64,000 nt of DNA. Origin: an uncultured Pseudomonadota bacterium. Its GTDB lineage: Bacteria; Myxococcota_A; UBA796; GCA-2862545. Below, one piece after another: positions 1 through 64,000 of the stretch. A program made the translations under genes and the position numbers. The first letter of the stretch is position 1. Each line of letters begins with the position of its first letter. The stretch is taken from positions 1 through 64,000 of the forward strand of contig CAJXTB010000012.1 of assembly GCA_913061235.1 (NCBI GenBank). Reading direction: 5' to 3'. The notes under the pieces were generated by a model. That model saw only the letters and a list, made by a program, of their open reading frames with translations, ran no database searches and was not told the DNA's origin.

Positions 1-50
1 TACGAGATCATGCCTAGTCTCGTGGGCTCGGAGATGTGTATAAGAGACAG
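1..50. other. Illumina Nextera adapter left on the contig end
   Basis: Bases 17-50 equal the 34-base Nextera Read-2 transposase adapter, including its 19-base mosaic end (32-50). Bases 9-16 (CATGCCTA) match the adapter-orientation form of Nextera i7 index N706, and bases 1-8 (TACGAGAT) are the tail of the P7 primer. All three parts are in the correct library order. The DNA is therefore synthetic and was not trimmed before assembly. The genuine sequence starts at 51, inside a GC-rich Pro/Ala codon run where short-read assemblies often stop. Confidence 0.97.
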
Positions 51-1191
51 CCCCCGGGGGTGGTGGTGGCGTGGGGGCGCTCATTGGTGGGGCTGGACTC
101 GACTTCGCTTCCGACATGGGCGCGGCGGCAGCAACTGGCTTGGACCGTGGTGAGGCAGGGCTGGGTGTCGTGGCCTTTCCGATCGGAAGCTCAGACTCTT
201 TGACGGGAATGCCGGCGATGGGCGCCAAGGCCAACAACACTTCCGGAACCGACGGACGGTCCTCTGGGTATTGGGCCATGACACGATTGAGCACGTCTTG
301 AAGGGCGCTCTTGCCCTCACTGTGTGGCACGGATGCCGGAATCTGTGGCGGTAGTTGGTCGAGTAGTTCTTGGTACGTGGTCGGCAGGTCTGTGCGCTGC
401 GAAAAGCGCACCGGAAGCTCGCCTGTCAGGCAGAACAGAATCAGTCCACCCATCGCGAAGACGTCCGTGGCAGCGGTGGGGTCCGCACCGGAGAACTGCT
501 CGGGTGCAGCATACTCTGGCGTTCCCACGAACATGCCAATGCGGGTCAGCCGGTCGCCAACACCAGCTTGCATCTTTGCAATACCGAAGTCGGCCACCCG
601 AACATGCGGCACCTGCGTGGCGGAGACCGGTTCTTCTAGCAGCACATTGTCTGGCTTGAGGTCGCGGTGAACAACGCCGGCACGGTGAGCCTTGTCCAAC
701 CCGGTCAGAATCTGATGGGCAATAGCGGCTGCAATGCTGGGTCTCACGGGGCCTACGCGCTCGATATGCTCCTGCAGTCCGCCGCCGCGTTCGAAGCGGG
801 TGACCAAGTAGGGCGCATGACCAACGCGGGTCACAAACCCGTGGCAGGCAACGATGTGTGGGTGCGCAAGGGTCTGCAGAATCTGGGCTTCGTTGGCGAG
901 TCGCTGAAGGAATGCGCCCTTGTCGCGTGCGGCAAAGAGAACCTTGATGGCCAGATCGGGGCCGATCGGTGTGTTGTCTGCGTCGAGCTCGCGTGCCTTG
1001 TACGTCAGGCCTGCACCGCCCACGGCGAGGCACTTTTCGATGAGGTAGTGCCGGTCTAGGATGTCACCCTTGTCGAGAACGGTGTCCCAGCCTTCGTCGG
1101 GCTGGCTGGAGCCGCAGGACATGTTGGTACACGCTGGGGGCTCACCGGTGAATGTGGTGAGACATCGTCCGCAATAGTTCGCTGCTGCCAT
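51..1191 (-). CDS. Ser/Thr protein kinase with N-terminal zinc ribbon, 3' end missing
   Basis: About 380 codons are open from the ATG at 1191 to the contig end with no stop, so the C-terminus is lost. Residues 7-26 carry a C-x2-C...C-x4-C zinc-ribbon-like cluster. The kinase domain (about 46-310) has the VAIK-type lysine (LAIKVLF), HRDLKPDN, a DFG (VADFGIAKM) and an APE-type segment (PEYAAPEQF), so it should be active. A Pro/Ala-rich linker follows and continues into the cut end. In this family such a linker usually leads to a membrane helix and a sensor, but none can be seen here. The ATG overlaps the stop of the upstream secreted-protein gene by one base (TAATG), which suggests translational coupling. 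It is the last visible gene of an operon that begins near 5378. Confidence 0.9.
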
Positions 1192-1697
1192 TATTGAGCC
1201 TCATCGAGAAAGCGCGTCGCGGGAAGCACACAGAATCCGTTGGCACTGAGGTCGCCCCACGTTGCACGAACCAAACTCGCGCCGTCACCGTCGCGCGCGT
1301 CTGCCCATCCACATCCATTGTTCGGCCCATTGTCTCGTGCTTGTGCCGGTTCACAGACTGGAAGTCCGCCCACAATGGCTCCCGGCGCTTCACTCTCGAT
1401 GGGACGACAGAGCGTTGCGTGGTCTGCGTCGAACACCACCACCTTGTAGCGTCGCTTTGGCTCACCCTTGCGCTTGCGTAGGCCCAGGTGACGCAGCAAT
1501 CCGCCGATGGTTGCTCGCTCCTGGCTACCAATCCAGCGAGTCACTTCGGAGGTTGGAGTGACCCACAGGTACTGGTTGTTCCCCGCATGTTTGCCGTTGT
1601 GGCTGACCCACACCACGGATGTATTGGACGGAATCGTTGGCGGTTCCGCGGCGCACTCTTGGGCGGACACGAAAGCGGCGAGCAGGAGCCAGGTCAT
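1191..1697 (-). CDS. secreted protein of unknown function
   Basis: A 168-residue protein. The hydrophobic start MTWLLLAAFVSAQEC looks like a signal peptide, with cleavage near the Ala/Gln; a lipobox is not convincing. The body is not a family I recognise. It has a basic patch (LRKRKGEPKRRYKVVVF) and several Cys (CRPIE, VCEPA, NGCGW, GFCVL) that could form disulfides in the periplasm. The start ATG overlaps the nagZ stop by 4 bases (ATGA), and its own stop overlaps the kinase start, so it is embedded in the operon. Its position directly before a kinase gene makes it a candidate partner, but that is inference only. Confidence 0.7.
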   Translation of the reverse strand: MTWLLLAAFVSAQECAAEPPTIPSNTSVVWVSHNGKHAGNNQYLWVTPTSEVTRWIGSQERATIGGLLRHLGLRKRKGEPKRRYKVVVFDADHATLCRPIESEAPGAIVGGLPVCEPAQARDNGPNNGCGWADARDGDGASLVRATWGDLSANGFCVLPATRFLDEAQ

Positions 1698-2806
1698 CGT
1701 TCGCGGACCTGCTGGATTCGCTCGATGAGCTCGCGGTGTTGTCCAATGACGTCCAGGTCAGGCGGCGGTGGAATGGGGCGGCCGTCGGGCAACAGGAACG
1801 CTCGCTTTCGCAGGGCGTTCACCCGTGCGACGGACAGTTCGGTGTTTCGGTGGGCGCCAGGATTGACCTCTTGTGCGCGGACCGTCGCTTCGAAGATTTC
1901 CATCTGTACATCGCGCCGGTCGCAGCACAGCAGCACGTCGACTGTCGCTCGCGTCATGCACATGACCTGTTCCTCGGCGGTGTAGCGCCCACGAACCGCC
2001 TTCATCTCTAGGTCGTCGCTGAAGATGAGGCCGTCGTAGCCGAGTTCTTTGCGAACCAAGCCGTTTATGATGGTCTCGGACATTGTGGCTGGGTACGTCT
2101 CGTCCCATGCTGGGTAGACCACGTGACTGGTCATGAGAGTGGCCACATCGGCGGCAATGGCGGCGCGGAACGGGGGTAGCTCTGTCTGACGCAGGCTGTC
2201 CGCTGAGCGGTCGACCGTTGGCAGTGTGTGGTGGCTGTCCGTGTTGGTGTCGCCGTGGCCCGGGAAGTGTTTGGCGCAGGCCATGACGTGTTCGGCTTGG
2301 TGAGCACGGATGAATGCGGCGACGTGCTCGCCAACGACACCCGGGTCCCGGGAGAAGGAGCGGTCGCCAATGACCGGATTGTCCGGGTTGCTGTCGACGT
2401 CAGCGACGGGGGCGAAGTTGAGGTTGAACCCCATTGCTCTCAGCTCAATCGCCATGGCACGTGAGACGTCTGCGGTCAGGTTCTTCGCCGCGCCAACGGT
2501 ACGCATAGGGGGAAAGCGAGTCGCGGGCTCACGAATGCGCTGAACCCGGCCACCCTCTTGGTCTACTGCCAAGAATGCCGGGTGGCTGTCGGGAACGAGC
2601 GATGCCAGCTCGCGGTTTAGCTCGCGTACCTGCTCGGGCGATTCCACGTTGCGTGCGAACAGGACAAAGCCACTAGGACCAATCTCCCGGACCACTTTGC
2701 GCAAGTCCTCGCTGACTGCGTATCCGTGGAAGCCCACGAAGATGCGCTGTCCGGCGCGGCGCTTGCGTTCGGCAAGGGTAGTCTGCTCGCCTACAGCCCC
2801 GTTCAT
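1694..2806 (-). CDS. nagZ: beta-N-acetylhexosaminidase NagZ (GH3)
   Basis: A 370-residue glycoside hydrolase family 3 protein, the usual single-domain NagZ size. NagZ removes N-acetylglucosamine from anhydromuropeptides in cytoplasmic cell-wall recycling. Signature segments are the GPSGFVLFARNV region, the DQEGGRVQR loop, the family hallmark KHFPGHGDTNTDSHHTLP carrying the general acid/base His, and FSDDLEMKAV carrying the nucleophile Asp. No signal peptide is visible, in keeping with a cytoplasmic enzyme. Its start overlaps the stop of the epimerase gene by 4 bases (ATGA), and its own stop overlaps the next gene the same way. The C-terminal 60 residues, with a PPPPD stretch, are less typical. 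Confidence 0.93.
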   Translation of the reverse strand: MNGAVGEQTTLAERKRRAGQRIFVGFHGYAVSEDLRKVVREIGPSGFVLFARNVESPEQVRELNRELASLVPDSHPAFLAVDQEGGRVQRIREPATRFPPMRTVGAAKNLTADVSRAMAIELRAMGFNLNFAPVADVDSNPDNPVIGDRSFSRDPGVVGEHVAAFIRAHQAEHVMACAKHFPGHGDTNTDSHHTLPTVDRSADSLRQTELPPFRAAIAADVATLMTSHVVYPAWDETYPATMSETIINGLVRKELGYDGLIFSDDLEMKAVRGRYTAEEQVMCMTRATVDVLLCCDRRDVQMEIFEATVRAQEVNPGAHRNTELSVARVNALRKRAFLLPDGRPIPPPPDLDVIGQHRELIERIQQVRER

Positions 2807-3207
2807 GCCGGATGCTCTGCAAGCTCAATGAGAACGCCGCCCGCCGACTTTGGGTGGATGAACGCGATGCGTGTGCCGTGCGCGCCGGGGGAGGGGGTGT
2901 CGCTCAAGAAGCGGTAGCCTAGCCCTTGTAGACGGGTCATTTCCGCTTCAACATCGTCCACGCGGAAGCACAGATGGTGTAGGCCTGGGCCGCGCTTTGC
3001 GAGTGAACTGACCAACGGACCTTCGCCATTGAGCGGGTGAATCAGCTCAATCTGGGTGCCGGAGATGGGTAAGAACGCGGTCTTGGTCTTGGCCGAGATC
3101 ACGTCTTCGGTGCCGGCCAGTTCAATGCCGAAGTCCTTGGCGAATCTTTCGATACCGCCTTCGAAATCGTCAACGGCAATGGCGATGTGGTCGAGTCCCA
3201 GAATCAC
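2803..3207 (-). CDS. mce: methylmalonyl-CoA epimerase (VOC fold)
   Basis: A 134-residue vicinal-oxygen-chelate protein of normal length for methylmalonyl-CoA epimerase. That enzyme interconverts the (R) and (S) forms of methylmalonyl-CoA in propionate and odd-chain fatty-acid metabolism. The metal ligands sit in the expected places: His in LDHIAIAV, Glu in QIELIHPL, His in GLHHLCFRV and the final Glu in VLIELAE. The start is GTG at 3207, chosen because AGGAG lies 6 bases upstream, overlapping the stop of the preceding gene. It overlaps nagZ by 4 bases. No methylmalonyl-CoA mutase is in the window, so the pathway link rests on family knowledge. Confidence 0.9.
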   Translation of the reverse strand: MILGLDHIAIAVDDFEGGIERFAKDFGIELAGTEDVISAKTKTAFLPISGTQIELIHPLNGEGPLVSSLAKRGPGLHHLCFRVDDVEAEMTRLQGLGYRFLSDTPSPGAHGTRIAFIHPKSAGGVLIELAEHPA

Positions 3208-3216
3208 GGTGCGCTC

Positions 3217-3849
3217 CTATGCGTTTGCGACGGACGGATGGGCTTCTTGGAGCCAACGCCACAAGATGAGGTGTGGGTGTCCGGCAGTGACCGGTCGTGC
3301 AATGACGTCGCCAACGACGGGTTCTTCAGCATGCCATGCCGCTTCAGCGATGGAGATTCCGCCCTCTACACCCACTTCAAGAAGCTCGACGACGCACTCG
3401 CGCTGCGTGTCCCAGCGCACGTCACGACCCGGCATGCTGGCGACAAGAACGCCCCACATGGCTCGGGAGATGTTTGCGAGACGGCCCATGGCGTCTGCGC
3501 GCTGGAGCGCTTCGGCTACTCGCTTGCAGTCCTGAACGTCCGCTAGGCGCATCCACAGCTCGCCTCGGGTGACCTTGCCGGTATCTGCCAGGCAGACGTC
3601 CGCGCCGATGAGCAGGGCCAGGTCGTACAAGACTTCGACCATACGGTCGAGCTTGACGGATGCTGGAACTTCCACGTGTGCGCGAAGGATGCTGTCCTCA
3701 CGAAACACGATGGTCACGGGGACGGCGCGTAGGGTCAGCGCCTCGGGTCCTTCTTGGGTGAAGGGTTCTCCGTTCTCCGTCAACCAAGTGGCAACGTCAT
3801 CAATAGGGGTTTGGCTTCCGCTCGTAGGGAAGCTCACAGTGTAGGCCAT
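3217..3849 (-). CDS. unknown cytoplasmic protein
   Basis: A 210-residue soluble protein with no signal peptide or membrane helix, and not a family I recognise. It looks well formed, with alternating strand and helix segments, an LLIGADVCLADTG stretch near the middle and a Trp-rich C-terminus (LILWRWLQEAHP). The ATG at 3849 has GAGGA 4 bases upstream. It lies 18 bases after the DnaC-like gene and 9 bases before the epimerase gene, so it shares their transcript. One could guess at a two-domain chaperone-like fold from the size, but nothing in the sequence proves it. Confidence 0.7.
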   Translation of the reverse strand: MAYTVSFPTSGSQTPIDDVATWLTENGEPFTQEGPEALTLRAVPVTIVFREDSILRAHVEVPASVKLDRMVEVLYDLALLIGADVCLADTGKVTRGELWMRLADVQDCKRVAEALQRADAMGRLANISRAMWGVLVASMPGRDVRWDTQRECVVELLEVGVEGGISIAEAAWHAEEPVVGDVIARPVTAGHPHLILWRWLQEAHPSVANA

Positions 3850-3867
3850 ACAGTCCTCGAATCAACT

Positions 3868-4728
3868 CTATCGCGGTCTGCGTGCTGCGCGGGTGCTGCG
3901 CTGGCGGAAGTCTTCGCCCTTGACTGGAACGAAGTCACACATTTCCTTGATTCGGCTGTACACCCGCTCTCCAAGCCGGTCGGAGAGCATGGGGGCAGTG
4001 GCTTGTGGGCGTGCCAAGTTTGCGTTTGCGAATCCGCTAGCCACACCCGGTGTGTAGTTGGTGGTGCCGAGAAGGGGCGTGTTGGCGTTGTACCGACGGC
4101 TCACGACTTCATCGACAACCGTTCCTTCGAACTCCGTATTCCGACCTTTGCCCAGCTCATCGATTGCAAGAACATCCACGCCGACCAGCTGTTCGAGTAC
4201 GTCAGCAGCACCGGACTTGCGCTCGAAGGCCACCTTGAGGTCTGCGACGAGGTGACTGAACTCGACAAAGCGGGCGCTCACGCCGTGCTCTAGGATCAGC
4301 TCACCAACGAGCGCACAGAGCAGGTGGGTCTTGCCGCGTCCGACGTTTCCATGGAAGACCAAGCCGCGAGTGGGCTCACCGGGACGAAACCGTGTGAGGA
4401 AGTCCATGCCCGCTTGCACGGCCATCATCTGGAGGGGTCCGTCGATCTCAAAATTGGCGAGGCGACTGTTGTAGTGCCGGGCAGGAATGTTGGCGGCTGC
4501 GTACAGACGCATGCGCCGCTGTACGTGCTGGCAGTCGCATCGGCCCTTCGGACCGCGCAAGTCATCTGTGGTGCTGACCCAGCCGGTGTCTCGACACTTG
4601 GGGCACGTCTTCACGCACTCGCAGGCTTGCGCTTCGGCACGCTCTCCGATGGGACGGATGACGAATCCACGCTGGTCACAGTGCGGACATTTGGGCGTTG
4701 CGCCCGGATGGGGGAGGTAGGTGCTCAT
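3868..4728 (-). CDS. DnaC/DnaI-like AAA+ ATPase with N-terminal zinc ribbon
   Basis: A 286-residue protein resembling DnaC/DnaI helicase loaders and IstB-type ATPases. The first 70 residues hold Cys pairs (CPHCDQRG, CECVKTCPKCRDTG, CDCQ) typical of zinc-binding N-termini of this family. The ATPase core has Walker A GNVGRGKTHL and Walker B DVLAIDELGKG. The TTNYTP segment is where sensor 1 is expected, and arginines near DRLGERVYSRI are finger candidates. I placed the start at 4728 (MSTYLPH) because this ATG overlaps the stop of the upstream gene by 4 bases (ATGA); a longer start 45 bases upstream is possible. No transposase is nearby, which argues against IstB. A role in loading replicative helicase is inferred. 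Confidence 0.82.
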   Translation of the reverse strand: MSTYLPHPGATPKCPHCDQRGFVIRPIGERAEAQACECVKTCPKCRDTGWVSTTDDLRGPKGRCDCQHVQRRMRLYAAANIPARHYNSRLANFEIDGPLQMMAVQAGMDFLTRFRPGEPTRGLVFHGNVGRGKTHLLCALVGELILEHGVSARFVEFSHLVADLKVAFERKSGAADVLEQLVGVDVLAIDELGKGRNTEFEGTVVDEVVSRRYNANTPLLGTTNYTPGVASGFANANLARPQATAPMLSDRLGERVYSRIKEMCDFVPVKGEDFRQRSTRAARRPR

Positions 4729-5378
4729 CGCTCGGCGAGTTCCCAGAGAGTGTTGGAGGACAGCCAGGGCCACTGACCTAGGTGCTGTAACCGTGCGTGT
4801 TCCTCGGCTGCGGCCATTACGACTGACTCATCCATTCCCGTGGGTAGGTCGCCCAGGGCCTCAATGGCCCCCTGAATCCTGGAACGACGGTCGTTATCCG
4901 TCAGTTCAGTCCACAGCTGCCCGTAACAAGTACGAAGTAGCTCAAGGCCGTTGTCTACCAAGTCCTGGTCGATGGTCAGGGCGCTCAGTGCGGTGGCGAG
5001 AACCCCAAAGCTGGCCTGTTCGCCGATGTGCCTGTTGAGCAGCATGCACAGAGGAGTGAACGGGTGGACGTCTTCCTCCTGTGACGACAAATCCCCGGAA
5101 TCGATCTCCTGTGGAAGCGCTGACACACCACCTGACGAGACCTTTGCTAAGTGGCGTTTGGCATGGCTCAGCGACAACGGAATTCGGCTTGGCCGTTTGC
5201 GGCGTGCCTCGGCTGCGCGTTCCAACGCCATGCAGATGCGCGGTACAGGCACCTCTTCGTCCAGCCAGCGCAATAAGAGTTGGCCATCTGCGCTCGAGAA
5301 GAATGGGGCTCCACCGCGTAGACTCACCAAGTGAGCCCGAACCTGCTCGGCGGCGTGCTGTCTGGCCTGGTCGTCCAC
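4725..5378 (-). CDS. unknown protein upstream of the DnaC-like gene
   Basis: A 217-residue soluble, largely helical protein, not recognised. It starts at GTG 5378 with GGAG 6 bases upstream. The middle (about residues 80-105) is acidic and Ser-rich, like a linker between two helical domains. Its 4-base overlap with the DnaC-like ATPase gene means the two are almost certainly co-translated. In other genomes helicase loaders are often encoded beside primosome proteins of the DnaD/DnaB type. The two-domain helical layout would fit, but I see no diagnostic motif, so this is a guess. It is the first gene of the minus-strand operon that runs to the contig end. Confidence 0.7.
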   Translation of the reverse strand: MDDQARQHAAEQVRAHLVSLRGGAPFFSSADGQLLLRWLDEEVPVPRICMALERAAEARRKRPSRIPLSLSHAKRHLAKVSSGGVSALPQEIDSGDLSSQEEDVHPFTPLCMLLNRHIGEQASFGVLATALSALTIDQDLVDNGLELLRTCYGQLWTELTDNDRRSRIQGAIEALGDLPTGMDESVVMAAAEEHARLQHLGQWPWLSSNTLWELAER

Positions 5379-5451
5379 TGTTCACTCCGGTTGCACCTGT
5401 ACTGGCTCCGGCCTAGTATCCGCGGCCCCCTTGTCCGACGAGGCCCACCCC

Positions 5452-6654
5452 ATGGCTGCTCTATTTTCCGCCCCTGGTCGCGCCCTCGCACGCGCACTTC
5501 GCCCACTCGCTGTCGCGGCCGTTGTGCTGTCCATTGGTGGCTCGCCTGCGTTTGCGCAAGATGAAGGCGACGACTTCAACTGGGACGAGTCGGATTTTGA
5601 CGACTTGGATGACGCCGGTGGCGATGACGCCGCAGAAGACGAGGCGGTGGATGAGACTCCGACCGATGACACTGGTGCAGACGAGCTCGACTTTGGCGAC
5701 GAAGACGAGATGGGCAGCTTTGAGTTCCTCGACACAGATGACGACTCAGGCGTCGACTTGCTGGGTGGGGAAGAAGAGCCGCAGTTTGACGACAACGCTG
5801 TAGTCTACCGCCGTACCCAAGAGCGCGCGGCCGATATGGCCCCAGAGGAAGAAGTGGAGTTGTGGGAAGCTTACCTGCGGCGCTACGAAAACTCCGCGTT
5901 CGAAGGCCGTATCCGCGACCGTATTGATGTTGTCATCTCCGATCTCTACGGCGAGCAGCTTCAGACCGGTGAAGTGGATGCTCTAGACGAAGAGCTCGAC
6001 TTCTCGCAGGGCTTGAACCTTGAGATCATGAACCCACGTACCACCATTCAGGCGGGCATTGAGCTTGGGTTCCCCGACTACGTCAACCCGTACTTTGGCT
6101 ACGACCACCAGCTGGCGCGCAACTTCTCAGTGGGTGGCTCGCTTCGGCGTCGCTACACGGGTGCGAGCGTCGAAGCCAGCGCTCGCTACGCGATCATCAA
6201 GTCGGTGAAGACCAACACCTTGTTGACTGCTATCGGCACGGTTCACTTCAATGCGGACCCAACCTTTATTGGCTTCCGTCCAATGATTGCGGCAGGCAAG
6301 CGCTTTGCTGACAAGCTCGATGTTCAGGGGCAGCTCGGCAGCGAACTGGAGCTCGGGCAGGGGCCGGTTGGTATGCGTTGGTTCTTCGGTGCCAACGTCA
6401 CCTACCGTGCATCCGACACTGTGGCCGCATTCCTTGAGACCAGCGGTCAGCTGAAGAACATCACCTTCAGCCCACGTCCGTTCAACTTCACGGTGTTCAC
6501 GTTCGGTATGAAGTTCATGCCACAGCCGAAGGGCCTAGACCCGGGACAGCTGCAGTTCAACGTAGGCGCGAACGTTCCATACGCCACGTCGTACTACCGC
6601 TTCCACTTCGGTAGCATCATGCTTCAGGTCAACTACTACCCGAAGAAGCGCTAG
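5452..6654 (+). CDS. exported protein: acidic N-terminal segment plus outer-membrane barrel-like domain
   Basis: From the ATG at 5452 the protein is 400 residues. It has a long basic-hydrophobic signal peptide ending SPAFAQ. About 90 residues of extreme Asp/Glu content follow, then a short helical segment, then about 220 residues of alternating amphipathic strands (TTIQAGIELGF, NFSVGGSLRRRY, ASVEASARYAI) ending HFGSIMLQVNYYPKKR. This pattern suggests an outer-membrane beta-barrel, although the last residue is not the usual Phe. A TTG 21 bases upstream (5431) is an alternative start. The gene is divergent from the DnaC-like operon, with only about 70 bases between. The acidic region may bind cations or basic partners at the surface (inference). 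Confidence 0.75.
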   Translation: MAALFSAPGRALARALRPLAVAAVVLSIGGSPAFAQDEGDDFNWDESDFDDLDDAGGDDAAEDEAVDETPTDDTGADELDFGDEDEMGSFEFLDTDDDSGVDLLGGEEEPQFDDNAVVYRRTQERAADMAPEEEVELWEAYLRRYENSAFEGRIRDRIDVVISDLYGEQLQTGEVDALDEELDFSQGLNLEIMNPRTTIQAGIELGFPDYVNPYFGYDHQLARNFSVGGSLRRRYTGASVEASARYAIIKSVKTNTLLTAIGTVHFNADPTFIGFRPMIAAGKRFADKLDVQGQLGSELELGQGPVGMRWFFGANVTYRASDTVAAFLETSGQLKNITFSPRPFNFTVFTFGMKFMPQPKGLDPGQLQFNVGANVPYATSYYRFHFGSIMLQVNYYPKKR

Positions 6655-6703
6655 AGAGCTGACCGCGGAATCCTCGCTCGAGTAGAGCTTGGCGGCTCGG
6701 GAG

Positions 6704-6841
6704 TTCAGATATCAGATGTCAGAGCGACCGGCTTCGCCGGGCGCGTGCTGCGGCTTTCGTTAGTTTCACGGTGATTGACGTGCTGCAACATACATCGCCG
6801 GCGTCGTGAGACGCCTGCTCTGACTTCTGACTTCTGACATC
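6704..6841. repeat. 138-base element bounded by inverted TCAGA heptad repeats
   Basis: The left arm (6705-6726) has three TCAGA units at 7-base steps. The right arm (6818-6840), read on the opposite strand, also has three TCAGA units at 7-base steps, and both end in TCAGAGC. The arms thus form an imperfect inverted repeat of about 22 bases around roughly 90 bases. Inside is a small hairpin, CCGGC-TTC-GCCGG (6729-6741). The element sits between a plus-strand gene ending at 6654 and a minus-strand gene ending at 6877, where a two-way terminator or a small mobile repeat would fit. There is no T-run and no open frame inside. Confidence 0.55.
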
Positions 6842-6876
6842 CGTTCTGCATCGGATGTCACCGTGCCGACCCAGAG

Positions 6877-8022
6877 TTAGTCTGGAAGGCGACCGCCACC
6901 AATCAGCAGCCGGCGGATTGGGAACGTCTCATGCAGCACGCTTAGGCGGTTGATGAGGTTCGGAATGGCGTCGAAGCGTGCGCGTCCGAGGTCCACAACG
7001 GTGGCGAGACCCCCGTTTCCAACATCTTCTAGGTCACCGATGTAGTGGAAGCGGCCCGAGTCTGCGTCGCCGAAGTCACCGTTGTAGCCGGCGAGGTACC
7101 ACGACCCGATCGCGTCATCGAGGGCCTCTGCCGCACCTTCACTGGGCTCCATCTGAATGATGATGGGCAGCCAGTGCCACGGGCAGCGAGTGCACACCCA
7201 GGTCTCGAAGGACGGGTCTTCCCAGGGGAACAGGATGGACAGCTGTGCGAGCGGCTCAAGACCGTCCACAGCCACAATCATCGGCTCGGCTTCAGAGTAC
7301 ACGCCGGCGACTTCACCCGTGGTCGGGTTCACCAGGTCCACGCGAACCATGGCGTAGGGGCGTGCTCCTTCGGCAAGGATGGGCTTGACTTCGCCGTCCT
7401 CTCCACGAGCCATACGGGAGGCTTCCGCGTACCAGTCGGGCTGGTTGGAGGCGATGTCATCGAAGTAGGACTTGTAGGACGACGCATGGGCTTCGAGGAA
7501 GACGGTAGGCGGCTCGTCGACGTCTAGGAAGGCTTCGATGGCGCCAGCAACCGCGGCGGCCGCCTCGCGTCGCTCATCGTCTAGACCGGGGTGCTCTGCG
7601 AGCGACTTGTACAGCCGGATACCCTCGAGGACTTCGGTGGTGTCGAGCAGTAGCTGGCCGAGCTGCAAGGCAGCGTCTGGGTGCTGCGGAAAGCGAGACA
7701 CTGTCTCACGTAACACTGCTTTGGCTTCCGCTACACGGTCGGTCAGCTGGTAGGCGCTGGCCAGTCCGGTGAAGAAGTGCACCTTCATGTCAGCGTGCTC
7801 GCTGTCCGGGAAGGCGTCCGACAAGGTCTTGGCCTTCTCGAGGTACGGAATGGCTCCGCCAATGTCACCGCGATGCATGTACGCCATTCCCAGCGCATTG
7901 TTCATGTCAGGGCGTTCAGGTGCGATTGCGACGGCTTTCTCAAAGGAAGCAATCGCGGCTTCGTACTGCTGTTCGTTGACTGCAGCGATGCCCGCTTGGG
8001 CGTGTGTGTCGAGATCGGACAT
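6877..8022 (-). CDS. TPR-repeat protein with unknown C-terminal domain
   Basis: From ATG 8022 (MSDLDTHAQ) the protein has 381 residues and no signal peptide. The first 160 residues are tetratricopeptide-like repeats (EQQYEAAIASFEKAVAIAP and similar, with ALGMAYMHRGDIGGAIPYLEKA). TPRs mediate protein-protein contacts. The C-terminal 200 residues are a separate domain with a W-rich, Cys-containing stretch (TWVCTRCPWHWLPIII), not recognised. A start 12 bases upstream (MGFAM) is also possible. It is transcribed alone, with gene-poor DNA on both sides. Confidence 0.75.
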   Translation of the reverse strand: MSDLDTHAQAGIAAVNEQQYEAAIASFEKAVAIAPERPDMNNALGMAYMHRGDIGGAIPYLEKAKTLSDAFPDSEHADMKVHFFTGLASAYQLTDRVAEAKAVLRETVSRFPQHPDAALQLGQLLLDTTEVLEGIRLYKSLAEHPGLDDERREAAAAVAGAIEAFLDVDEPPTVFLEAHASSYKSYFDDIASNQPDWYAEASRMARGEDGEVKPILAEGARPYAMVRVDLVNPTTGEVAGVYSEAEPMIVAVDGLEPLAQLSILFPWEDPSFETWVCTRCPWHWLPIIIQMEPSEGAAEALDDAIGSWYLAGYNGDFGDADSGRFHYIGDLEDVGNGGLATVVDLGRARFDAIPNLINRLSVLHETFPIRRLLIGGGRLPD

Positions 8023-8157
8023 AGCGAACCCCAATGGTTTGAACCGTCGGAGTACACCAGGAAACGATTCAACTCAAGGCGGGGGTGTTCTCCGAGGGCC
8101 GCTGAGTTGTACACGGTGACGTTGATGCCGTACCGCTATTGGGGGACCGCTTGGCGA

Positions 8158-8361
8158 TTACCCAGGTAAATGAAGGGTTGTCGAACGGGCACTCACGTCC
8201 CGCTTCTTGACTCGCTCCGGCAAGAACTTCGTGCAGCCATCACGCGGGAGACAGCCTGCACAGGCGTCGTCGAGGGCAACGAGCCAAGCATCTGCGTCAC
8301 CCTTGTACGTTGGTGTCACATCGATGCAGCAATCGGGCCGGATCTGCTGTGGACCGGGCAC
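8158..8361 (-). CDS. possible small Cys-rich protein (doubtful)
   Basis: An open frame of 67 codons from GTG 8361, lying 26 bases after the stop of the small gene at 8388. The translation has protein-like content (KGDADAWLVALDDACAGC, then DGCTKFLPERVKK) with paired Cys. However, no ribosome binding site precedes the GTG, and the same frame stays open a little upstream without a better start. It could be the end of a longer gene broken by a frameshift, or chance. The rest of 8023-8387 shows nothing I can name. Confidence 0.3.
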   Translation of the reverse strand: MPGPQQIRPDCCIDVTPTYKGDADAWLVALDDACAGCLPRDGCTKFLPERVKKRDVSARSTTLHLPG

Positions 8362-8387
8362 CGTGTGCAGTTGTGACAGGCACCCGT

Positions 8388-8591
8388 CTACTTGGAGGGG
8401 CGAATGGACTCGTTGTTGTTGGAGATGTCGCGGGTGACGAAGTCCAACAGGGTGGTGGACAGATCAATGATTTGTTCGTGCGAGAATCCTTCGCGGCGGA
8501 GTTCCTTGTAGAAGCTCTTCGCCACGATTTGGTTGCGGTTGGTCTCGAGAGTGCGGGGATTGGTCGCGAGCATTCGGGGCTCCGGGTGCAT
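8388..8591 (-). CDS. small conserved-looking helical protein
   Basis: A 67-residue protein. The ATG at 8591 is preceded by GGGAG with an 8-base spacing, which supports both the gene and the start. The core (NQIVAKSFYKELRREGFS, then HEQIIDLSTTLLDFVTRD) reads as two amphipathic helices separated by a turn. I recall similar short proteins as conserved hypotheticals in several bacterial phyla, without a known function. No membrane segment or Cys is present. A regulatory or DNA-binding role would fit the size and charge, but that is inference. Confidence 0.65.
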   Translation of the reverse strand: MHPEPRMLATNPRTLETNRNQIVAKSFYKELRREGFSHEQIIDLSTTLLDFVTRDISNNNESIRPSK

Positions 8592-8969
8592 TGGTTACAC
8601 TCCCTGTGCAATCCCCGTGCCGAAACGGCGTCCATGGATAAGTAGGGTTTTGCCGTTGTTCCTACACGGTAACCGCGGCCAAGTGCCACCCAAATTACGC
8701 ACCTGCGAAGTGAAAGCGCGAAAAGTGTCTCGCACCTCTCTCCGATCCCTGAAAGAACGAATCGCAACGCCGAGGATCGGCGTTGCGGTTCGATTGATCG
8801 ATTGGCTACACCGTTTCTCGAACAGGTTGACCTGCGAGATGCGGCTTTCCGGTGAGTGCCTAGCCATTCGGCGCAACGTGATTGTGTCTGGACACAGTCT
8901 ACGTACGTGCATGAGCGGCGCCGCCCGGGTCAAACGGGAGGCGGCACCGCTGGCTGCGCCCGTAGGTGT
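8592..8969. other. gene-poor stretch
   Basis: No convincing gene is visible in these 378 bases on either strand. The frames present lack ribosome binding sites and have protein-unlike composition. The part next to 8591 should contain the promoter of the small gene there. The part next to 8970 is the 3' flank of the acidic TPR gene and contains the strong hairpin at 8758-8792. Confidence 0.6.
8758..8792 (-). terminator. 16-bp hairpin with 3-base loop, likely terminator of the 15315-8970 operon
   Basis: Bases 8758-8773 and 8777-8792 are inverted repeats matching at 15 of 16 positions, the odd one being a G-T wobble, with loop GGA. Read on the minus strand, the hairpin is followed by TTCTTTC, a weak T-rich tail. 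This fits a rho-independent terminator about 180 bases past the stop of the TPR gene. The tail is poor, so a stable RNA end or protein-binding dyad is the alternative. Confidence 0.55.
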
Positions 8970-10613
8970 CTAGCGACGCGCTTTCTTCTTAGCCATGCTG
9001 ATGTAGGTCTTGATGTTGGCCAACTCTGGGTCGAGCTCTTGGGCCTTGTTCAGGTCTGCCACCGCAGTCGCGTAGTCTTTGCGGGAGTAGTGACTGATGC
9101 CTCGCCGGCAGAATCCCAAGGCATGAGAGGGGTCAGCGGTCAGCCCAGCGTCGTAGTACTCAATGGCGCTTCGGTAGTCTTTTCGCTCAAAGTACAGGTC
9201 GCCAATTGCGATGCACGGCTCTGGGTCTTCCGGTGCCGTTTCCGCAGCGATTGTGAAGTCCGACATGGCGCGGGCGAAGTCTCCGAGCACAAGCTGGGCG
9301 CGGCCTCGGCCTACGAGCGCCTCCACATTTTCGTACTCGGCATCTAGGACGTCGGAGAACAGGTCGATAGCGTCATGCAAGTCGCCTTCTTCGGCGGCGG
9401 CCTTGGCCTTCTTAAGGGACTCGGAGATGTTGACCGTCGCCAGTTCGGGAACGGGCTCGGGTTCTGCCGTTGGTTCGGCGTCGTCTTCGTAGTCTTCTTC
9501 GTCGGCGTCTTCGTACTCGGCCACGTTCAACACGAATCCGGCATCGGGGTCGTAGTCATCGGGGTCGTAGTCGTAGTCGTCATCGTCTTCTGCGCCACCA
9601 ACAGCGATGGGCTCGTCTTCTTCTTCGGTGCCGAGAACGGTGCTCTGACCGGGGTCCGTACCGAGCTGGATGGCTGCTGCGCGGGGCTTGGGAGTCGACT
9701 GGTCTCGGATGAGCGGGACGGCCACATTGTTGTAGTCGGCCTTGGCCTCTTGGGGGGCTTTGGTGGCAACGGCCAAGCCAGCGAAGGGAACAGCGTTGGG
9801 GGTCGCGACCGAGTCTGTTGTAATGGCTGCGTGTTCTTGGGTGATGAACTGAGGGTCGTCTTCATCATCTTGGGCTTTGTCGATTTCGTCGTTCTTCGTG
9901 TCAGCCGTGTCGTCGTAGGTGTCCTCACCTTCGAGAACCAGGTCGGACTGTGGACCGGGCGGTAATGACCTGCGTAGCGCTGCGACTTCGTCTGCCGCGG
10001 CCTGCTTGGTGACGATCACTTCAGAGACGGACGGGTCATCCGCAATGGCCGCATCATCAAAGGCGACGACTGCCCCGAGTGGACCCACTTCAACCGATGT
10101 TGGGGCGTCGTTGGTCTGCTCGTCGTCAGCGGTCTCTTCCCCAACAAGGTCGAACGAATTGATCGCGTTGCTGTTGACCGGGATGGGCTCCGAAGAGCTC
10201 TTGATAGTGACCTCATCATCCGCCATGAATCCGCTGACGGAATCGGGGTCGTACTCGACCTCCACCGCTACGGCCTCTTCGGGTGGGAACTCGATGAGTG
10301 CGCTGGCTGCTTCCGAGATTTCGTCGGTTGGAAGTGGCGTCTCAATGTTGGCGACGCCTTCGGGGCCTTCATCGAACGGAACGCCTGTTCCGAGAGCACG
10401 CCCGAGGAGTTCGTCTGTGTCATCCCGCGACACGATTGGAAGCATGGTCGGGGAATGTCCCAGGTTTTCCAACGTCTCGGTTGCGCGTTGTCTGGCGTTT
10501 CGAGCCATGCGCAGCACCCGCTTGGGTGGGAGCTCTCGTGCCGCAAGATTCTGTGCGTACGCAGATGCACCATCAAGTACGGCAATCAACGAGCGGATGG
10601 AGGGCGAACTCAC
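8970..10613 (-). CDS. acidic TPR protein
   Basis: A 547-residue protein with no signal peptide. The N-terminal 60 residues are helical and basic. Residues about 60-400 are low-complexity and strongly acidic, with Asp/Tyr-rich patches (DDDDYDYDPDDYDPDAG), and are probably disordered. The last 140 residues are four TPR-like repeats (GDLHDAIDLFSDVLDAEY, LVLGDFARAMSDFTIAAE, KDYRSAIEYYDAGLTADP, KDYATAVADLNKAQEL) ending in a Lys/Arg tail. It is the last gene of a six-gene operon and overlaps the coiled-coil gene by 4 bases. The layout suggests a scaffold with an extended acidic arm. Confidence 0.75.
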   Translation of the reverse strand: MSSPSIRSLIAVLDGASAYAQNLAARELPPKRVLRMARNARQRATETLENLGHSPTMLPIVSRDDTDELLGRALGTGVPFDEGPEGVANIETPLPTDEISEAASALIEFPPEEAVAVEVEYDPDSVSGFMADDEVTIKSSSEPIPVNSNAINSFDLVGEETADDEQTNDAPTSVEVGPLGAVVAFDDAAIADDPSVSEVIVTKQAAADEVAALRRSLPPGPQSDLVLEGEDTYDDTADTKNDEIDKAQDDEDDPQFITQEHAAITTDSVATPNAVPFAGLAVATKAPQEAKADYNNVAVPLIRDQSTPKPRAAAIQLGTDPGQSTVLGTEEEDEPIAVGGAEDDDDYDYDPDDYDPDAGFVLNVAEYEDADEEDYEDDAEPTAEPEPVPELATVNISESLKKAKAAAEEGDLHDAIDLFSDVLDAEYENVEALVGRGRAQLVLGDFARAMSDFTIAAETAPEDPEPCIAIGDLYFERKDYRSAIEYYDAGLTADPSHALGFCRRGISHYSRKDYATAVADLNKAQELDPELANIKTYISMAKKKARR

Positions 10614-10942
10614 AGGGATGACCCCTTCTGCAGCTCGGTGGACAACGCTTCAAGGGTCGTGGTCAGGTCAGCGCGGAGCAGCGTCAGATTACTGACCGCT
10701 TCATCTTCGGTTGCGATCCTGCGGTGCAGGTCATCACGTGCGTCACCGGAGGTGGAACCCATGCGGGACTGAAGCTGGTCCTTCAGCAACTCTCGACGGG
10801 CAATGTCTGTGTCGGTATTGTCGATGAGGTCAGCGACCTCTCGCACCGCCTGGATATCGGAAAGTAGCTGCGTGAGCCGCTCTTCGAGCACTGTGTGGAT
10901 TGTTTGCGTAATGCGGTCAAGACGTTCGGCGTCGGAGGCCAT
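10610..10942 (-). CDS. small coiled-coil protein
   Basis: A 110-residue, almost entirely helical protein. Heptad-like patterns (LDRITQTIHTVLEERLTQLL, and NLTLLRADLTTTLEALSTEL) suggest a coiled coil. I chose ATG 10942 (MASDAER) over a codon 27 bases upstream because AGGAG lies 8 bases before it. There is no signal peptide. It is sandwiched between the FHA/sigma-54 activator gene and the acidic TPR gene, with a 4-base overlap with the latter, so it may be an adaptor in the same complex (inference). Confidence 0.65.
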   Translation of the reverse strand: MASDAERLDRITQTIHTVLEERLTQLLSDIQAVREVADLIDNTDTDIARRELLKDQLQSRMGSTSGDARDDLHRRIATEDEAVSNLTLLRADLTTTLEALSTELQKGSSL

Positions 10943-11027
10943 CCAGCTCGCTCCTGGTCGAGCGCTCAAGGCGCCGTGGAGGTGGGTTGCGACGCTACCA
11001 CCCCCTCGCGGACCGCGTCAACGCGCC

Positions 11028-12344
11028 TCAACGCAGTCCGTGACGACGCAACATTCGCAGCAAGACCTTTGGCTCAAGCTCCGCGGTGCTGGCCGCAAGT
11101 TCCGTGTCTCCTGAGTGGGTCGCCATCAAGTCCTCTAGGTAGGAGCGCTCGAATGCCTCGACTGCACGTGTCTTTGCCTCTTTCAATGTCAATCCACCAC
11201 GCGCAGTTGGCCGCTGAAAGGTGGCAGGCAGATCTGCGAGTTGCACGGTGTCTGTGTCGCAGAACGGGGCAGTCCGCATCAGGACATTGCGCAGTTCCCG
11301 CACGTTCCCGGGCCACGACCACTTCGAAAACCGCTCCAGCACAGCAGCACTCACGTTTTGAATGCCATGCTCGAAGGGAATCTCGGCGAGCAATCGCTCA
11401 ATGAGCAACGGGAGATCTTCGGGGCGCTCACGGAGTGCGGGTAGGGGGACCTCGACGACAGCTAGGCGGTAGTACAAGTCCTCACGGAATCGCCCTGCAG
11501 CAACGTCGTCTTCGAGGTTCCGGTTGGTTGCTGCGACCACTCGAACGTCTACGGGTCTCATGCGGCTGTCACCCACGCGGCGCACTTGGCGCTGCTCTAG
11601 AACGCGCAACAGGGTGGGTTGCAGCTCCAAGGGCAACTCCCCAAGCTCGTCCAAGAAAATGGTCCCGCCGTGGGCTTGTTCGAACACCCCTGCTCGCGGC
11701 GCGTGAGCACCGGTGAACGCGCCTCGCTCGTGTCCGAACAGCTCGCTCTCAACCAGATTTCTCGCCACAGCCCCGCAATCGAAGACAACGAGCGGACCCG
11801 TACTTCTCCGGCTGCGCGCATGAATGGCGCGGGAGACCAGCTCCTTTCCCGTTCCAGTCTCGCCGGAGACCAGCACCGTGAGGTCGGTCGGGGCCACACG
11901 GTCAAGAACACTGAAGAGCTCGCGCATGGCGACCGAGCGACCCACAAGGCTCTCGAAGACCTCGACCTCTGAGGGAACAATGTCGACGACCTCGTCTTCG
12001 GACGCGAAGCGGATGGTGGTCTGGCCGAGCTTGAAGGTGCGCTGGCGGTCACCTAGGTAGATCTCCCGTACGCGCACATCTCCGACCCATGTGCCGTTTG
12101 TTGAGCCGAGGTCCCGGAGCACGGTCCCGTGTTGGGTATGGTCGATCTCGGCGTGGTACCGGCTGATTGTGTCGTCGGTCAGCTGTAGGTCGTTGTCTTC
12201 ATGGGTGCCCAGATGAACCACGTCTCGGTCGAGTTCTTTCTCCAAGCCACGGTCTGGTCCGTCGAGAACGGTCAGGCGCATTCGGCGCAGATGGATCTGG
12301 CGCGGACGGTTTGGGGCATCGATGACGGAGGTAATGTCGGACAT
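11028..12344 (-). CDS. sigma-54-dependent activator with N-terminal FHA domain
   Basis: 438 residues. An FHA domain (about 35-110: VHLGTHEDNDLQL, SRYHAEI, GSTNGTWVG) reads phosphothreonine. The AAA+ activator domain (about 130-360) has Walker A GETGTGKE, an intact GAFTGA loop (ERGAFTGAHAP) that contacts sigma-54, Walker B GGTIFLDELGELP, and RREDLYYRL-like finger residues. The C-terminal helices end in KVLLRMLRRHGLR, a short Fis-type helix-turn-helix. This architecture is common in myxobacteria, where Ser/Thr kinases control sigma-54 transcription. It lies 9 bases after a second activator gene, a pair that may form mixed oligomers. The ribosome binding site is weak. Confidence 0.93.
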   Translation of the reverse strand: MSDITSVIDAPNRPRQIHLRRMRLTVLDGPDRGLEKELDRDVVHLGTHEDNDLQLTDDTISRYHAEIDHTQHGTVLRDLGSTNGTWVGDVRVREIYLGDRQRTFKLGQTTIRFASEDEVVDIVPSEVEVFESLVGRSVAMRELFSVLDRVAPTDLTVLVSGETGTGKELVSRAIHARSRRSTGPLVVFDCGAVARNLVESELFGHERGAFTGAHAPRAGVFEQAHGGTIFLDELGELPLELQPTLLRVLEQRQVRRVGDSRMRPVDVRVVAATNRNLEDDVAAGRFREDLYYRLAVVEVPLPALRERPEDLPLLIERLLAEIPFEHGIQNVSAAVLERFSKWSWPGNVRELRNVLMRTAPFCDTDTVQLADLPATFQRPTARGGLTLKEAKTRAVEAFERSYLEDLMATHSGDTELAASTAELEPKVLLRMLRRHGLR

Positions 12345-12353
12345 GGGGTGAGC

Positions 12354-13325
12354 CTACTTCAGTACAGGCCCGCTGGTGACCCGCTTGAGAATGCGCTGGA
12401 TAGAGCGACGGTCCATTCCGCTCGCCCGGGATGCGGCTGAGACGTTGCCGTCATTGGCGTCGAGGATGGCGGCTACGTACCGTTCTTGGAAGTGATCGAG
12501 CCATGCGCGTCGGGCCTCGGCGTACGGCAGGTCTGCATGGACAAGGACGGTGCTGGCGTCCGACACTTCGGGAAGTGGGCGCTGAAGTCGTCTGGGTAGG
12601 TCAGCCATGTCGACCACGCCGTGGGTCATGGCCCAGAGGTAGTCGACGACGTTGTGCAGCTCGCGGACGTTTCCGGGCCAGGGCCAGCGCCGCAGGTGTC
12701 TTTTGGCGGCTGGGCTTAGCTGTGGCGGGTGGCGCGGCTGGCGTTCCGCAGCGAGGGCGAAGAAGTGCGCCATGAGCAGTTCAACGTCGCCTCGGCGCTC
12801 TCTCAGTGGTGGGCAGATGAGCTCCACAACACTGATGCGGTGGTACAGGTCTTGGCGGAAAGACCCGTCGGCAACACGCTCGTGAAGCCCCCGCCAGGTC
12901 GCAGCGATGACCCGAATGTCGACCCGTCTGTCGTGTTGCGCACCGACTGGTCGAAAGGTGTGATTCTCGAGTAAGCGCAGCAGTCGTGTCTGGGCGTCTA
13001 GAGGCAGCTCACCAATCTCGTCGAGGAAGAAGGTGCCCCCGTCCGCTGCTGCAATCAGCCCCTCACGAGCATGGTTTGCGCCGGTGAACGCGCCGCGAGT
13101 GTGGCCGAACAGCTCGCTCTCCAACACCCCCGCGCTGATAGCGGCGCAGTCCACCGTCACAAATGCGCCGGTCCGTCCTGAAGCCGTATGAATGGCTTGC
13201 GCCGCCAGGTCTTTCCCAGTGCCCGTTTCGCCTTGCAACAGCACGGGTAGGGGTGTGGGAGCGACGCGGGCAATCTGGTGGCGCAGGGTCTGCATGGCCG
13301 CAGATGTGCCGATCAGCTCGGTCAT
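12354..13325 (-). CDS. sigma-54-dependent activator without sensory domain
   Basis: 323 residues from ATG 13325, chosen because it overlaps the upstream stop by 4 bases (ATGA); an 81-base longer frame exists. The protein begins directly at the AAA+ domain: Walker A GETGTGKDLAAQ, GAFTGA (TRGAFTGANHA), Walker B GGTFFLDEIGELP and RQDLYHRISVVEL. The C-terminus is a Fis-like helix-turn-helix (NVSAASRASGMDRRSIQRI). With no receiver, FHA or PAS domain it cannot sense a signal by itself. It is probably controlled by its level or by partners such as the FHA-bearing paralog encoded next to it. Confidence 0.9.
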   Translation of the reverse strand: MTELIGTSAAMQTLRHQIARVAPTPLPVLLQGETGTGKDLAAQAIHTASGRTGAFVTVDCAAISAGVLESELFGHTRGAFTGANHAREGLIAAADGGTFFLDEIGELPLDAQTRLLRLLENHTFRPVGAQHDRRVDIRVIAATWRGLHERVADGSFRQDLYHRISVVELICPPLRERRGDVELLMAHFFALAAERQPRHPPQLSPAAKRHLRRWPWPGNVRELHNVVDYLWAMTHGVVDMADLPRRLQRPLPEVSDASTVLVHADLPYAEARRAWLDHFQERYVAAILDANDGNVSAASRASGMDRRSIQRILKRVTSGPVLK

Positions 13326-13690
13326 CGCTTGCGGATCGGTTCGAATCGACCCAATGGCAACAGCCTGCCTCCGTTCTTGCGGGCGTCGTTCATGCAATAG
13401 GCCCACGCATTGATGCTCTGTGTGTCTACGCGGACAGTGATGCGCCGTCGTTCATACAGTCCGTCGGACACCCCTTCGTAGGCGTCTAAGATCGACAGCA
13501 TTGGATTGCTGACGCCCTCAATGAGCTCACCAAATACGGTGCGATTACCAGGGGCGAGAGCCGGGTATCCGGCGGGCAGGGCGTATAGAAGGCCTTGGGT
13601 GCGTGCAGGTCGCCGGCGTAGCGAGCTCAACAGGTGGCCACGGTCTGCGTGTCGCATGAGTGTTCCGTATACGAAGAGCGGATGGCTCAT
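13322..13690 (-). CDS. gamma-glutamylcyclotransferase-like protein
   Basis: A 122-residue protein of the GGCT/AIG2 fold. The family's opening strand FVYGTLM, the PALAPG loop, FGELIEG and the acidic LDAYEGV motif, where the catalytic Glu lies, are all present. Such enzymes release 5-oxoproline from gamma-glutamyl amides, but many bacterial members have unknown substrates. Length is normal. It overlaps both neighbours by 4 bases, so it is translated with the winged-helix gene upstream and the sigma-54 activator downstream, an unexpected partner for a regulatory operon. Confidence 0.82.
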   Translation of the reverse strand: MSHPLFVYGTLMRHADRGHLLSSLRRRPARTQGLLYALPAGYPALAPGNRTVFGELIEGVSNPMLSILDAYEGVSDGLYERRRITVRVDTQSINAWAYCMNDARKNGGRLLPLGRFEPIRKR

Positions 13691-15315
13691 GACGCGGCCG
13701 ACGTCACATACGCCTCAACAGCGTCTGCGAGGGGCGTGAGCTGGTCTCGCAGCTCCATCTCTTCGGGTTCGCCACGCAGTGCTACGAAGAAGGTCTCGTC
13801 GAGGACGATGCGCTGACTCAAGGGCGCAAGAACACCGAGCACGTCGAGAACATCTACAAGGTCTTGGGCAACAAGGCCGGCACGTGGGCGACGGGCGCAG
13901 ATCCAGTTTCGTGACCCGGCAAAGTCGTCGAGGACGTCGAGTAAACCGCCAATAGCGCGGCGTCCCTCACAGACCGTCCAGCCTGCGCGGGTTCGTCGAA
14001 TCTCAATGCGTGGATTGCGTCGATGTGCCAAGAGCAGGGCGGTAAATAGAGCGGGGTATGGGGACCGGCTGATGAGCCGCATGCGAAGGCTACGCATGTC
14101 TGGGATGCTTCGTGGAGGCCGCTCACCTGGATGCAGCAGTCCGGCATGAGTAGCGGTGCTCGTCTCGACTGGTAGCGGCAGGCCGACGCGTTCACCGTGC
14201 CGGGTCTCCGCCAGCATGGAGCGGATGGCTCCCATGCCGCCACGAAGGGCTCCAAGACTAGGGGGCAGGGCGACGAGCAGTCCGGCGTTCTCCCACAGCT
14301 CCAAGAACGGGCGCTTGCGGACATCCACTGCCGGGCCCGACTCTCCCCGTCTGGGCCAGGTGTCGATTCCTCGGTCTATGAGTCGTCGGGACAGCAGATC
14401 ACGCAGGGTGTCGGGTGTGGGAGACTCTCCGAAGAGGCGTTTGTCCCAGGGTGCGTAGCGATGGGCTCGGGACCGCCTGCGTGCTGCACTGACGTCGTCA
14501 TCGCGGAGCAAGTCGTCCAACCACATGCGGTAGCCAGGGTCGGACAAGATGACGGCGGGTGTCGACTCTGCAAGCTCGCTGTGTGCGGCAGCCTGCGCGG
14601 TCAGTACCAGACGGTTGTCGACTCGTGAGGCGTCGCCGCGTGTACTGGCCATGGCGATGTACCCGCCAACAGGGGCGTCGTTGGCGCCGGCTCGGTCGAG
14701 GAGGGCACGAATATGACCCAGGCTCAGCTCGCCAAACTCCAACAAGGCGCCCAGCAGATAGCGGTAGAGCGCCGGGTCATGCTCGCCGGCCATATCTGGC
14801 ATATTTGTGGGTGGCGCTAGGCTTCGGACGGTGGGTGTCAGCGGAAGGTCGAGCTGTGGAACGACCTGTGCCTGAACACCGCGGTGCTTAAGTGCTGGTG
14901 CAATCAGGCTTCGGACAGAGCTTGCCCGGCGCTGCGCTGTCGATGGGGCCAGCTCGGGGTGGGCCTGCAACAGTGTCTTCGCGACATCGGCGGGAGAGGG
15001 GAGGTCGGTGTGGCCTGCCATGATTTGGCGGACCAACGGAACGCCCCAGACAGCGGTGGCGTAAACGCGCGTTCTCTGATTGCCAGCGTAGACGTACTCG
15101 AGGCCCAAGGGAGACAAGGAGATTTCGGTGCCGGGTTCGATGAGGCCCAACCACTCGCCGGCGCGCACGTAGTACCGCACCGTTCGCGAATCGACGGCCA
15201 GTGCGCCTTGCAGCCCGCGCGACGAACGCACACCTCGGGCGACCAACTCCAGCAGCTGCGTGAGCAACTGAGGGCTGTTCGCGTTGGGCACAACATCGTC
15301 AGCGGACACGGTCAT
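13687..15315 (-). CDS. winged-helix protein of unknown function
   Basis: 542 residues, first gene of the 15315-8970 operon. The N-terminus (about 15-75) reads as a winged helix (RGLQGALAVDSRTVRYYVRA, then LSPLGLEYVYAG). A second helical segment follows, and the long C-terminal part is Arg-rich with no motif I recognise. No ATPase motif or signal peptide is present. It is divergent, 133 bases apart, from a gene for an AAA-like protein lacking the P-loop, and the two may work as a pair. DNA binding is inferred from the N-terminus. The family assignment is open. Confidence 0.65.
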   Translation of the reverse strand: MTVSADDVVPNANSPQLLTQLLELVARGVRSSRGLQGALAVDSRTVRYYVRAGEWLGLIEPGTEISLSPLGLEYVYAGNQRTRVYATAVWGVPLVRQIMAGHTDLPSPADVAKTLLQAHPELAPSTAQRRASSVRSLIAPALKHRGVQAQVVPQLDLPLTPTVRSLAPPTNMPDMAGEHDPALYRYLLGALLEFGELSLGHIRALLDRAGANDAPVGGYIAMASTRGDASRVDNRLVLTAQAAAHSELAESTPAVILSDPGYRMWLDDLLRDDDVSAARRRSRAHRYAPWDKRLFGESPTPDTLRDLLSRRLIDRGIDTWPRRGESGPAVDVRKRPFLELWENAGLLVALPPSLGALRGGMGAIRSMLAETRHGERVGLPLPVETSTATHAGLLHPGERPPRSIPDMRSLRMRLISRSPYPALFTALLLAHRRNPRIEIRRTRAGWTVCEGRRAIGGLLDVLDDFAGSRNWICARRPRAGLVAQDLVDVLDVLGVLAPLSQRIVLDETFFVALRGEPEEMELRDQLTPLADAVEAYVTSAAS

Positions 15316-15448
15316 GAGGGCACTCTAGCTCGAATTCACAGAGGAGCGTGGCCAATACTCTGAAGTTGTTTCTAGGGCTGCTCTTGACAGGAAAAGGGCT
15401 GCGCCGCTATGAAGGCGTCGAACGTTACTGTTCACCACCGGGTTTGCC

Positions 15449-16438
15449 ATGCATCGGCTCGACAGGCGCCTTCGAATCCTTCGGGGCAAGAAGACAACGC
15501 CCTTTAATTCGAGGCAGTATGCCGTAGAACGCGCGACGCGAGCGCGGGCGGCTCGTCGTGTTCGGCATCTGCTGCGACGCATGGTCCCGGTGGTTCTCCA
15601 CACTCCGAGGTGGTCGGAAGTCCGCCCTTTCCTCGATGACATCTCTGTCGATTTGGGCGTTCGCAAGTCGGCTGTCCAGTGCCGCACCTTGGCGATGTCC
15701 CCGATGGCTGGCCGTACGGTGCACGACAGCCGTCAGTACCTGTCGCGCGCTATCATCGAGTTCTGCGAGTTGTACGTGTCGGGACCGGTCTGGATGGCTG
15801 TCGACCGCAATGGCTTTCGCAATGTGATGCGCGACCTGTTGCGTCGTGCGCGTACAGGACCGCAGCGCGCGCTGCTGGTGCACGGACTGGAGAACCTGCA
15901 CCGAGACGCCGTCGAAGACTTCGTACAGGTGTTCAGTGAGCACGTCGAAGAGTTCACTGAGGACCGTCGCCTAAATATCTTGTTGGCCGGTACCCCAGCG
16001 TCCACGTCACAGATGGCGATTCCCGGAAGCCAAATCGTCCACTTGGCAGATTTTTCCGAGGAAGAAGCTGTTGAAGCGCTCGTTGAGTATCTTGGTCCCA
16101 CAGACAAGAGCGTGTTGAAGGCGGCCACAGATTTGGTGGGTGGTGTGCCAACGTTGGTGGACGCGGTCGGGCGTACAGCCGCCTCAGGGCAGTGGTTCAC
16201 GACCGGCAAGGCCGAACTGTTGCGAGGATTGGGTCGACTCGGCGATGAAGTCCGCACGGCCGTCGAAATCCTGTGTGCGGACGAAGCCATCTCAGCCCGA
16301 CTGGAAGAGGTCGCGATGCGGGGATCTGTTGTGCGCGAACCCCTAGACGAGCGCCTGGTCACTGCTGGGCTGTTTCGTGAAACGCGCCACAAGGGTGAAC
16401 TGAAGGTCCATCTACGCGCCAAGGTCTTCGCCCAGTAG
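15449..16438 (+). CDS. AAA/STAND-like protein without a P-loop
   Basis: 329 residues. The first 50 residues are very basic (RRLRILRGKK, RATRARAARRVRHLLRR). The middle resembles an AAA-type ATPase: RALLVHGLENLHRDAVEDF where Walker B is expected and RRLNILLAGTPAS where sensor 1 is expected. No GxxxxGK(S/T) exists anywhere, so the protein is unlikely to hydrolyse ATP in the usual way. The C-terminal part is a lid-like helical region plus a small wing (DERLVTAGLFRE, KGELKVHLRAKVFA). The ATG at 15449 has only a weak ribosome binding site. It faces the rpoH gene tail to tail. Confidence 0.65.
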   Translation: MHRLDRRLRILRGKKTTPFNSRQYAVERATRARAARRVRHLLRRMVPVVLHTPRWSEVRPFLDDISVDLGVRKSAVQCRTLAMSPMAGRTVHDSRQYLSRAIIEFCELYVSGPVWMAVDRNGFRNVMRDLLRRARTGPQRALLVHGLENLHRDAVEDFVQVFSEHVEEFTEDRRLNILLAGTPASTSQMAIPGSQIVHLADFSEEEAVEALVEYLGPTDKSVLKAATDLVGGVPTLVDAVGRTAASGQWFTTGKAELLRGLGRLGDEVRTAVEILCADEAISARLEEVAMRGSVVREPLDERLVTAGLFRETRHKGELKVHLRAKVFAQ

Positions 16439-16453
16439 GGCAGAGCTGCTTGT

Positions 16454-17404
16454 CTAGCTGAACTCGAACCCGAGCTCATCGCCGATTTCTTCCTGTAGGA
16501 ACTCGCGTAGGCGCCGCTTGAGTCGCACTTCTAGTTGTCGGACCCGTTCCTTCGACACACCGAACTCAGTTCCTAGTCGGGAAAGGCTGGCCGGCTCGGG
16601 ACTCACCATGCGCCGTCTCCAGATCGTCTGGTCGCGCTCGTCATCGATTGTAGCGGCGAAGATAGCAAGCTTTGCCCGGATGAGGTCACCCATTTGCTGG
16701 CGAGTGGTGTTGTCTTCTGGGTTGTTCGGCTCGGTCTCAGCCACCATCTCGGCCAAGGGACGGCCATCGGCTGCGTCTCCCATGGGTGCATGCAGTGACA
16801 AGGCTGGCGCGCGCATGTGACGGTCCACCGCGGCGACCTCTTCTTCCGACACCCCCAACCGCTCAGCCAGGGCTTTCGGGGAGGGATTGACGCCTTCGAG
16901 AGTGAGCTGGTCGCGCTCTTTCTTGAGCTGAAAGAACAGCTTTCGTCCCGCTCGTGAACTGCCGAGGCGAACCAAGCGGAAGTTGTCGAGGAGGAAGCGA
17001 AGAATCATCGCGCGAATCCAATACTGCGCGTAGCTGCTGAAGCGAATCTCCCGGTATGGGTCGTAGCGTGACAGCGCCTCTACCAGGCCAACGTTTCCCT
17101 CTTGGATGAGGTCGAGCACATTGGACCACTGCCGGTGGTACTGAAATGCGATCTTGATGACCAAGCGCAAGTTTGCCGTGACTAGGCGCTCTGCGGCGTC
17201 GCGGTCGCCGTTCTCTTGGTACTGGACGGCCAGGGCCTTTTCCTGCTCAACGTTCAGCAGGGGGTAGCGGCGCACCTCTGCCATGTAGAAGTTCAGCAGG
17301 TCTCGCGAGCGGCGCACCCCACTGGGTGGCGGCTTGATTGGCGGGATTGCAACGCTTGTTTGCGGGCGGTCGCTCGGTGCGTCGTTGGCTGGGTCGTCGT
17401 TCAT
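16454..17404 (-). CDS. rpoH: RpoH-type sigma-70 family sigma factor
   Basis: 316 residues. Region 2 is complete (DLIQEGNVGLVEALSRYDPY, RFSSYAQYWIRAMILRF). The segment after it, GRKLFFQLKKER, matches the RpoH box typical of heat-shock sigma factors. Region 4 ends LGTEFGVSKERVRQLEVRLK. About 40 extra residues precede region 1.2. Myxococcus has several RpoH-like factors used in development and stress, so the heat-shock role is probable but not proven. Its start overlaps the IMPase stop by 4 bases, so it is transcribed from the IMPase promoter. Nearby clpP, clpX, lon and ftsH are natural targets. Confidence 0.85.
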   Translation of the reverse strand: MNDDPANDAPSDRPQTSVAIPPIKPPPSGVRRSRDLLNFYMAEVRRYPLLNVEQEKALAVQYQENGDRDAAERLVTANLRLVIKIAFQYHRQWSNVLDLIQEGNVGLVEALSRYDPYREIRFSSYAQYWIRAMILRFLLDNFRLVRLGSSRAGRKLFFQLKKERDQLTLEGVNPSPKALAERLGVSEEEVAAVDRHMRAPALSLHAPMGDAADGRPLAEMVAETEPNNPEDNTTRQQMGDLIRAKLAIFAATIDDERDQTIWRRRMVSPEPASLSRLGTEFGVSKERVRQLEVRLKRRLREFLQEEIGDELGFEFS

Positions 17405-18171
17405 TTAGTAGGTTGCGCGGCCCTAATCATTGGTAGAAAAGACTCTATGGCATGAGCATCACCTGCGATGAATGCATGTCCTCGGTCGGTCTTAGGATGG
17501 TACACCTCGCCGTTGATGTCCACGATGGTCCTGCCAGCTTCCGTCACCATCAGACTTCCAGCCCCCACGTCCCACATGCGCCAGCCACCTCCGATCACGG
17601 TGCCAATCGGCCCTCCGCCGGCAACGAGGGCCAGGTGTGCGGCGGTGCTGCCGAGCGCCCGGACTTTGCCTTTCCACGGAACGGCGGGGAGATTGTGAAA
17701 GCGACTTGGAACCAAGAAGGCATCGTTGGCGCGCAAGGTGGTGCGCGCGGGGACGCGCAGTCGGTGGCCGTCGCGCCATGCACCTTCGCCGCGTCGCGCG
17801 TACCAAAACTCCTTCATGCGAGGAAATAAGGTCGCCCCCACAAGTGGACCGTCCTCGTCTACAAGACAGATCGTAGGACCCCAATAGGCCATGCCATCAA
17901 CAAATGCGCCGGTGCCGTCGACTGGATCCACGAACCACGTAGCCGCCCCGCTTCCTGGCTCACGGTGCCCTTCCTCGGCCACAATCGACACGCCGGGGGA
18001 GTGCTTTCGAAGTGCTTCCACCAAGATCGCCTCGGACTCTGTGTCGGCCCGCGTCACCTGCGAACCATCGGACTTTAGCGAGACCGTGGCCTCACGAAAG
18101 TGCTGAAGTCCGACCTGGCCGGCGGCGGTCAGAATGGCGCGCAGTGCTTGGCGTTCTGACGTAGTGTCGAT
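17401..18171 (-). CDS. inositol-monophosphatase-family phosphatase, apparent AUC start
   Basis: The metal-binding motifs are all present: AEEG, WFVDPVDGTGAF and WDVGAGSLMV. The family includes IMPase, histidinol-phosphatase and CysQ, and I cannot tell which substrate is used. The first ATG/GTG/TTG in frame is GTG 18057, but it lies after conserved family sequence (LKSDGSQVTRAD). The frame continues upstream through a proper N-terminal helix (RQALRAILTAAGQVGLQHF) and has a stop at 18190-18192. No ATG, GTG or TTG lies between. AUC at 18171 is 5 bases after GGAAGG and gives 256 residues, the usual family size. I chose it; a lost start or sequencing error is the alternative. Confidence 0.75.
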   Translation of the reverse strand: MDTTSERQALRAILTAAGQVGLQHFREATVSLKSDGSQVTRADTESEAILVEALRKHSPGVSIVAEEGHREPGSGAATWFVDPVDGTGAFVDGMAYWGPTICLVDEDGPLVGATLFPRMKEFWYARRGEGAWRDGHRLRVPARTTLRANDAFLVPSRFHNLPAVPWKGKVRALGSTAAHLALVAGGGPIGTVIGGGWRMWDVGAGSLMVTEAGRTIVDINGEVYHPKTDRGHAFIAGDAHAIESFLPMIRAAQPTK

Positions 18172-18176
18172 GACGT

Positions 18177-18185
18177 CCTTCCTTC
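18177..18185 (-). promoter_or_regulatory. strong ribosome binding site before an AUC codon
   Basis: On the minus strand this reads GAAGGAAGG, a very good match to the anti-Shine-Dalgarno complement. It is followed by 5 bases and then ATC at 18171. It is the only good site ahead of the conserved N-terminus of the phosphatase and decides the start choice there. Confidence 0.6.
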
Positions 18186-18249
18186 TTGTCTACGTAACTG
18201 TCGCTCAACCAATCGGCGCATTTGTCGACCATGGTAGCGTAAGGAACGA

Positions 18250-19773
18250 ATGGCTCTAGATCAGCCCATACTGCGACTTTTGGCACGGCATGACGCTTGG
18301 AGCGGTGCTGCGTGGCGCGGTATTTTTGGGGATCCCGAAGAGCCTGAAGACGTGTTGGTACAGCTTGGACCGCCACAAACCGGCCCTCGCATGTTCCAGA
18401 TGGCGCGGGATGCGGCGACGGGCGTGTTGGAAGAGACTGATGTCGGCGTGCTGCGGCTCAAGGCCGTGGTTGAACATGACCGACGCGTTGCTTGGGTATA
18501 CGAAGCGTTCGATGGGGTAGCCCTACTCAATGTGGCAGGCGACGCGTCCGAGACCGTGGTGCCGGCGAGTGTTGCCGCTGAGCTTCTCGCGGTTGTCGTA
18601 GAAGTGTTGATGCGGTTGCCCGGTGCCCGTCGTCATCCGGGGCCAGAGGACTGGGATGTACTGGTAGACGAGACCGGCGGCGTCAAGTTGGCCGGCTTCG
18701 TAGGCCCCACTCCGCGCTCGCCGAGGCTGTTTGCCCCGTTCGGTGATGACGGAGACGCTGCGCTGGTCTACCGATTGGGCGTGTACCTCGGCACTATGCT
18801 GGCTGGGGCGCCTCCCGGGCAGGCTGTGGATGAGCAAGCGCATGCCGCAACAGTCCGTCGGATGCTCGTTCGCGGCATGGCTCGCCCGAACGTTGAGTTG
18901 CCGGATGGATTGGGTGCGGTTTTGCGAGGCATGTTGTCGTGGGACCCGGACGACCGCCCCAGACTCCAGTCTTTGCCTAAAGCGCTTCGTCAGTGCCGGG
19001 GGCCGGATGATTTGGGACTCGAGGCTTGGTGTTCGGCTCACATTGGTGGCGTGCGGCGCGCAGTGACCCATGACGCGACCCAGCAGCGCATGGATGGCCC
19101 AGCAATACCATCGGGCTTCGATAGTGATGATGACGACTTCACCGCTGTCGAAGATCCAACGGTGGTCGTGGCCACTGATTCCAGGACTCACGCCGAGCAT
19201 CTTGACAGCACCCAGCAGACCAGCTGGCGCGCTCCGGACGCAGGTGACCGAGCTGGCAACTCTCTGTTCCCAGTACAGGTTGGACCCCCTCCAGAGATTG
19301 TGACGAAGCGTCCCAAGCTTCCCGACGGCTTTCTGTACGGTGAACAGCGCGAAGCGACGGCTGTTGAGCTTCCCGTTCCCGCACGGCCGTCCATAGGGCC
19401 CTTGGTCGTTGGAATGACTCTCGCGCTGTGTTTGGTGCTGGCTATGTTCGCACTGACAGCCCTTCTAGCGAGCGGGCCTGGCCTTGCTCCCGACCTTCCG
19501 GACCCCACAATCGGCGATGCCTTGCCAGTGGTTCAGCCCGCAGATGCTCGTTTTGATGTCGAGGTTCTAGTACGGGGAGGGGAGCCCTTCTCCGTGACGT
19601 GTCCGGGGGGCGTCGCCGCCTCCGGTGTGGGTGAGGTGACGCTTCTCGGTGCTGCTCCAGGACGCTGTCAGCTGTCCGGCCAGTTTGAGGGTGAGCAGGT
19701 TTCCGTCGACTTCGAGGTGTACGAGGCGAGGACGGTGCGATGTTTTCAAACTCGTTTGGCTCGTTGTCAATAG
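18250..19773 (+). CDS. membrane pseudokinase
   Basis: 507 residues. The first 260 follow a Ser/Thr kinase fold in outline but lack catalytic residues. The HRD loop is replaced by PEDWDVLVDETGG, DFG becomes AGFVG, and no VAIK lysine or glycine loop can be found. A later WDPDDRPRLQSLPKAL matches the family's closing helices. An acidic, Thr-rich linker follows (about 290-380), then one membrane helix (about 388-412: VVGMTLALCLVLAMFALTAL) and a Cys-containing outer domain of 95 residues. The ATG at 18250 follows AAGGA. As a non-catalytic kinase it may act as a scaffold or signal receiver. It ends about 110 bases before the tRNA cluster. Confidence 0.8.
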   Translation: MALDQPILRLLARHDAWSGAAWRGIFGDPEEPEDVLVQLGPPQTGPRMFQMARDAATGVLEETDVGVLRLKAVVEHDRRVAWVYEAFDGVALLNVAGDASETVVPASVAAELLAVVVEVLMRLPGARRHPGPEDWDVLVDETGGVKLAGFVGPTPRSPRLFAPFGDDGDAALVYRLGVYLGTMLAGAPPGQAVDEQAHAATVRRMLVRGMARPNVELPDGLGAVLRGMLSWDPDDRPRLQSLPKALRQCRGPDDLGLEAWCSAHIGGVRRAVTHDATQQRMDGPAIPSGFDSDDDDFTAVEDPTVVVATDSRTHAEHLDSTQQTSWRAPDAGDRAGNSLFPVQVGPPPEIVTKRPKLPDGFLYGEQREATAVELPVPARPSIGPLVVGMTLALCLVLAMFALTALLASGPGLAPDLPDPTIGDALPVVQPADARFDVEVLVRGGEPFSVTCPGGVAASGVGEVTLLGAAPGRCQLSGQFEGEQVSVDFEVYEARTVRCFQTRLARCQ

Positions 19774-19834
19774 CCAAAAAGGGCGAAAGACCAGGGGTGT
19801 CGTACGTCCTTGCTGATCGAATTCACACGACATT

Positions 19835-19866
19835 GCATCTTGGCCTTGCAAGCAGCGCCAAGATGC
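19835..19866. promoter_or_regulatory. perfect 10-bp inverted repeat upstream of the tRNA cluster
   Basis: GCATCTTGGC (19835-19844) and GCCAAGATGC (19857-19866) form a perfect dyad with a 12-base loop. It lies 62 bases after the pseudokinase stop and 20 bases before tRNA-His. No T-run follows on the plus strand, so an intrinsic terminator is only weakly supported. An operator at the tRNA promoter is the other reading. Confidence 0.45.
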
Positions 19867-19885
19867 GTAAATAGGCGCCGCGCAC

Positions 19886-19963
19886 GGTGGATGTAGCTCA
19901 GTTGGTTAGAGCGCCGGATTGTGATTCCGGAGGTCGCGGGTTCGAGACCCGTCTTCCACCCCA
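19886..19963 (+). tRNA. tRNA-His (anticodon GTG)
   Basis: A cloverleaf can be drawn: the acceptor GTGGATG pairs with CTTCCAC (one mismatch), and the anticodon stem CCGGA/TCCGG holds loop TTGTGAT. The extra G at 19886 (position -1) facing C73 is the identity mark of tRNA-His. The 3' CCA is encoded. It is first in a three-tRNA group. Confidence 0.95.
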
Positions 19964-19972
19964 CGTTTGAAC

Positions 19973-20048
19973 GGGCCTATAGCTCAATTGGCAGAGCACC
20001 GGACTCTTAATCCGTAGGTTCCAGGTTCGATTCCTGGTGGGCCCACCA
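19973..20048 (+). tRNA. tRNA-Lys (anticodon CTT)
   Basis: The acceptor GGGCCTA pairs with TGGGCCC. The anticodon arm CGGA-CTCTTAA-TCCG gives anticodon CTT, reading AAG. The T-arm CCAGG-TTCGATT-CCTGG is standard and CCA is encoded. It lies 9 bases after tRNA-His, so the two are one transcript. Confidence 0.96.
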
Positions 20049-20107
20049 CTTCTTTTTAATTTCATTTCACGATGGTCGCGTCGCCCACATGGGCACCGGG
20101 TTGCCTT

Positions 20108-20189
<82 letters not shown>

Positions 20190-20214
20190 CCCCGCCGACC
20201 TTGGAGACTGACGC

Positions 20215-21765
20215 ATGAAGACTGACATTGTCCCCGTTGGGAATTCTCAAAAAAAGCTCCAGATTGTTGTTCCGGCTGCTGCCGTAACTGCGGAGTTTGA
20301 CCAGGTGTACCGCCGCATTGGCCGCACCACTCGCATGCAGGGCTTCCGCCCAGGGAAGGCCCCGCGGCGCGTCCTCGAGATGCGGTTCAAGGACCAAGTC
20401 TCGGACGAAGTCGCCGGCAACCTGATTCAGCGCGGCTACACGGACGCTCTGAAGAACCACGGTGTCGAGCCTGTTGGTCGTCCAGCCGTCGAGAGCGACC
20501 CGATCGTCTCCGCGAAGGACTTTGAGTTCTCCATCACGGTCGACGTGAAGCCCGAGATTGAGCTCGCCACCTACAAGGGTGTCGATGTCTACTTCCCGGC
20601 CGTCGAAGTCAGTGACGAAGAAGTTGACCAGCTGGTCGAGCGTCGCCTGGAAGGCAGCGCCAAGCTTGCTGAAGTCACCGACCGCCCTGTGCAGGTCGGC
20701 GACCTCGCGTTGGTCGAGCTGGCTGCCAAGGACGGAGACGACGTTGTCGCATCCGAGCCGGGCACCATGCTTCGCACCGCTGGCGACCCCTACTACCCGG
20801 GTGTCGAAGCCATCGTGGTTGGCTTGGACATCGGTGGTGAGAACACCGCCGAGATCACCTTCCCAGAAGATGCCAAGACCGAAGCCATCGCTGGCAAGAC
20901 CCTGAACGTCACCGCCAAGGTGTTGTCGATTCAGGCCAACGAAGTTCCCGTCCTGAACGACGAGCTCGCTGAAGAGCTTGGCTTCGAAGGCGGCGCTGAC
21001 GGCATGCGCACAGCACTCCGTGCACAGCTCCATGACGCCCGCGAAGCCGCTGCTCGCAACCAAGCACGCGCCAACGCTCTACAGGCCCTGATCGACGCTA
21101 ACGAGTTTGACGTCCCCGGTGGCCTGATCGACCAACAGCTGGAAGCCCTTATCCAAGAGCTCCGTCTGCAAGCTGCCTACCGCGGCCAAGACCCACGCTC
21201 GGTCACCTTCAATGACGCGCAGATGGCCGATCTCCGGATTCGTGCACGCTTCGCCGCCAAGGGCGCGCTCATCCTTGAGTACGTCACCAAGGCAGAGACC
21301 CTCGAAGTGGCCGACTCTGATGTCGATACCCGCCTCCAGGAACTCGCCGACGAACGCGGCCAGAGCGTCGAAGCTCTGCGCGGCTACTTGATGCGCGAAG
21401 AGGGTGCCGAAGCGGACTTCAAGGCTCGTCTTCTCGAAGAGAAGTGCCTCGACTTCCTGCTCGAGAGTGCAAACCTCACGGATGTGGCCCCAGAGCCTGC
21501 TGCTGCGGCTCCTGCCGTTGAAGAAGCCAAGCCTAAGAAGGCCGCTAAGGCCAAGAAGGCCGCCGCTAAGACGGAAGCTGCACCCAAGGCAGAAGCGGTC
21601 TCTGGTGACGCTGACCTGTCTGTTCTCAAGGGCTCCGTGTCGGCCGTCAAGGAAGCGCTCGCTTCTGGCGACCATGACGGTTCGCTCGACGCACTCTTGG
21701 CTGCTGAAGAAGCTGGCAAGGGTCGCAAGGGCGCCCTCGCTGCCATCAAGGGCCGCATGAGCTAG
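20215..21765 (+). CDS. tig: trigger factor with an extra C-terminal domain
   Basis: 516 residues, longer than the usual 430-450. Trigger factor is the ribosome-bound chaperone. The ribosome-docking loop motif appears as MQGFRPGKAPRRVLEMRF. A PPIase domain (about 150-240) and the long helical C-domain follow. From about residue 425 there is an Ala/Lys/Pro-rich basic linker (KPKKAAKAKKAAAK). After it comes a compact 45-residue tail (SVSAVKEALASGDHDGSLDA, then AAEEAGKGRKGALAAIKGRM) resembling a small helical module I have seen at the ends of other proteins. The ATG follows GGAG. A terminator-like hairpin lies just after the gene. Confidence 0.93.
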   Translation: MKTDIVPVGNSQKKLQIVVPAAAVTAEFDQVYRRIGRTTRMQGFRPGKAPRRVLEMRFKDQVSDEVAGNLIQRGYTDALKNHGVEPVGRPAVESDPIVSAKDFEFSITVDVKPEIELATYKGVDVYFPAVEVSDEEVDQLVERRLEGSAKLAEVTDRPVQVGDLALVELAAKDGDDVVASEPGTMLRTAGDPYYPGVEAIVVGLDIGGENTAEITFPEDAKTEAIAGKTLNVTAKVLSIQANEVPVLNDELAEELGFEGGADGMRTALRAQLHDAREAAARNQARANALQALIDANEFDVPGGLIDQQLEALIQELRLQAAYRGQDPRSVTFNDAQMADLRIRARFAAKGALILEYVTKAETLEVADSDVDTRLQELADERGQSVEALRGYLMREEGAEADFKARLLEEKCLDFLLESANLTDVAPEPAAAAPAVEEAKPKKAAKAKKAAAKTEAAPKAEAVSGDADLSVLKGSVSAVKEALASGDHDGSLDALLAAEEAGKGRKGALAAIKGRMS

Positions 21766-21796
21766 TTATCGGCTTGGCAACACTGCTAAGCGACGA

Positions 21797-21840
21797 ACAG
21801 ACCCCGGCATCGCCAACGCGCGATGTCGGGGTTTGTCGTT
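21797..21840 (+). terminator. terminator-like hairpin between tig and clpP
   Basis: Bases 21797-21812 and 21821-21836 pair over 16 positions with G-T wobbles only, around an 8-base loop. The descending arm ends GGGGTTTGTCGTT, a modest T-rich tail. It should stop or attenuate transcription from tig, leaving clpP to its own promoter between here and 21949. Confidence 0.6.
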
Positions 21841-21948
21841 GTGGAGAACTTTCTTCCTCAAGAGAGGTTGTGTGGTGCCGATCTGCGCACAGGTTACGGG
21901 TCTGGCCAGATCGAGTCAGGCACGCACTACCGGAGGTCGGCCTTCCCC

Positions 21949-22560
21949 ATGAATCCGATGAACTACTTTACGCCCGTTGTCTCAGAGCAAACCCACCGCG
22001 GAGAAACGCGGAGCGACATCTGGTCGCGCTTGCTGCAAGACCGCATCATCTTCCTCGGGACTCAGGTAGACGACACTGTCGCCAACCTGATCATTGCCCA
22101 GCTGTTGTTCCTCGACAGCCAGGACCCAGAGAAAGACATCTACCTGTACATCAACAGCCCAGGTGGTGTCATCACCGCTGGAATGGCGATCTACGACACG
22201 ATGCACCACGTCCGTAGCGACGTGTCCACCATCTGCATCGGCCAAGCTGCCAGCATGGGAGCCACGCTCCTCGCCGCTGGTGCTCCCGGCAAGCGCAAGT
22301 CCCTTCCGCACTCGCGCGTTCTCATTCACCAGCCACTCGGCGGCTTCCGCGGCCAGGCCAGTGACATTGAGATTCACGCGAAGGAGATGCTTCGCACGAA
22401 GCGTCTGATGAATGAGATCTTGGCCAAGCACACTGGCCAGTCCGTTGAGAAGATCACGCACGACACCGAGCGCGACAACATCATGACGGCACTGGAAGCT
22501 AAAGAATACGGTCTCATTGACGAAGTCATTGGGCAGGTCGACGAGACCGCCAACCTCTAG
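21949..22560 (+). CDS. clpP: ATP-dependent Clp protease proteolytic subunit
   Basis: 203 residues from ATG 21949, the normal ClpP size; upstream in-frame starts would lie inside the terminator hairpin. The catalytic Ser is in [14 protein letters not shown], the His in [10 protein letters not shown] and the Asp in HDTERDNIM. The [20 protein letters not shown] strand-turn is the family hallmark. GGAGG lies 12 bases upstream, rather far, and a second ATG at 21958 is possible. ClpP forms the 14-mer barrel fed by ClpX, whose gene follows after 17 bases. Confidence 0.96.
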
Positions 22561-22577
22561 TCAAGCCAGGAGCCTCC

Positions 22578-23828
22578 GTGCGACGTAAGGGAACTGAGGG
22601 CAAAGACCTCTGCTGCTCTTTCTGCGGCAAGTCCCAGAAAGACGCCCGGAAGCTTATTGCTGGTCCGTCGGTGTACATCTGCGACGAATGCGTCGAGTTG
22701 TGCAACGACATCATCACCGAAGAGTTTGAACGCGAGGACTACTACGCAACGCGTGGAAGCGTCCCAAAGCCCAAGGAGATCTACGATTTCCTGGACCAGT
22801 ACGTGGTTGGGCAGCATCGCGCGAAGAAGATTCTTTCGGTCGGTGTACACAATCACTACAAGCGTATTGATGCGCGCACTGCACACGATGACATCGAGCT
22901 GCAGAAGTCCAACATCTTGCTCATCGGCCCCACCGGTTCGGGCAAGACGCTGCTGGCGCAGACGTTGGCCAAGTACCTCAACGTGCCATTCACCATCGCG
23001 GATGCCACCAGCCTGACAGAGGCCGGCTACGTGGGTGAAGACGTTGAGAACATCATCTTGTCCCTGTTCCAGGCCGCCGACTACAACGTCGAGCGGGCGA
23101 CCAAGGGAATCATCTACATCGATGAGATCGACAAGATCTCTCGAAAGTCCGAGAATCCGTCGATTACACGCGACGTCTCTGGCGAAGGTGTTCAGCAGGC
23201 GCTGCTCAAGATTATTGAGGGCACCGTTGCGAACGTGCCTCCGAAGGGCGGCCGCAAGCACCCACAGCAGGAGTTTCTGCAGATTGACACCACGAATGTG
23301 TTGTTCATCTGTGGCGGTGCCTTCGTGGGGCTTGAGCGCATTGTTGAGTCCCGTATTGGCGAGCAAGTCATGGGATTCAGCCAGTCCATCGGTTCCAAAG
23401 AGACACTGACGAAGAGCCAGCTCTTCGCCAGGGCGGAGGCGGAAGACCTCATGCGCTTTGGTCTGATTCCAGAGTTCATCGGTCGTGTACCGGTGGTGGC
23501 AACTCTTGATGAGCTCGATGAGACAGCGCTGGTCGACATCTTGGTGCGGCCGAAGAACGCGCTCATCAAGCAGTACCAGAAGCTGTTCGAGATGGAGAAC
23601 GTCAAGCTCAAGTTTACGGACGACAGCCTGATTCACATCGCCCGTGAAGCGATTAAGCGAAATGCGGGTGCACGTGGTTTGCGCGCGATTATCGAAGAGA
23701 TCATGCTGGACGTGATGTATGATTTGCCATCGAAGTCGAACGTGAAGGAGTGCATCATTAGTGAAGATGTGGTGCTTCGGAAGCGTGAGCCGATCTTGGT
23801 GTACGAGAGCGAAGCTGAGTGGGCCTGA
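22578..23828 (+). CDS. clpX: ATP-dependent Clp protease ATP-binding subunit
   Basis: 416 residues, normal length. The N-terminal zinc-binding domain has CSFCGK and CDECVELC. The AAA+ core shows Walker [13 protein letters not shown], the GYVGED pore loop, Walker [11 protein letters not shown] and sensor-type [11 protein letters not shown]. It starts at GTG 22578 with AGGAG upstream. ClpX unfolds substrates and threads them into ClpP. The two genes form an operon, and lon and hup follow on the same strand. Confidence 0.97.
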
Positions 23829-23848
23829 GGTCTGGTCGCTTCGCTTGT

Positions 23849-23911
23849 CATCCTACGTCTGAAGGCCCGCGGCTCGTTTACGGCGGCTTCGCCGTAGCCA
23901 CCGATAGGATG
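23849..23911. repeat. nested inverted repeats in the clpX-lon gap
   Basis: An outer dyad, CATCCTA (23849-23855) and TAGGATG (23905-23911), encloses an inner hairpin TACGGCG-GCTT-CGCCGTA (23879-23896). The whole could fold as a branched RNA about 20 bases after the clpX stop. There is no T-run, so it is not a classical terminator. The rest of the 294-base gap to lon shows no gene and should carry the lon promoter. Confidence 0.5.
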
Positions 23912-24122
23912 TGGGTAGTGGAGTCACGGATGCGGGCGAGCGGCTACGTTTGTCGTGTATCCGGGGTTCTGACGCCCCAGGTTCTGCCCCGATCTTGGTC
24001 GCAGTAGTTGCTTACAACGTCGCTAGTCAGCGACCCCGCTGAACGCACCTTAGGGCCGGTTTCTTCGACGAACGACGTCGGCCACACCAATATTTTGGCG
24101 TCGCAATCGCCAGGAGAGACAG

Positions 24123-26567
24123 ATGCTCTTCCAGAATAAGAACGACGACGGCAACGAACAGGTGAGCGTATACCCGGTGCTCCCGCTTCGGGGTGTCGTT
24201 GTGTTTCCGCACACACCGATGTCGTTAATCGTCGGTCGTCCTCGGTCGATTGTTGCTGTTCAAGCTGCGAATAGGGCGAACAAGGAAATTTTCCTTGTCG
24301 CCCAGCGGTCGAGCGAATCGGAGGACCCTAGCACTGACGACATGCATGCTTTCGGTACGATTGCGTCCGTCGAGCAAGCGCTGCACCTGCCAGACGGCAA
24401 CACGAAAGTTCTGGTCAGCGGCCAGCGCCGTGCTCGCATCAAGCGATTTGTGGAACGAGACGGGTACTTTGCCGTTGAGCTCGAAGAGTACGGCTCGGTG
24501 GGTGCCATTCCGCCGGAGACCCAGGCGCTCGTTCGCTCGGTAAAGACGACCTTCGAGCGGTACGTGAAGCTCAATCGTGCCGTGCCGCCCGAGATGCTCC
24601 TCACGGTCAATGCACTCGAGGACCCAGACAGGCTGGCGGACACCCTTGTGGCGCCGCTTCAGCTCAAGCTAGACGAGCGACAAGAGCTACTGGAGATGGT
24701 GGACGTCCACGAGCGACTTGAGCGCGTCTACAAGGCCTTGCTGACCGAGATCGACTTCTTGCAGGTCGAGAAGAAGGTCAAGGGTCGCGTGAAGAAGGAA
24801 CGCGAGGCGAACCAGCGCGAATACTGGCTCAACGAGCAGATGAAGGCCATCCAGAAGGAGCTGGGGGACAAGGATGGCCGTGGGGATGTGGAGGACTTAG
24901 CACGCGCTCTTGCGGCGAAAGACCTTCCCGAAGAGGTTCGTACGCGTGCGGAGAAGGAGCTGCGCAAGCTGTCGCAGATGAACCTCATGTCCGCTGAAGC
25001 CACGGTGGTTCGAAACTATCTGGATTGGATTCTCCAGTTGCCGTGGATGGAGAAGAGTGACCGCGGCGCTGTCACCCTCGACCACGCCTCGGAGGTGCTT
25101 GCTGCTGACCACTTTGGCTTGCGCGTGGTGAAAGAGCGCATTCTTGAGTACCTGGCGGTCTCCCAGCTGGTCGACCGCATGCGGGGCCCCATTCTCTGTC
25201 TGGTGGGCCCTCCTGGCGTTGGTAAGACCTCCCTAGCGCGGTCGATTGCTCGCTCTACCGGGCGTCCGTTTACGCGTATTGCTCTGGGGGGTGTCCGCGA
25301 CGAGGCCGAGATTCGTGGGCATCGTCGTACCTACATTGGCGCCATGCCGGGCAAGCTCCTGCATTCCATGAAGCGTGCCGGGACTACCGACCCTGTCATC
25401 CTGTTGGACGAGATCGACAAGATGAGCAGCGACATGCGTGGCGACCCGTCGTCAGCTCTCCTTGAAGTGCTCGACCCTGAACAAAACACGGCCTTCAACG
25501 ACCACTACATGGACTTGGACTACGACTTGTCCGACGTCATGTTTGTGTGCACCGCAAACTCGCTTCAGAACATCCCGGCTCCTCTGCAGGACCGCCTAGA
25601 GATCATTGAGTTGTCTGGCTACACCGAGGCGGAGAAGCTGGCCATTGCGCGCCGGTACCTGCTGCCGAAGCAGCTCGTGGCGAACGGTCTGACAGATACA
25701 AACCTTACCGTGAGCGACAAAGCGCTGGTGGCGGTTGTTCAGAACTACACCAAGGAATCCGGTGTTAGGAGCTTGGACCGGGAAGTTGCCCGGATTTGCC
25801 GCAAAGTGGCCCGACGAGTGGTGCACTTTGGCGCCGATACCCATGTCAAAGTCACGAGTGAGAATCTGCCTAAGCTGCTCGGCGTGCCTAAGTTCGATTT
25901 TGGGCGACGCGAGCTTGCGGATGAAGTTGGATTGGTGAAGGGATTGGCGGTGTCTCCGTGGGGGGGAGAACTGCTCAACATCGAGGTTGCGACCATTCCA
26001 GGTAAGGGCAAGTTGATACTTACCGGTCGGTTAGGAGATTGGTTAAAAGAGTCCGGAACTGCCGGATTTACCTACCTACGTTCCCGTGCAGAGGCGCTCG
26101 GTCTTGACACAGACTTTCACGAGCACATTGACGTGCATGTGCACTATCCAGGTGCCGTATTGAAGACTGATGGCCCCTCTGCCGGCATTGCGATGGCAAC
26201 GGCGATGGTCAGTGCTGTGACGGGTATGCCTGTACGGAGTGACACTGCGATGACCGGTGAAATCTCTCTGCGGGGCCGCGTACTGCGGATCGGCGGCTTG
26301 AAAGAGAAGTTGCTCGCTGCCCACCGTGGCGGAATTACACGAGTCTTGATTCCCGAATCAAATGTAAAGGACCTGGATGAGGTCCCGGTCCGCGTGCTTG
26401 AAGCTGTGGAAGTAATACCTGTTTCGCATATGGACCGGGTGCTCAAAGAGGCCCTCGCTGGTATGCGTGCAGAGGAAATTTTTGGTTCGCATGTAACGGA
26501 TGTCAAGATCGCGGTAGACTCGGCGCGGGCCGAGAGTCCACCACGTCCGCATCCGCATCGTGACTGA
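24123..26567 (+). CDS. lon: ATP-dependent protease Lon
   Basis: 814 residues, typical LonA. The N-domain (YPVLPLRGVVVFPHTPMSL) leads to a coiled region and then the AAA+ domain with Walker A VGPPGVGKTSLARS and Walker B PVILLDEIDKM. The protease domain has the catalytic Ser in DGPSAGIAMA and the Lys in RIGGLKEKLLAA. The stretch before the Ser reads PGAVLKTDGPSAG, where most LonA proteins have PxGAxPKDGPSAG, so the residue before the Asp is Thr instead of Lys. AGGAG precedes the ATG. Lon degrades damaged and regulatory proteins, and its genomic place between clpX and hup is common. Confidence 0.96.
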   Translation: MLFQNKNDDGNEQVSVYPVLPLRGVVVFPHTPMSLIVGRPRSIVAVQAANRANKEIFLVAQRSSESEDPSTDDMHAFGTIASVEQALHLPDGNTKVLVSGQRRARIKRFVERDGYFAVELEEYGSVGAIPPETQALVRSVKTTFERYVKLNRAVPPEMLLTVNALEDPDRLADTLVAPLQLKLDERQELLEMVDVHERLERVYKALLTEIDFLQVEKKVKGRVKKEREANQREYWLNEQMKAIQKELGDKDGRGDVEDLARALAAKDLPEEVRTRAEKELRKLSQMNLMSAEATVVRNYLDWILQLPWMEKSDRGAVTLDHASEVLAADHFGLRVVKERILEYLAVSQLVDRMRGPILCLVGPPGVGKTSLARSIARSTGRPFTRIALGGVRDEAEIRGHRRTYIGAMPGKLLHSMKRAGTTDPVILLDEIDKMSSDMRGDPSSALLEVLDPEQNTAFNDHYMDLDYDLSDVMFVCTANSLQNIPAPLQDRLEIIELSGYTEAEKLAIARRYLLPKQLVANGLTDTNLTVSDKALVAVVQNYTKESGVRSLDREVARICRKVARRVVHFGADTHVKVTSENLPKLLGVPKFDFGRRELADEVGLVKGLAVSPWGGELLNIEVATIPGKGKLILTGRLGDWLKESGTAGFTYLRSRAEALGLDTDFHEHIDVHVHYPGAVLKTDGPSAGIAMATAMVSAVTGMPVRSDTAMTGEISLRGRVLRIGGLKEKLLAAHRGGITRVLIPESNVKDLDEVPVRVLEAVEVIPVSHMDRVLKEALAGMRAEEIFGSHVTDVKIAVDSARAESPPRPHPHRD

Positions 26568-26636
26568 CAGCGTCTTCGTTGCCTGTCTCGGGGCGGTCCC
26601 ATTCCTCTACTTCACCCAACCCATGAAGAGGTTTCC

Positions 26637-26921
26637 ATGTCCAAGTCCGTTACGAAGGCCGACCTAGTCGCCAAAATCGCTGAAGATACCGGTATGAACA
26701 AAGCCGATGCTGGCCGCGCCGTTGCATCAATGACCGAGGCTATCCAAGCCGCACTGCAGAGTGGCAGCAAGGTCACGCTCGTAGGATTCGGTACCTTCGA
26801 CATCGCTCACCGTGCCGAGCGCATGGGTCGCCACCCACAGACCCGTGAGCCCATGAAGATCTCGGCGAGCAACACGGTTCGCTTCAAGCCTGGCAAGGCA
26901 ATGAAGCAAGCCGTCAACTAG
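26637..26921 (+). CDS. hup: HU-family DNA-binding protein
   Basis: 94 residues, the standard HU size. The N-terminal helices (MSKSVTKADLVAKIAEDTGM) are followed by GSKVTLVGFGTFDI, the core strand motif, and the arm region RMGRHPQTREPMKI, where the HU arm normally has RNPQTG. The body ends FKPGKAMKQAVN. HU bends and compacts DNA. GAGG is 5 bases before the ATG, and an intrinsic terminator follows. Confidence 0.95.
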   Translation: MSKSVTKADLVAKIAEDTGMNKADAGRAVASMTEAIQAALQSGSKVTLVGFGTFDIAHRAERMGRHPQTREPMKISASNTVRFKPGKAMKQAVN

Positions 26922-26942
26922 CGCCGCTGGTTCGCAGTTTGG

Positions 26943-26976
26943 GAGGCCGGGGACAGTGATGTCCTCGGCCTCTTTC
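26943..26976 (+). terminator. rho-independent terminator of hup
   Basis: GAGGCCGGGGACA (26943-26955) pairs with TGTCCTCGGCCTC (26960-26972) with a single G-T wobble and loop GTGA, followed by TTTCT. It lies 22 bases after the hup stop. Confidence 0.85.
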
Positions 26977-27092
26977 TGTTGTGGACTGCGAACGCTGGCT
27001 TTCAAGAAACTTGATAAAAAGTGCGATGACATCGTTGCCATGGGGGTGTGGGTTGGTTAGATTGCTGGCGCTTCGAGGGTGTTTCATCCTGG

Positions 27093-27164
27093 GGGCGGAT
27101 AGCTCAATGGGAGAGCTTCGCGTTTACACCGCGACGGTTGCAGGTTCGAATCCTGTTCCGCCCA
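27093..27164 (+). tRNA. tRNA-Val (anticodon TAC)
   Basis: The acceptor GGGCGGA pairs with TCCGCCC. The anticodon arm has loop TTTACAC between GCG and CGC, giving TAC (reading GUA). The T-arm GCAGG-TTCGAAT-CCTGT is standard. The base after the acceptor is A followed by CTC, so CCA is not encoded. Confidence 0.95.
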
Positions 27165-27190
27165 CTCTTTCGCAAGCTGCTCTTTAAAAT

Positions 27191-27267
<77 letters not shown>

Positions 27268-27276
27268 CTTTGAAAG

Positions 27277-27308
27277 CGCCCGTTCGGTTTTACCGGGCGG
27301 GCGTTTTT
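27277..27308 (+). terminator. rho-independent terminator of the tRNA-Val/Asp transcript
   Basis: CGCCCGTTCGG (27277-27287) pairs with CCGGGCGGGCG (27293-27303) using two G-T wobbles, with loop TTTTA and a TTTTT tail at 27304-27308. Confidence 0.9.
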
Positions 27309-27322
27309 CATTTGGAGGCCCC

Positions 27323-27718
27323 ATGTTGCTCCGTCGTCTGAGTCTGATGGTCGTCGCAGCCGCAGTGTGCGTCTCGGTAGCTCACGCAGACGACCGCCTT
27401 TCTGACGAGGCACGCGGCGACCAGCTGTATGTGCGCCACTGCCTTGGCTGCCATGGTGCCGAGCTAGACGGGCAGGGGGTCGTCGCCAGTGCGCTCATTG
27501 CTAGCGTGCCAGACCTCCGCACTCAGATGACCGATGCGAACATGGATGAGCATGTCGACGTTGTACTGTCCGGCAAGGCCAGTATGCCGTCGTTCTCGTT
27601 GTCCTTCGACCGCTACGACGCGCGCAGAGTTTGGCGGCACATGCAGCGCATCGCTACGGGCGACCTCCCGGACCCAGAGCCGGACACGGACACGGACAGT
27701 GAAGGGGCTACGCCATGA
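27323..27718 (+). CDS. small periplasmic cytochrome c
   Basis: 131 residues from ATG 27323 (GGAGG 4 bases upstream). The signal peptide is MLLRRLSLMVVAAAVCVSVAHA. One c-type heme site CLGCH follows near residue 40, and a Met in KASMPSF is the likely sixth heme ligand. The C-terminal tail is acidic (DPEPDTDTDSE), as in several lipoproteins of this window. It should be a soluble electron carrier. Its stop overlaps the uppP start by 4 bases (ATGA), but a functional link to UppP is not obvious. Confidence 0.88.
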   Translation: MLLRRLSLMVVAAAVCVSVAHADDRLSDEARGDQLYVRHCLGCHGAELDGQGVVASALIASVPDLRTQMTDANMDEHVDVVLSGKASMPSFSLSFDRYDARRVWRHMQRIATGDLPDPEPDTDTDSEGATP

Positions 27719-28545
27719 GCTTGCCCGTCATTGCAGAGGGCAGTGCGCTGAGCGCCGCCATTCTTGGTCTGTTGCAAGGACTGACCGAGTTTCTCCCAGT
27801 CAGCAGCAGTGGTCACTTGGTCCTGTTCCAGCAGTTCCTCACCGTCTCGGGCGATGAAGTGCTGTTCGACCTTGTACTACATCTGGGCACGTTGTTGCCG
27901 GTGCTGTTCTTCTACCGAGATGAGGTCAAGACCCTCATCACAGACCCCATCTCCGGGGAAGGGCCGTTCATGCAGCGTCCGGGCGTCCGGATGCTTGGGC
28001 TGTTGATTCTGGCGACGATTCCGACGGCCATTATTGGCCTAGCGCTTGAGGACCACTTTGAGTCGTTGTTCTCACGTCCCGCAGCGCTGGCGATCACCTT
28101 CACGATTACCGGAATTTTGCTGTTCTCAACTCGCTACTTCGGAGACGGTGGAAGTGGCATCGCGAAGATGAAGCCGTGGCAAGCGGTTGTTCTGGGCATC
28201 GCGCAAGGGGCTGCGATTACTCCTGGCATCTCGCGGTCAGGAACAACCATCGCGGTCGCGCTGTTTCTTGGCCTCAAGCGCGAGGATGCAGCGCGCTTCT
28301 CCTTTCTCATGAGCGTACCTGCGATTCTTGGCGCGGTCGTCCTCAAGCTCATCAAGCTGGACGAGGCAAGTATTGGTTCGCTCGACCCCACGTCGCTCGT
28401 CGTTGGCTTCCTGGTGGCGCTCGTCAGCGGCTACTTCGCTCTGGTGCTGTTGGTTGGCTTGGTCAAGCGCGGTGGACTGCCATACTTCGCATTCTACTGT
28501 TGGTTAGCCGCGATTGCGTCGTTTGTACTCTTCATGCTTCGGTGA
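27715..28545 (+). CDS. uppP: undecaprenyl-diphosphate phosphatase
   Basis: 276 residues, multi-pass membrane protein of the UppP/BacA family. It dephosphorylates undecaprenyl diphosphate to recycle the lipid carrier for peptidoglycan and polysaccharides. Both hallmarks are present: LLQGLTEFLPVSSSGHLVL with the catalytic Glu and Ser, and ITPGISRSGTTIAVAL with the catalytic Arg. Hydrophobic helices fill the rest. It is coupled to the cytochrome c gene by a 4-base overlap. Confidence 0.96.
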   Translation: MSLPVIAEGSALSAAILGLLQGLTEFLPVSSSGHLVLFQQFLTVSGDEVLFDLVLHLGTLLPVLFFYRDEVKTLITDPISGEGPFMQRPGVRMLGLLILATIPTAIIGLALEDHFESLFSRPAALAITFTITGILLFSTRYFGDGGSGIAKMKPWQAVVLGIAQGAAITPGISRSGTTIAVALFLGLKREDAARFSFLMSVPAILGAVVLKLIKLDEASIGSLDPTSLVVGFLVALVSGYFALVLLVGLVKRGGLPYFAFYCWLAAIASFVLFMLR

Positions 28546-28740
28546 CCGCTTCGGGCGGACTCGCACGGTTCCAACGTCGATACCCGTGTGATGGCTTCGC
28601 TGGTCGCCTCTCGAAATGACGAGTCCGACCGTCGGGTTCGCAGGCACGTCGTCGCGTGGTCTCGCCGCCGCCACTTCGAGCGCTAATCTCTCGGCAGGCC
28701 CTTGCCGTCTGATTTCGGCGGGATATGTGGCCCGTGGTGA

Positions 28741-28816
28741 AGGCATATAGCTCAGCTGGTAGAGCAGCGGATTCCAAATCCGCAGGTCCCGGGTTCGAGC
28801 CCTGGTGTGCCTGCCA
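28741..28816 (+). tRNA. tRNA-Trp (anticodon CCA)
   Basis: The acceptor AGGCATA pairs with TGTGCCT. The anticodon arm GCGGA-TTCCAAA-TCCGC gives CCA. The T-arm CCGGG-TTCGAGC-CCTGG and an encoded 3' CCA complete it. It stands alone between uppP and a lipoprotein gene. Confidence 0.96.
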
Positions 28817-28989
28817 CCCCTTTTTGAATGGCGTTGAGACCACATTGGTTTCCGCCGGTATGTCCGTCCAGCCCACCGGCTGGTCGGGCTTGCCGCGTGT
28901 GCAGGCGGCGCTTCGACGTTGAGGCCACCGCTTTTCTCTTGTGTGACGCAATAAGGTTGATAGAGTGCGCACGCGAAAGCGGAGGATGA

Positions 28990-30939
28990 TTGTCCCGTGT
29001 ACTGTTCATTGCGGGAGTCTTGGTCTGGACTGGCGCCTGCGGAACCTTTGACGACCAAACCTTCCAAGAGTTGGACTGCAACTGTAGCGTCGAGGTCCCG
29101 TGGGACTGGCGCTTGGATGACGGCAACGGAGCCGGCCAGGTGGCGTTCCGAACCGGCATGGGGTCTAAAACCAGCGCGGTGATCCGCTGGTATTCAAAGA
29201 ACGACGTGGCTCAGGTCCGGTCGCTGGATGCCCAGCTAGACATCGGCTCTAGGCGTCTTCGTCGAACACTCGTTGAGGACGACATCCGTCTTCACTATGT
29301 TGACGAGTACCTTGTTCTCGATGCCGAAGGCGAGACCTTTGGTGGCGAGACAGCTGCACTGCGGGTGGTGGACATGCCGGACGGCTGGCTGGTTGTCCAG
29401 GTGAATGGAAGCACCGAGGAGAGGGCCCGCGAAGACTTTCGTCTTGTCACCGGCCAGCTACGTCGGCTGGACAGTCGGCCGGACGGGCTGTGGGACCGCT
29501 TTCAGGGCGTGGGGCCTGCGCAGACAACGTTGGAATCGCCTGTTGCTGAGCGGTTAGGTCATGCGTGGGGGCCGGGTCAGTCGGTGGGTTCACGGTCGGG
29601 GCTGTGCCTCGCCGCGGAGTTGGAGCCGTCGGAATCCGAGTGTGCCGCGCGCCTTGATGTGTATGGCCAATCTGACGAGGGTGCGGTCTTGCTGTGGTTG
29701 TCTCCTCCTGGCAAAGCGCTGACATCCATCACTGCCCAACCGTTCGTTGATGCGGGCCTGACCGTGGTGGGTGTCAACCTCTTGGGAACGCCAGAGCAGT
29801 TGGCCTTCACGAGTGTCCTAGGGCCTCGGCTCGACGATGTGTTGTACGCCATCGACCATGTGCCTGGGCAGCTGCAGCTCGGAGACCGGCCCCTGTTCGT
29901 TGGCGGTGAGGGAGCTGGGGGTGGGGCCGCGTTGCTCGCTGCGATTGAGCGCCCGGAGCTCGCGGGAGTGCTGTTGCTCGACCCCTTGGTGGATGTCGGC
30001 CCAGACGCAAAGCTTCCCGAAGACACAACGCTCGCACTGATGACGGTTGGCGAAAGCTCGGAACGGTACGCGCTGCGCTCCGCAATCCGGTACGTCTCTC
30101 AGCTGTCGGTTCCTACGTTGGTGCTCACCCCAGAGTGGTCCCACGGTGCATTGGACGGTGAGCGACTGTACGCGACCGCGCACGAATCGCAGGCTCCGGT
30201 GACGGTCCATCGTGTGCCCTTTACGGATGTTCAGGCTCTTCAATCCCATGCCTTCACCATCTTTGCTCGGGCTATGTCGGAGTATCCTAATGCCGTGTCG
30301 AACGTAGTCGACGCCCGAGACATTGAGCAGATCGGAGCGCTGGCTGGTGAGCAGTATCGTCGGCGTCTCAAGCAAGAGTTGTTGGCTGAGGTGGCTCCGC
30401 TTTTACGCATAGGCGAGGCCGATGAGGGGTCTGTCAATCGGTACGTCAGGAGCGTGGTCGGCACCAACCTGTCGCGCAGGCACTACGCCGACCTCCGGTT
30501 CGAAGTGATTGAGGAGGCCAGCGAGGCGAAGATTCGGTCCGAAGCCGCTTGGCCCGAGGTCACCGACTTTGACCGCTTGCAGACCATGTTTCTAGCCTTG
30601 TCCCCCCGTGGGTTGTTTGGGCCTTCTACTCCTGAGGACTGCCTGTACCACGGGCTTGCAGAAGCAATGCACTTGTACGAAGAAGCGGATGAGGCGTCGC
30701 GAATTGGCGTGGTGTTCTATGATGCACCAGCGGTTGAACAGGCGCTTGCTGGCCAGCCGCTTCGGCTTCATTACCGCTCACCACCCGGCGGTTCGGGAGA
30801 CCTTCGTGCCATCCGAGCTGTTCTTAGCGAAGAGCTCTTGAACGCTGGATTGGTTGCGATTCCAGTACCAGGCATGGATGCAGTGGACGTTTCTTTGGTC
30901 TGGCAGCGACGTTTGTCGGATGAGTTCTGGTACGACTGA
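28990..30939 (+). CDS. large lipoprotein with degenerate alpha/beta-hydrolase-like domain
   Basis: 649 residues. The start is TTG 28990, set 4 bases after GGAGG. MSRVLFIAGVLVWTGAC is a signal peptide with a lipobox-like end (WTGAC), so the protein is probably lipid-anchored. The region about 215-420 resembles an alpha/beta hydrolase: strands, the elbow FVGGEGAGGGAALLAAIER and VLTPEWSHGALDGERL near where an acid and His would lie. At the elbow the nucleophile Ser is replaced by Glu, so catalysis is doubtful. The remaining 230 residues are mixed helix and strand, unrecognised. Confidence 0.72.
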   Translation: MSRVLFIAGVLVWTGACGTFDDQTFQELDCNCSVEVPWDWRLDDGNGAGQVAFRTGMGSKTSAVIRWYSKNDVAQVRSLDAQLDIGSRRLRRTLVEDDIRLHYVDEYLVLDAEGETFGGETAALRVVDMPDGWLVVQVNGSTEERAREDFRLVTGQLRRLDSRPDGLWDRFQGVGPAQTTLESPVAERLGHAWGPGQSVGSRSGLCLAAELEPSESECAARLDVYGQSDEGAVLLWLSPPGKALTSITAQPFVDAGLTVVGVNLLGTPEQLAFTSVLGPRLDDVLYAIDHVPGQLQLGDRPLFVGGEGAGGGAALLAAIERPELAGVLLLDPLVDVGPDAKLPEDTTLALMTVGESSERYALRSAIRYVSQLSVPTLVLTPEWSHGALDGERLYATAHESQAPVTVHRVPFTDVQALQSHAFTIFARAMSEYPNAVSNVVDARDIEQIGALAGEQYRRRLKQELLAEVAPLLRIGEADEGSVNRYVRSVVGTNLSRRHYADLRFEVIEEASEAKIRSEAAWPEVTDFDRLQTMFLALSPRGLFGPSTPEDCLYHGLAEAMHLYEEADEASRIGVVFYDAPAVEQALAGQPLRLHYRSPPGGSGDLRAIRAVLSEELLNAGLVAIPVPGMDAVDVSLVWQRRLSDEFWYD

Positions 30940-30943
30940 CCCC

Positions 30944-31087
30944 ATGAATGTGGAAACCCATGCGGTACTCCCCCTCACCGCAACTGCGGATGGGCTGGGA
31001 ATCGATGAGGAAACCGTGCAGGTCGAGGCCGACGAATGCCACGTCATCAGTGAAGCTGTGGTGCTGACTCTGCCCGTTGAGGACTGA
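30944..31087 (+). pseudogene. truncated copy of the adjacent small lipoprotein
   Basis: A 47-codon open frame whose last 35 residues (LTATADGLGIDEETVQVEAD, then ECHVISEAVVLTLPVED) closely match the C-terminus of the lipoprotein at 31203-31553. The signal peptide and first half are missing, and no ribosome binding site precedes the ATG. It looks like the remnant of a tandem duplication whose 5' part was lost. Confidence 0.7.
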
Positions 31088-31202
31088 CCACCGTGCAGAC
31101 GCGTGAGCAGGACATCCATGCCGCGTTCTCGTCGAGGCCAGACGCGCGAACGCCTCGAATGGAGTAGGTACGCGCCTTGCAGAGGGTGCAATGGAGGTAA
31201 CG

Positions 31203-31553
31203 ATGCGACAGTTGATGATGTGTGTGATTCCGGTTTTGGCTCTTGGGTGCGACGGTGGGGACACGAGCTGCACGACAGAACTGCGCTATTCGGTGTCTGT
31301 TGACGTCGAAGATGAGGCCGGCGATGCCGTTACCGGCGCCACTGTTGAGTACTCGGTCGATGGTGGAGCGGCAGTCGCCTGCGAAGAGTTGCAGGACGGC
31401 AACTACGCCTGCGGCGAAGAGGTCGAGGGAGACCTTACCGTCACCGCCACCGCCGATGGGCTCGGAACAGATGAGGCGACGGTGACGGTTGAGGCGGATG
31501 AGTGCCACGTCATCGGTGAAGCTGTGACGCTGACTCTACCGATTGAAGACTAG
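31203..31553 (+). CDS. small lipoprotein with carboxypeptidase-regulatory-like fold
   Basis: 116 residues from ATG 31203, preceded by GGAGG. MRQLMMCVIPVLALGC is a lipoprotein signal with lipobox LALGC. The mature part (YSVSVDVEDEAGDAVTGATV, EYSVDGG, TVTATADGLGTDEATVTV) reads as a beta-sandwich of the carboxypeptidase-regulatory or Ig-like type, which often binds surfaces. Function unknown. Its stop codon overlaps, tail to tail, the stop of the crotonase gene on the other strand. Confidence 0.75.
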   Translation: MRQLMMCVIPVLALGCDGGDTSCTTELRYSVSVDVEDEAGDAVTGATVEYSVDGGAAVACEELQDGNYACGEEVEGDLTVTATADGLGTDEATVTVEADECHVIGEAVTLTLPIED

Positions 31554-32353
31554 CTGTTGACCCATGACGGGGCGCGTCTCTGAGCGAAGGCTGCTGCCCC
31601 CTCTAGGGCTTCTCCAGTCATGACCGCTGCCATACCCGCTCGACGCTCTGCAGCGCGGGTCTGCTCGCTGTTCGCAGCGCCAATGCTGCGCACATAGGCC
31701 AGCGTGGCGGCGAGTGCTCCAGGTCCGGACACACGGGTCTGCTCAGCGAGTGCCAGGGCGCTCTGTAGAGCGTCGCCAGCGTCGCACACGCGGTCCAAGA
31801 GGCCCCAAGCCATGGCGGTGGGCTGATCGATGGTGCGCGACGTTGCAATGAGGTCGATGGTGCGAGCCGGTCCAATGAGTGCGTGCAAGCGACGTGCCCC
31901 ACCAACGTCTGGACACAAGCCCACCTTTGTCTCTGGTAGGGCATACCTGGAACCCTCCGCACCAACACGAAGGTCGCAGGCGAGTGCGAGCTCGAGTCCC
32001 GAGCCTACGCAGACTCCTTCAATCGCTGCAATGACTGGACAGGGCAGCTGTGTGTAGGCCTCTACCTGGGCGTTTAGCCAATCGATCATCTCGCCAACGC
32101 TGGCTCTGTCCTTGGTCGACACGGCCTGTGCCAGGGTCTGCAGCAGTGGGTTGCCCATCGACAGGTCCATGCCCGCAGAGAAGTGTGCGCCGTCGCCCGT
32201 CACGACCACAGCGCGTGGGGACGCCTTGGCGAGCGCGCGTGCTGTGTCTCCCATGGCCTGCCAGACAGCGCGGTCCATGGCATTGCGCTTGGCGGCGCGG
32301 TTGAGTGTGACAATGGCGGTTTTTCCGTGCCAAGTAGTGGTCACCAGGGACAT
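31550..32353 (-). CDS. enoyl-CoA hydratase/isomerase family protein
   Basis: 267 residues, crotonase fold. The oxyanion-hole segments HFSAGMDL and GVCVGSGLELALACDL are clear. The second acidic residue lies in YALPETKVGLCPDVGG. Crotonases act on acyl-CoA thioesters as hydratases, isomerases or hydrolases, and the sequence does not settle which. The Asp in PDVGG resembles dienoyl-CoA isomerase-type members. The next gene upstream on this strand, 13 bases away, is an FMN glutamate-synthase-like gene, so they are likely co-transcribed. Confidence 0.88.
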   Translation of the reverse strand: MSLVTTTWHGKTAIVTLNRAAKRNAMDRAVWQAMGDTARALAKASPRAVVVTGDGAHFSAGMDLSMGNPLLQTLAQAVSTKDRASVGEMIDWLNAQVEAYTQLPCPVIAAIEGVCVGSGLELALACDLRVGAEGSRYALPETKVGLCPDVGGARRLHALIGPARTIDLIATSRTIDQPTAMAWGLLDRVCDAGDALQSALALAEQTRVSGPGALAATLAYVRSIGAANSEQTRAAERRAGMAAVMTGEALEGAAAFAQRRAPSWVNS

Positions 32354-32366
32354 TGGAGCTCCGGGG

Positions 32367-33875
32367 CTAGTGAATCAGACCTGCGTCGCGGAGCACAGCT
32401 GCGCTCGGACGGGTCCATGAAGGGTTGTAGCCGAACAGGTCAAGGGCGTTTTGTCGCCCTAGCCGGTCGTTGAGAATCTCGAAGTGTTCCAACCTCAACA
32501 AGGCAGGGTGTCCCACGCCAACGGCATGTGCCAGGTCGAGCATCTCTTTGCGTAGAGTCTTGATGTAGTTGGCGAAGCGCGCGGCCTTATCGGTGGGGTC
32601 GAGGCCTCGTACGAGCCAGGGCTTGTTGGTGGCCACGCCCGTTGGACAGTGGCCGGTGTGGCACTTTTGTGCCTGGATACAGCCAATCGACAACATGGCT
32701 TCGCGTGCCACCGCAATCATGTCGCAGCCCATTGCCATTGCCAGCACGCCTGGAATGGGGAGGCCGAGCTTGCCCGAGCCAATCCACACGATTCCGTCTT
32801 GCACGCCTCGTTCAGCAAAGCGTCGGTACACCTCTGGGAAGCCCTGTCGAAACGGCAACGCGACGTGGTCTGCAAAGGCTTGGGGGGCGGCGCCTGTTCC
32901 GCCTTCGCCGCCGTCGATTTGAATATGGTCAACGCTGCGGTCTGTGGTGTCGATGAGTTGCGAGAGGTCATCCCAGAAGTCCGTCTGACCCACCGCGGAC
33001 TTGATGCCGACGGGAAGGCCGGTCTGCTCGGCAAGCATCTCTACAAAGTCGAGTAGGCTGCTCGCATCACTAAACGCGCTGTGGCAGGACGGGCTGTACA
33101 CCGTCTGTCCCATGGGCACGCCTCGAATATCAGCGATTTCTCGGGTCACCTTTGAGGCCGGCAACACGCCGCCTTTTCCAGGCTTTGCGCCCTGCGACAG
33201 CTTCACTTCCAGCGCCCGCACATTGAAGCGCTCAACGCGGTCCTTGAGCATGCCGATGTCGAAGCTACCGTCTGTGTTCCGACAGCCAAAGTACCCAGTG
33301 CCAATCTGCCAGATGAGCCCGCCGCCGTGGTCATGGTGCGGTGCGATGCCCCCTTCGCCTGTGTTCTGTAGGCATCCTGCGAGCTTGGCCCCGGTGTTGA
33401 TGGCCCGAACGGCTGCGTGTGACAGCGAGCCGTACGACATGGCAGAGGTGTTGACGATGGACTCGGGGCGGAAGGCATGGCGGCGCTTGCGTGCGCCACC
33501 GAGGACTTTTGCGCAAGACACAACGTCGCTGTCATCGCCGTGCGCGTACGGAAAGGTGGCGTGGCGCAGAATGGTGTAGTTGGGCGAGCCTTCAAGGTCG
33601 TTGTCGGTGCCGAATCCGAAGAGGCTGTTTTCTCCTTTGCTAGATGCGTAGACCCATGTCCTCTCGTCGCGCGAGAAGGGGCGTTCTTCATCATTCATGG
33701 CCACGAAATACTGACGCATCTCAGGGCCGAAACGTTCTAGAAAGTACCGGGCGTGACCGACAACCGGGAAGTTGTGCAGGATGGTGTGCTTTTTTTGCGT
33801 GATGTCGTGCAGCGCGACAACGCTGATGAACACAACAATGGCGACCGCCACTGCGGCGAGAACAACCCAACCCAT
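32367..33875 (-). CDS. FMN-binding glutamate synthase-family protein
   Basis: 502 residues. An N-terminal membrane helix (VVLAAVAVAIVVFISVVAL) is followed by the FMN-binding domain of glutamate synthase: NTSAMSYGSLSHAAVRAIN, NTGEGGIAPHHDHGGG, KLSQGAKPGKGG, IDGGEGGTGAAP. The Cys cluster CIQAQKCHTGHCPTGVAT corresponds to the Fe-S region of GltB. Only the central domain is present, with no amidotransferase domain, so it belongs to the stand-alone membrane-anchored group whose reaction is poorly known. It is divergent from tryptophan 2,3-dioxygenase. Confidence 0.9.
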   Translation of the reverse strand: MGWVVLAAVAVAIVVFISVVALHDITQKKHTILHNFPVVGHARYFLERFGPEMRQYFVAMNDEERPFSRDERTWVYASSKGENSLFGFGTDNDLEGSPNYTILRHATFPYAHGDDSDVVSCAKVLGGARKRRHAFRPESIVNTSAMSYGSLSHAAVRAINTGAKLAGCLQNTGEGGIAPHHDHGGGLIWQIGTGYFGCRNTDGSFDIGMLKDRVERFNVRALEVKLSQGAKPGKGGVLPASKVTREIADIRGVPMGQTVYSPSCHSAFSDASSLLDFVEMLAEQTGLPVGIKSAVGQTDFWDDLSQLIDTTDRSVDHIQIDGGEGGTGAAPQAFADHVALPFRQGFPEVYRRFAERGVQDGIVWIGSGKLGLPIPGVLAMAMGCDMIAVAREAMLSIGCIQAQKCHTGHCPTGVATNKPWLVRGLDPTDKAARFANYIKTLRKEMLDLAHAVGVGHPALLRLEHFEILNDRLGRQNALDLFGYNPSWTRPSAAVLRDAGLIH

Positions 33876-33986
33876 TCCATTCCTCCGACACCGGCTTGGC
33901 CCGGCTACCGGCGCACCCTACCAGTCGGATGTGTTGCACCGACTACACCCTGCGTGGCATGACGTCCGCCACTAACGGAGTACGCC

Positions 33987-35087
33987 TTGCCGACCTACTG
34001 GGACTACCTGAAGCTCGATTCGCTGTTGGACCTACAATCTGGCCTAGAAGAGGACGGAGATGTCGAGCTTCCGGATGAGCTGCACTTCATTGTTGTTCAT
34101 CAGGTGTACGAGCTGTGGTTCAAGCTGACCCTTCGCTCATTGCGACATGGCCGTGACGCCTTGCTCAAACCGACCGTAGACGAGGAGATGGTGCCGGTTG
34201 TTGCCCATCATCTACGCCGCGCAGTGAGCATTCTACACCTCGGAGTTGCGCAGTTTGAGGTCATGGAGACCCTTCAGCCGCAAGACTTTCTCGCGTTTCG
34301 CGACAAGCTGACCGGTAGCTCAGGATTTCAGAGCTTCCAGATGCGCGAGATTGAGATTGTGCTTGGCCTCGAAGCCGCTGAGCGCATTCGATACGGCAAG
34401 GTCGACCCGCTGGAGCACATTCGCTCCATTGGCGAAGACACGCCCGCCACGAGGCTGGCCCGGCACCGGATTGAGACGGCCAGTGCGGAGCCGTCCATGC
34501 GCGAGGCCATGCAAGGGTGGCTGTACCGTACGCCCATTCAGGGAAGCACACCCGACAAGCCCGATGATGCCGAGCGAGTTGCCGAGTTCATCGAGACCTA
34601 TCTCGCTGCGTTGGACGCGCACAATCGTCGTGGTCAGGACAAGTTGCTCAAGACGTTTGCCGACCACAACAAGGAGCAAGTTGAAAAGCGCTTCACGGGC
34701 ATCATCAACACGGCTCGCAACTACTTGAACGCTGTCGACGTTGCAGAGGACGAGCGCGCCGTTCGTCGTCGGGCTCGAGCCGCCATCTTGTTCATTGAGT
34801 CGTACCGAGACCTGCCGTTGCTGTCGTGGCCCCGATTGCTTCTCGACGTCGTCGTTCAGCTTGAAGAGCAGCTTGTTCTTTGGCGGGCGCGACATGCCCG
34901 CATGGTGGAACGTCTCATTGGCCATCGTCCGGGAACCGGCGGCTCGGCGGGTGTGGCTTACCTAGACCAGACAGCGTCCTACCGGATCTTCAAGGATCTA
35001 TGGGCCACACGCACACTGATGCTACCCAAGACGGCGCTGCCTGAACTCATTGATGCTGAGCTGTACGGCTACCACGAGCCGTCGTAA
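33987..35087 (+). CDS. kynA: tryptophan 2,3-dioxygenase
   Basis: 366 residues, heme enzyme opening the indole ring of tryptophan to N-formylkynurenine. Recognised from DELHFIVVHQVYELWFK (distal His), FQSFQMREIEIVLGL, and the proximal-His helix RHARMVERLIGHRPGTGGSAG followed by YLDQT. The start is TTG 33987 with CGGAG about 7 bases upstream. It is longer than many bacterial forms (about 280-300), partly through a central insertion. No other kynurenine-pathway gene is in the window. Confidence 0.92.
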   Translation: MPTYWDYLKLDSLLDLQSGLEEDGDVELPDELHFIVVHQVYELWFKLTLRSLRHGRDALLKPTVDEEMVPVVAHHLRRAVSILHLGVAQFEVMETLQPQDFLAFRDKLTGSSGFQSFQMREIEIVLGLEAAERIRYGKVDPLEHIRSIGEDTPATRLARHRIETASAEPSMREAMQGWLYRTPIQGSTPDKPDDAERVAEFIETYLAALDAHNRRGQDKLLKTFADHNKEQVEKRFTGIINTARNYLNAVDVAEDERAVRRRARAAILFIESYRDLPLLSWPRLLLDVVVQLEEQLVLWRARHARMVERLIGHRPGTGGSAGVAYLDQTASYRIFKDLWATRTLMLPKTALPELIDAELYGYHEPS

Positions 35088-35191
35088 GAGGTGGCTTGTT
35101 GGATAGGGAACCGCAGGAATCTGTGTGAGTTTCAGTCGCCTACAGACACTGAGTCTGTCGACCGACTCTAGACTGCACTACGGTAGGAACG

Positions 35192-36559
35192 ATGTTTCGC
35201 GAACGACTGACATGGCTGCGCGTGTTTCACTTGGGCTCCGATGTGGTGGCCTTGGTGGTCGCACTCGTTGTGGTGGCGTTTCTTCGTGGGCAGGTCGGCG
35301 CTTGGTGGCCTTTCGACGTCGTTCCTGGGCAACAGATCCTTCAGAAGGTCGCCGTCTCCGACCAGCTGTCGCTCACTTGGATGCTGGTTCCGGCCTGGCT
35401 TGTGGTTCTGGGCTGGCGTGGACGCTACCGCCGACTGCCGCTTGGAGCGGACTCCGCGCGATGGATGTCGCTACTGTGGAGCTCGCTACTGGCCATGCTT
35501 GCCTTTGTAGGGCTGGTCTTCCTGCTGCGTGTTGACACCGTCTCTCGTACCGTCGTCACCGGCTTTGCGTTGGGGGCCATTCCGGCTCTGTGGGTGTCTC
35601 AGCGCATTGCTTTGGCGGTGGCACGTCGGTTCGGGCATTCCCTCAGACTGCGCGTCATTGGCCCATCTAGTGATGCCGCCCCGTTGTTTGATGCGTTGGC
35701 CTCTCACCCCGAGTGGGGTGTGCAGATCATTGGCCGGGACGACGTTCCAGGGCCCGGAGTGGCAGACGACGTAGACGAGGTCGTGGTGGTGGGGTCGCTG
35801 CCGTCGGCGGACCTCGCGGCACTTGCGGCATCCTGTGAAGAGGTCGGTGTTCCGCTGTCGGTTCAGGCGAACTTCCTCGGTACGCGCATCGCGCGGGCGA
35901 GCGTTCGGGACCTCGATGGCACCGCTCTGCTCACCTTCACAACGACTCCCACTCGGAGCGCTGAGCTAGCAGTCAAGCGCGTCCTAGACATCGTGGGGGC
36001 GTGCTTAGGGCTTGTGGTCTCGGCACCGTTGTTCGCGCTTCTTGCCGTGTTGGTTCGCTTGGATGATGGCGGGCCGGTGTTCTACGTTCAAGAGCGCGTA
36101 GGGCGGTATGGCCGACGTTTTCGCATGCTTAAGCTGCGCACAATGGGGGTAGGAGCGGATGCTCAGCGTGCTGCGTTGGCGGGCCAGAGCGATGTGGAGG
36201 GTCCGGCGTTTAAGATGGACAACGACCCTCGAATCACCCGCGTCGGACGGTTCCTGCGTCGCAGCAGCCTGGATGAACTACCGCAGCTGGTCCATGTGTT
36301 GCGGGGGGACATGAGTCTTGTCGGTCCCCGTCCCCCATTGCCAGAAGAAGTCGACCAGTACGCGCGCTGGCAGCGGCGTCGGTTGTCTATGCGTCCCGGT
36401 CTCACCGGCTTGTGGCAGGTGACCGCGCGCGATGAGCCGGACGTCGCACGCTGGATAGCCCTGGACTTGCAGTACATTGATCAGTGGTCGCTGGCTGGAG
36501 ATATCCAGTTGCTCTTGCGGACCGTTCCAGCTGTGATCTCAGGAAGAGGTGCGCGATGA
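35192..36559 (+). CDS. polyprenyl-phosphate sugar-1-phosphate transferase
   Basis: 455 residues, the WbaP/WcaJ-type initiating transferase for exopolysaccharide or O-antigen. Four N-terminal membrane helices span about 13-140. A nucleotide-binding-like CoA-fold domain follows, then the catalytic bacterial sugar transferase domain (about 260-455). The latter has [68 protein letters not shown] and [15 protein letters not shown]. The sugar is unknown. No glycosyltransferase cluster surrounds it. It overlaps the next gene by 4 bases. Confidence 0.93.
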
Positions 36560-37395
36560 TCTGGCTTGTAGCCCTTGCTTTGGCGTCAGACCCCGTGGTG
36601 GTCGACGTTGAGTTGGACGAGATCAGCGGCATGGAGACACGCTCGGCAGGTGGATTCTGGGTGGTCGAGGACAGCGGCAACAGCTCTGCGGTGTTCGCCG
36701 TCGGACCCAACGGCGAGGCTGTGGGGGCTGCTCACATTGTCGGCCAAGCCAACCGTGACTGGGAAGACCTCAGCAGCTACCGAGACGCGTCAGGCCGTCG
36801 AATGCTGCTCATCGCTGACACAGGTGACAATGACTCCGAGTACGCCGAGACCTTCTTGCTTTCGGTTGCTGAAGACCGTGTTGAACAGGGTATCCGCGGA
36901 GGTGGGGTTGTTGCCGAGCACGTGTGGCAGGTGCGCTTACCGTGTGGGGCGGTAGACATTGAAGCGGTGGCGGTGCATCCAACACATCGTGTGGTGTACC
37001 TGCTCACCAAGCGCGAGTCGCCGCCGGTCCTTTGGGCCTTTTCGTTGGACGAGGGTACGGATGCGCGTCGAATTGGCGACGTTGCCATTCCACCGGCTAG
37101 CTCCGGTCAGCGCGCCGCTGACCTTGTCTTTGGACACACGGCGAACTGGCCGACGGCCATGGACTTCACGGCTGACGGCTCGGAGCTGGTGGTCCAGACC
37201 TATACGGATGCCTGGCGGCTGGCAGTGGGGAACGACGGCGTGCCCATCACCTCTGCGGTGCTGCGCATGCCCGTCCCGAAGCTGCGTCAGACCGAGTCGG
37301 CGTGTGCATCCGAAGACGGCGGATGGTGGGTGACGAGCGAGCATGTTCCGGCTCCGTTGGTTCGCGTCCCCCTCTCGGTCGTGCCACAACGGTAG
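36556..37395 (+). CDS. secreted beta-propeller-like protein
   Basis: 279 residues from ATG 36556, which overlaps the transferase stop (ATGA). The first residues [11 protein letters not shown] form a short signal peptide. The repeated blade-like pattern (SGGMETRS-type turns, NRDWEDLSSYRDASGRR, MLLIADTGDNDSEYAE, HRVVYLLTKRE) resembles a family of exported six-bladed propellers, whose DWED and DTGDN motifs I recognise. The function of that family is not settled. Co-translation with a surface-polysaccharide enzyme suggests an envelope role (inference). Confidence 0.75.
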   Translation: MIWLVALALASDPVVVDVELDEISGMETRSAGGFWVVEDSGNSSAVFAVGPNGEAVGAAHIVGQANRDWEDLSSYRDASGRRMLLIADTGDNDSEYAETFLLSVAEDRVEQGIRGGGVVAEHVWQVRLPCGAVDIEAVAVHPTHRVVYLLTKRESPPVLWAFSLDEGTDARRIGDVAIPPASSGQRAADLVFGHTANWPTAMDFTADGSELVVQTYTDAWRLAVGNDGVPITSAVLRMPVPKLRQTESACASEDGGWWVTSEHVPAPLVRVPLSVVPQR

Positions 37396-37422
37396 GATGC
37401 TCGCGAACCGAGGAGACTCGTT

Positions 37423-38973
37423 GTGAACGCATCTTGGCCCGCCGCTGGAAGCCCTGAAGAAGCCGCTGCTTGGCAAGCCCTCGTCGCCCGTACTCCAGCT
37501 CTGTTCAGAGCGTTGTCGGACGAGCGTGTACCGCAGACGGTCGTGATTGTGCCGTCGCTGTCCATGGACCCTGGAGAGCTGGCTAAGATCAAGGGGGTTC
37601 ACCACTACGAAGAGCGTATGTTGGTGAACTTGATGCTCTTGCGTCAACCCAGAACGAAGCTGGTATATGTGACGAGCCAGCAGCTACATCCCACGGTGGT
37701 TGACTACTACCTGGCGATGCTGAGTGGGGTTCCGAGTTCCCACGCGCGCCAGCGGCTTGTGATGCTCGATTGTGCGGATGCGTCCAGCCAATCGCTGTCA
37801 GAAAAGGTGCTTGCACGCCCGCGCTTGATGCAGCGTATCCAGCGTGAAATCATGGATTTTGACCACGCCCATATGGTGTGTTTCAACAGCACGGCGGCAG
37901 AGCGAACCCTGGCGGTAAGGCTGGGCATTCCGCTGAATAGCGTCGACCCGCAACACAACCACCTTGGAACCAAGAGTGGGTGTCGGCAGATTTTCCGGGA
38001 AGCCGGCATCTTGTTGCCGGAAGGTTTCGAACGGCTGAGTACCCCCGATGACATTGCCCGTTCCTTGGCGTCGCTCAAGAAATCGGACGCGACCCGGCGG
38101 CGCGCCGTTGTGAAGCTGAACGAGGGCTTCTCCGGAGAAGGAAACGCGCTTTTCTACTTTGACGACGACGACAGCAGCTACAGCGAGACGGAGCTGGCCA
38201 AACGCCTTCTGGACCGCCTGCCGACCGGACTTCGGTACGAGGCAGCGACAGAAAACTGGGACAGCTTCAGCACGAAGTATGCCCACATGCAGGGGGTTGT
38301 GGAGTCCTTTGTCGAAGGGGAAGACAAGCGCTCGCCGTCGGTCCAGTGCCGGGTGAATGCGCTTGGACAACCGCAAGTCATCAGCACGCACGACCAGGTC
38401 CTGGGCGGACCGAGTGGCCAAGTCTTCTTGGGCTGCACGTTTCCAGCCGCCGAAGCGTATCGGTTGGACATTCAGCGTTCGGGGGCCAAGGTCGCTCAGG
38501 TGCTGGCCGACCGAGGTGTCATTGGACGATTCGCAGTCGACTACGTCTCTGTACCCGACGGTAGGGGTGGGTTCGACCACTACGCGATTGAGGTGAACCT
38601 GCGTAAGGGCGGCACGACGCATCCTTTTCTGACGTTGAAGTTTTTGACCGCGGGTAGCCTGGACCTCGAAACTGGGCTTTTTATCGCGCCAAACGGGCAG
38701 CCTAAGTACTACTTCGCCACGGATACTATCCAAGAGGACCGGTACAAGGGGTTGCGCCCGGACGACCTTGTGGACATCTCGGTGTACCACCGGTTGCACT
38801 TTCACGGGCCAACACAGCGTGGTGTGGTGTTTCACCTCATCGGAGCGCTGTCGCAGTACGGCAAGGTCGGCATCGTCGCCATTGGCGACAACCCCCAACA
38901 GGCGAAGTTCCTGTACAAACAGACGCTCCAAGTGCTCGATGAAGCAACTGGGCGCCGAGGACGCGGACAGTGA
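37423..38973 (+). CDS. ATP-grasp protein related to peptide ligase PGM1
   Basis: 516 residues from GTG 37423 (GAGGAG upstream). The N-terminal pre-ATP-grasp part contains HHYEERMLVNLMLLRQPR, LVYVTSQQLHPTVVDYYL and GVPSSHARQRLVML, characteristic of proteins related to the pheganomycin peptide ligase. The ATP-grasp part has RAVVKLNEGFSGEGNALF (ATP loop) and YAIEVNLRKGGTTHPF (metal ligands). PGM1 joins an amino-acid carboxylate to a peptide amine. The substrate here is unknown and no precursor peptide is visible. The stop overlaps the FtsH start by 4 bases (GTGA), an unexpected pairing. Confidence 0.85.
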   Translation: MNASWPAAGSPEEAAAWQALVARTPALFRALSDERVPQTVVIVPSLSMDPGELAKIKGVHHYEERMLVNLMLLRQPRTKLVYVTSQQLHPTVVDYYLAMLSGVPSSHARQRLVMLDCADASSQSLSEKVLARPRLMQRIQREIMDFDHAHMVCFNSTAAERTLAVRLGIPLNSVDPQHNHLGTKSGCRQIFREAGILLPEGFERLSTPDDIARSLASLKKSDATRRRAVVKLNEGFSGEGNALFYFDDDDSSYSETELAKRLLDRLPTGLRYEAATENWDSFSTKYAHMQGVVESFVEGEDKRSPSVQCRVNALGQPQVISTHDQVLGGPSGQVFLGCTFPAAEAYRLDIQRSGAKVAQVLADRGVIGRFAVDYVSVPDGRGGFDHYAIEVNLRKGGTTHPFLTLKFLTAGSLDLETGLFIAPNGQPKYYFATDTIQEDRYKGLRPDDLVDISVYHRLHFHGPTQRGVVFHLIGALSQYGKVGIVAIGDNPQQAKFLYKQTLQVLDEATGRRGRGQ

Positions 38974-40841
38974 GCGAAGAATCCCCCCAAAGCCCCATGA
39001 TGCGCTGGATGCCTGTGGTGCTTCTGGTGCTCGTTGGCGCGTTGCTGATGAGCATGTTGTGGCGAGCCATTCCGGTCGGCGGGGAGGACGTCACCTGGTC
39101 GGAGCTCAAGACGCTTGTCGCTGAAGACCAGATCGACTCCCTCGTGTTCGATGGTGTGCTCGTCGTAGCGACGCCCAAAGACGACACTGCTGACGCCCCC
39201 AAGCGCTACACAACGGCCCGGGTGCTGGCAGACGAGACCTTTGTGCCGCTCTTGGATGCCCACGCCGTCAGCTACAAGGCCACGCCCCCGAGCGGATGCG
39301 GCGAAGCCAGCGTGCTCATCTTGATGCTTCCTATGCTTGGCTTGTTCGTCTTCTTCATGATGTTCAGCCGCCGTGACCCTTCCAGCGCAGGTGCCGCAGC
39401 GTTCGGTCGGTCATCGGCAAAGTTGGCCCCAGAAGAGGGGACCGGTGTCACCTTTGCAGATGTCGCGGGTGTGGATGAAGCCGCAGCTGAGCTGCTTGAG
39501 ATTGTCAGCTTCCTCAAGACTCCGGAGCGGTTCACCACTCTTGGGGGACGCCCGCCAAAGGGTGTTCTTCTGATGGGACCGCCGGGTACAGGAAAGACCC
39601 TGCTGGCGCGAGCCGTGGCTGGAGAGGCCGGTGTGCCCTTCTTCAGCATCTCGGGTTCCGCCTTTGTGGAGATGTTCGTGGGTGTTGGAGCCGCGCGAGT
39701 GCGCGACTTGTTCAAGACAGCCACCGAGTACGCCCCGTGCATCATCTTTATCGATGAGCTCGATGCCGTTGGTAAGACCCGTAGTGGTGGATCGGTCGGC
39801 AACGACGAGCGTGAACAAACACTCAACCAGCTTCTCGTTGAGATGGACGGGTTCGACAACCGCATGGGCATCATCGTCATGGCGGCGACCAACCGGCAAG
39901 AGACCTTGGACAGCGCCTTGTTGCGCCCCGGACGCTTTGACCGGCAGGTGTCTGTCGACCGTCCCAACCTCAAGGGCCGCTTGGATATTCTGAAGGTTCA
40001 CGCCAAGAAGGTGAAGGTGTCAGAGGCGTTGGACATGAACGTCATTGCCCAGCTCACCTCTGGATTTGCCGGTGCAGACCTTGCAAATGCCCTCAATGAA
40101 GCTGCGTTGCTAGCGGCCCGCCGGGAAGCGACTGCCATTGAGCTTGAAGACGTTCAAGAGGCCATTGAGCGTGTTGTGGGTGGCCTTGAGCGCAAGAGCC
40201 GCCGACTGTCCGACCCCGAAAAACGCGTGGTTGCGTACCATGAGTGCGGCCACGCCATCACCGCAGCCGCGAGCCCAGGTGCCATGGCCGTACAGAAGGT
40301 CAGCATCATTCCCCGCGGTGTCGCGGCTCTCGGATACACCTGGTACAACCCCCAAGAAGACAAGTACCTGAGCAGTAAGACTGATCTGTTGAACCAGATC
40401 ACCGGCCTGTACGGTGGGCGTGCCGCAGAGGAGATTGTCATCGGAGACGTCACCAACGGCGCGAGCGATGACATCCGTCGTGCCACGGGCATTGCTCGTC
40501 AGATGGTCACGCGATTCGGCATGAGCAGGCTTGGCGCTATTGAGTTCGCGGGCGAAGCGAACAATGCGCTGGGCATGCCCCAGGGCTTGGCCGGTGGGGC
40601 GTCCTCTGCTGGAACCGCAGAGGCGGTTGAGGGGGAGGTGCGCGGCATTTTGGAGCGCTGCCACAACCGTGCGCGTCAGATCTTGCTCGACAACCGTGTG
40701 TTGCTCGAAGAGATGACCCTCCATCTTCTGGAGACGGAAGTATTGGAGGGCCAGCTCATGGAGACGTTCTTGAGCCGGGTGACCCACGCCGATGACATGG
40801 CTGAGCGACCCATCACAGAGACGGAAGAGTTTCGCCTGTAG
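38970..40841 (+). CDS. ftsH: ATP-dependent zinc metalloprotease FtsH
   Basis: 623 residues. Two membrane helices (about 12-32 and 113-133) flank a short periplasmic domain. The AAA+ part has Walker [14 protein letters not shown], the pore motif [13 protein letters not shown], Walker [13 protein letters not shown] and [24 protein letters not shown]. The zinc site reads HECGH instead of the usual HEAGH, with [11 protein letters not shown] later providing the third ligand region. FtsH degrades membrane and short-lived cytoplasmic proteins such as RpoH. It starts at GTG inside the stop of the ATP-grasp gene. Confidence 0.96.
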
Positions 40842-40848
40842 TCGTTGA

Positions 40849-41100
40849 CTAGCCAGCAATTTCACAGATGTTGAGTGTGTCGGCGTGGTCTTGTGCCGTC
40901 GACCCCTCAGCCACGTCTTCGTTGTACACGATTTCGTCCGTGGCAATGTCCTGAACGTACAGGATGTGCCGACCAAGGTCGTAGTCCATGTCTGCGACGA
41001 GCCGGCGGCCGCACTGTTCGACGAGAACCTCAGGCTGGTCGGTGTAGTCGACATCGGTGTTGGGAGACTGCATGAGAGCGGCGAGAACGAAGGGGAGCAT
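40849..41100 (-). CDS. small possibly exported protein
   Basis: 83 residues. AGGAGG lies 5 bases before the ATG at 41100, a near-perfect ribosome binding site, which makes this a real gene despite its size. MLPFVLAALM is a very short hydrophobic start, perhaps a minimal signal. The rest is acidic with two Cys (VEQCGRRL, NICEIAG) that could form a disulfide. Family unknown. It ends 8 bases from the FtsH stop, tail to tail. Confidence 0.7.
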   Translation of the reverse strand: MLPFVLAALMQSPNTDVDYTDQPEVLVEQCGRRLVADMDYDLGRHILYVQDIATDEIVYNEDVAEGSTAQDHADTLNICEIAG

Positions 41101-41252
41101 GAATACCTCCTGGGTACTCTCCCTTGTGCAGGCTCCGTGCCAACTCTCGGTGGCGATAGTGCCAGGTTTTGCTTGTATTCACATACTTTGTATCTGCTAA
41201 TCAGAGCGTTCGGTTTTCGCGAGTGTGTAGGTTTCTCTCGACAGTTCACATC

Positions 41253-41272
41253 GACCGCCTGTATAGGCGGTC
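41253..41272 (+). promoter_or_regulatory. perfect inverted repeat touching the start codon of a lipoprotein gene
   Basis: GACCGCC (41253-41259) and GGCGGTC (41266-41272) form a 7-bp dyad with a 6-base loop. The next base is the A of the ATG at 41273. No Shine-Dalgarno sequence is visible apart from GGCGG inside the stem, which would be sequestered. It may be a translational switch, an operator, or part of a leaderless-type start. An AT-rich stretch at 41160-41205 is the probable promoter. Confidence 0.5.
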
Positions 41273-42238
41273 ATGCTCATCTCCAGACTTGCTGTTGTCG
41301 TCCCGTTGTTCGCTCTTGCAGGCTGTTGGCCGTACTTGGGAGGGCCTTACGAGGACTACGTGGACGGCGAGGGGTCTGACGATCTGGATACGTCCGACAG
41401 GGACACATCCGACCGGGACACGTCTGACCGAGACACATCCGACCGCGACACATCCGACCGCGACACGGATGACCCGGATAGCGACGTCGTCGGAGATGGT
41501 CCGACGCTCTTTGGGGTGGTCGCTTCTATTCAGTATATGGGTGGTTACTGGGGGCAGGACGCCGATATTGGCCTTCAGTCCGCGTTCATCGGGGCGGGGG
41601 CTACAGGGCTAGGTTGGACGTATGGATCGACATTCGCCGCAGTCGGGGAGTGTTCCGGAGGGTCCAGCCTTTTTCAGGATTCGAGTTCAATGACGATTGA
41701 CGCGGGGCTTCCCAATTCCGTCAGCGTTGGTGTGGCCGGCCAATCTATGAGTCTGACCCCTTGGGATGATGACCCCAATGTGCGGGTTGGGGGCACCTCA
41801 GAGTCGACTACGCCACCGTTCAATGCGTCGGTAGACATCAATACAAGCGTAGATGACGGCAGCGTAAACGGTGTCTTGACCCGAATGCCGGGAGACTTCA
41901 CCTGGAGTGAGCCGGATATCGATGGCGAGAGCATCTTCGTCTACCCGCGTGAGCCTTTCAATGTCTTGTGGTCGGGCACAGGCAACGACACTGTTGTTGC
42001 CACCTTCTTGTTCCAGGATGGAGACTTTCAGATTCTCGGCGGAGGGGTCTGTACTGTTGCGGGTGGAGGGTTCTCCATCAATGCCACTGAGGCCCCGGTT
42101 GGGACGGAGTTCATTGAACTGCGTTTGGAGCGGATTACAGAGTACAGCGGATTGATATCGGGCAGTGGTGGTGTGGAATCCGTGGTCGCAGGCTCACTGG
42201 CAAAGCGCGGCTACATTGCGCTTGAGGCTGAGGAGTAG
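41273..42238 (+). CDS. lipoprotein with DTSDR repeat linker (paralog 1)
   Basis: 321 residues. The signal ends in lipobox ALAGC, followed by WPYLGGPYEDYV, a segment shared with the next gene. An acidic linker contains five copies of DTSDR and one DTDDP. The C-terminal 240 residues look like a mainly beta domain (SLTPWDDDPNVRVGG, LTRMPGDFTWSEPDIDGE) shared with the next gene. The long charged linker would hold that domain away from the membrane. Function unknown. Only a dyad and no free ribosome site precedes the ATG. Confidence 0.8.
   Translation: MLISRLAVVVPLFALAGCWPYLGGPYEDYVDGEGSDDLDTSDRDTSDRDTSDRDTSDRDTSDRDTDDPDSDVVGDGPTLFGVVASIQYMGGYWGQDADIGLQSAFIGAGATGLGWTYGSTFAAVGECSGGSSLFQDSSSMTIDAGLPNSVSVGVAGQSMSLTPWDDDPNVRVGGTSESTTPPFNASVDINTSVDDGSVNGVLTRMPGDFTWSEPDIDGESIFVYPREPFNVLWSGTGNDTVVATFLFQDGDFQILGGGVCTVAGGGFSINATEAPVGTEFIELRLERITEYSGLISGSGGVESVVAGSLAKRGYIALEAEE
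41387..41476 (+). repeat. 15-base tandem repeat coding for DTSDR
   Basis: Six consecutive 15-base units, starting at 41387, 41402, 41417, 41432, 41447 and 41462. The consensus is GACACATCCGACCGC. Units 4 and 5 are identical, and the last is diverged. The unit is a multiple of three, so copy-number change would alter the linker length without shifting frame. Confidence 0.9.
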
Positions 42239-42295
42239 CGTGTTTAGTCCGCTGTTTGTGTGGCGGATGCGTGACTGAACTGGCTAGAACGGGAC

Positions 42296-43255
42296 ATGAC
42301 TACACCTGGCCGTCTTGTTGTTCTTCCTTTGCTTCTTCTTGCTGGTTGCTGGCCCTACCTGGGTGGCCCGTTCGAGGACTACATTGAGGGCGAAGGGACC
42401 GGGGACCCGGACTCTGATCCAGACGGGGACACTCGTGACCCGGACACCGAAGGAACTGACGACCGCGACACGGACGACCCTGACACCCAGGGACCGGGTG
42501 GCGGACCCGTGATTGCCGGTTGGATTGAGCAGGCCGAGTACATGGGTGTGGGCTGGTCGAATCCGGACTTGCTTCAGATCAGCGCCATTCTTGGCGGCAT
42601 AGGCGGCAATGATACCTTCCGATACACGGATGGGCTGCCGAGCTCGGGTGGTTGCGTGACCACATGGAGTCGTGGGCAGAATTTGCTCGGTGTTCTTGCC
42701 CCTGTGGGCTTGTCATCGGTCCAAATCACATTGCCGCCCAACGGGGCCTTCGGTACACAGCCAGCGTCTGACGAGCCGAATGCCTTGGTGGGCGGCATCG
42801 ACGCGTCGGGTATCGCCTCGGGCAATGCTTCTGTCACCATCTCGGGCAATGCCGAGGCCGGAACCTTGGACGGGACACTTACCCGCACGCCGAGCGCGTT
42901 CTCTGTAGACGCACCAGACCTCGATGGTGATGTTCTGCCGACCGTTCCTTTTGGCGATTTTGACGTGGAGTACAGCGGCACTCTGTCAGATGCCGTTGTG
43001 GTGAGTGTCATCTACGTCAGCAACGACAACGAGTCGTTGGGGGGACACGACTGCCTAGGTCGCAATGGTTCGGTCACGTCCAGCCCATCTAGTCTCGGCG
43101 TCTCTGCGGAGGACCTTCAGTACGCTCAGGTGATTGTCAGCCGAGTCCGCGAGACGTCGGGCTCGCTCTCGGGTAGCGCGAATGCCGAGTCTGAGGTCGT
43201 AGGTGTGACGGCGCAGGTCGGAATCGTGCTCTTCGAGGAACCAGCGGCTCCTTAG
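42296..43255 (+). CDS. lipoprotein (paralog 2)
   Basis: 319 residues, tandem paralog of the preceding protein. The lipobox is LLAGC followed by WPYLGGPFEDYIEGEG. An Asp-rich linker (DPDSDPDGDTRDPDTEG, then DDRDTDDPDTQ) lacks the exact DTSDR repeat. The same C-terminal fold follows, with DEPNALVGGIDASG and LTRTPSAFSVDAPDLDGD matching paralog 1. The 57-base gap between the two genes suggests joint transcription. Function unknown. Confidence 0.8.
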   Translation: MTTPGRLVVLPLLLLAGCWPYLGGPFEDYIEGEGTGDPDSDPDGDTRDPDTEGTDDRDTDDPDTQGPGGGPVIAGWIEQAEYMGVGWSNPDLLQISAILGGIGGNDTFRYTDGLPSSGGCVTTWSRGQNLLGVLAPVGLSSVQITLPPNGAFGTQPASDEPNALVGGIDASGIASGNASVTISGNAEAGTLDGTLTRTPSAFSVDAPDLDGDVLPTVPFGDFDVEYSGTLSDAVVVSVIYVSNDNESLGGHDCLGRNGSVTSSPSSLGVSAEDLQYAQVIVSRVRETSGSLSGSANAESEVVGVTAQVGIVLFEEPAAP

Positions 43256-43353
43256 GGCCTGCTCGAAATTCAGAGGTATGCACTTTTACTGACCTCGGAC
43301 CCGGCGATTCGGCACGCGCTTGGCCCTAGCCAGAGTGCGGAGTGGAGAGACTG

Positions 43354-44031
43354 ATGAAGCGCTCAGAAAAAGCGAGCCGAATCCATAAGATGCTAGTTGA
43401 GCTGTACCCGGAGACACCGGTACCACTGGACCATTCGGACCCATTTACCTTGCTTGTCGCCGTACTTTTGTCCGCGCAAACGACGGACAAGAAGGTCAAC
43501 GAGATCAGTCCAGAGCTGTTTGCCGCTGCGGGCACACCGAGCAGCATGGCGTCGCTCACCGTCGAGCAGCTCAAACACCTCATTCGTCAGATTGGTCTGT
43601 CCAATACGAAGGCGAAGAACCTGTACAAGCTGTGTCGGTTGTTGCTCGACAACCACGATGGTCAAGTGCCCCAGACCTTCGCTGAGCTTGAGGCACTGCC
43701 TGGCGTAGGCCACAAGACTGCGAGCGTGGTGATGTCCCAGGCGTTCGGTGTTCCCGCATTTCCCGTAGACACACACATCCATCGCTTGGCTGCGCGATGG
43801 GGCTTGTCGGACGGCAAGAATGTTGAGAAGACCGAGCGCGACTTGAAGGCGCTGTTCCCACGCGAGTCGTGGAACGACCTGCACCTTCAGATCATCTTCT
43901 TCGGACGTGAATACTGTCCGGCTCGCTACCATGACCTGACCGGCTGTCCCATCTGCTCATGGACAGCGACCAAGAAGCGCATTGCCGAAGAAGCCAAGAT
44001 GAACGAGCCAAAAAAGCGGACGAAACGCTAG
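43354..44031 (+). CDS. nth: endonuclease III without a complete Fe-S cysteine set
   Basis: 225 residues from ATG 43354 (GGAG 7 bases upstream). This base-excision DNA glycosylase/AP lyase has the helix-hairpin-helix LEALPGVGHKTASVV with the catalytic Lys, and VDTHIHRLAARWG with the catalytic Asp. The usual 4Fe-4S loop needs four Cys spaced C-x6-C-x2-C-x5-C. Here the tail has only three, spaced C-x9-C-x2-C (EYCPARYHDLTGCPICSW). The cluster is therefore probably absent or altered. A Lys/Arg tail ends the protein. I recall similar tails in some other phyla. Confidence 0.9.
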   Translation: MKRSEKASRIHKMLVELYPETPVPLDHSDPFTLLVAVLLSAQTTDKKVNEISPELFAAAGTPSSMASLTVEQLKHLIRQIGLSNTKAKNLYKLCRLLLDNHDGQVPQTFAELEALPGVGHKTASVVMSQAFGVPAFPVDTHIHRLAARWGLSDGKNVEKTERDLKALFPRESWNDLHLQIIFFGREYCPARYHDLTGCPICSWTATKKRIAEEAKMNEPKKRTKR

Positions 44032-44044
44032 ATACTCTGCGGGT

Positions 44045-45595
44045 TCACTCTGGGCGGTTTCGAATGACTGCGCGAGTCGGCGCGCCTTCTTCTGTCGGTT
44101 CGGGGTCCCCGAACTCGATCTGCGAAGCGTCGGTCATTGGAGTTGGAATGTCTAGCCCTCGCGGTTGCGACGGTTCAGGCTCAACATCAATCACAGCCAA
44201 GATGGCTTCAGCAGCACTCTGTGCCAAGCCAGTACCAGCACCACGAACCAAGGTGGCGTCGTCTGGCAGTGTCGCGGACGTCGTCGAGATACTCAGCAGA
44301 TTGGGATCTACAGCGTAGATAGCCTGTGTTCCTGTTTCGCCGGTTGCTACTCGAGCACCGTCCAGGCGGAATGCCGACCGGGTCCGTATGGTCTCTTGGG
44401 TGCGCTGGTCGAGACTACGTGTGGTCATCAGCTCACCGGTGCGCGGGTCACTGACGCGTACGGAGCCAATCAATCCAAGCCTGACCTCTGCGGTCGTGAG
44501 GTCTGCAGTCAGAGTGACGGTCTCGTCGCACAGCTCCTCAGAGTAGTCGCCGTAGCCATCGAGGGGCGGACAGGAAATCTTGCGTGTGCCGTCTGTTGCC
44601 ATGGCGACGGTCACGGCTTCGGGGCGTTCATACTGAACTTGGGTCAGTCTGCCTCGGACGGCGAAGCGGTGGCCAAATGTGTTGGGCATGTCTCCAGCGA
44701 GGACGGGATCGACAATGCGAAGGTACCGGCTGGCATTCGCACGAATACTCTCGGTGACGGCGTCGGTGACCACTGTGGCGACGTCGAGCTCGGCTAGTGG
44801 TCCACCTGCAGTGCGCTCGAATGGGGAGACAACGACCTCTACGCGTGCACAGTCCTCGGCCAGTGCGATGCTCTCGCCCAGCGATGCGTCGTTGGCCGTG
44901 GTCCGAACACCGTCGAACAGCTCGAACGCGCTGCGGCAGGCGCCGTTGCTCAGGTAGTGCCGGCCGAGGGCAACAGCGGTGACGTCGTACCAGGCGCGAG
45001 CTTCGTCGACCTGGCCCCAGGTCATGGCTTGAGACCACTGATCCAGAGCATCTGGATACTGCCGCGCAGCAAGCGCATCATGGCCCGCTTCGAGGTGTGC
45101 CAGGCCAATACGCGAGGTGGTGTCCGAGTAGTTGGCTCGCAGTTCACGGGCTTGGTCCCACCAGACAATGGCCGCATCAAACTCACGACGCTCGGCCGCC
45201 GCGACACCTTGGTCGTAGCGGTACGCCGTGAGGCGGTCCTCAATGTCAACGATGAGAGCGTCTAGCTCGATTCTGTCCAGGCCAGGATCGACGTCGTAGG
45301 CGGCCAGGTCATTGGCCATCGACAAGGCTTGACCGTAGGTGGCAATCGCTTGTTCGAAGCGCTGTTCGGCTTCGTGCTCTTCGGCGATTTCCATGTAGAC
45401 CCAGACTGCGGACGAACCATATTGGTCGAGTCCCTTGCGTGGACCATTCGCCAGTTCATCCTCGTCCAACGCCGCCATCCAGTAGCGGGATGCTTCCTCG
45501 AAGCGGCCCTGTTCGGCGATTTTTCGGCCGCGGCTGTACGTTGTGGCACAGCCAGCCAACCCCAACATCAGTCCTGCGACAATCCATCGACTCAT
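44045..45595 (-). CDS. lipoprotein with TPR-like N-terminal half
   Basis: 516 residues from ATG 45595, chosen because GGAGG lies 7 bases upstream and a lipoprotein signal follows directly (MSRWIVAGLMLGLAGC). The first half is helical repeats of TPR type (GRFEEASRYWMAALDEDE, RREFDAAIVWWDQARELR, LEAGHDALAARQYPDALDQW). The second half begins EVVVSPFERTAGGPLAELDV and has strands with a disulfide-capable Cys pair (ISCPPLDG, EELCDETV), somewhat like CsgG/LpoB-type periplasmic domains, though I cannot confirm that. It ends with an acidic, Pro-rich tail. Confidence 0.75.
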   Translation of the reverse strand: MSRWIVAGLMLGLAGCATTYSRGRKIAEQGRFEEASRYWMAALDEDELANGPRKGLDQYGSSAVWVYMEIAEEHEAEQRFEQAIATYGQALSMANDLAAYDVDPGLDRIELDALIVDIEDRLTAYRYDQGVAAAERREFDAAIVWWDQARELRANYSDTTSRIGLAHLEAGHDALAARQYPDALDQWSQAMTWGQVDEARAWYDVTAVALGRHYLSNGACRSAFELFDGVRTTANDASLGESIALAEDCARVEVVVSPFERTAGGPLAELDVATVVTDAVTESIRANASRYLRIVDPVLAGDMPNTFGHRFAVRGRLTQVQYERPEAVTVAMATDGTRKISCPPLDGYGDYSEELCDETVTLTADLTTAEVRLGLIGSVRVSDPRTGELMTTRSLDQRTQETIRTRSAFRLDGARVATGETGTQAIYAVDPNLLSISTTSATLPDDATLVRGAGTGLAQSAAEAILAVIDVEPEPSQPRGLDIPTPMTDASQIEFGDPEPTEEGAPTRAVIRNRPE

Positions 45596-45698
45596 GCGCC
45601 ATCCTCCGTCTGAGGCGCATCGTAGCCCGGCAGCAACGATTGGCCCCACGCCATGGGGAATGCATCGGGCTAACCGTGCTGTAAGCCTTGGAGCACCT

Positions 45699-47501
45699 GT
45701 GTCCGTACGCGACATTCCCACACTGATCAACAACCTGCGCGATGCGGGCGAGTTGGTCGAGATCAATGCCCCCGTCGACCCAAACTTGGAGATGGCCGAG
45801 GTCCACCGGCGCGTCATCGCAGCCAACGGTCCGGCGCTGTTGTTCACCAATCCTAAGGGCTACGACATCCCGGTGGTCACCAACCTATTTGGCTCACGCA
45901 AGCGCGTGGACATGGCGTTCGGCGGCCGTCCCAAGGAGTTCGTGGAGACGGCGGTTGGCCTGATTCACGACTTCATCCCGCCCACGGTGGGCAAGGCCTG
46001 GGAAAAGCGAAGCTTCTTCCGTCAAGCCACCCACCTGGGCCTGCGCAATGTGCGCGGTGGTCCTGTCACCCAAGTGGTCGACCGCAATCCAGACATGACG
46101 CGCATCCCGATGCTGAAGTCATGGCCGCAGGATGGAGGCAGCTTTGTGACGTTGCCCCTGGTCTATACGGAACACCCAGACAACGGCTCACACAACCTCG
46201 GCATGTACCGCATTCATCGGCACGGTCCGCAGACCACAGGAATGCACTGGCAAATTGGCAAGGGTGGCGGATTTCACCACCAGATTGCCCAGGAACAGGG
46301 CAGAGACTTGCCTGTCACACTGCTGGTCGGTGGGCCGCCGGCGCTCATTGTGAGTGCGATTGCACCGCTCCCAGAGAACGTCCCAGAGCTGCTCCTAGCG
46401 TCTCTGTTGGCCGGCAAGCGACTGAAGATGGCCCGTAGTCCAACAGACCATCCACACCGGATTGTCGCAGATGCTGAGTTCGCTTTCCTGGGTAAGGTTC
46501 GCCCATATGACGTTCAGCCAGAGGGACCATTTGGGGACCACTATGGCTACTACAGCTGGCAGCATGACTACCCGGTGTTTCATGTAGACACGATCTGTCG
46601 ACGCAAGAATGCGGTGTGGCCTGCGACCGTTGTTGGAAAGCCGCGGCAGGAAGACCTGTACATTGGCGACTACCTGCAAGACCTACTTTCCCCGCTATTC
46701 CCGGTGGTCATGCCGAACGTAGTGGACCTGTGGACCTACGGAGAGACTGGCTACCACGCGCTCGCCGGTGCTGTCGTCAAGCAGCGCTACCGCCGAGAAG
46801 CGATGTCTGCTGCACTTCGCATCTTGGGAGAAGGGCAGCTGTCCCTCACCAAGTTCCTATGGATTGCCGACAAGCCCATCGATCTTCAGAATCCGGTCGA
46901 GACCTTGGAACACCTGCTCGCGCGCTTCCAGCCCGAGACGGACCTGTACATCATCAGTAATATGTCCATGGATACGCTCGACTATGCAGGACCAGAGGTC
47001 AATCTAGGCTCCAAGGGCGTCATGCTCGGAGTGGGAGACCCCATTCGTGATCTGCCGCGCGAGTTCCGTGGAGAGCTTCCCGGCGGTGTGACCGATGCGG
47101 CTGTGTTCTGCGGCGGTTGCTTGTGCGTCAGCGGCCCGTCCCACAAGGAAGACCCGGACTTTGCGCAACATGTCGCTAAGTCCTTTCCGGACTGGCCCCT
47201 GGTCTGTTTGGTGGACGACGCAACCCGTGCTGCCAGCACGCCCACTCGCTTTTTGTGGAATGTGTTCACGCGCTTTGAGCCGGCTGCCGACATCACTGCC
47301 CAGTCAGTACGAGTGCAGCGGAACCACCTCGTGTACGGCGGAACCATTGTCATCGACAGCCGAATGAAGGGCACCTACCCAGACGAGCTGTTCTGCGACG
47401 ATGACACCGCTAAGACCGTGAACGAACGCTGGGCGGAGTACTTCCCGAAGGGCGGTGTAGAGATGGGCGACAGCGACGAAGGGCATCTCGACCAGCTGTA
47501 G
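45699..47501 (+). CDS. UbiD-family decarboxylase
   Basis: 600 residues from GTG 45699 (GGAG upstream), longer than UbiD itself (about 490). These enzymes use prenylated FMN to decarboxylate aromatic or alpha-beta unsaturated acids. Recognised from GPALLFTNPKGYDIPVVTNL, HWQIGKGGGFHHQIAQEQGR, PEGPFGDHYGYYSW with the catalytic Glu/Asp region, and VVMPNVVDLW. The substrate is undefined. UbiD proper works in ubiquinone synthesis, and longer paralogs act in menaquinone or aromatic breakdown. No prenyl-FMN synthase (UbiX) is in the window. Confidence 0.88.
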   Translation: MSVRDIPTLINNLRDAGELVEINAPVDPNLEMAEVHRRVIAANGPALLFTNPKGYDIPVVTNLFGSRKRVDMAFGGRPKEFVETAVGLIHDFIPPTVGKAWEKRSFFRQATHLGLRNVRGGPVTQVVDRNPDMTRIPMLKSWPQDGGSFVTLPLVYTEHPDNGSHNLGMYRIHRHGPQTTGMHWQIGKGGGFHHQIAQEQGRDLPVTLLVGGPPALIVSAIAPLPENVPELLLASLLAGKRLKMARSPTDHPHRIVADAEFAFLGKVRPYDVQPEGPFGDHYGYYSWQHDYPVFHVDTICRRKNAVWPATVVGKPRQEDLYIGDYLQDLLSPLFPVVMPNVVDLWTYGETGYHALAGAVVKQRYRREAMSAALRILGEGQLSLTKFLWIADKPIDLQNPVETLEHLLARFQPETDLYIISNMSMDTLDYAGPEVNLGSKGVMLGVGDPIRDLPREFRGELPGGVTDAAVFCGGCLCVSGPSHKEDPDFAQHVAKSFPDWPLVCLVDDATRAASTPTRFLWNVFTRFEPAADITAQSVRVQRNHLVYGGTIVIDSRMKGTYPDELFCDDDTAKTVNERWAEYFPKGGVEMGDSDEGHLDQL

Positions 47502-47504
47502 TAC

Positions 47505-49571
47505 CTAGCGTGTGCAGCGGAATCCACGTTCTGCGATGGCGCGGCCATTGGGCTCCCCGGTCTTGACGTCGCCGCCAGACGTTCGTGATGCCGGCAGTCC
47601 GTCAACACTCCGCCACTCTTCATCTGGGGCGCCTACCCATGTCATGGGCGTGGAATCGGCGGAACGTACACCGCCACGGCCCTCGCAGTAGGCCGACGCC
47701 GCTTCCCACGACACCATGGTGACGGCTCCACCTGGTGGGCTCGGCGTCCAGTTGCGTAGGTAGCGCCGGTTCACCCGGCCATCGTCAATCGCTGCGTCCC
47801 GTTCCCATTCAGGATGCCGTTCCAGCCAGCGGGCGAATGCGTCTCCACTGACAACGGCTGGCGTCCTGCTTGCTTGGGGGGGAGCGCCTGCAGGTGAGGG
47901 AAGCTCTACGGCGACATCCATCGGCTGTGTACTCGCCGCAACGGTGATGGCTTGCCCAATTGAGGCACAGCCGGTCGGACACTCTAGACCTGGGTCGTTG
48001 CTGCAATCCAGAGCGCTGTCTGGGCACTCGCCAACGTCGATGAACAGAAGGTGTCTGCCAGGATGAACGCTGTCAAAGACGACGCTGGACCCATCAGGAA
48101 CACCCACAATCGGGCCCAGTCGAGCACGAGTAATGGGCTGCGAACCTCGGATGATGAGGGCTCGTGGACTGGCTGAGGATGCGATGAGTCCCAGCGTTGC
48201 TGCCCCTTCACCTGCTGGCACATTCACGCTTGTGTCACCCGTCGTACACCAGGTCTCGCACTGTGCTGGGCAGGAGTCCGAGATGCAGCCCATTCCGGCT
48301 GCCCATCCAAGGTTTGCTCCGCCGACCGGCATGCCCGTCATCAGGACTGGGCCCGAGCCCTGACGGGTCACTCGCTGGCCGGCCGAGACCACCACAACAT
48401 CAATTCCGTCTTCTACGCCCACGATATTGAGCGTCACATCGCGCACGGGACCCGCTACAATCGGCTCTGCTACGGGGGGGAGTGCTTCGACGGATGGTGG
48501 ACCGAACTGGTTCAAGAAGACGCTGATGACCACGATGCAGGCGGACAAGAGCACCATTGGGATGACGAAAAGGAGCATTCCAAAACGCCGCGAGATGGGG
48601 TGTGGTTGGGCTTTGGCTGGAGCAGCTGGCTGTGGAGTTTCGTCTCCGAGCAAGCGGGTTGCATCAATGGGGTGGACTGGCTCTGATACGCCTCGGATGG
48701 GAGCGCTCTGTGGAGTGAACAGGGTCTCTCGAAAGTCATCGGCTCGGTCTGGCCCGTCAAGCAGTTGTCCGTCTACGAACAGCTTGGAAAGGACGTCGTT
48801 GGCCGATTGAATGCGCTTGTCTACATCCACCGTGAGCAGGCCGTTGAGGGCTTCGACGATGACCTTTGGCAGGTCGGGGCGCAGAGCGGTGACCGGGCGC
48901 ATCTGTCGGTTCGCGATCTTGTTGAAGGTCGCCAGGTGATTCTCGCCGGCGAACGGTGTGGTCCCGGTCAGCATCTCGTACAGCATGACCCCAAGCGCCC
49001 ATAGGTCTGCTCGATGGTCGACCTTGGAGGCGTCGTTGATTTGCTCAGGCGACATGTAGTTGGGCGTTCCCATCATCACGCCAGTGCGGGTGTTGCCCTC
49101 TTCAATGACCTTGACCAGTCCAAAGTCGCTCACCTTGGGCACCATGCCAACGTTGGTGCGGGCCATGATGATGTTGGCGGGCTTCAGGTCACGGTGAACG
49201 AGTCCCGCCTCATGTGCCGCTCCGATTCCGGAGGCGATACCTCGGAAGATTCGCAGCGCTTCTTCTACGCTCATGGGCTCTTGGACCAGCTCGTACAGCG
49301 TTGGACCGTTCACGTACTCCATCACCAAAGCGAGGTTGATGCCTTGCTCAATGACGTCGGTGACCGCCACAATATTGGGGTGCTTGAGCGAGGCTTGAAC
49401 ACGTCCTTCGAGTAAGAGTCGCTTGCGGATCTGCGGTCCGTTGACCTGAAGGACCTTGATGGCGTGCTTTGAGCGGAGACGCCGGTGTCGGGCCAGGTAG
49501 ACCACGGACATGCCGCCTTGTCCGAGCACGCGCTCGATGACGTAGCGATCGATTCGGTCGCCAGCTCTCAC
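47505..49571 (-). CDS. membrane Ser/Thr kinase with C-terminal sulfatase-modifying-factor-like domain
   Basis: 688 residues. The kinase domain (about 8-270) is complete: LGQGGMSVVYLA, HAIKVL lysine, HRDLKPANI, SDFGLVKV, GTPNYMSPEQ. A linker and one membrane helix follow (about 335-360: LLFVIPMVLLSACIVVISV). The outer part has PEGA-like strands with Cys pairs. The last 110 residues (FARWLERHPEWERD, RYLRNWTPSPPGG, VTMVSWEAASAYCEGRGG, then ERGFRCTR) match the formylglycine-generating-enzyme (SUMF1) fold, in shortened form. It starts at GTG overlapping the lipase stop (GTGA). The outer domain probably senses a ligand, not a sulfatase. Confidence 0.9.
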   Translation of the reverse strand: MRAGDRIDRYVIERVLGQGGMSVVYLARHRRLRSKHAIKVLQVNGPQIRKRLLLEGRVQASLKHPNIVAVTDVIEQGINLALVMEYVNGPTLYELVQEPMSVEEALRIFRGIASGIGAAHEAGLVHRDLKPANIIMARTNVGMVPKVSDFGLVKVIEEGNTRTGVMMGTPNYMSPEQINDASKVDHRADLWALGVMLYEMLTGTTPFAGENHLATFNKIANRQMRPVTALRPDLPKVIVEALNGLLTVDVDKRIQSANDVLSKLFVDGQLLDGPDRADDFRETLFTPQSAPIRGVSEPVHPIDATRLLGDETPQPAAPAKAQPHPISRRFGMLLFVIPMVLLSACIVVISVFLNQFGPPSVEALPPVAEPIVAGPVRDVTLNIVGVEDGIDVVVVSAGQRVTRQGSGPVLMTGMPVGGANLGWAAGMGCISDSCPAQCETWCTTGDTSVNVPAGEGAATLGLIASSASPRALIIRGSQPITRARLGPIVGVPDGSSVVFDSVHPGRHLLFIDVGECPDSALDCSNDPGLECPTGCASIGQAITVAASTQPMDVAVELPSPAGAPPQASRTPAVVSGDAFARWLERHPEWERDAAIDDGRVNRRYLRNWTPSPPGGAVTMVSWEAASAYCEGRGGVRSADSTPMTWVGAPDEEWRSVDGLPASRTSGGDVKTGEPNGRAIAERGFRCTR

Positions 49572-50431
49572 GCGACGGGCTCCTGAAATTTGCCAGAGGA
49601 TAAGTAGCGAACCGTGGCGCGAACGACCTCGGGCGTCTGCTGGATGAAGGTGTGCACGGCGCCAGGGACGACCAAGCTATCCTCGGCACCTTCGAGCAGT
49701 GCGGACGCTGCACTAACCGTCATGTCATCGTCGCCAGGCAGCAGAGGGTTGTAGCCCTTGCCATCTCCGCGAACGCCAGCGACCACACCGAAGGGACACG
49801 ATGGATGGGCGAGCAGGTCCACGTACTCTGTGGTCAGCTGCGAGGCGGCGGGGCCGGCAATCTCGCGGAAGGGCTTGAGGTGCACAAGGATGTCCGCAAT
49901 GGCGGCGCCCTTGTTGGGGGTCGCGATCATGACCAGTCGGTTCACGGCGATTCGGTTCCGCCACCCCCCAGAACGACCCAGTACCTCTCGCGCTACCAAC
50001 CCTCCCATGCTGTGGGTGACGAAGGACACCGTCTCAATGTCGTCGGATGACTCCAGCACTTCCTCGACTTGGTCCGCGTGCAGCTCGAGTCCCCGCCTTG
50101 TGCTTGGGTAGGTGATGGCGGCTGTTGCGTACCCAGCAACGTTGAGGGCCCGTGCCATGGGGCGCCACCCTTCCGCCGCGCGGAAGATGCCATGCAGCAG
50201 CACGACTAAATGAGTCGAAGAACGCTTGAGTTCATCCCTCTCACGCATCCGCTCGAACCGACTTCTGCAGTCGTCGTAGGTCCCACGACCCCGCCGTCGG
50301 AGCTGCGGGTCAATGAGTCGGTGGTGCCCCGTGATGAAGTTGCGCTGTATGCGGAAGCCTTCAAAGACGAAGCAGTCGCCCCAGAGTTGCTTGCCGCCGA
50401 GGGTAGGCATGGCGAGAGTTGCGTCATTCAT
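49568..50431 (-). CDS. alpha/beta hydrolase, lipase-like
   Basis: 287 residues without a signal peptide. The oxyanion strand VVLLHGIFRAAEGWRPMARA and nucleophile elbow SFVTHSMGGLVAREVL are typical of triacylglycerol lipases of the PGAP1/LipA type. The acid is likely in LLPGDDDMTVS and the His in VPGAVHTFIQQ. The substrate is unknown. It is co-translated with the downstream kinase through a 4-base overlap and is divergent from a methyltransferase gene only 36 bases away, so the two promoters lie inside each other's flanks. Confidence 0.87.
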   Translation of the reverse strand: MNDATLAMPTLGGKQLWGDCFVFEGFRIQRNFITGHHRLIDPQLRRRGRGTYDDCRSRFERMRERDELKRSSTHLVVLLHGIFRAAEGWRPMARALNVAGYATAAITYPSTRRGLELHADQVEEVLESSDDIETVSFVTHSMGGLVAREVLGRSGGWRNRIAVNRLVMIATPNKGAAIADILVHLKPFREIAGPAASQLTTEYVDLLAHPSCPFGVVAGVRGDGKGYNPLLPGDDDMTVSAASALLEGAEDSLVVPGAVHTFIQQTPEVVRATVRYLSSGKFQEPVA

Positions 50432-50467
50432 GAGTGGACTCTATCTGACCGCTCCGAGGAACGACGA

Positions 50468-51085
50468 ATGCGACGCGAGAGTCCGGCAGCCCACAGGAAC
50501 GCACAACCGATTGCACTGGCCCTTCGCGCTGTGCTTCCCGACGTCGGGCGCGTTCTAGAAGTCCCCTGCGGAAGTGGGGTGCATAGTGCCAAGCTGTCCG
50601 CCGCATTTCCGAATCTCGACTGGCTTCCTGCGGACCTTGATCCCGAAGCTCTGGCGTCCACGACCTTGTGGCTGGACGAGGGAAGCGCGCGTTTGCAGGC
50701 CCCTCAGCATCTCGACGTCACCCAGCTTCCATGGAAACTGGACCCAGTGGATGTTGTTCTGGCCGTGAACTTGATTCACGCAGCGCCACCACAGGTCACA
50801 CCCGGCTTGGTTCGTGGGGCAGCCATGGCGCTGAACCCGGGCGGGGTGCTGGTCTTGTACGGCCCCTTTCGTGAGTCGGGTGAGCTGTGTGCGTCGAATA
50901 TCGCCTTTGAGATCAACTACCTTCAGCAGACGGACCCGCGGTGGGGCGTGCGCGAGTTGGACGATGTCACCGCGTTGGCAGCCACAGTCGGGCTGATCCG
51001 AGAAAGCCGTATAGAAATGCCCGCAAACAACCTCCTTGTCGTGTTTCGGCGCCGTGACGTGTCGACCACGTCGGATGTGGGGTAA
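50468..51085 (+). CDS. DUF938-family SAM-dependent methyltransferase-like protein
   Basis: 205 residues from ATG 50468 (GAGGAA upstream). It resembles the DUF938 family: SPAAHRNAQPIALALRAVLP, GRVLEVPCGSGVHSAKLSAA (SAM loop), LDWLPADLDPEALAS, VNLIHAAPPQVTPGL, and GVLVLYGPFRESGEL. The SAM-binding GxGxH-type loop reads PCGSGVHS. The methyl acceptor is unknown for the family. It lies 9 bases before the CAP-domain lipoprotein gene. Confidence 0.85.
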   Translation: MRRESPAAHRNAQPIALALRAVLPDVGRVLEVPCGSGVHSAKLSAAFPNLDWLPADLDPEALASTTLWLDEGSARLQAPQHLDVTQLPWKLDPVDVVLAVNLIHAAPPQVTPGLVRGAAMALNPGGVLVLYGPFRESGELCASNIAFEINYLQQTDPRWGVRELDDVTALAATVGLIRESRIEMPANNLLVVFRRRDVSTTSDVG

Positions 51086-51094
51086 ACTCCCACC

Positions 51095-52159
51095 ATGCGT
51101 ACCTCTCTTGTCTTTATCGCTAGCGTTGTGGCCCTTGCAGGCTGTCGCCCCGAGTTCACCTCCGTTGAAGAGGCGTGCCAAGACAGCGCGCCCGGCAGCG
51201 CCAAGGCGTCCGACAACGCGATTGCAGCGGCTGTTCGTGGAAACTGCTACCGCCGCTTGGTCGGTCAAGCACCCGCCCCGGTGGACGATGAGTACTCCGC
51301 AGCGTCGCGCGCCCATGCCCGATACGTCGACCAGAACGGCTTTCTTCGCGAGGAATCAAGTGGTGAATCCGAGAGCCCGGAGAACCCTGGGTTCACTGGG
51401 GAGACCTCTCCTGAGCGCTTGCGGGCTCAGGGCTACGATGCGCTGGACCAAGACTCCGGCATCGTCTTTTATTGGACCTTAGAGCTTCCCTCTGTTGGCA
51501 CAGTGCCCAACGAGGTGGATGTGTGGATGGATCACTGGATTACGCGTCAGGTCGTGCTTCAACCTGGTGTGTTTGACTCCGGCTATGGGCGTTCGGGCGA
51601 AGCTTCCGTCTATGAGAACCTGTCAGAGTTTCCATCGGATGACCGGGTCGAGAAGCCTTTCGTCTACCCCAAGGACGGTCAGTCCAACGTGCCGTTCAGC
51701 ATCGTGAACAACTTCGCGACCGAGATCGTTCCAGAGGCGGCAGTCGTCGGCTACCCGATCACCATCACCGTGTCGTCGTCTGCCTTGGGCAGCGATGCGT
51801 TCGACGAAAACCCTTATGGGTTGGTGCTTCTCGAACAGCAGATTCTGGACCCGGACAACAACCTGGTGCCGGCGTACGAGATTCAGCCCGGCACGACCGT
51901 TTTGCCGTTCCCGTACTCCATCGCGTTGGTTCCGCGTGAGCCGCTTGCCCCGAACACCGAGTACCGCGTGTTTGCCCGTGTGAGCTGGGCCGACGGCATC
52001 AAGAATGTCGAGGCCACCTTCACAACAGGTTCGGACGGTGTGGATGTCACGGCAGACGGCGAGCTGGACGAAGAAGCGGCGCGCGTTGCCGCCTACCAGT
52101 CGGGTCTGACGATTCGTCGCAGCGTGCTCAGCCCCCGGTCCCCGGTTCTTCCCCAGTAG
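51095..52159 (+). CDS. lipoprotein with CAP-like and Ig-like domains
   Basis: 354 residues. Lipobox ALAGC follows MRTSLVFIASVV. Residues about 60-185 resemble a CAP/SCP domain (ASRAHARYVDQNGFLREES, PGFTGETSPERLRAQGYDAL, MDHWITRQVVLQPGVFDSGY). The usual catalytic-like His pair is only partly conserved. Residues about 200-325 look like an Ig-like Big_5 module (FVYPKDGQSNVPFSI, REPLAPNTEYRVFARVSW). CAP proteins occur in cell-surface and secreted settings with diverse roles. Its last 32 bases overlap the convergent gene on the other strand. Confidence 0.8.
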   Translation: MRTSLVFIASVVALAGCRPEFTSVEEACQDSAPGSAKASDNAIAAAVRGNCYRRLVGQAPAPVDDEYSAASRAHARYVDQNGFLREESSGESESPENPGFTGETSPERLRAQGYDALDQDSGIVFYWTLELPSVGTVPNEVDVWMDHWITRQVVLQPGVFDSGYGRSGEASVYENLSEFPSDDRVEKPFVYPKDGQSNVPFSIVNNFATEIVPEAAVVGYPITITVSSSALGSDAFDENPYGLVLLEQQILDPDNNLVPAYEIQPGTTVLPFPYSIALVPREPLAPNTEYRVFARVSWADGIKNVEATFTTGSDGVDVTADGELDEEAARVAAYQSGLTIRRSVLSPRSPVLPQ

Positions 52160-52535
52160 TGCTGTCCGAGTCGGGTTCTTCTGGCTCGTCAAGTGCGGGT
52201 GCTGCCGCCTCCAGAGCTTGTTTTAGCGAACGTAGTTCCTGGCGTGAGGAGCCTCGTGTGCGCTCCAGTGCTGCGCGGAACAGGCCGAAGCGCACCTCAA
52301 TGAGGACAACGTCGTTGTTTGGGATGTGTTCGCGCAGCCCCGGCTCGAGGATGTCGTTGAACTCGGTGTACGCCCGACGCCAGGATGTGCGGGCGTCTTC
52401 GTCTTGTGAGGCGACGTCAAGGCGTGCGGCTTCATCGAGACTGGCCAACACGCTAGCCATGGCCCGGTCGTAGTCCGGCGGATCCGGCGGCGTTTGTGGT
52501 TGGCAGGCGAGCAGCCACAAGATCGCGAGTGTCAC
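52128..52535 (-). CDS. small lipoprotein, helical
   Basis: 135 residues from GTG 52535, chosen because AGGAGG lies 4-5 bases upstream and the signal MTLAILWLLAC with lipobox follows. The mature part is Pro-rich and then helical (ARLDVASQDEDARTSWRRAY, FRAALERTRGSSRQELRSLK), with an acidic C-terminus. Family unknown; small helical lipoproteins like this are often adaptors. It is divergent from the caspase operon, and the two may share the operator-like dyad at 52609-52629. Confidence 0.7.
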   Translation of the reverse strand: MTLAILWLLACQPQTPPDPPDYDRAMASVLASLDEAARLDVASQDEDARTSWRRAYTEFNDILEPGLREHIPNNDVVLIEVRFGLFRAALERTRGSSRQELRSLKQALEAAAPALDEPEEPDSDSTTGEEPGTGG

Positions 52536-52608
52536 AGAGCCTCCTGTGGCCTGGGTACCACGCTCATGGCGGGGAATCTGCGCACCCAGTGAAAGATCCA
52601 AAATACTG

Positions 52609-52629
52609 GTACGTTCACTATGAGCGTAC
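52609..52629. promoter_or_regulatory. 21-base operator-like dyad in front of the caspase operon
   Basis: GTACGTTCA (52609-52617), spacer CTA, and TGAGCGTAC (52621-52629) form a dyad with one mismatch per 9-base arm. It lies 74 bases upstream of the divergent lipoprotein start and 98 bases upstream of the caspase-operon start. The odd-length spacing and symmetry look like a dimeric repressor site. No T-run follows, so a terminator is unlikely. Confidence 0.45.
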
Positions 52630-52726
52630 AATCTGTACCTGAATTTTGAATGCTTGGCGTTGCGCCGCGTAAGGGTTCGCTCAATGCGCAGGACCTTAGT
52701 AGGGTGCGCCGAAACTGGAGGAATAG

Positions 52727-53836
52727 ATGACACTGACTCGCGCCGTTCTCGCGGTTGCCCTTGTGGGCCTCGTTACACCCGCCGTTGCTGGCAAAGCCGA
52801 GCAACGCCTACTTGAACGGGTCATGGCCTATGCGAGCGCCCCTGAGCTGGTCCTGACACCACCGTCCAGCGTGCCGTCGCCGCCTATGGGCAGCTTCGTC
52901 GTTCCTTACGCAGCCCCTGGTGGTGGTGAGCCCGACCCGCGTCGTGCCGGAACCTACTCGGCCGCTCCTAGTAGCTGTAGTGAATCGCTGCGCTTCCAGA
53001 CTGTTCCTGCGACCGAGAGTCGCCAAGAGCTCTGGGCCACGGAGACTGGAATTGGCGTCTCGATTGGCCTGCCCATGGTCGAGATTGGTGGCAGCTGGGG
53101 ACGCAAGTCTATGGCTGGCATCGAGTACCACATCACTGAAAAAGTGATTCTGGACGGCGGTCTAGGCGAGCTGGAAGAGTGCTGTCTTCGCACCCCAGAG
53201 CGCTGTACTGGCGAGTACATCAGCGAGTCGTGGAAGGGGACCGCCCGCATTCATCGCATGGTGTCCAGCAAGTCTGGCCTCAAGCCCATCATCAAGCAGC
53301 TTGAGCAAGTGGGAAGCGTCGACTTCACCAACTCCCGCGGTTTCTCCATGTCGAGCGAGTGGTCCGAGCCGCAGTACTTCGCGTACCGCACGGTTCCATT
53401 CCAGATTCCGCGCTGTGACAGCTACATGAACAGCCTCGAAGAGCGCGACGGCATGGTGTTGTTTAGTGGTGTGAGCGAGCGCACGGACTCCGAGCAAGAT
53501 GCTCGCCGGGATGCTCGTGATGACGCTCGCCGCCAGGTCGCGGAGTACCTTGGACAGACCTTCTCTATCCAAGGCGATGTCGCGCTGTCGAATGCAGAGT
53601 CGCTCATCAGCGGCGTCAAGGACTCGCTGACTTGTCTGGACCCGGTGATGGAGTCCGCGTCTGGACCTCGCTACCTCGCCCGCGTTCGCATGTACGCATC
53701 GTCCGACGACCTGCAAGCGGGCCGGACTGGTGTGCGTTCGACACTCGGAGACGGTCCTGTACCGGTTGAAGGAAGTGGAATGGACCGCATCGATCCCGCT
53801 CCTGAAATGCGTCGCGCACCGACTCCGCGTCGCTAG
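52727..53836 (+). CDS. exported LPP20-like protein of the caspase operon
   Basis: 369 residues. Signal peptide MTLTRAVLAVALVGLVTPAVA. A Pro/Gly-rich segment follows, then a Cys-containing middle (LEECCLRTPERCTGEY). Residues about 250-330 follow the LPP20/FlgT pattern: FSGVSERTDSEQDARRDARD, DDARRQVAEYLGQTF, ending RYLARVRMYAS. In that fold repeated Ala-rich helices pack on a sheet. GGAGG precedes the ATG region. Its stop TAG shares one base with the next start (TAGTG). Function in the operon is unknown; a binding or adaptor role for the caspase is inferred. Confidence 0.78.
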   Translation: MTLTRAVLAVALVGLVTPAVAGKAEQRLLERVMAYASAPELVLTPPSSVPSPPMGSFVVPYAAPGGGEPDPRRAGTYSAAPSSCSESLRFQTVPATESRQELWATETGIGVSIGLPMVEIGGSWGRKSMAGIEYHITEKVILDGGLGELEECCLRTPERCTGEYISESWKGTARIHRMVSSKSGLKPIIKQLEQVGSVDFTNSRGFSMSSEWSEPQYFAYRTVPFQIPRCDSYMNSLEERDGMVLFSGVSERTDSEQDARRDARDDARRQVAEYLGQTFSIQGDVALSNAESLISGVKDSLTCLDPVMESASGPRYLARVRMYASSDDLQAGRTGVRSTLGDGPVPVEGSGMDRIDPAPEMRRAPTPRR

Positions 53837-55056
53837 TGCGCCGGATACTTCCAATTGCTCTTGTGGCGTGCTGGGCGGGCGTTTCGTTCGCTGACCCGCC
53901 ACCACCGGGTGCTCCGGAGTGCCAGACCCTCCCGCCAGACGCTGAGTTTCGCCACTACACGGGCTACGGCGTTGCCGGGTCTGAGGTCGTTGCACTTCAG
54001 AGTGCTCGCGCGGACGCGTATGAGCAAGCGCGCACAGCGGTGTGTGCTGGGCGTCTGGGTAAGCGACGCTGTGAAGCGACGGTTGCTCATTTGGCCCAGC
54101 TTGATGAGCAGGCCCAGTACATTCGTAAGGGCTACCCGCGGCGTCAGCGCTGGCGGTCGTGCTTTACGCTTCAGATCGAGCGTCAATACGTCGATCTTGG
54201 CCACCTTCAGGAGACCTTTCGCGGTGACCTCGGTCGCATGGCCGCGCAGGTCTCGGCCCGCTTTGGTCGCGAAGCCCTTCGTGTCGAACCACCGGTTTGG
54301 GCGGAGAGCCAGTGCAGTGTGGGTGGAGTGGGTGAGGTGCTTGTGGGCGAGGTCGCTGGTGCCTTCGCGAACCAACGCGTTCGCATTGACGACAGCAACT
54401 TCGAAGGCCCGTCCATGCGCATGCAGTTGGCTCGAACGGGCGATGGCCTGAACTTGGTGCCTACCTACGTTGACGGCTTAGGCGTGACGACCCGTATGGC
54501 TCCGGTCAGCTTTCTACCCGAACTGTACGGTCTAGAAGACGCCGAAGAGCCCTCCTGTCGCTGGGACAATGAGCTCGGCTTGACCGAGGGGCATCGCACT
54601 GGGGCCGATGGTCGCACGGTTCGTATGGTCATCACTGGAAACAGTGGTGAGTACTGCGAAGGCGACCGAATGGAGCCTATGGTTCTTGTCGACCGTCCCT
54701 CTCGCGTACGCGTGTACAGCGTGGAGCGCGACGGCCGGGCGTTGGTCATCTGGCCCTATTCGCCCGATCAGGACGACCTCGTAGAGCGGAGCTTGTCCTT
54801 GGGAGAAGCGCAGGTCCAGCGTCCAAAGCTCGGTGAAGAGCGGTTGGTCGCGGTTGCGATTCCTGCAGAAGAGGACTTTGGCGACGTCTCCGGTTGGAGA
54901 GGTTGCTACTGGCCAACGACCTTTGGTGAGACGGCTATGCCGCCTGACGCGGCCGTGGGCTCGGTTGGATTTTTGGTCGCACCAGAGGGAACGGAAGGAT
55001 GTCCAATGGACGTCGCGCTCGTACCCTTTCCGGTGTTGCCGACGTGTGGCGACTAG
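53836..55056 (+). CDS. exported LPP20/DUF4384-like protein of the caspase operon
   Basis: 406 residues from GTG 53836. The signal peptide ends AGVSFA. The first third repeats the LPP20-type theme of its neighbour (GVAGSEVVALQSARADAYEQ, then RRQRWRSCFTLQIERQYVD). The last third resembles DUF4384 (DRPSRVRVYSVERDGRALVI, then WPYSPDQDDLVERSLSLGEAQ). DUF4384 is often found fused to bacterial caspases; here it is a separate protein encoded just before a caspase. Paired Cys suggest disulfides. It is probably a partner or ligand-binding subunit of the caspase. Confidence 0.75.
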   Translation: MRRILPIALVACWAGVSFADPPPPGAPECQTLPPDAEFRHYTGYGVAGSEVVALQSARADAYEQARTAVCAGRLGKRRCEATVAHLAQLDEQAQYIRKGYPRRQRWRSCFTLQIERQYVDLGHLQETFRGDLGRMAAQVSARFGREALRVEPPVWAESQCSVGGVGEVLVGEVAGAFANQRVRIDDSNFEGPSMRMQLARTGDGLNLVPTYVDGLGVTTRMAPVSFLPELYGLEDAEEPSCRWDNELGLTEGHRTGADGRTVRMVITGNSGEYCEGDRMEPMVLVDRPSRVRVYSVERDGRALVIWPYSPDQDDLVERSLSLGEAQVQRPKLGEERLVAVAIPAEEDFGDVSGWRGCYWPTTFGETAMPPDAAVGSVGFLVAPEGTEGCPMDVALVPFPVLPTCGD

Positions 55057-55100
55057 CGCTGCGGCCTAGACATCTAGGCAATTTTTTTTGGAGATGTGAC

Positions 55101-57908
55101 ATGCGCAAAATGGCTGTAGCGCTTGGATTATGGTTGGCGACGTCGGCGGTGGCAATGGCCGATCCCATGTCGTGGCCTGACTTGTCACAGGTCCCGGAAG
55201 GGATGTCCGGTGGCGGCAAAGACGCGGCCATCATCGTGGGCGTTGAGAACTATACGTACCTACCGGATGTGCCCGGAGCCGCACAGAATGCGCTGGACTG
55301 GTACCGGTTCTTGAGTGCCCGTGGTGTGCCCAGTCACAAGATTCGCCTGCTCGTCGACCCCATCCGGGACAGCGACGGCCGTATGGCTACGGACGACCCC
55401 CAAGGAACCAATGACGGTATCTTGGCCGCCGTTCATCAAGCCGCCGCAGATGTTGAAGAGGGCGGCACGCTGTGGTTCATCTTCATTGGACATGGTGCTC
55501 CCGGCCTTGGCGGCGACGACGGCATGCTTGTTGGCGTTGACGCCAGCGGTACCGCGCGCGGTATCTACAGCCGAAGTGTGTCTCGGGACAAGGTTCTGGC
55601 AACGCTCGCTGAAGGCTCGCAGGCCGAGACCGTCGCGATTCTCGACACCTGCTTTTCCGGTCGCTCACCCAGTGGAGACGCCCTGGTCGCGGACCTTCAG
55701 CCGGTGATTCCCATCGGCCTGTCCGTCTCGACTGCCGCAACGGTTCTTACGGCAACATCGTCCAACCAGTTTGCTGGCCCGCTCCCTATGGGTGGGCGGC
55801 CAGCGTTTAGCTACCTGACGTTGGGCGCGCTGCACGGCTGGGGCGACTTGAATCGCGACGGCCAGGTGACGGCGTCGGAAGCGGTGACCTACTCACGCAA
55901 CTCGCTGCTGTCGCTCATCACTGACCGCGTGCAAGAACCGCAGCTCGAAGGCGGCAATGCCAACTTGGTGCTGAGCGAAGCCACAGGTGTTGGCCCAGAC
56001 ATTGATGAGATGCGTCTGGCCCTCATCAACAATCCCGGCGGAACGGTGGTCAACGACCCCGGAAACCCTCTTGGTAGCTTTGTCATTGACGTCGACGTCA
56101 GCAGCATGCTCGCTGAACAGCAGTGTGAGCGCTCGGCGACCGACCAAGCCTCGGCCATGCAGCGCGACACGTTGGCCACACGACAAGAAGAAGACTCAGA
56201 GCAGATCTTGGAGCAATGGGAGACCCTGTCGGAGCAAGCCACCGCATGCTCCCAGCTCGACGATGCGCCCACCCGTCGCCGCTGTCATGAGCAGGTGACC
56301 GCCTTTGGAGACGCCCTCGAAGGCCGGCAAGTCGAGGTCCCCGCACGTGTTGTCGCTGTGGACACCACCTGTGGCCAACGACAGTCGGCGGTTGAAGGAC
56401 TCTCGGCACCGTCCCAGGCAGCTGTGGATGTCTTGATGCAGGTCGAAGGTGTGCTATCTCGCTACAATGCTGAAGATCGGCTGGGTGGCGCGACGTCAAC
56501 ACCCACCCCGGGCACGGGTGGTGGAAGCCTTCCGCTGGGACGTGCCGGGCAAGTCCAAGAGTCACTGCGTGCAGGCTTCAGCGGTGACCCGCGCGTCATC
56601 CCGGTTCGAGTCGCAGGTACCGCTGAGCAGACCATCCGTACAACAGCATTGGACCTGGGCCCCAACTGTGGGGGCTACGTGGCCTCGGACGCCCCTGCGC
56701 TTACCTTGGAATACCGTGCAGGCCGAAGCCCACTGCGTATCGCTGCCTGTTCAGCCGCCGACACCACCTTGTTGGTTCGCGGCCCGGGTGGGTCGTGGCA
56801 GTGTGATGACGACACCACCGGCGTGAACCCCGAAGTGCGGCTGAACACACCGCGTACGGGCACCTACGAGGTGTTCATTGGCAACGTCTCCCCCGAGTCG
56901 ACCACCGCTGAACTCAAGCTGTCGGAGCTGACCAGTCGCGCTCTGTGTGAGGCCACTGTCGCTCCAACACCAACCCCGGCGCCAACCACTGCGCGACCGA
57001 ATCGCCTCCAACACACCCAATCTCCGCGCTACGGTACTGCGACACTCCGAGCTGGCTTTAGCGGTGACCCACGCTGGGTTGCAGCCCAAGCCGGTGGGTC
57101 GGGCTCGTCCGCCGTTCAGGTGTCGACACTTGGCTTAGGTGGCGGCTGTCGCGGTGTTGTAGACGCAACCCGTCCTGACTACCTCATCGACTATGACCCC
57201 GGTCAATACGCACTGCGCACTGGCTTCTGCTCCGACGGCGATACCAGCTTGGTGATTCGCTCTCCGTCGGGTCGCTGGTCTTGTGACGACGACGGCGGAA
57301 GCGGAAACAATCCAGAAGTCGCGTTTACCCAGCCCGAGAGCGGCTTGTACGGCGTGTGGATTGGCACCGTCGACGGTCCGCTTCACAACGGCCATCTGTG
57401 GATGTCCGAGCGTGCCAACGGCGACCCTTGCCGAAGCGCTCCGAACGCACCGACTCCTGTCTCTGAGCCTGCAGTGTCCGTGGGTGGGCGTCCCAACTAC
57501 TCGGGTACCCCACGCTATGGCTCTATGAACCTTCGTTCTGGATTCACCAACGACCCGGCTACTGTCGATGTTGTTGCCGGTGGGCAGTCCAGCGTGCGTC
57601 GCATGAACCTCGACCCGGCGTGTAGCGGATTCATCGCTCCTGCCCAGCCCGACTACCGAGTGAACTTCGAGGCCGGTCGCTACACCTTCCGCATTGCTGC
57701 GTGTTCAAGCGCCGATACCACCCTTGTAGTCAGTGACGGCCGAGGAAACTGGCGCTGTGCAGACGACTCCGAGGGGCGCAACCCCATCGTCCAGTGGAAT
57801 GACGCCCCATCCGGTGCCTACGACGTCTGGGTTGGCCGCATCTCTCCGGGAGAAGCGGACGCTACCTTGGTCATGAGTGAAGCCGAAGGTCCGTACTGTC
57901 GCGACTGA
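55101..57908 (+). CDS. exported caspase-family peptidase with three beta-sandwich repeats
   Basis: 935 residues from ATG 55101 (GGAG 7 bases upstream; longer frames lack a site). Signal peptide of 20 residues (SAVAMA). The C14 caspase domain (about 41-325) has the catalytic His131 in FIFIGHGAPG and Cys184 in AILDTCFSG, both intact. An EF-hand-like loop, DLNRDGQVTASEAVTY, lies inside it. A Cys-containing helical region follows (about 335-460). Three homologous repeats of about 130 residues begin near residues 477, 642 and 803, each with a GFxxDP start and a D(T)xLxV...W.C.DD core ending in VWIG or similar. They resemble prepeptidase C-terminal-type modules. It is the last gene of a three-gene exported operon. 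Confidence 0.88.
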   Translation: MRKMAVALGLWLATSAVAMADPMSWPDLSQVPEGMSGGGKDAAIIVGVENYTYLPDVPGAAQNALDWYRFLSARGVPSHKIRLLVDPIRDSDGRMATDDPQGTNDGILAAVHQAAADVEEGGTLWFIFIGHGAPGLGGDDGMLVGVDASGTARGIYSRSVSRDKVLATLAEGSQAETVAILDTCFSGRSPSGDALVADLQPVIPIGLSVSTAATVLTATSSNQFAGPLPMGGRPAFSYLTLGALHGWGDLNRDGQVTASEAVTYSRNSLLSLITDRVQEPQLEGGNANLVLSEATGVGPDIDEMRLALINNPGGTVVNDPGNPLGSFVIDVDVSSMLAEQQCERSATDQASAMQRDTLATRQEEDSEQILEQWETLSEQATACSQLDDAPTRRRCHEQVTAFGDALEGRQVEVPARVVAVDTTCGQRQSAVEGLSAPSQAAVDVLMQVEGVLSRYNAEDRLGGATSTPTPGTGGGSLPLGRAGQVQESLRAGFSGDPRVIPVRVAGTAEQTIRTTALDLGPNCGGYVASDAPALTLEYRAGRSPLRIAACSAADTTLLVRGPGGSWQCDDDTTGVNPEVRLNTPRTGTYEVFIGNVSPESTTAELKLSELTSRALCEATVAPTPTPAPTTARPNRLQHTQSPRYGTATLRAGFSGDPRWVAAQAGGSGSSAVQVSTLGLGGGCRGVVDATRPDYLIDYDPGQYALRTGFCSDGDTSLVIRSPSGRWSCDDDGGSGNNPEVAFTQPESGLYGVWIGTVDGPLHNGHLWMSERANGDPCRSAPNAPTPVSEPAVSVGGRPNYSGTPRYGSMNLRSGFTNDPATVDVVAGGQSSVRRMNLDPACSGFIAPAQPDYRVNFEAGRYTFRIAACSSADTTLVVSDGRGNWRCADDSEGRNPIVQWNDAPSGAYDVWVGRISPGEADATLVMSEAEGPYCRD

Positions 57909-57915
57909 CAGGCCC

Positions 57916-59163
57916 TTAGGCTTGTAGCCACGGGTAGCTGCTGCCATTGCGAGACCACACATGGCGGCCACGAATCCACGTGTCACGTGGCCGTGGTGCG
58001 TCGTGGTCGAACAGTAGCCATGCGAGGGCACCGTCGGCGTCATCCACCCAGTCTGGAAGCTCGTGCACGACCATGTCGGCTCGGAATCCAGCCGTGAGCT
58101 GTCCGCTGTCGGATTGACCCAGAGCTTCGGCACCCCCGCGGGTTGCCCACCAGAACAGCTGCTCGGGCCGCACGGGATGACCGGTGGCGAGGGCGTTGTC
58201 GTAGGCAGCAGAGGCCTGGCGGGGAATGCGGTAGCTCCGTCCGCCCGCAATGTCGGAGCCGAGAGCAATCGGGATGTGGCGCTTGAGCAGCTTGCCGATT
58301 GGCATGTGACCGGACCCCAAGAAGGCGTTCGAGTCTGGACAGTGGGCAACGACGGCCTTGGCTGCGGCCATGCGGTCCATTTCGCTGTCTGTGAGATGGA
58401 TGCAGTGGGCGTAGACGGACTTGCTGTGGACCATACCTGCGTCTTCGTAGATCTGCAGGTAGTCGTCGGTACCGAAGCGCTCACGAGCGATCTGGCACTC
58501 TACGGTGTTCTCGGACAGATGGGTGGTGACCCACAGGTCGTGGTCCTTCGCGAACTGGCCGGCCGTGGTGAGCATCTCGCGGGTGCAGGACAGCGCAAAG
58601 CGTGGAACGACGGCCAGCTCAGTGAGCCCCCCGGGTGTGTGCCAGCGCTCGTGCAGGCGTGCGAGCTCTTCCATGGCAGGGCCTACCTGGACCATCAGGG
58701 CTTCGGGGCTGTGCTTGTCCATCAACACGGGCCCGCCAATGACGTGCACGCCAGCTTCAGTAGCTGCGGCGAACAGTGCGTCTGCCGAGGGGCCGTGAAC
58801 GCTTCCGTAGACCAAGGCTGTTGTCGTGCCGGCAGCAGCGAGGTTCTGTACGAAAATCTTGGCGATACGTTCGGCATGGTCGGACGCCGCGAAGCGGGAT
58901 TCTTCGGGGAAGGTGGTCTTGTCGAGCCACTCTAAGAGGGGGCCGCTGGCTGCACCGACAATGCGTGTCTGCGGAAAGTGGACGTGTGCGTCAACGAATC
59001 CGGGGGTGAGCAAGCCGTCCCGAACGTCTTCGTGGCACAGGCCGCCGTCCCATGGACCAATGCTCTCGATCCGCTCTCCGTCGATAACGACGAGCGCATC
59101 GGATAGGTACTCGACCTCATTGGGTCCGAGTGGATTCAGAACGCGGGCACGAATTCGAGTCAC
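57916..59163 (-). CDS. guaD: guanine deaminase
   Basis: 415 residues, amidohydrolase fold. Guanine deaminase turns guanine into xanthine. Zinc ligands and signatures: GFVDAHVHFPQTRIVG, PRFALSCTREML, VTTHLSENTVE, VYAHCIHLTDSE and ALGSDIAGG. It is slightly shorter than the 430-450 usual length but complete. No transport signal is seen. Its stop lies 7 bases from the caspase stop, tail to tail. Together with hpt further right it hints at purine salvage, though the two genes are not linked in one operon. Confidence 0.92.
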   Translation of the reverse strand: MTRIRARVLNPLGPNEVEYLSDALVVIDGERIESIGPWDGGLCHEDVRDGLLTPGFVDAHVHFPQTRIVGAASGPLLEWLDKTTFPEESRFAASDHAERIAKIFVQNLAAAGTTTALVYGSVHGPSADALFAAATEAGVHVIGGPVLMDKHSPEALMVQVGPAMEELARLHERWHTPGGLTELAVVPRFALSCTREMLTTAGQFAKDHDLWVTTHLSENTVECQIARERFGTDDYLQIYEDAGMVHSKSVYAHCIHLTDSEMDRMAAAKAVVAHCPDSNAFLGSGHMPIGKLLKRHIPIALGSDIAGGRSYRIPRQASAAYDNALATGHPVRPEQLFWWATRGGAEALGQSDSGQLTAGFRADMVVHELPDWVDDADGALAWLLFDHDAPRPRDTWIRGRHVWSRNGSSYPWLQA

Positions 59164-59266
59164 TGTGGCTCCTTGTCTGCAACCGTTTGACCGGCTGCGA
59201 CGTATTGCCTTGTCAGAAATCGGCTACCGTGTGACCGCCCGTGGCAGGGCAACTCCCAGGAAGATC

Positions 59267-59701
59267 ATGTCTAAGAGAATGTTGGTAGCCGTTGATTTGT
59301 CGGAACACTCCGCTGGCACACTTGCCTATGCGTACCACATCGCTGAGATGATGGACCTAATGATTGATGGCCTACATATTACGGAAGCACCGACATCTGG
59401 CCGTTCGCTCGGCCATCCGTCGGCGCGTGAGATCGTCAACGACTTGGCGCGTAGTCAGTCGGTCGCAGCGGAACGTGAGCTTCAACGGATGCTGTCCGGA
59501 ATTCCTGAGCCCCGCCGCGGCGATGCGCTCATTGCGCATGGTGCACCAGCCCCAGCCATTGTGAAGATGGCGGATCCAGAGCTGTACGAGATGTTGGTGG
59601 TCAGCACAGTGGGACGAACCGGCTTCTCCCAGCTGTTCAGTGGTTCGGTAGCGGAGAGTGTCGTTCGGCACGCGCGATTACCGGTACTGGTGGTGAGATG
59701 A
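59267..59701 (+). CDS. universal stress protein
   Basis: 144 residues from ATG 59267 (AGGAAG upstream), normal UspA size. The fold starts KRMLVAVDLSEHSAGTLAYA. The ATP-binding loop reads STVGRTGFSQLFSGSVAESV, with the first Gly of the G-x2-G-x9-G(S/T) pattern replaced by Ser. Nucleotide binding is likely but not certain. It overlaps the thioredoxin gene by 4 bases, suggesting a joint stress or redox response. Confidence 0.87.
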   Translation: MSKRMLVAVDLSEHSAGTLAYAYHIAEMMDLMIDGLHITEAPTSGRSLGHPSAREIVNDLARSQSVAAERELQRMLSGIPEPRRGDALIAHGAPAPAIVKMADPELYEMLVVSTVGRTGFSQLFSGSVAESVVRHARLPVLVVR

Positions 59702-60219
59702 CCGAAAAGAAAGGGAACTTCGTCTGGGGGCTCGTCAAGGACTGGGGAGTTGCCTTGTTCTTGGTGGCCGTCGTCATTGTTGCCTGGCAGGTCTTTGCGG
59801 GCTCGGGGCCCGGTGTGGGGGAGGCTGCGCCGGACTTCACGCTGTCGTCCACCACTGGCGAGACGGTGACACTGTCGGAGCTGCGTGGTGAGACCGTCGT
59901 CTTGAACTTCTGGGCTACCTGGTGCGGACCGTGCGTCAGCGAAATCCCCGATCTGGCGTCCTTTCAATACAACAACCCCGACGTCACCCTCATTGGTGTG
60001 AGCGTAGACGAGCAGATGGGACCCGCGGGCGTCCGAGCGACTGCCCAGCGCCTCGGGGCTGACTACATGATTCTGCTGGACCCGAACGGTGAAGCGGCCA
60101 CGCCCTACAGCATCAATACGCTACCCACGACGGTCATCATTGGCCCCGACGGCGTGGTGCGGCAGACCCGCGTGGGTACAGTCAGCGAGCGCCAACTTGA
60201 GCGTATGACCCAGCTGTAG
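59698..60219 (+). CDS. TlpA/ResA-type membrane-anchored thioredoxin
   Basis: 173 residues. One N-terminal membrane helix (about 17-35: GVALFLVAVVIVAWQVF) anchors a periplasmic thioredoxin fold (APDFTLSSTTGETVTLSELRG). The active site is FWATWCGPCVSE, and a cis-Pro lies in INTLPTTVIIGPDG. Such proteins reduce disulfides outside the cytoplasm, for example of apocytochrome c. A small cytochrome c gene lies elsewhere in the window. It is translated with the universal stress protein gene. Confidence 0.9.
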   Translation: MTEKKGNFVWGLVKDWGVALFLVAVVIVAWQVFAGSGPGVGEAAPDFTLSSTTGETVTLSELRGETVVLNFWATWCGPCVSEIPDLASFQYNNPDVTLIGVSVDEQMGPAGVRATAQRLGADYMILLDPNGEAATPYSINTLPTTVIIGPDGVVRQTRVGTVSERQLERMTQL

Positions 60220-60224
60220 ATGCC

Positions 60225-61094
60225 CTAGTACGGTAGCAACTGTACGCTGACCTTGAGGAAGTACCGCTTGCGGCGGTCGTCGCAGCGGACCTCGCCGGTG
60301 AACAGGCCGGTCTCGGCGCGCCGGAGGACTTCGGTGCTCGTACAGCGTAGACCCACGATGTCCTCGCGCTCGGCGTAGTAGGCGTCTGCGGGGTCGATCG
60401 CTAGGATGCGGAGTCGCTGGCCTCGTGGAATTCGGGGACCGTCAAAGGCCACCGGTGCATCCATGGAGAGGTCGGCGACGACCGGTGCGGAGACTCGTGG
60501 GTCCGTGCGTGCTGAGGCCGTTCTGCCCGACGCCATGAAGAGGTCGTCGTTCTGCCATAGGGCGCCGCGGGCCAAGTCAATGTCGATGCCATCATCGGTG
60601 GTCAACACACCACTCATCCAGCACCCACCGCGCGGTGTGTGGTCGGAGATGGTGCCGGTCAGACCGATCAGACGGTTCCACTCGGGGTACCGCGGGTCTT
60701 CTCGGTGAACGGAGACGAGCTTGACGCGGGTTCCGTCGGGAAGCGGTGCGGACGACGCGTACGACTCGGGCGGGCAGGGGAGAACGCCGGTTGTGGTGGC
60801 GGTCCGTGAGGCATCGGCCACAGCTACCTTGTAGAAGTAGCGTTCCTCGCCGTTGGCTTCGCGGAAGCTGCCTGTGTACCAGCAGGACTCAGAGGTCCAC
60901 GGCTCTGTCGTGACGCCGACCCGGCCTACGACAGCACTCGGGTTGGCACTGTAGGCATCGTCGGGGTGTAGGCCGAGAACCCGAACGCGAGAGCTTCGCG
61001 GAATGCGTTCGCCGTTCTTGGCTCCGGTTGGGCAGCTGTCTTGGGCAAAGGCGGAGCCAGAGAGAGCAACGAGGGAGAGGAGGAGAGAGGTCAT
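60225..61094 (-). CDS. secreted protein with three internal repeats
   Basis: 289 residues. Signal peptide MTSLLLSLVALSGSAFA. Three related repeats begin with RIPRSSRVRVLGLHPDDAYS (about 30), PLPDGTRVKLVSVHREDPRY (about 117) and RIPRGQRLRILAIDPADAYY (about 222). Each continues through VGRVG- or IGLTG-type turns to a strand ending in a Tyr/Phe-rich edge. The pattern suggests tandem SH3-like barrels, with Cys pairs in each. Function unknown. Its start overlaps the stop of the peptidase-like gene (ATGA), so they are co-translated. Confidence 0.75.
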   Translation of the reverse strand: MTSLLLSLVALSGSAFAQDSCPTGAKNGERIPRSSRVRVLGLHPDDAYSANPSAVVGRVGVTTEPWTSESCWYTGSFREANGEERYFYKVAVADASRTATTTGVLPCPPESYASSAPLPDGTRVKLVSVHREDPRYPEWNRLIGLTGTISDHTPRGGCWMSGVLTTDDGIDIDLARGALWQNDDLFMASGRTASARTDPRVSAPVVADLSMDAPVAFDGPRIPRGQRLRILAIDPADAYYAEREDIVGLRCTSTEVLRRAETGLFTGEVRCDDRRKRYFLKVSVQLLPY

Positions 61095-62167
61095 GGGGTC
61101 TCCAGCAGAGCGGCGAGGGCTTGTCGGACAATGCCGATGCCCTGTTCTACACAGTCACGACGCCAACCCCCGTCAATAGGTGCAAATGCCTGCATCATTC
61201 TGTTGGACGCTGCGCGCGAAGCGGCAGAACCAGGTTTTCCCCAGTGATGGGCGCGGTTTTCGGAGCGCAATGCCTCGACAATCTGGACGACATTCCGGGT
61301 ACCGAACTCTGCGGTGAGCTCGTCGTATCGGGCGTCCGGGAACCGCTCAGCAAGCCAGGTGCCCAGGCCACCGCGAATGGTGTACGACGTCGCTGCTGGG
61401 TCCCACGCCTCCACGACGTCGTTGCCGAACCAGCGTTTGACATCGTCAACAGCGGGGTCGTTGGCTTCCCGGTTGACGAACAACTTGTAGGTCGCCCGTG
61501 GTCCAAGGCCCGTGTGAAAGTCGATGTGAACGACTTGTTCGGCGTCTCCGAGCCAGGTGGGCAGGTGTTCGTCGAGCAACTCTTGGGTCTTGCTTGGGGC
61601 GTGGCCGCCGAAGAACAAGCCCTTCGGGAACTCGTATTGCCCAACAGGCAGGGTCTCTTTGAGCGAGCCCAATCCATGGCGAGCAATGAGCCACAAGGCC
61701 CGCGGGAAGGTGGTCCACGGAGCGCGCGGCGGGCTCTTTGGGTTGAAGAAGCTGTCGAGGTCCGCATACATGGGCGGTGAGCCGGTGAACGACTCTCCCT
61801 TGCCGAGGAAGTTGCGGTTGAGGTCGACGTTGTCCTCATTGACCCTGCGTAGGTGCGCGAATCCGTACGGATTGAGCGCGTGCAAGAAGACGATGGCCAC
61901 GTCCTCGGGCAGTTCTTGCTCTGCCATGTGCCCGGCGAGAAAAGTCTGCTGAATGGCGCTGCCCAAGTAGCCTTCAATGCCATGCAATCCGCTACTGACC
62001 ACGAGAACGCGCTTTGCGTTCTTTGGGCCTCGCCAGACGACGTCGATGGTCAGATCGTCCAAGCCAAGCGCAAGTGCCTGCTGTTCCCAGCGTGCATGCT
62101 CAGCCGCTGTGCGGATTCGCTGGCGGGCTGTGGCGTAGTCTGGGGAGAATGCCAATGCGTGGTCCAT
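61091..62167 (-). CDS. DUF2817 / M14-like zinc peptidase-related protein
   Basis: 358 residues from ATG 62167, chosen because GGAGG lies 7 bases upstream; a longer frame extends 171 bases. Matches the DUF2817 branch of M14 carboxypeptidases: VVSSGLHGIEGYLGSAIQ (zinc His and Glu), ALNPYGFAHLRRVNEDNVDL and NRNF, HIDFHTGLGP (third ligand) and YDELTAEFGT with the likely catalytic Glu. Substrate unknown. No signal peptide is seen, so it may act in the cytoplasm. It is divergent from hpt. Confidence 0.87.
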   Translation of the reverse strand: MDHALAFSPDYATARQRIRTAAEHARWEQQALALGLDDLTIDVVWRGPKNAKRVLVVSSGLHGIEGYLGSAIQQTFLAGHMAEQELPEDVAIVFLHALNPYGFAHLRRVNEDNVDLNRNFLGKGESFTGSPPMYADLDSFFNPKSPPRAPWTTFPRALWLIARHGLGSLKETLPVGQYEFPKGLFFGGHAPSKTQELLDEHLPTWLGDAEQVVHIDFHTGLGPRATYKLFVNREANDPAVDDVKRWFGNDVVEAWDPAATSYTIRGGLGTWLAERFPDARYDELTAEFGTRNVVQIVEALRSENRAHHWGKPGSAASRAASNRMMQAFAPIDGGWRRDCVEQGIGIVRQALAALLETP

Positions 62168-62399
62168 GACGGGGCCTCCGAGGGGCCGCCATAACGGCGC
62201 TGTGGGAAACAGGGGCGAGCACTGTTGTTGTCCTGGAACTCGATGCCGTGCCACGTCGAGTTCCGTCCGCGACCGTCTGGTAGTAGTCAGGTACAACGTC
62301 GGCAGTCTGCGACGTCCCTGAACCGAGCCTATCGCCAATTTCTTCGATCAACCCCGCGGGTCAATCCGGTTATGGACCGCCCTCCGCGTGGAGTCCCCT

Positions 62400-62921
62400 G
62401 TGCCGAAGACACCTGCCCTTCTTGATGAGACCACACTTCAAACCCGAATCGCCGAGCTAGGCAAAGAGATTCGCGAGGTTTACGGCGAAGATACGCCTAT
62501 TACCTGTATTGGTGTGCTGAAGGGATCCATCATCTTCCTGTCGGACTTGGTCCGCTGCATCGATGGTCCGGTTGAGCTCGAGTTCTTGGGGGTCAGTAGC
62601 TACCGTGGGACTGAGTCCACCGGTGAGGTCCGAATCACCCACGATCTGCACAACTCAATTGCTGGAAAGCACGTCTTGGTTGTCGAAGACATCGTCGATA
62701 CTGGTCTGACGCTCTCCTACCTGCGCGACATGCTGGAAGTACGGGAACCCGCGAGTCTGCGTGTAGTCGCACTTCTCGACAAGCCGTCACGCCGAACCTC
62801 TCCAGTTCAGGTAGAGTTCATCGGCTTCGAGATTCCAGACGCTTTCGTTGTAGGCTACGGCCTGGACCTTGATGAACGGTACCGGAACTTGCCCTACGTC
62901 GGCATCTACCAAGGGGATTGA
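62400..62921 (+). CDS. hpt: hypoxanthine phosphoribosyltransferase
   Basis: 173 residues from GTG 62400, chosen over GTG 62388 because GGAG sits 6 bases before it. Converts hypoxanthine or guanine plus PRPP to IMP or GMP. The PRPP loop is HVLVVEDIVDTGLTLSYL, the diphosphate loop is GVLKGSIIFLSDL, and the purine-contact segment is FEIPDAFVVGYGLDLDERYR. Length is normal. It directly abuts the FAD oxidoreductase gene. Confidence 0.95.
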   Translation: MPKTPALLDETTLQTRIAELGKEIREVYGEDTPITCIGVLKGSIIFLSDLVRCIDGPVELEFLGVSSYRGTESTGEVRITHDLHNSIAGKHVLVVEDIVDTGLTLSYLRDMLEVREPASLRVVALLDKPSRRTSPVQVEFIGFEIPDAFVVGYGLDLDERYRNLPYVGIYQGD

Positions 62922-64000
62922 TTGAACGCTGCCGAGCCCGATGAGGTGATCATTGTCGGCGCTTCCCTTGTAGGGTTGTGTGCGGCATGGCAGCTTCGCA
63001 AACTGGGCGTCGAGCGCATCACTGTGCTCGAAAAGCGCAGGTTCGGCCACCGAAAAGGCGCCGGTCACGGTCGCTCACGCGCAGTGTCGTGCGCTGGTTT
63101 CGATGAGCCACTGCTAGGTCTGTTGCTGCTCGCACGGGAGCAAGGCTGGCCCGAACTGCAAGCTGCACTCGGCAAGCAGGTGTTTACCGCTGCCTCTGGA
63201 CTCGTTGTCGGGCCTCTGACAGATGCCTTCACCAAGCGCGCAACCGCGTTCTTCGGCATGCCGGACTTGGTCAAGCCTATCCCTCTCGCGAAGGCCCGAT
63301 CCGACTGGCCGTCGCTAACGCTGGAAGCGGGTACGGGAACTGCGACCGACGCCTCAGCGATGCTGATTGCGGCCGAAGTCGCCACCGATGCTCTGATGGT
63401 GTGGCTGCAGAACAATGGTGTGCAACTTGTGCCCAATACCGAAGTGACCTCGCTTCACTCCACGGCGGATGGGCTGTGGCTCGAGACGAATCGCGGACGC
63501 TTCATGTCGGAGCGCGTCATCTGTACGGCCGGCTTCGGTACCAAGACCTTGTTTGAGCGGTCTGAATCTCGCGTCAAGAGCCGCAAGGTGGTGTCCGCCT
63601 TCTTTGAAGTGGACGCCCCCGAAGCCATGTGGCGGGTTGGAAAGTTCCCGGTTGTACGTGGACTCGGTGAGGATGGACAACCCGAATGGACCGTGGCGCC
63701 TGAGTTCGCGGACCGCGGCATTAAGGTCACCCGACACTCACGCGAAGGCGGTTTGGAAGACGACTACGGCTTGGGTGCCATGCGTGCTTGGTTCCAAGAT
63801 ATGCTCGGGGTGCGCATCACACAGCAGCTGGGCCGTGAGGTTCGCCGCGTGGTGCACATTGGTGACCGTCCGCTCATTGCGGACACCCACCACGACGACC
63901 CACGCATTGTGTTTGCTGCTGGCTTCAATGGCCAAGAAGTTGCGGTTGCCCCTACCTTAGGCAAGGCACTCGCGGAGCTTGTCCTCGACGGACGTAGTGG
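62922..64000 (+). CDS. FAD-dependent oxidoreductase, DAO type (3' end outside window)
   Basis: 359 codons are open from TTG 62922, directly after the hpt stop, to the window edge without a stop. The dinucleotide-binding fold is EVIIVGASLVGLCAAWQLRK, followed by RITVLEKRRFGHRKGAGHGR, with SRAVSCAGFDEP and a later RFMSERVICTAGFGTKTLFE. The order matches D-amino-acid oxidase or sarcosine-oxidase-like proteins, many of which bind FAD covalently. A C-terminal GFNGQEVAVAPTLGKALAEL closes the FAD site, so only a few residues are probably missing. The substrate cannot be told. Confidence 0.87.
   Translation, partial: MNAAEPDEVIIVGASLVGLCAAWQLRKLGVERITVLEKRRFGHRKGAGHGRSRAVSCAGFDEPLLGLLLLAREQGWPELQAALGKQVFTAASGLVVGPLTDAFTKRATAFFGMPDLVKPIPLAKARSDWPSLTLEAGTGTATDASAMLIAAEVATDALMVWLQNNGVQLVPNTEVTSLHSTADGLWLETNRGRFMSERVICTAGFGTKTLFERSESRVKSRKVVSAFFEVDAPEAMWRVGKFPVVRGLGEDGQPEWTVAPEFADRGIKVTRHSREGGLEDDYGLGAMRAWFQDMLGVRITQQLGREVRRVVHIGDRPLIADTHHDDPRIVFAAGFNGQEVAVAPTLGKALAELVLDGRS

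What the first reader, a model, noticed from the sequence alone, without database searches (positions are those of the whole stretch)
52727..57908. Split, fully exported caspase system: LPP20-like, LPP20/DUF4384-like and caspase with three tail repeats
Three consecutive genes, linked by a 1-base overlap and a 44-base gap, all begin with signal peptides. The caspase keeps His131 and Cys184, carries an EF-hand-like loop, and ends in three homologous beta-sandwich repeats. DUF4384 is commonly fused to caspases; here it is a separate exported partner. Both small partners share an LPP20-like theme. This could be an extracytoplasmic, calcium-tuned protease complex rather than a cytoplasmic death effector.
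Basis: partly seen in the sequence, partly recalled or inferred. Interest (0 to 1): 0.75.

Follow-up and report, generated by a model that had tools for sequence, protein, structure and literature searches.

The report
Exported caspase with two envelope partners
Three neighbouring genes encode an exported caspase-like protease and two exported partner proteins, a set that recurs across the phylum of this bacterium (its named relatives are Myxococcota), which suggests that some bacterial caspases work in the cell envelope instead of inside the cell.

Summary
P1 (52727-53836), P2 (53836-55056) and a caspase (55101-57908) are consecutive, each with a signal peptide. The caspase keeps His131 and Cys184, has an EF-hand-like loop (249-260) and ends in three PPC-like repeats (about 40% identical). 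P1 and P2 match no NCBIfam model, and no Pfam model except DUF4384 in P2. They sit side by side in related genomes and recur across the phylum. A caspase lies beside them in 16 of 20 loci sampled outside the window's class. In the window's order, genomes with P1-P2 and genomes with a close relative of this caspase coincide (16 of 19 versus 0 of 39; Fisher p about 1e-11, threshold chosen post hoc, phylogeny not removed). Many homologues carry lipoboxes.

DUF4384 in P2 is weak in the window protein and clear in relatives. LPP20 is not detected by profile; only fold-level hints exist (Lpp20, HP1454, LpoB, FlgT). The tail repeats are particular to this genome. Calcium control and complex formation are inferred, not shown. 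Best reading: an envelope-located caspase module whose P2 docks the protease through DUF4384. I found no description of the trio.

The parts
52727..53836 (+). P1, 369 aa, exported. Signal peptide 1-21, conserved Cys-rich core (about 80-228) and a C-terminal domain (about 240-340) with weak fold-level likeness to FlgT N-terminal domain/Lpp20. No database family.
53836..55056 (+). P2, 406 aa, GTG start, exported (possible lipobox LVAC at 9-12). N-terminal LPP20/HP1454-like and middle LpoB-like domains by predicted fold; DUF4384 from about residue 270.
55101..57908 (+). Exported caspase homologue (C14, orthocaspase-like), 935 aa; the ORF can be extended to 54999 but the signal peptide starts at 55101
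55221..56036 (+). Caspase catalytic domain (about aa 41-312): His131, Cys184, Asp182 (predicted basic-residue specificity)
55845..55880 (+). EF-hand-like loop DLNRDGQVTASE (aa 249-260)
56547..56975 (+). PPC-like tail repeat 1
57021..57470 (+). PPC-like tail repeat 2
57486..57905 (+). PPC-like tail repeat 3
55064..55089 (+). Terminator-like hairpin plus T run between P2 and the caspase; not more than chance would give

Best explanation
This is a conserved extracytoplasmic caspase module. SHOWN: three consecutive genes with signal peptides; the P1 and P2 families pair with each other; across the phylum they lie beside exported caspases and, in the window's order, co-occur with this caspase subfamily; the catalytic dyad is kept. 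INFERRED: P1 and P2 are envelope-anchored proteins of the HP1454/FlgT/LpoB style (lipoproteins in many relatives, perhaps soluble P1 here). P2 holds the caspase through its DUF4384 domain, a domain elsewhere fused to or encoded next to exported caspases. The caspase, loaded with calcium through its EF-hand-like loop, cleaves envelope or surface proteins after Arg/Lys. In this genome the caspase gained three PPC-like repeats that probably bind a surface or substrate. It is therefore more likely a regulated envelope processing or remodelling protease than a cytoplasmic death effector.
For: Signal peptides in essentially all homologues of all three families, and lipoboxes in many. P1-P2 adjacency in 16 of 18 strong P2 loci of the order, with a 17th split over two contig ends. 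Adjacent caspase in 9 loci of the order and in 16 of 20 loci from outside the class, in varying gene order. Co-occurrence of P1-P2 with close relatives of this caspase, 16/19 versus 0/39 genomes, and 8/8 versus 0/13 within the window's family. Linked caspases come from different branches of the caspase tree, with at least 4 label changes forced. DUF4384 in relatives of P2 (1.6e-6) and DUF4384 fused to or next to exported caspases elsewhere in the order. Invariant His131, Asp182 and EF-like loop ends. Conserved cysteines in P1 and P2 fit an oxidising compartment.
Against: No experiment. Physical interaction was not tested. Eight P2 loci of the order (G005, G010, G012, G020:C50, G026, G035, G038, G053) have no caspase homologue next door, so linkage is not obligatory. 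P1 without P2 exists in several genomes (G003, G015, G037, G151). The co-occurrence threshold was chosen after seeing the data and phylogeny is only partly controlled. The P1 fold model is poor (pLDDT 52). A calcium role rests on sequence pattern only. A terminator-like hairpin lies between P2 and the caspase, although such hits are expected by chance.
Confidence: 0.55

Rival explanations
1. P1 and P2 form an independent envelope lipoprotein pair (FlgT/HP1454/LpoB style) and caspases are merely frequent neighbours in genomes rich in exported caspases.
For: P1-P2 occur without an adjacent caspase in eight P2 loci of the order, and P1 occurs alone in some genomes.
Against: Matches to this caspase number only a few per genome, yet caspases lie next to the pair in 9 loci of the order and beside P1 and/or P2 in 16 of 20 loci from outside the class, in several gene orders. 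Co-occurrence within one family is perfect at the chosen threshold. P2 carries a DUF4384, a domain repeatedly tied to caspases.
Confidence: 0.2
2. P1 is a pore-forming (perforin/MACPF-like) protein that the caspase activates by cleavage outside the cell, an extracytoplasmic counterpart of gasdermin activation, used against neighbours or prey.
For: Foldseek of the P1 model returns mostly MACPF/CDC folds (PlyB, Astrotactin-2, TgPLP1, complement C9), plus Lpp20; strand order with two low-confidence Gly/Ser/Ala-rich segments resembles that fold.
Against: The model is low confidence (pLDDT 52), with no Foldseek match better than E 2.7e-3. Profile comparison with ten MACPF proteins of the phylum fails (E 0.1-0.28), while a MACPF positive control succeeds (E 1e-16). 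No Pfam MACPF match.
Confidence: 0.1
3. A cytoplasmic programmed-death or anti-phage caspase effector, as caspase homologues are often assumed to be.
For: The caspase weakly matches the PADLOC caspase model (1.6e-7; 24 of 25 homologues).
Against: Signal peptides or lipoboxes in all three genes and their homologues. No PADLOC match for the partners. The same three families stay together across distant classes of the phylum.
Confidence: 0.06

Closest known systems
Prokaryotic orthocaspases/metacaspases (peptidase C14; Asplund-Samuelsson et al. 2012, PMC3501461; PMC6426788)
   Same: Caspase domain with His/Cys dyad and acidic residue before the Cys; C-terminal FGE-sulfatase fusions in relatives; N-terminal signal-like helices reported in some; conserved operons reported in Myxococcus and other Deltaproteobacteria.
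   Different: The reported myxobacterial operons pair the caspase with sigma-70 factors. No P1/P2 pair is described in the passages read; here the caspase is linked to two exported partners phylum-wide.
DUF4384-containing orthocaspases (PMC7475262, PMC6426788; G054:C105 and others here)
   Same: Association of DUF4384 with caspases, exported ones in this order.
   Different: DUF4384 sits in a separate exported protein with two extra N-terminal domains, not fused to the protease.
Sigma factor / anti-sigma(DUF4384) / exported caspase operons (G000:C5 and relatives)
   Same: Split DUF4384 next to an exported caspase, in the same genome.
   Different: DUF4384 is the outer part of a membrane anti-sigma-like protein; no P1 partner.
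Lpp20/HP1454, FlgT/FlgO/FlgP, LpoB envelope proteins
   Same: Exported or lipoprotein, weak fold-level similarity (HP1454 and LpoB for P2; Lpp20 and FlgT for the P1 C-terminus).
   Different: No profile match to LPP20; no link to flagella or penicillin-binding proteins seen; P2 ends in DUF4384.
PPC (pre-peptidase C-terminal) domains, PF04151
   Same: C-terminal beta-sandwich-like repeats on an exported peptidase; a homologous repeat protein in the same genome passes the PPC cut-off.
   Different: Window repeats themselves are below the cut-off and form a family particular to this genome.

Membership tests
Peptidase C14 / orthocaspase | p20 caspase domain by profile | tested here: met
   Window protein: no PF00656 hit, NCBIfam NF047832 6e-14 (below cut-off), PADLOC caspase 1.6e-7; homologues: PF00656 in 13 of 25, best 1.5e-14; PDB metacaspase-1 3.5e-5
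Peptidase C14 / orthocaspase | His-Cys catalytic dyad | tested here: met
   His131 invariant, Cys184 nearly invariant among 25
Peptidase C14 / orthocaspase | Absence of p10 domain; proteolysis after Arg/Lys | not tested
   Asp182 before the Cys is invariant, as expected for basic specificity; activity and p10 not tested
DUF4384 (PF14326) | Score above the gathering cut-off | tested here: inconclusive
   Window P2 14.5 bits vs 27; homologues to 1.6e-6; a second P2 homologue in G027 passes the cut-off, 31.8 bits; four members of the phylum-wide set match, best 3.7e-7
LPP20 (PF02169) | Profile match | tested here: not met
   No hit in P1, P2 or homologues; hhalign E 0.49 and 0.033 against a two-sequence LPP20 profile
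LPP20 / FlgT / LpoB fold class | Fold similarity | tested here: inconclusive
   P2 model: HP1454 E 3e-3, LpoB TM 0.51 over target; P1: Lpp20 TM 0.45 over target in a poor model; FlgT E 0.47 by profile; FlgO 0.0015 and FlgT_N 0.002 in one member each
EF-hand | 12-residue calcium loop consensus | tested here: met
   DLNRDGQVTASE; D249 and E260 invariant, D253, G254 and V256 nearly so; flanking helices and calcium binding not tested
PPC (PF04151) | Profile match of tail repeats | tested here: inconclusive
   Window 18.1 bits vs 25.9; homologous repeat protein at G000:C14 33.6 bits, 7.5e-8
MACPF/CDC pore former | Profile match of P1 core | tested here: not met
   hhalign E 0.1-0.28 while positive control gives 1e-16

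The most novel reading that the evidence does not exclude
A phylum-wide, lipoprotein-anchored caspase complex in which P2 docks the protease by DUF4384 and P1 is a perforin-fold protein processed by it: an extracytoplasmic bacterial analogue of caspase-gasdermin activation.
Probability: 0.08. Interest if true: 0.95.

Novelty: new variant of a known kind. Interest (0 to 1): 0.62.

Why it matters
Bacterial caspase homologues are usually discussed as cytoplasmic death or defence proteases, and their partners and substrates are mostly unknown. A phylum-wide three-gene set in which the protease and both partners are exported, often as lipoproteins, gives a concrete partner (P2 through DUF4384) and compartment to test, offers a role for the unexplained DUF4384 domain, and names two protein families that matched nothing curated apart from DUF4384.

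Tried and rejected
LPP20 assignment by profile: rejected. P1 as a MACPF family member: tested with a profile of ten MACPF proteins of the phylum and a positive control, not supported (a first script failed). An anti-phage reading: no PADLOC match for the partners. Tail repeats as a conserved part of the system: rejected, full-length matches only in this genome. Intrinsic terminator between P2 and the caspase: hits no more frequent than in shuffles and not the minimum-energy fold. Genome-contig scan with P1 alone found nothing; with a closer sub-alignment 7 loci in MAGs titled Deltaproteobacteria, Proteobacteria or Myxococcota. The PDB profile search with P2 gave only weak lectin/dehydrogenase matches.
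Full report
WHAT IS THERE. Three genes in a row on the + strand: P1 (52727-53836, 369 aa), P2 (53836-55056, 406 aa, GTG start, 1-base overlap with P1) and a caspase homologue (start 55101, 44 bases after P2, stop 57908, 935 aa). Each begins with a classical signal peptide. Neighbours on both sides are on the opposite strand and look unrelated: a small lipoprotein-like gene ending at 52128 and an amidohydrolase-like gene at 57916-59163 (by reading the translations; these two were not profile-searched).

THE CASPASE. The window protein does not itself match PF00656, but scores 6e-14 against an NCBIfam caspase model (below cut-off) and 1.6e-7 against the PADLOC caspase model; 13 of 25 aligned homologues match PF00656, best 1.5e-14; the profile finds PDB metacaspases at 3.5e-5. 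His131, Asp182, Asp249 and Glu260 are invariant in 25 homologues and Cys184 nearly so; one homologue (L076) has lost the Cys. Members of the C14B group cleave after basic residues (PMC6426788); that the Asp before the Cys gives this preference is from general knowledge, so basic specificity is a prediction. The loop DLNRDGQVTASE is a good EF-hand consensus; the loose pattern hit 24 of 30 homologous stretches, at least two of them at a different place in the domain, against 0.009 per 300 residues in background ORFs. Pfam EF-hand models do not report it in the window protein, so calcium binding is a prediction.

THE TAIL. Three repeats of about 140 aa are 39-43% identical (E 1e-30 to 5e-34) with conserved cysteines. 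A two-repeat protein elsewhere in the genome (G000:C14) passes the PPC cut-off (7.5e-8), so the repeats are PPC-like. Full-length copies exist only in this genome: ten repeats in five proteins, four of which are proteins with a signal-like N-terminus and no caspase domain. Other caspases of the family carry FGE-sulfatase or TPR/Sel1 domains instead. The tail is thus a local addition.

P1 AND P2. P1 matches nothing convincing in Pfam or NCBIfam. Its family has a clear signature over 39 phylum-wide members, including C84, CC152-153, C160, E167-x3-G171-x-G173 and F218. P2 has DUF4384 near its C-terminus: sub-threshold in the window (0.038) but 1.6e-6 in a relative, with four matches (best 3.7e-7) in the phylum-wide set. 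An AlphaFold model of P2 (pLDDT 78) suggests three domains; Foldseek gives HP1454 second, and LpoB with TM 0.51 over the target. HP1454's first domain is reported to be structurally similar to Lpp20 (PMC11756786). The P1 model is poor (pLDDT 52); its matches are mainly MACPF/CDC folds, with Lpp20 lower down. Profile comparison does not support MACPF (with positive control). So the LPP20 theme is a fold-level hint, not a family assignment.

CONSERVATION IN THE ORDER. P2 homologues with E below 1e-60 occur at 18 loci in 16 of 71 class genomes; P1 is next to P2 in 16 of these, and in one more (G035) the two genes sit at the ends of two contigs. A caspase is adjacent in 9: G000, G011, G020:C1, G031 and G048 in the order P1-P2-caspase; G002, G007, G027 and G046 in other orders. 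Eight P2 loci have no caspase homologue next door. The linked caspases do not form one clade; starred branches force at least 4 label changes. Using the caspase search and the P2 search, genomes with P1-P2 and genomes whose best caspase match is at or below 1e-21 coincide: 16 of 19 with, 0 of 39 without; Fisher p about 1e-11; within family f1 8 of 8 against 0 of 13. The threshold was chosen after looking; over all 58 genomes p stays below 1e-4 for all thresholds tried from 1e-15 to 1e-30. Phylogenetic non-independence is not removed.

CONSERVATION IN THE PHYLUM. P1 matches 53 and P2 42 of 331 genomes sampled. I fetched 20 of the P1 or P2 loci from outside the class (18 genomes), chosen before looking for caspases. 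A caspase lies beside P1 and/or P2 in 16 of the 20 (in L165 the caspases flank P2 and P1 is some kilobases away; in L174 the caspase is 1.6 kb from P1). Three of the four exceptions (L166, L172, L175) are contigs of 4.6-15 kb; the fourth (L183) has P1 alone. In a scan of 50 of these proteins, ten match PF00656 and four match DUF4384. Many P1 and P2 proteins here have a lipobox, and some caspases too; in L184 all three do. Some proteins in this set match HEAT repeats, in line with long N-terminal extensions seen before several caspase domains.

DUF4384 AND CASPASES. Of 13 DUF4384 hits in the order, most lie in or beside an exported caspase: fused (G054 twice, G018:C342, G023) or in the gene next door (G018:C195, G014, G004, G028, G019, G000:C5, and a degenerate caspase in G027), and for two (G038:C207, G021) no caspase was seen. 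Several of the separate ones look like membrane anti-sigma proteins with DUF4384 outside; in this genome, at C5, the order is ECF-like sigma factor, anti-sigma-like protein with DUF4384, exported caspase (sigma and anti-sigma assignments by reading the sequences). Sigma-factor/caspase operons in myxobacteria were reported before (PMC3501461). DUF4384 and caspase being both fused and split is the usual argument for interaction, and makes P2 the likely docking partner. This step is inferred.

HOW IT PROBABLY WORKS. Exported P1 and P2 form an envelope platform, P2 binds the caspase by DUF4384, and calcium outside the cytoplasm keeps the protease competent. It then processes envelope or surface proteins after basic residues. 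In this genome the PPC-like tail probably adds a binding function. Membership: the caspase is a C14 orthocaspase-like enzyme; P2 is a DUF4384 protein at family level; neither partner is an LPP20 family member by test.

LITERATURE AND NOVELTY. Exported caspase homologues, FGE-sulfatase fusions and DUF4384 fusions are known. The P1-P2-caspase set was not found in the searches made; the library holds open-licence papers only, so absence is weak evidence. I rate it a new variant of a known kind.

Noticed in passing
L075 (G000:C5:60000-74000) 5077-7975: Second split system in the same genome: ECF-like sigma factor, anti-sigma-like membrane protein with DUF4384 above cut-off, and an exported caspase, genes overlapping by 4 bases.
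   Followed up: partly
L066 8581-9729, L067 9600-10493, L068 8574-9479, L069 7632-8126 (G000:C20, C6, C14, C9): Four further exported-looking proteins made of one or two of the same PPC-like repeats as the caspase tail; a repeat expansion seen only in this genome.
   Followed up: partly
L076 1429-3243: Exported caspase homologue that has lost the catalytic Cys (DASLRG): a likely pseudo-caspase.
   Followed up: no
L173, L176, L177, L178 caspase genes: Caspases beside P1 with a long N-terminal extension that looks HEAT-repeat-like, before the catalytic domain.
   Followed up: no
L165 4114-18500: Four exported caspase genes within 15 kb, around P2 and P1.
   Followed up: no
P1, window 52727-53836: Low-confidence model whose nearest folds are perforin/CDC pore formers; sequence profiles do not support it.
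   Followed up: partly
window 55064-55089: Perfect 6-bp hairpin and T run between P2 and the caspase, overlapping its ribosome-binding region; could be an attenuator or chance.
   Followed up: partly
window 47508-49571: Ser/Thr protein kinase gene with a transmembrane-like segment and a large part beyond it, about 3 kb upstream of the trio on the other strand.
   Followed up: no
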